This document shows, in pieces, positions 1 to 9,319 of a stretch of DNA of 9,319 bases. Under the pieces are notes generated by a model, which searched no databases, was not told where the DNA came from, and worked only from the letters and a program-made list of their open reading frames with translations. Source of the DNA: B21-G16 sp003644825 [NCBI: Candidatus Zhuqueibacterota bacterium] (GTDB taxonomy: Bacteria > SM23-31 > B21-G16); the NCBI GenBank assembly GCA_003644825.1, contig QNDJ01000038.1, forward strand, positions 1 to 9,319, written 5' to 3'. Position 1 is the first letter of the stretch; every line of letters begins with the position of its first letter. The position numbers were made by a program, and so were the translations under genes.

Positions 1-99
1 AAAAAAAAAAGTAAAAAAGAAAAAAAAAAAACAGAAAATAAGCACAAAACTAAAAGCCATGATATAGTAGAAACTGCAAAAAGTAAAGAAAAAGAATAG
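1..99 (+). CDS. C-terminal tail of a Lys-rich protein, possibly ribosomal protein S6 (5' truncated)
   Basis: Frame 1 is open from the window edge to a TAG at 97-99 and encodes 32 residues. The first part is almost pure Lys (KKKSKKEKKKTENKHKTKSH) and the last part is DIVETAKSKEKE. No domain is visible, so the identity rests on context only. In many bacteria rpsF lies directly upstream of ssb, rpsR and rplI, and S6 proteins can carry charged C-terminal extensions. The other two forward frames close early (TAA near position 12 and TAG at 65-67), which favours frame 1. The tail of some other Lys-rich protein, such as L25, would look the same. The coding call is moderate and the S6 assignment is a guess. 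Confidence 0.4.
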   Translation, partial: KKKSKKEKKKTENKHKTKSHDIVETAKSKEKE

Positions 100-115
100 T
101 TTAGATATAGGTCAA

Positions 116-141
116 GAACTCTTAAATTAAGTTCAGTTTTT
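116..141 (+). terminator. possible weak intrinsic terminator upstream of ssb
   Basis: GAACT (116-120) can pair with AGTTC (130-134) around a 9-base loop, and a T run follows at 137-141. The stem is only 5 bp with two G:C pairs, and two bases separate it from the T run, so it would be weak. It fits the idea that the upstream transcript ends before the ssb promoter. Such a structure can also arise by chance in DNA this A+T-rich. Confidence 0.25.
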
Positions 142-152
142 AAACAAAAGTC

Positions 153-181
153 TTGAAATATATATTTAAATTATATATATT
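153..181 (+). promoter_or_regulatory. putative sigma70-type promoter for ssb-rpsR-rplI
   Basis: TTGAAA at 153-158 matches the -35 consensus at 5 of 6 positions. TATATT at 176-181 matches the -10 consensus at 5 of 6, with the ideal 17-bp spacing. It lies about 50 bases upstream of the ssb start in a 136-base spacer, a sensible place for a promoter. The surrounding DNA is extremely A+T-rich, so chance matches are likely and the call is tentative. Confidence 0.4.
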
Positions 182-235
182 CAAAATAAATATGTAAAAA
201 GTCAGGGTAAATATATATAAAGGGAGCGAGTTGAA

Positions 236-763
236 ATGTCTTTATTTAAAATGCCTGATGTTAATTATGTAATAATTGCCGGGAATTTAACAAAAGACCC
301 GACTTTAAGAAGAACTACAAATGGAACACCGGTTACAAACTTCCCTATAGCATGCAGCAGAAAATTCAAAGACAATTCCGGCCAGTGGAAGGAAGATGTA
401 TGCTATGTTGGAGTTGTAGCCTGGTATAAATTAGCTGAAAGTTGTTATGAAAATCTCCAGAAAGGAAGTGCAATTCTTGTGGATGGAGAGCTCCAGAGTA
501 GAAGCTGGAAGATGGAGAACGGATTCTACAGAAATATCGTCGAAATAAAAGCAAGGAGAATCCAGTTCCTAAATAAAAAAACCGAAGAAGCTAAAGAGGA
601 AAAAGAAGAAGAAATTATTTCTGATGAAACATCTGAAGTTTACGAGGACAGGGAAGAAAACATTGAAGAGCAAATAGTCAATGAAAACCCTGAAACAGAA
701 AAAAATGAAAATGAACCTGAAGAAAAAAAGTATGATTTCGGATATGATGACCTAAAAATATAA
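236..763 (+). CDS. ssb: single-stranded DNA-binding protein SSB
   Basis: The product coats single-stranded DNA during replication, repair and recombination and recruits partner proteins through its C-terminal tip. Residues ~9-113 form the OB fold, with SSB hallmarks: [14 protein letters not shown] near the N-terminus, then [12 protein letters not shown], an aromatic/VVAW core strand and [15 protein letters not shown]. Residues ~115-165 are a disordered, Glu-rich linker. The protein ends [10 protein letters not shown], which is acidic and aromatic but lacks the usual DDDIPF-like Pro-Phe end. The ATG at 236 is preceded by AGGGAG (221-226) with 9-base spacing. The Met at 251 would also keep the OB fold but has no such site. 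At 175 residues the length is normal. It is followed after 10 bases by rpsR, as in many bacteria, where SSB, S18 and L9 are co-transcribed. Confidence 0.95.
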
Positions 764-773
764 GGAGAAAAAA

Positions 774-1001
774 TTGATCAGAACAAGAAATAAAAGAATA
801 TGTAGATTCTGTGAGAATGGAGAAAAAATTATCGATTTTAAAGATGAAAAAAAATTGATGAGATTTACAACAGAACAGGGTAAAATAATACCGAGAAGAA
901 TCTCAGGAACCTGTGCAAGGCATCAAAGACAGCTTGTTAAGGCAATTAAAAGAGCAAGACAGCTTGCATTAATTCCATATATATCTGATATTGCACGATA
1001 A
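774..1001 (+). CDS. rpsR: 30S ribosomal protein S18
   Basis: S18 is a small-subunit protein that pairs with S6 on the 16S rRNA platform. The 75-residue product shows the full family pattern: CRFC near the N-terminus, [12 protein letters not shown], then [18 protein letters not shown] and the helix [15 protein letters not shown]. Cys10, Cys13, Cys47 and His50 are placed to bind zinc, so this looks like the zinc-ribbon form of S18; many bacteria have lost these residues. Translation appears to start at TTG (774-776), because AAGGAG at 762-767 lies 6 bases upstream and no ATG or GTG begins the conserved N-terminus. The site overlaps the end of ssb, which suggests tight coupling. rplI follows after 16 bases. 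Confidence 0.97.
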
Positions 1002-1017
1002 ACTCAGGGTAAAGTAT

Positions 1018-1461
1018 ATGAAAGTAATTTTGAATAAGGATGTAGAAAACCTCGGTAGTTTTGGTGATATTATTGAGGTTAAAGATGGCTATGCCAGAAA
1101 CTTTCTTATTCCAAGAAAAATTGTTATGCCTTTAACAAAGGGAAATCTTAAAATCCTTGAGGAAGAAAAGAAAAGAGAAAATGCAAAAAAAGATAAGGAT
1201 AGAAAAATAGCACAGGAACTTGCTCAAAAACTGGAAAAGGTTTCTATCACTGCCCAGGTTACAGTTGGCGAGGAAGATAGAGTTTTTGGATCTGTTACTC
1301 CTCAAACAATATCAAACCTACTTAAAGAAAAAGGGTTTGATATCGATAAGAAAAAGATACTTCTGGATGAGCCTATTAAAGCCCTTGGTATATACACTGT
1401 TAAACTAAAACTCCATCCAGAAGTCGAGGGAAAAATTAAAGTTTGGGTTGTTAAAGAATAA
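1018..1461 (+). CDS. rplI: 50S ribosomal protein L9
   Basis: L9 binds 23S rRNA and extends from the large subunit near the L1 stalk, helping to keep the reading frame and ribosome spacing. The 147-residue protein has the classic layout. An N-terminal rRNA-binding domain (1-~52) carries the signature GDIIEVKDGYARNFLIPRK; a long Lys/Glu-rich connecting helix (~45-75) follows; then a C-terminal domain with VFGSVTPQTI and a final beta strand KVWVVKE. The ATG at 1018 gives the invariant MKVIL start, with an AGGGT element (1006-1010) 7 bases upstream. An in-frame TTG at 991 would add nine non-conserved residues inside rpsR and is unlikely. It is the last gene before a strong terminator, so it probably ends the ssb-rpsR-rplI transcript. 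Confidence 0.97.
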   Translation: MKVILNKDVENLGSFGDIIEVKDGYARNFLIPRKIVMPLTKGNLKILEEEKKRENAKKDKDRKIAQELAQKLEKVSITAQVTVGEEDRVFGSVTPQTISNLLKEKGFDIDKKKILLDEPIKALGIYTVKLKLHPEVEGKIKVWVVKE

Positions 1462-1494
1462 ATTTGTTAACAATTTTAACGATACTCCCTGTTC

Positions 1495-1520
1495 AGTGCA
1501 CCCAATTAGTGCACTTTTTT
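1495..1520 (+). terminator. rho-independent terminator after rplI
   Basis: A perfect 7-bp stem, AGTGCAC (1495-1501) with GTGCACT (1509-1515), encloses a 7-base loop and is followed by a run of six T (1515-1520). It starts 34 bases past the rplI stop and ends about 45 bases before topA. It is the clearest terminator in the window and separates the ribosomal block from the topA transcript. Confidence 0.8.
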
Positions 1521-1546
1521 ATTAATTGTTCAATAGATAATATACT
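1518..1546 (+). promoter_or_regulatory. possible topA promoter
   Basis: TATACT at 1541-1546 matches the -10 consensus at 5 of 6 positions and lies just downstream of the rplI terminator, about 20 bases before topA. The best-spaced -35 (TTTATT, 1518-1523) is poor. A promoter is expected here because the terminator closes the previous unit, but the sequence support is weak. The 5' leader would be very short. Confidence 0.25.
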
Positions 1547-1564
1547 ATTTCCGGGTTATTTTTG

Positions 1565-3817
1565 ATGGAAAAATCTCTTGTAATTGTTGAATCTCCTGCA
1601 AAAGCAAGAACGATTAATAAGTATCTTGGCAGGAATTTTGTGGTTAAAGCTTCTCTTGGTCATATTAAAAACCTTCCAGAGAACAGGCTCGGTGTTGACA
1701 TAAAAAACGATTTTAAACCAGAATATGTAACAATAAAGGGAAAAAGTAAATTTATCAATGAAATAAAAAAGGCTGCTAAAGATTCCTCTCAAATATATAT
1801 AGCTACAGACCCTGATAGAGAAGGTGAGGCTATAGCCTGGCACATTGCCCAGGAAATTAAACCGAAAAATGGGAATATTTACAGGGTACTCTTCAATGAA
1901 ATAACAAAAAAAGCTGTTGAGACAGGAATTAATAACCCCGGTAAAATAGACCTGCTCAAAGTCGATGCCCAGCAAGCAAGAAGAATTATGGACAGAATTG
2001 TCGGGTATCAAATAAGCCCATTCTTATGGAAAACTCTATATTCGGGGCTTTCAGCAGGCAGGGTTCAATCTGTTGCTCTCAGGCTTATCTGTGATAAAGA
2101 ACAAAAAATAAAAGAGTTCACTCCAGAAGAATACTGGTCTGTTGAAGCACTATTAAAAACTAAAAATCAAAACGAATTTTACTCAACTTTAATTAAAAAA
2201 AATAATACTAAAATTTCAATCCCTGATAAAAATACAGTAGATAAAATCGTAGATGAACTCTCTAAACTCACTATCAGAATAATTGATATTAAGGAAAAAA
2301 AGATAAAAAGAAAACCCGAACCACCTTTTATTACGAGTTCTCTCCAGCAAGAAGCTTCAAAAAGACTCGGATTATCAACTTCAAGAATAATGAAAATAGC
2401 TCAACAGTTGTATGAAGGTATTGAAATCGGAAAAGAGGGAAATGTAGGTTTAATTACATATATGAGAACAGATTCGGTGAGAATTGCTGATGAAGCAAGA
2501 AATAAGGTCAGAAAATTTATTGAAAAAAACTTTGGAAATGAATATCTATCTAAAAACCCACGAATCTTTAAAAATAAGAATAAATCTCAGGATGCTCATG
2601 AAGCTATCAGACCCACCTACATTGAAAAACGACCTGACGATATAAAACCCTATCTTACAAAAGACCAGTACAATATATACAGGCTTATATTTAACAGGTT
2701 TGTGGCTTCTCAGATGGCAGAAGCAGTTATATCACAAAAATCAATAGACATTGAAGCAGGAGATTATCTTTTCAGAACAGCCTGTTCAACAACTGATTTT
2801 AATGGTTTTTTAAAAGTATTTCAGGATTTTTCTGAAACTGAAAAAGATGAAAAAAAAGAAATTCACATTCCAGAAGACATCAAAAAAGGTGAAATCTTAT
2901 CCCTTATAAAGTTGATACCAAAACAACATTTTACTCAACCACCACCAAGATATACCGAAAGTTCTCTTGTAAAAGAACTCGATAATCTTAATATAGGAAG
3001 ACCCAGCACTTATGCAATTATTATTACCACCTTATTACAAAGAAACTATATTGAAAAATCGGGGAAAAAGCTTATACCAACAGAACTCGGGCTTGTTGTT
3101 AACAAAATTCTTGTTTCGAGTTTTCCTGAGATATTCAATGTAAAATTTACTGCTAAAATGGAAGAGGAGCTTGATAAAATAGAAAACGGAATAAAAAAGT
3201 CTATAAACGTATTAAAAGATTTCTACACTCCATTCAGTTTTGCTCTGGAAAAATATAAAAAGAACAGGCTCAAAATAAAAAAGGAAATCCAGGAGTTCTC
3301 AGAAAAAAAATGCGAGCTATGTGGCGCACCTATGATTGTTAGATGGAGTAAAAGTGGAAAATTTTTAGGATGCAGTAATTTTCCAAAATGTAAATACACT
3401 ATGCCTCTCTCCAGAGATGAAACAAGCACCAATGAAACCTGCCCGGAGTGTGGTTCTATGCTTGTTATAAAAAATGGAAAATATGGTGAGTTTTTATCCT
3501 GTTCCCGGTATCCTGAATGCAGGTTTGCGAAACCACTGGTCGTTGCAAAATGCCCGGAAAAAAATTGCAACGGAGATATTATTTCCCGTAAAGGAAAAAA
3601 AGGAAGAATCTTTTACTCCTGTTCAAATTACCCTGAATGTAAATTCATCTCCAGATATAAAATTGTAAATCAAAACTGCCCTTATTGTGATTCAAATTAT
3701 CTTGAAAAAAGAAAAACTAAAGGTAAAAATCCAGTACTTATGTGCCCAAAATGTAAAAAAGTTATAAAATTATTGATATATATTTTAAAAAATTTATTGA
3801 TTATATTTCTAAAATAA
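1565..3817 (+). CDS. topA: DNA topoisomerase I (type IA)
   Basis: The enzyme relaxes negatively supercoiled DNA by passing strands through a transient 5'-phosphotyrosine break. Residues 1-~115 are the Toprim domain, with Glu9 (VESPAKA) and the metal-binding TDPDREGE at 81-88. The catalytic Tyr is Tyr299 in GLITYMRTDS, and DAHEAIRP and NIGRPSTYA are further type IA signatures. Four C4 zinc ribbons follow, with Cys pairs starting at residues 583/603, 626/646, 663/686 and 705/727. The last 20 residues (731-750) are Lys, Leu and Ile-rich, resemble no TopA domain, and lie where the DNA also encodes the next gene. I prefer the ATG at 1565 to the adjacent in-frame TTG at 1562. No good ribosome site is visible; GGG at 1553-1555 is the nearest. 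At 750 residues the length is normal. Confidence 0.96.
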   Translation: MEKSLVIVESPAKARTINKYLGRNFVVKASLGHIKNLPENRLGVDIKNDFKPEYVTIKGKSKFINEIKKAAKDSSQIYIATDPDREGEAIAWHIAQEIKPKNGNIYRVLFNEITKKAVETGINNPGKIDLLKVDAQQARRIMDRIVGYQISPFLWKTLYSGLSAGRVQSVALRLICDKEQKIKEFTPEEYWSVEALLKTKNQNEFYSTLIKKNNTKISIPDKNTVDKIVDELSKLTIRIIDIKEKKIKRKPEPPFITSSLQQEASKRLGLSTSRIMKIAQQLYEGIEIGKEGNVGLITYMRTDSVRIADEARNKVRKFIEKNFGNEYLSKNPRIFKNKNKSQDAHEAIRPTYIEKRPDDIKPYLTKDQYNIYRLIFNRFVASQMAEAVISQKSIDIEAGDYLFRTACSTTDFNGFLKVFQDFSETEKDEKKEIHIPEDIKKGEILSLIKLIPKQHFTQPPPRYTESSLVKELDNLNIGRPSTYAIIITTLLQRNYIEKSGKKLIPTELGLVVNKILVSSFPEIFNVKFTAKMEEELDKIENGIKKSINVLKDFYTPFSFALEKYKKNRLKIKKEIQEFSEKKCELCGAPMIVRWSKSGKFLGCSNFPKCKYTMPLSRDETSTNETCPECGSMLVIKNGKYGEFLSCSRYPECRFAKPLVVAKCPEKNCNGDIISRKGKKGRIFYSCSNYPECKFISRYKIVNQNCPYCDSNYLEKRKTKGKNPVLMCPKCKKVIKLLIYILKNLLIIFLK

Positions 3818-4668
3818 GAAACTATTCATATTTCACTGTAAGTTCATATACATCAGACTTGAATCAGTTTTTTTCCTTCTGTAAAGAAAAGTTCGGAGAC
3901 AATTTATCAATCGATGATATTGATAGAAACACAATAAGAGGCTATATTTATTTACTTTCTTCAAAAAGGTTATCTAATAGGAGTATCTCAAGAAAAATAA
4001 GCTGTTTGAGGGTTTTTTTCAGATTTCTGGTAAAAGAAAATATGATAGATATAAACCCAGCAGCAACTATTGGAATACCAAAAATAAAAAAAACATTGCC
4101 GGAGGTTCTTTCTGTTGAACAAATCAATAAAGGGATAGACGAAATTGAAGAAACAACCCCTGTTGATATCAGAGATAAATCTATACTGGAATTGTTCTAT
4201 ATATCCGGTATAAGACTCAGGGAACTTGTTAATCTGAACCTTATGGATATAAATTTCTTTAATAAAACTATTAAAGTAATGGGCAAAGGTTCCAAGGAAA
4301 GGATAATCCCTGTTGGAAATACAGGTTTAAAAGCAATAAAAAAATATCTTTCTGCAACAGGAAGGTATAATCCGGGCAATTTTTACAAGAAAGAACCCCT
4401 TTTTAAAGGAAGGACCGGTAAAAGAATTTCGGTAAGAACTGTTCAAAGGGTTGTTGAAAAAAGATTCGCAAACATAGCAGAGAAACTGAAAGTCCATCCT
4501 CACATTTTAAGGCATTCTTTTGCCACCCACCTTCTTGAAAGAGGGGCTGATTTAAAAACAGTAAAAGAACTGCTTGGACATGAAAATCTTTCTACCACTC
4601 AAATATACACTCATATAACGTCAGAACAAATGAAAAAAGTATATAAACAAGCTCATCCAAGAGCATAA
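3772..4668 (+). CDS. xerC/D: XerC/XerD-type tyrosine recombinase (start uncertain)
   Basis: The product probably resolves chromosome dimers at a dif-like site during division. The catalytic set is complete: Arg in SGIRLREL, Lys in MGKGSKER, HxxR in HPHILRHSFATH, His in LLGHENLS and the nucleophile Tyr in TTQIYTHI, ending in the Xer-typical AHPRA. The first ATG/GTG/TTG codon in frame is TTG at 3859, which would remove the first helix of the core-binding domain. Upstream codons clearly continue the family sequence (FKKFIDYISKIRNYSYFTVS). Starting at ATT 3772 gives 298 residues, with catalytic residues at R148, K172, H244, R247, H270 and Y279, the same positions as I recall for E. coli XerD. That start overlaps topA by 46 bases and has no ribosome site. 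The topA neighbourhood is typical of xerC, so the exact paralogue is open. The function is firm and the start is not. Confidence 0.9.
   Translation: MDIYFKKFIDYISKIRNYSYFTVSSYTSDLNQFFSFCKEKFGDNLSIDDIDRNTIRGYIYLLSSKRLSNRSISRKISCLRVFFRFLVKENMIDINPAATIGIPKIKKTLPEVLSVEQINKGIDEIEETTPVDIRDKSILELFYISGIRLRELVNLNLMDINFFNKTIKVMGKGSKERIIPVGNTGLKAIKKYLSATGRYNPGNFYKKEPLFKGRTGKRISVRTVQRVVEKRFANIAEKLKVHPHILRHSFATHLLERGADLKTVKELLGHENLSTTQIYTHITSEQMKKVYKQAHPRA
3784..3793 (+). other. candidate -1 slippery site in the topA-xer overlap
   Basis: In the topA frame the bases read T TTA AAA (3784-3790), directly followed in phase by a second match, A AAA AAT (3787-3793). Both fit the X XXY YYZ pattern for -1 slippage, and a -1 shift leads exactly into the recombinase frame, which is open here from 3757. 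No strong stem-loop or internal Shine-Dalgarno element is visible nearby, and A/T runs are common in this genome, so function is unproven. Confidence 0.2.
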
Positions 4669-4679
4669 AAATATTGACA

Positions 4680-4691
4680 TTATGTACATAA
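4680..4691 (+). promoter_or_regulatory. 12-bp perfect palindrome just upstream of hpf
   Basis: TTATGTACATAA reads identically on both strands and sits between the xer stop and the AGGAGG ribosome site of hpf. Symmetry and position suit a dimeric regulator, but no partner regulator is encoded nearby. TTGACA (4674-4679) precedes it without a correctly spaced -10. Chance is a real alternative in A+T-rich DNA. Confidence 0.2.
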
Positions 4692-4704
4692 ACAGGAGGA
4701 ACAA

Positions 4705-4995
4705 ATGAGAATAAATTTTACAGCAAGGCATTATAAAGCACCAGAAAGATTAAAACTATATGCCGAAAATGAGGTCAAAAAGCTTAAAAAATACTGGGAT
4801 GGAATAATAGATTGTGAAGTCATTTTAGATTACATAAAAGATATGCAGGTGGCTGAAATAAGAATAAAAGTTTATAATAATATGTTAGTTGCAACTTCGA
4901 GCAGTAATGATATTTTTAAATCAATTGATGATGCTGTTATAAAAATGGAGAGACAGTTAAAAAAATATAAAACAAAACTAAAAAGTTATGAATAA
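4705..4995 (+). CDS. hpf: ribosome hibernation promoting factor, short form (HPF/YfiA family)
   Basis: HPF binds the decoding channel of the 30S subunit in slow-growing cells and holds ribosomes inactive. The 96-residue product covers only the N-terminal beta-alpha-beta-beta-beta-alpha domain. It starts with MRINFTARHYKAPERLKLYAENEVKKLKKY, has the central strand VAEIRIKVYNNMLVATSSSNDIFKSIDDA, and ends in the basic helix KMERQLKKYKTKLK. It is the size of E. coli HPF and lacks the C-terminal dimerisation domain of long HPF. Short HPF normally works with RMF to form 100S dimers; no rmf is visible here. The start is well supported: ATG at 4705 follows AGGAGG (4694-4699) by 5 bases, the best ribosome site in the window. 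It is 22 bases ahead of hprK, an arrangement seen in proteobacterial rpoN-hpf-PTS clusters, although rpoN is absent here. Confidence 0.92.
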   Translation: MRINFTARHYKAPERLKLYAENEVKKLKKYWDGIIDCEVILDYIKDMQVAEIRIKVYNNMLVATSSSNDIFKSIDDAVIKMERQLKKYKTKLKSYE

Positions 4996-5017
4996 ACTAC
5001 TTTTAAAGTGAGGCAAT

Positions 5018-5986
5018 ATGAAAAAAGTTAAGGTATCAACTTTTTTCAGGGAAAACAGAGAAAAACTAAACTTAGAACTTTTATCTACAAAAGAGGGATT
5101 TAAAAAAGAGATTAAAGACAAAGACCTGCATAGACCGGGTCTTGCATTTACCGGGTTTTTTAATATTTTTCCATTCAAAAAAATCCAGATTCTTGGTAAC
5201 TGTGAAATTACTTATCTGAAAAATCTTACTGAACCCGAAATAAAAAGAGTTTTATCGGAGTTTTTTAATTATAATATACCCTGCATTATAATTACCGATA
5301 ATAATAAACCACCGGATATATTAATCTCTATTGCCAAGCAAAAAGGAGTTTCCGTATTCAGGACGAGTTTACCCACTAATATAATATTTCATGACCTGCT
5401 TGATTATCTCGAAGATAAATTTTCACCGGAAATAACAATACATGCTTCACTGGTTGATGTTTATGGTGTTGGTTTACTATTCACAGGTCGTAGTGGAATA
5501 GGTAAAAGTGAAATTACCCTTGACCTTATTGAAAGAGGTCACAGATTGGTCTCAGATGATATGGTAACAATAAAGAAAAAAGGGAAAGATATTCTTATCG
5601 GTTCCGGAAGTGAATTTATGAAACATTTTATCGAAATTAGAGGCCTGGGAATTATTGATGTTATGAAGGTTTTTGGTATAAGAGGCATAAGACTTCAAAA
5701 AAGAATAGAAGTAGAAGTCCTTCTTGAAGATGTTAAAGATATCACCTCTTATGATAGAACGGGACTCGATAAAAAGTATACTGAATATCTCGGAGTTAAA
5801 ATCCCTCTAATAAGATTACCTATTTTCCCTGGAAAAAACATTACCGTAATTTCTGAAGTAATAGCTCTTAATCAGCTTCTAAAAACCTATGGATACGATT
5901 CTGCAAAAGAGTTCGACGATAAACTTATTAAAGCATTATATAAAAAAAGTAAATTGAAGGAATTCATAAAAGGAGCTATAGAATAA
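5018..5986 (+). CDS. hprK: HPr kinase/phosphorylase
   Basis: HprK phosphorylates, and removes phosphate from, the regulatory Ser of the PTS carrier HPr, so linking sugar metabolism to gene control. The 322-residue protein has the usual two parts. The N-terminal domain (~1-130) includes DLHRPGLAFTGFF. The C-terminal kinase domain has His142 in IHASLVDVYG, a P-loop GRSGIGKSE (157-165), RGHRLVSDD (173-181), the HprK signature EIRGLGIIDV (206-215), YDRTGLD (245-251) and PGKN (271-274). All expected catalytic elements are present. Ala143 replaces the Gly that usually follows the His. No HPr gene lies in the window, so its substrate must be encoded elsewhere. The ATG at 5018 follows GTGAGG (5008-5013) by 4 bases. 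The next gene begins 5 bases after the stop, which indicates one operon. Confidence 0.96.
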   Translation: MKKVKVSTFFRENREKLNLELLSTKEGFKKEIKDKDLHRPGLAFTGFFNIFPFKKIQILGNCEITYLKNLTEPEIKRVLSEFFNYNIPCIIITDNNKPPDILISIAKQKGVSVFRTSLPTNIIFHDLLDYLEDKFSPEITIHASLVDVYGVGLLFTGRSGIGKSEITLDLIERGHRLVSDDMVTIKKKGKDILIGSGSEFMKHFIEIRGLGIIDVMKVFGIRGIRLQKRIEVEVLLEDVKDITSYDRTGLDKKYTEYLGVKIPLIRLPIFPGKNITVISEVIALNQLLKTYGYDSAKEFDDKLIKALYKKSKLKEFIKGAIE

Positions 5987-5991
5987 GACTT

Positions 5992-6369
5992 ATGAAATGC
6001 ATTATCTTATCACATGGAGGGTTATCCCTTTCTCTTCTTAATACGGCTGAAAAAATCACCGGTAAACAGGAAGATATTATCTGTCTTTCAAATAATAATC
6101 TTTCTAACAAAGAGCTTGATAATTTACTAAGAAAGAACATAAATTCCATAGATAATAAAGAAGATATTCTTATTTTTGTTGGATTAAAAGGGGGAAGTTG
6201 CTGGAATACTGCTATTAGACAGATGAAACTGAATAAAAATATCCATATAATTTCGGGTGTTAATCTTCCAATGCTAATTACCTTTATAATAAAAAAGAAC
6301 AAACTCCCCCTCAATGAATTAATCAAGAAAATTGTTGATTCCGGAAAATCAGGTATCGTTTGTAAATAA
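5992..6369 (+). CDS. PTS IIA domain protein, mannose/fructose/sorbose family (divergent active site)
   Basis: Mannose-family IIA takes phosphate from HPr on a His and passes it to IIB. The 125-residue protein aligns along its whole length with this fold. It has an N-terminal strand ending in SHGGL with His8 as the expected phosphorylation site, then KITGKQEDI. GLKGGSCWNTA (64-74) stands in place of the usual DLFGGSPxN, followed by SGVNLPML (88-95) and a C-terminal helix. Gly64 stands where most family members have an Asp that contacts the active-site His. The ATG at 5992 starts at the conserved first strand. AGGAG at 5971-5975 is too far upstream to serve well, so translation may depend on coupling to hprK 5 bases earlier. 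With no IIC or IID here, it is more likely regulatory than part of a local permease. The fold is well supported; the activity is inferred. Confidence 0.85.
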   Translation: MKCIILSHGGLSLSLLNTAEKITGKQEDIICLSNNNLSNKELDNLLRKNINSIDNKEDILIFVGLKGGSCWNTAIRQMKLNKNIHIISGVNLPMLITFIIKKNKLPLNELIKKIVDSGKSGIVCK

Positions 6370-6387
6370 CAGTAAATCTAAAAAAGA

Positions 6388-6906
6388 ATGATTAAACTGG
6401 TAAGAATAGATGATAGATTAATACACGGGCAGGTATTAATAGGATGGGGAGAATATATAAATCCAGACCGATTTGTACTCTGTAGTAATGAAATTGCCAG
6501 TAATCAGTGGGAAAAGGAACTATATCTTTCATCTGCACCATCAGATATTAAAATATCTGTTTTTACAGTAGATGAAACTATAGAAAATTTAAAAAAAGGT
6601 GAATTCAAGAAAGAAAAAATAATATTACTTGTAGAATCACCTGAAATATTAATAGAACTCCTTGATAAAGGATTAGAATTTAATAGTGTAAATATTGGCG
6701 GAATGCATCTTAAAAAGAACGGATTAAAAATTCTTCCATATATATACCTTGATAAAAAGGACATAAACAATTTCAAGTTACTATCTGAAAAAAATATTAA
6801 ACTTGAATGTCAGGAATTGCCCGATTCAAAAAAATATGATTTAATGAAATTATTAAAACCTTATCTTTCCGACTCAAATAAAGAGGTTGAAAATGCAGAA
6901 GTATAA
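6388..6906 (+). CDS. PTS IIB domain protein, mannose/fructose/sorbose family
   Basis: IIB of this family receives phosphate from IIA on a His and normally passes it to sugar bound by the IICD membrane complex. The N-terminus [18 protein letters not shown] is the family signature, with His13 as the phosphorylation site. [25 protein letters not shown] follows, then [11 protein letters not shown], the segment VNIGGMHLK and a C-terminal part with [19 protein letters not shown]. At 172 residues it is slightly longer than usual, because an acidic tail ([10 protein letters not shown]) overlaps the start of leuS. It begins 18 bases after the IIA stop with only an A-rich, weak ribosome site. No IIC/IID partner is visible, so the phosphate acceptor is unknown. 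It may signal rather than transport. Confidence 0.92.
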
Positions 6907-9319
6907 TCCAGAGGAAATAGAACTTAAATGGCAAAAAATATGGGCAGAAAAAAAGATATTCAAAACTGATAATAAAAGTGAAAAACCAAAATTTTACAAT
7001 CTTGAAATGTATCCTTATCCATCTGGCCGTCTTCATATGGGGCACGTAAGAAATTTTGCTATTGGTGATGTCTACAGCAGGTTCAAAAGGATGAATGGCT
7101 ATAATGTTTTATACCCTACAGGGTTTGATGCATTTGGTTTACCTGCTGAAAATGCTGCAATTAAACATAAGATTCATCCAAAAAAGTGGACTATGGACTG
7201 TATAAATACTATAATCGGGCAGATGAAAAGGCTCGGCTTCAGTTATGATTGGTCAAGGCTTTTATATACCTGTGATGAAAAATACTATAAATGGAATCAA
7301 TGGATTTTTTTAAAATTTTATGAAAGAGGTCTGGCCTATAAAAAAATAGCACCTGTGAACTGGTGCTCATCCTGTAAAACTGTCCTGGCAAATGAGCAGG
7401 TTGTCGATGGAAAATGCTGGCGGTGTAAATCTGATGTAGGTGAAAAACAGCTTGAACAATGGTTCTTTAAGATTACTGAATATGCAGAAGAACTGCTCAA
7501 TGATTTAAAAAAACTGAAAGGATGGCCTGAAAAAGTTAAAATTATGCAGGAAAACTGGATAGGAAAATCCGAAGGAACAATAATCGACTTCCCCGTTAAA
7601 GACTCAAACCTGAAAATACCAGCCTTTACAACACGAATCGATACTATATTTGGTGTAACATATATGGTGCTTGCACCCGAGCATCATATCATAAATGAAC
7701 TTATTAAAGAAAATGAAAATAAAGAAAAAATTTTAAATTTCATTAAAAATGTAAAAAAGAAATCAAGAATTGAAAGAACCGCTGAAGGAAAAGAAAAAGA
7801 AGGAATATTTATTAATAAATATTTTATCAATCCATTAAGCAGGGAATCCTGCCCTATATATATAGCTGATTATGTATTACCGGATTATGGAACAGGTGCA
7901 GTAATGGCAGTTCCTGCCCATGACCAGAGAGATTTTGAATTTGCTAAAAAATATAATCTTCCCATTAAAGTTGTTATTGTTCCCTCAAAAGATAAAACTA
8001 TTGAAGAAGAAAATATGAAAGAAGCATTTACAGATTATGGAATACTGGTCAATTCAGGAGAATTTAACGGCTTAAGCAGTGAAAATGCAATAGAAAAAAT
8101 TAACTACTACCTTGAAAAAGAAAAAACTGGAAAAAGAACAATTAACTATAGATTGAGAGACTGGCTTATCTCCCGTCAGCGGTACTGGGGTACGCCAATT
8201 CCAGTAATATATTGTCAAAGATGTGGAATAGTTCCTGTTCCAGAAGAAGAACTACCGGTTGTTCTTCCTGAAGATGTGGAATTCACAGGAAGAGGAAACC
8301 CTCTTGAAACTTCAAAAACATTTATCGATTGTAAATGCCCCGAATGCGGTGGAAAAGGAAGAAGAGAAACAGACACAATGGACACCTTTGTCGATAGCAG
8401 CTGGTATTTCTTAAGATTCATTACACCTCAATACTCAAGCCTTCCATTTGATCCGGAGCTCGCAAACAGATGGATGCCGGTTGACCAGTATATCGGTGGA
8501 ATTGAACATGCAATTCTTCATCTGCTATATTCTCGTTTCTTTACTAAAGCCCTAAAAGATATGAATCTTTTATCAGTAGATATTCCTTTTAAAAAACTAT
8601 TTACTCAGGGTATGGTAACAAAGGATGGTGTGGCAATGTCTAAATCCCTCGGGAATGTTGTTTTCCCGGAAGAAATAATTGGTAAATACGGGGTCGATGC
8701 TTCAAGATTATTTCTATTATTTACTTCACCTCCTGAAAAAGATATGGAATGGAGTGATAAAGGTATTAACGGTGCCTACAGATTCCTAAACAGAGTATGG
8801 AATCTCGTTATTGAAAACCTGAGTAAACTCACCACTGAAAGTCAGTTCGATTTTGAAAATCTCAATAAATTTGAAAAAGAAATCGTAAGAACAACAGACC
8901 ACACCATTAAGAAAGTCACCGATGATATAGAACGTTTTCATTTAAATACAGCTATCAGTAGTTTGATGGAGTTAACCAATCTACTTTACAGGTTTATATT
9001 AGAACCGGATAACCTGAAATCAAATTCGGGTAAAACAGTATTTACAAGAGCACTTAAAACTTTAATTCATCTACTACACCCTTTTACACCTCATATATGT
9101 GAAGAGTTATGGTCTATTATGGGCGAGACAAAATTGCTTTCTTTGATGAACTGGCCCGAATACAATACTGAATACTTAAAAAAAGAAGAGGTTACAATTG
9201 TAATACAGATCAATGGTAAAGTTAGAGGAAACATAAACGTACCTGTAAATGCACCAGAATCAGAAATAAAAGAAATCGCTCTTAAACTTAATAATATTAA
9301 AAAATATACAGAAAAAGGC
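6893..9319 (+). CDS. leuS: leucyl-tRNA synthetase (3' end beyond window)
   Basis: LeuRS charges tRNA-Leu and edits mischarged products. All 809 codons to the window edge are open. The class I signature is [11 protein letters not shown], with HMGH at 48-51. A zinc-type insert has CSSC (158-161) and CWRC (175-178). The CP1 editing domain carries TTRIDT (246-251) and [18 protein letters not shown], with Asp344. A second Cys cluster lies at 441/444 and 482/485. The KMSKS loop reads AMSKSLGN (581-588), with Ala in place of the first Lys. The C-terminus [12 protein letters not shown] is typical, and about 20 residues are probably missing beyond the edge. The ATG at 6893 lies inside the end of the IIB gene (14-base overlap) with AGAGG about 8 bases upstream, so translation is probably coupled. 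It is the last visible gene and may share the topA-to-IIB transcript. Confidence 0.97.

Follow-up and report, generated by a model that had tools for sequence, protein, structure and literature searches.

We analysed a window of 9,319 nucleotides, the whole stretch of DNA under study, in which topA is followed by xer on the same strand. The stop codon expected for topA and the start codon expected for xer are missing at the same place. A single base can account for both losses: the simplest cause is probably a one-base change at a former four-base ATGA overlap, a claim that holds whether T3771 is an error, a variant or real. The two genes themselves are ordinary, an Xer recombinase and a topoisomerase I. 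A first-pass annotation had described the missing xer start but was silent on the loss of the topA stop, and a single substitution at 3771 was absent from the options it gave. The window lies in contig C38 of a draft genome of 493 contigs that is 83.6% complete.

Table 1. Features of the window bearing on the topA/xer junction.
Feature	Position	Strand	Basis or remark
topA, DNA topoisomerase I as read	1565..3817	+	750 aa; TIGR01051, Pfam, TopA ends of relatives
Last Cys of the final topA zinc finger, with KKVIK	3752..3769	+	About where relatives keeping the finger stop
Junction ATTA	3769..3772	+	G at 3771 would make ATGA, xer start plus topA stop; edit enumeration, alignment with G002 and G004
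xer, Xer-type tyrosine recombinase, start at 3769 or 3772	3769..4668	+	TIGR02224, PF00589, PF02899, 1a0p
Three overlapping slippery heptamers in the topA frame (3784, 3787, 3790)	3784..3796	+	Judged to be chance
TTG, first canonical start codon in the xer frame	3859..3861	+	Too late compared with homologues
Gene set of contig C38			ssb, rpsR, rplI, topA, xer, hpf, hprK, two mannose-type PTS subunits, leuS

The xer start and the topA end

The first-pass annotation had read the xer frame as open from 3757, after a TAA at 3754-3756, with its first ATG, GTG or TTG at 3859, 29 codons past 3772. We confirmed both points: the frame is open over 3757-4668. Counting from the ATT at 3772, the catalytic residues of the 298-aa product fall, as had been claimed, at R148, K172, H244, R247, H270 and Y279, numbers that we take to be those of E. 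coli XerD. The product thus carries the full R-K-H-R-H-Y set of a Xer tyrosine recombinase, and it aligned with E. coli XerD (1a0p, E=4.2e-44) over the same catalytic motifs.

The N-terminal SAM-like domain is whole only when the codons before 3859 are included. With them, PF02899 scored 59.8 bits over profile positions 2-83 of 83; after the protein was cut at 3859, it scored 34.9 bits over positions 29-83. This match and the homologue starts described below support well the earlier view that these codons are translated as part of Xer. PF00589 was matched as well. The XerC model TIGR02224 covered nearly the whole protein (profile 1-293 of 295) at 327.7 bits, just below its curated cut-off of 335.15, and the XerD equivalog model scored 299.2 against a cut-off of 329.6. 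Because the protein scores just under both equivalog cut-offs, we assigned no subtype. The broader PRK00283 model also fell short (276.3, cut-off 279). NF040815, the XerA_Arch / integron-integrase-like equivalog, exceeded its cut-off (234.5, cut-off 220); Xer was not filed under this looser model because the score is well below those of the same protein for XerC and XerD.

Two observations touch on the neighbourhood of xer. Chain 14 of PDB 9i5v, a 401-aa protein named ribosome-associated inhibitor RaiA, matches Xer residues 9-297 and is thus a possible Xer-RaiA fusion. xer and hpf/raiA, which lies directly 3' of it, together occupy 3769-4995 of the window.

We aligned 52 Xer loci, the most similar among the matches listed from searches of 60 and 386 genomes; the duplicates L112 and L113 and the locus in C38 itself were left out. 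All 52 most similar loci have an ATG, GTG or TTG at or upstream of the column equivalent to 3787, and 30 of the 52 have a canonical start in the columns equivalent to 3769 and 3772. Among these most similar loci the commonest start column was 3772 (24 starts), followed by 3769 (9). The two genomes closest by Xer, G002 (50% identical) and G004 (49%), have ATG in the 3769 column, with a second ATG in the 3772 column in G004. Starts lie farther upstream in G001 (ATG or TTG), G003 (GTG) and G005 (TTG). These columns place the expected xer start at 3769 or 3772, or close by, so that the start deduced in the first-pass annotation was right to within one codon: homologues begin in the columns of ATT 3772 (or ATT 3769). 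The window has no canonical start there: it reads ATT at 3769 and 3772 and ATA at 3778, and we found no Shine-Dalgarno (SD) motif upstream of 3769 or 3772.

The topA product was well above the cut-off for NCBIfam TIGR01051 (811.7 bits versus 456.4) and matched Toprim, Topoisom_bac and three Zn-ribbon stretches in Pfam. For want of the expected stop, its frame runs 15 codons past CPKCKKVIK, within xer, to a TAA at 3815-3817. These last 15 codons (3770-3814) have no counterpart in the TopA ends of relatives that we saw. Relatives that keep the last zinc finger end in CPKCEEKV (G004) and CPKCGREFDNF (G002), and the more distant G011 ends in CPKCKSVIDPDSL, each followed at once by the stop.

Single-base edits at the junction

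We enumerated all 832 single-base edits over 3755-3858 (312 substitutions, 416 insertions and 104 deletions). An early topA stop together with an upstream xer start resulted from 14 of them, 11 deletions and three substitutions. With the 11 deletions, the xer frame extends far back into topA, to TTGs at 3687 and 3702. Among the three substitutions, only T to G at 3771 pairs the expected end of topA with the expected start of xer: topA then ends after KKVIK and the xer ATG falls in the ATG column of G002 and G004. We rejected the other two. A3755T would end topA at its last Cys, with an xer start at 3751 or 3742, and relatives keep residues past this Cys. T3786G would place the xer start at 3784, a column with starts in 3 of the 52 most similar Xer loci. 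A change of T to G at 3774 restores an xer ATG at 3772 and leaves topA long; this alternative counts against the ATGA reading, as a topA/xer pair with a 37-nt overlap exists (L126).

The first-pass annotation had put forward a single-base indel in the assembly. This option did not survive the enumeration, in which no indel of one base gave a sensible repair of both genes. An insertion ahead of the topA stop in most cases joins topA and xer into one frame. Deletions as far as 3798 produce an early topA stop, with xer either left without a start or opened at TTGs deep in topA. The A6 run at 3755-3760 was one candidate; loss of one A would end topA in CPKCKKL, but xer would again open to 3687 and 3702. 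We also consider improbable the wider reading that the junction arose from a different kind of assembly error, either an indel or the collapse of a spacer that held the topA stop and the xer start. In its favour, a spacer is present in all five phylum relatives, the segment 3755-3790 (5.6% GC) is a hard context for sequencing, and at another locus of the genome, L048, the frame is off by one base within an A/AT tract. Besides the failure of every single indel, the Xer homology, which continues unbroken up to the start position, argues against such an error.

As it stands, the junction is not an ATGA-coupled gene pair: it reads ATTA at 3769-3772, one base away. We estimated by sampling how frequently one substitution at one fixed codon would yield both a start and a stop by coincidence. 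This was the case at 8.4% of in-gene sites (3.5% as ATGA) and at 9.6% of AT-rich-matched sites (4.6% as ATGA), the latter rising to 18% if either 3769 or 3772 was allowed. When more codons were allowed, the in-gene figure was 23% over three and 46% over seven. The coincidence is only moderate, and the one-substitution repair is suggestive but not proof.

The reading frames, the homologous starts, the TopA ends of the relatives, the gene order and the outcome of the edits were all seen directly. We infer, as further parts of the best explanation, an earlier ATGA junction and translational coupling across it. Consecutive and in the same direction, topA and xer most likely abut in this lineage in an ATGA overlap at 3769-3772. 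The TGA of topA would come right after CPKCKKVIK, and the ATG of xer would be used by ribosomes terminating on topA (termination-reinitiation). In the sequence as given, the third base of the quadruplet is T, so that ATTA stands in place of ATGA and both signals, the start of xer and the stop of topA, are lost at once. The topA frame then reads 15 codons into xer, to the TAA at 3815, and xer keeps only the ATT codons at 3769 and 3772.

Gene order and four-base overlaps

A search of the phylum returned five relatives, all of the same class, the closest of which belong to other families. In each of them topA lies 5' of xer and in the same orientation, which makes a contig misjoin unlikely: the join is probably real. 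Beyond this pair, gene order is conserved only in part. hpf and hprK lie 3' of xer in four of the five, the contig of G004 ending soon past xer. rplI precedes topA in G002 and G004; in G003 and G005 the available stretch extends far enough, but no rplI was found there. PTS genes between hprK and leuS were found in G003 and not in G002.

An ATGA topA/xer overlap occurs in none of the five, all of which have a spacer. The distance from the topA stop to the xer anchor is 65 nt in G004, 304 nt in G002, 308 nt in G001 and 340 nt in G005, and the spacer of G003 (L107, contig C242) is about 1.5 kb. G003 is the only one with ORFs in this interval: two on the same strand, of 129 and 228 aa (L107 10164-11236). 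These spacers, up to 1.5 kb, and the multi-codon coincidence figures of 23-46% make the case for ATGA a little weaker. In favour of an overlap, at least six genomes of greater distance (L110, L111, L115, L124, L126 and L134) have topA and xer overlapping by 8-37 nt, the 37-nt overlap being that of L126, and the nearest upstream xer start in these pairs is ATG. Compared without gaps, the 36 nt of DNA that precede the anchor share 19 positions with G002 and 10 with G004, numbers that say little in such AT-rich sequence.

We then considered how genes abut elsewhere in the same genome, in a sample of 41 contigs (504 kb, 34.3% GC, about one-fifth of the assembly). Mechanical ORF calling with a greedy choice gave 411 ORFs of at least 80 codons; starts in this set are those nearest to the stop of the neighbour, so overlap counts lean high. 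Four-base overlaps were the commonest single spacing, with 23 of 245 close same-strand pairs, and 19 of these 23 used ATG as the downstream start. An SD-like motif was absent in 17 of the 23, as it is for xer; over all genes, such a motif preceded one of the first five starts in 196 of 365. Lack of an SD motif before xer is thus usual for a four-base overlap in the sampled genome.

The same sample contained 11 same-strand pairs of overlapping frames in which the downstream member had no nearby canonical start. The topA/xer overlap measured 58 nt in this screen and the other ten 1-25 nt; by eye, we took those ten as ordinary. The screens cover 5' ends and same-strand overlaps and would mostly miss lesions within genes, and they gave no support to an assembly riddled with errors throughout. 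The other broken-looking frames seen were the following. At L048 (G000:C5, minus strand, 11689), an esterase (PF00756) with a lipoprotein-like signal has its ATG one base out of frame in the A/AT tract AAAAAATATATATATA, which is either a phase-variable tract or an error. At L053 (G000:C10, minus strand, about 10243), a single TAA splits two same-phase open frames that resemble one interrupted protein; a Pfam scan of the downstream piece gave no match. At L063 (G000:C48:7562-8218), the one further locus of the assembly that matched Xer at E <= 0.001, the matched frame holds three internal stops and an integrase-like ORF of 146 aa is left.

UGA seems to be used as selenocysteine in this genome, outside topA/xer. 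An AIR-synthase-family frame at L057 (G000:C14, minus strand, about 10511), presumably SelD-like, has an in-frame UGA upstream, and its context KVKAAG-UGA-AAKISSSDL suggests selenocysteine. A second possible selenoprotein is the frame at L046 (G000:C3, minus strand, about 9078), with an in-frame UGA in FCCNW-UGA-AYGAADLAG; it resembles MvhD-type hydrogenase subunits. Neither selenocysteine nor an altered code is relevant to the junction, where TAA is both the stop that precedes the xer frame and the one that closes topA.

Expression of xer and comparison with known systems

The first-pass annotation had offered two further ways of expressing xer, a -1 frameshift from topA and a rare ATT or ATA start. 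We regard a -1 ribosomal frameshift at T TTA AAA AAT (3784-3793), producing a TopA-Xer fusion, as very improbable. Overlapping slippery heptamers do occur in the phase required, some 25 nt upstream of the topA stop, but in-frame heptamers of this kind occur in 17.7% of 60-nt stretches of this AT-rich genome, and the topA frame holds 21, of which 18 lie outside the overlap and three within it. The downstream fold is no more stable than expected (MFE -6.6, where 200 mononucleotide shuffles averaged -6.3 with an sd of 2.2), an upstream SD stimulator is absent and topA and xer overlap in none of the five phylum relatives. The conserved slippery site with a stimulator that marks a programmed -1 frameshift is therefore not found here. 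Of the first-pass reading as a whole, the upstream Xer codons and the place of the start stood, whereas the frameshift and the single-base indel fell away.

The rare start is possible but would be very rare. Under the preferred explanation, a one-base change at a former ATGA overlap, we slightly favour T3771 as a consensus error or a minority strain variant ahead of a working ATT start. It is rather unlikely, in our judgement, that the T is real and fixed, with xer translated at a low level from ATT 3769 or 3772 and topA carrying a harmless 15-residue tail; this estimate overlaps that for the preferred explanation, which covers either status of the T. The sequence as given does read T at 3771, the ATT codons lie where 30 of the 52 most similar Xer loci have a canonical start, and Xer has kept all its catalytic residues. 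Few overlaps in the 504 kb lack a start, so that by this measure the assembly is not generally poor. Another rare start may exist in the genome: at L073 (G000:C30, minus strand, 3550), a permease frame (PF02653) has no ATG, GTG or TTG at its conserved beginning, and its start is likely a CTG 6 nt after GGAGG. Against a fixed ATT, no SD motif precedes 3769 or 3772, and we noticed no further gene dependent on ATT or ATA in the 504 kb. Fixed switches of this kind are very rare in annotated genes: in a published reconstruction, 1 of 61,358 ancestral AUG starts had switched to AUU (PMC5622118). For E. coli rpoS, protein is reported to be still made, up to five-fold less, after its start was changed from ATG to ATA (PMC12864459), so that an ATT start is not impossible; the same paper, citing Hecht et al. 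2017 on all 64 start codons, gives ATA an efficiency of up to 1% of ATG. It is doubtful that a natural base change in a coupled ATGA junction left the recombinase to initiate at ATT, with 49 nt shared with a TopA extended by readthrough, so that a dimer-resolution enzyme is kept at a low level by a near-forbidden start.

The significance lies mainly in annotation and is low unless T3771 is real and used. A gene caller limited to ATG, GTG and TTG would trim 29-30 residues from Xer (to the TTG at 3859) and lengthen TopA, or else call a pseudogene. One base at an ATGA junction can spoil two gene models in this way, a pattern worth checking in draft genomes wherever neighbours together lack a stop and a start. 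If T3771 is real, xer would have one of few natural AUU starts and offer a simple test of coupling without AUG.

The xer product resembles the dimer-resolution recombinases XerC and XerD (TIGR02224, TIGR02225, 1a0p) in its near full-length profile matches, its SAM-like and catalytic domains and its six catalytic residues; it differs in that its start codon reads ATT. Initiation at AUU is known from E. coli infC. xer is alike in having ATT where a start is expected, but it has no SD motif, and none of the 52 most similar loci has an ATT start. According to Huber et al. 2019 (PMC6728339), ATGA and TGATG overlaps are widespread, and translation was strictly coupled in 13 of 14 tested pairs. topA and xer match such coupled pairs in gene order, in their -1 frame relation, in the position of the quadruplet and in the lack of an SD motif; they differ in the quadruplet itself, which in the window reads ATTA.
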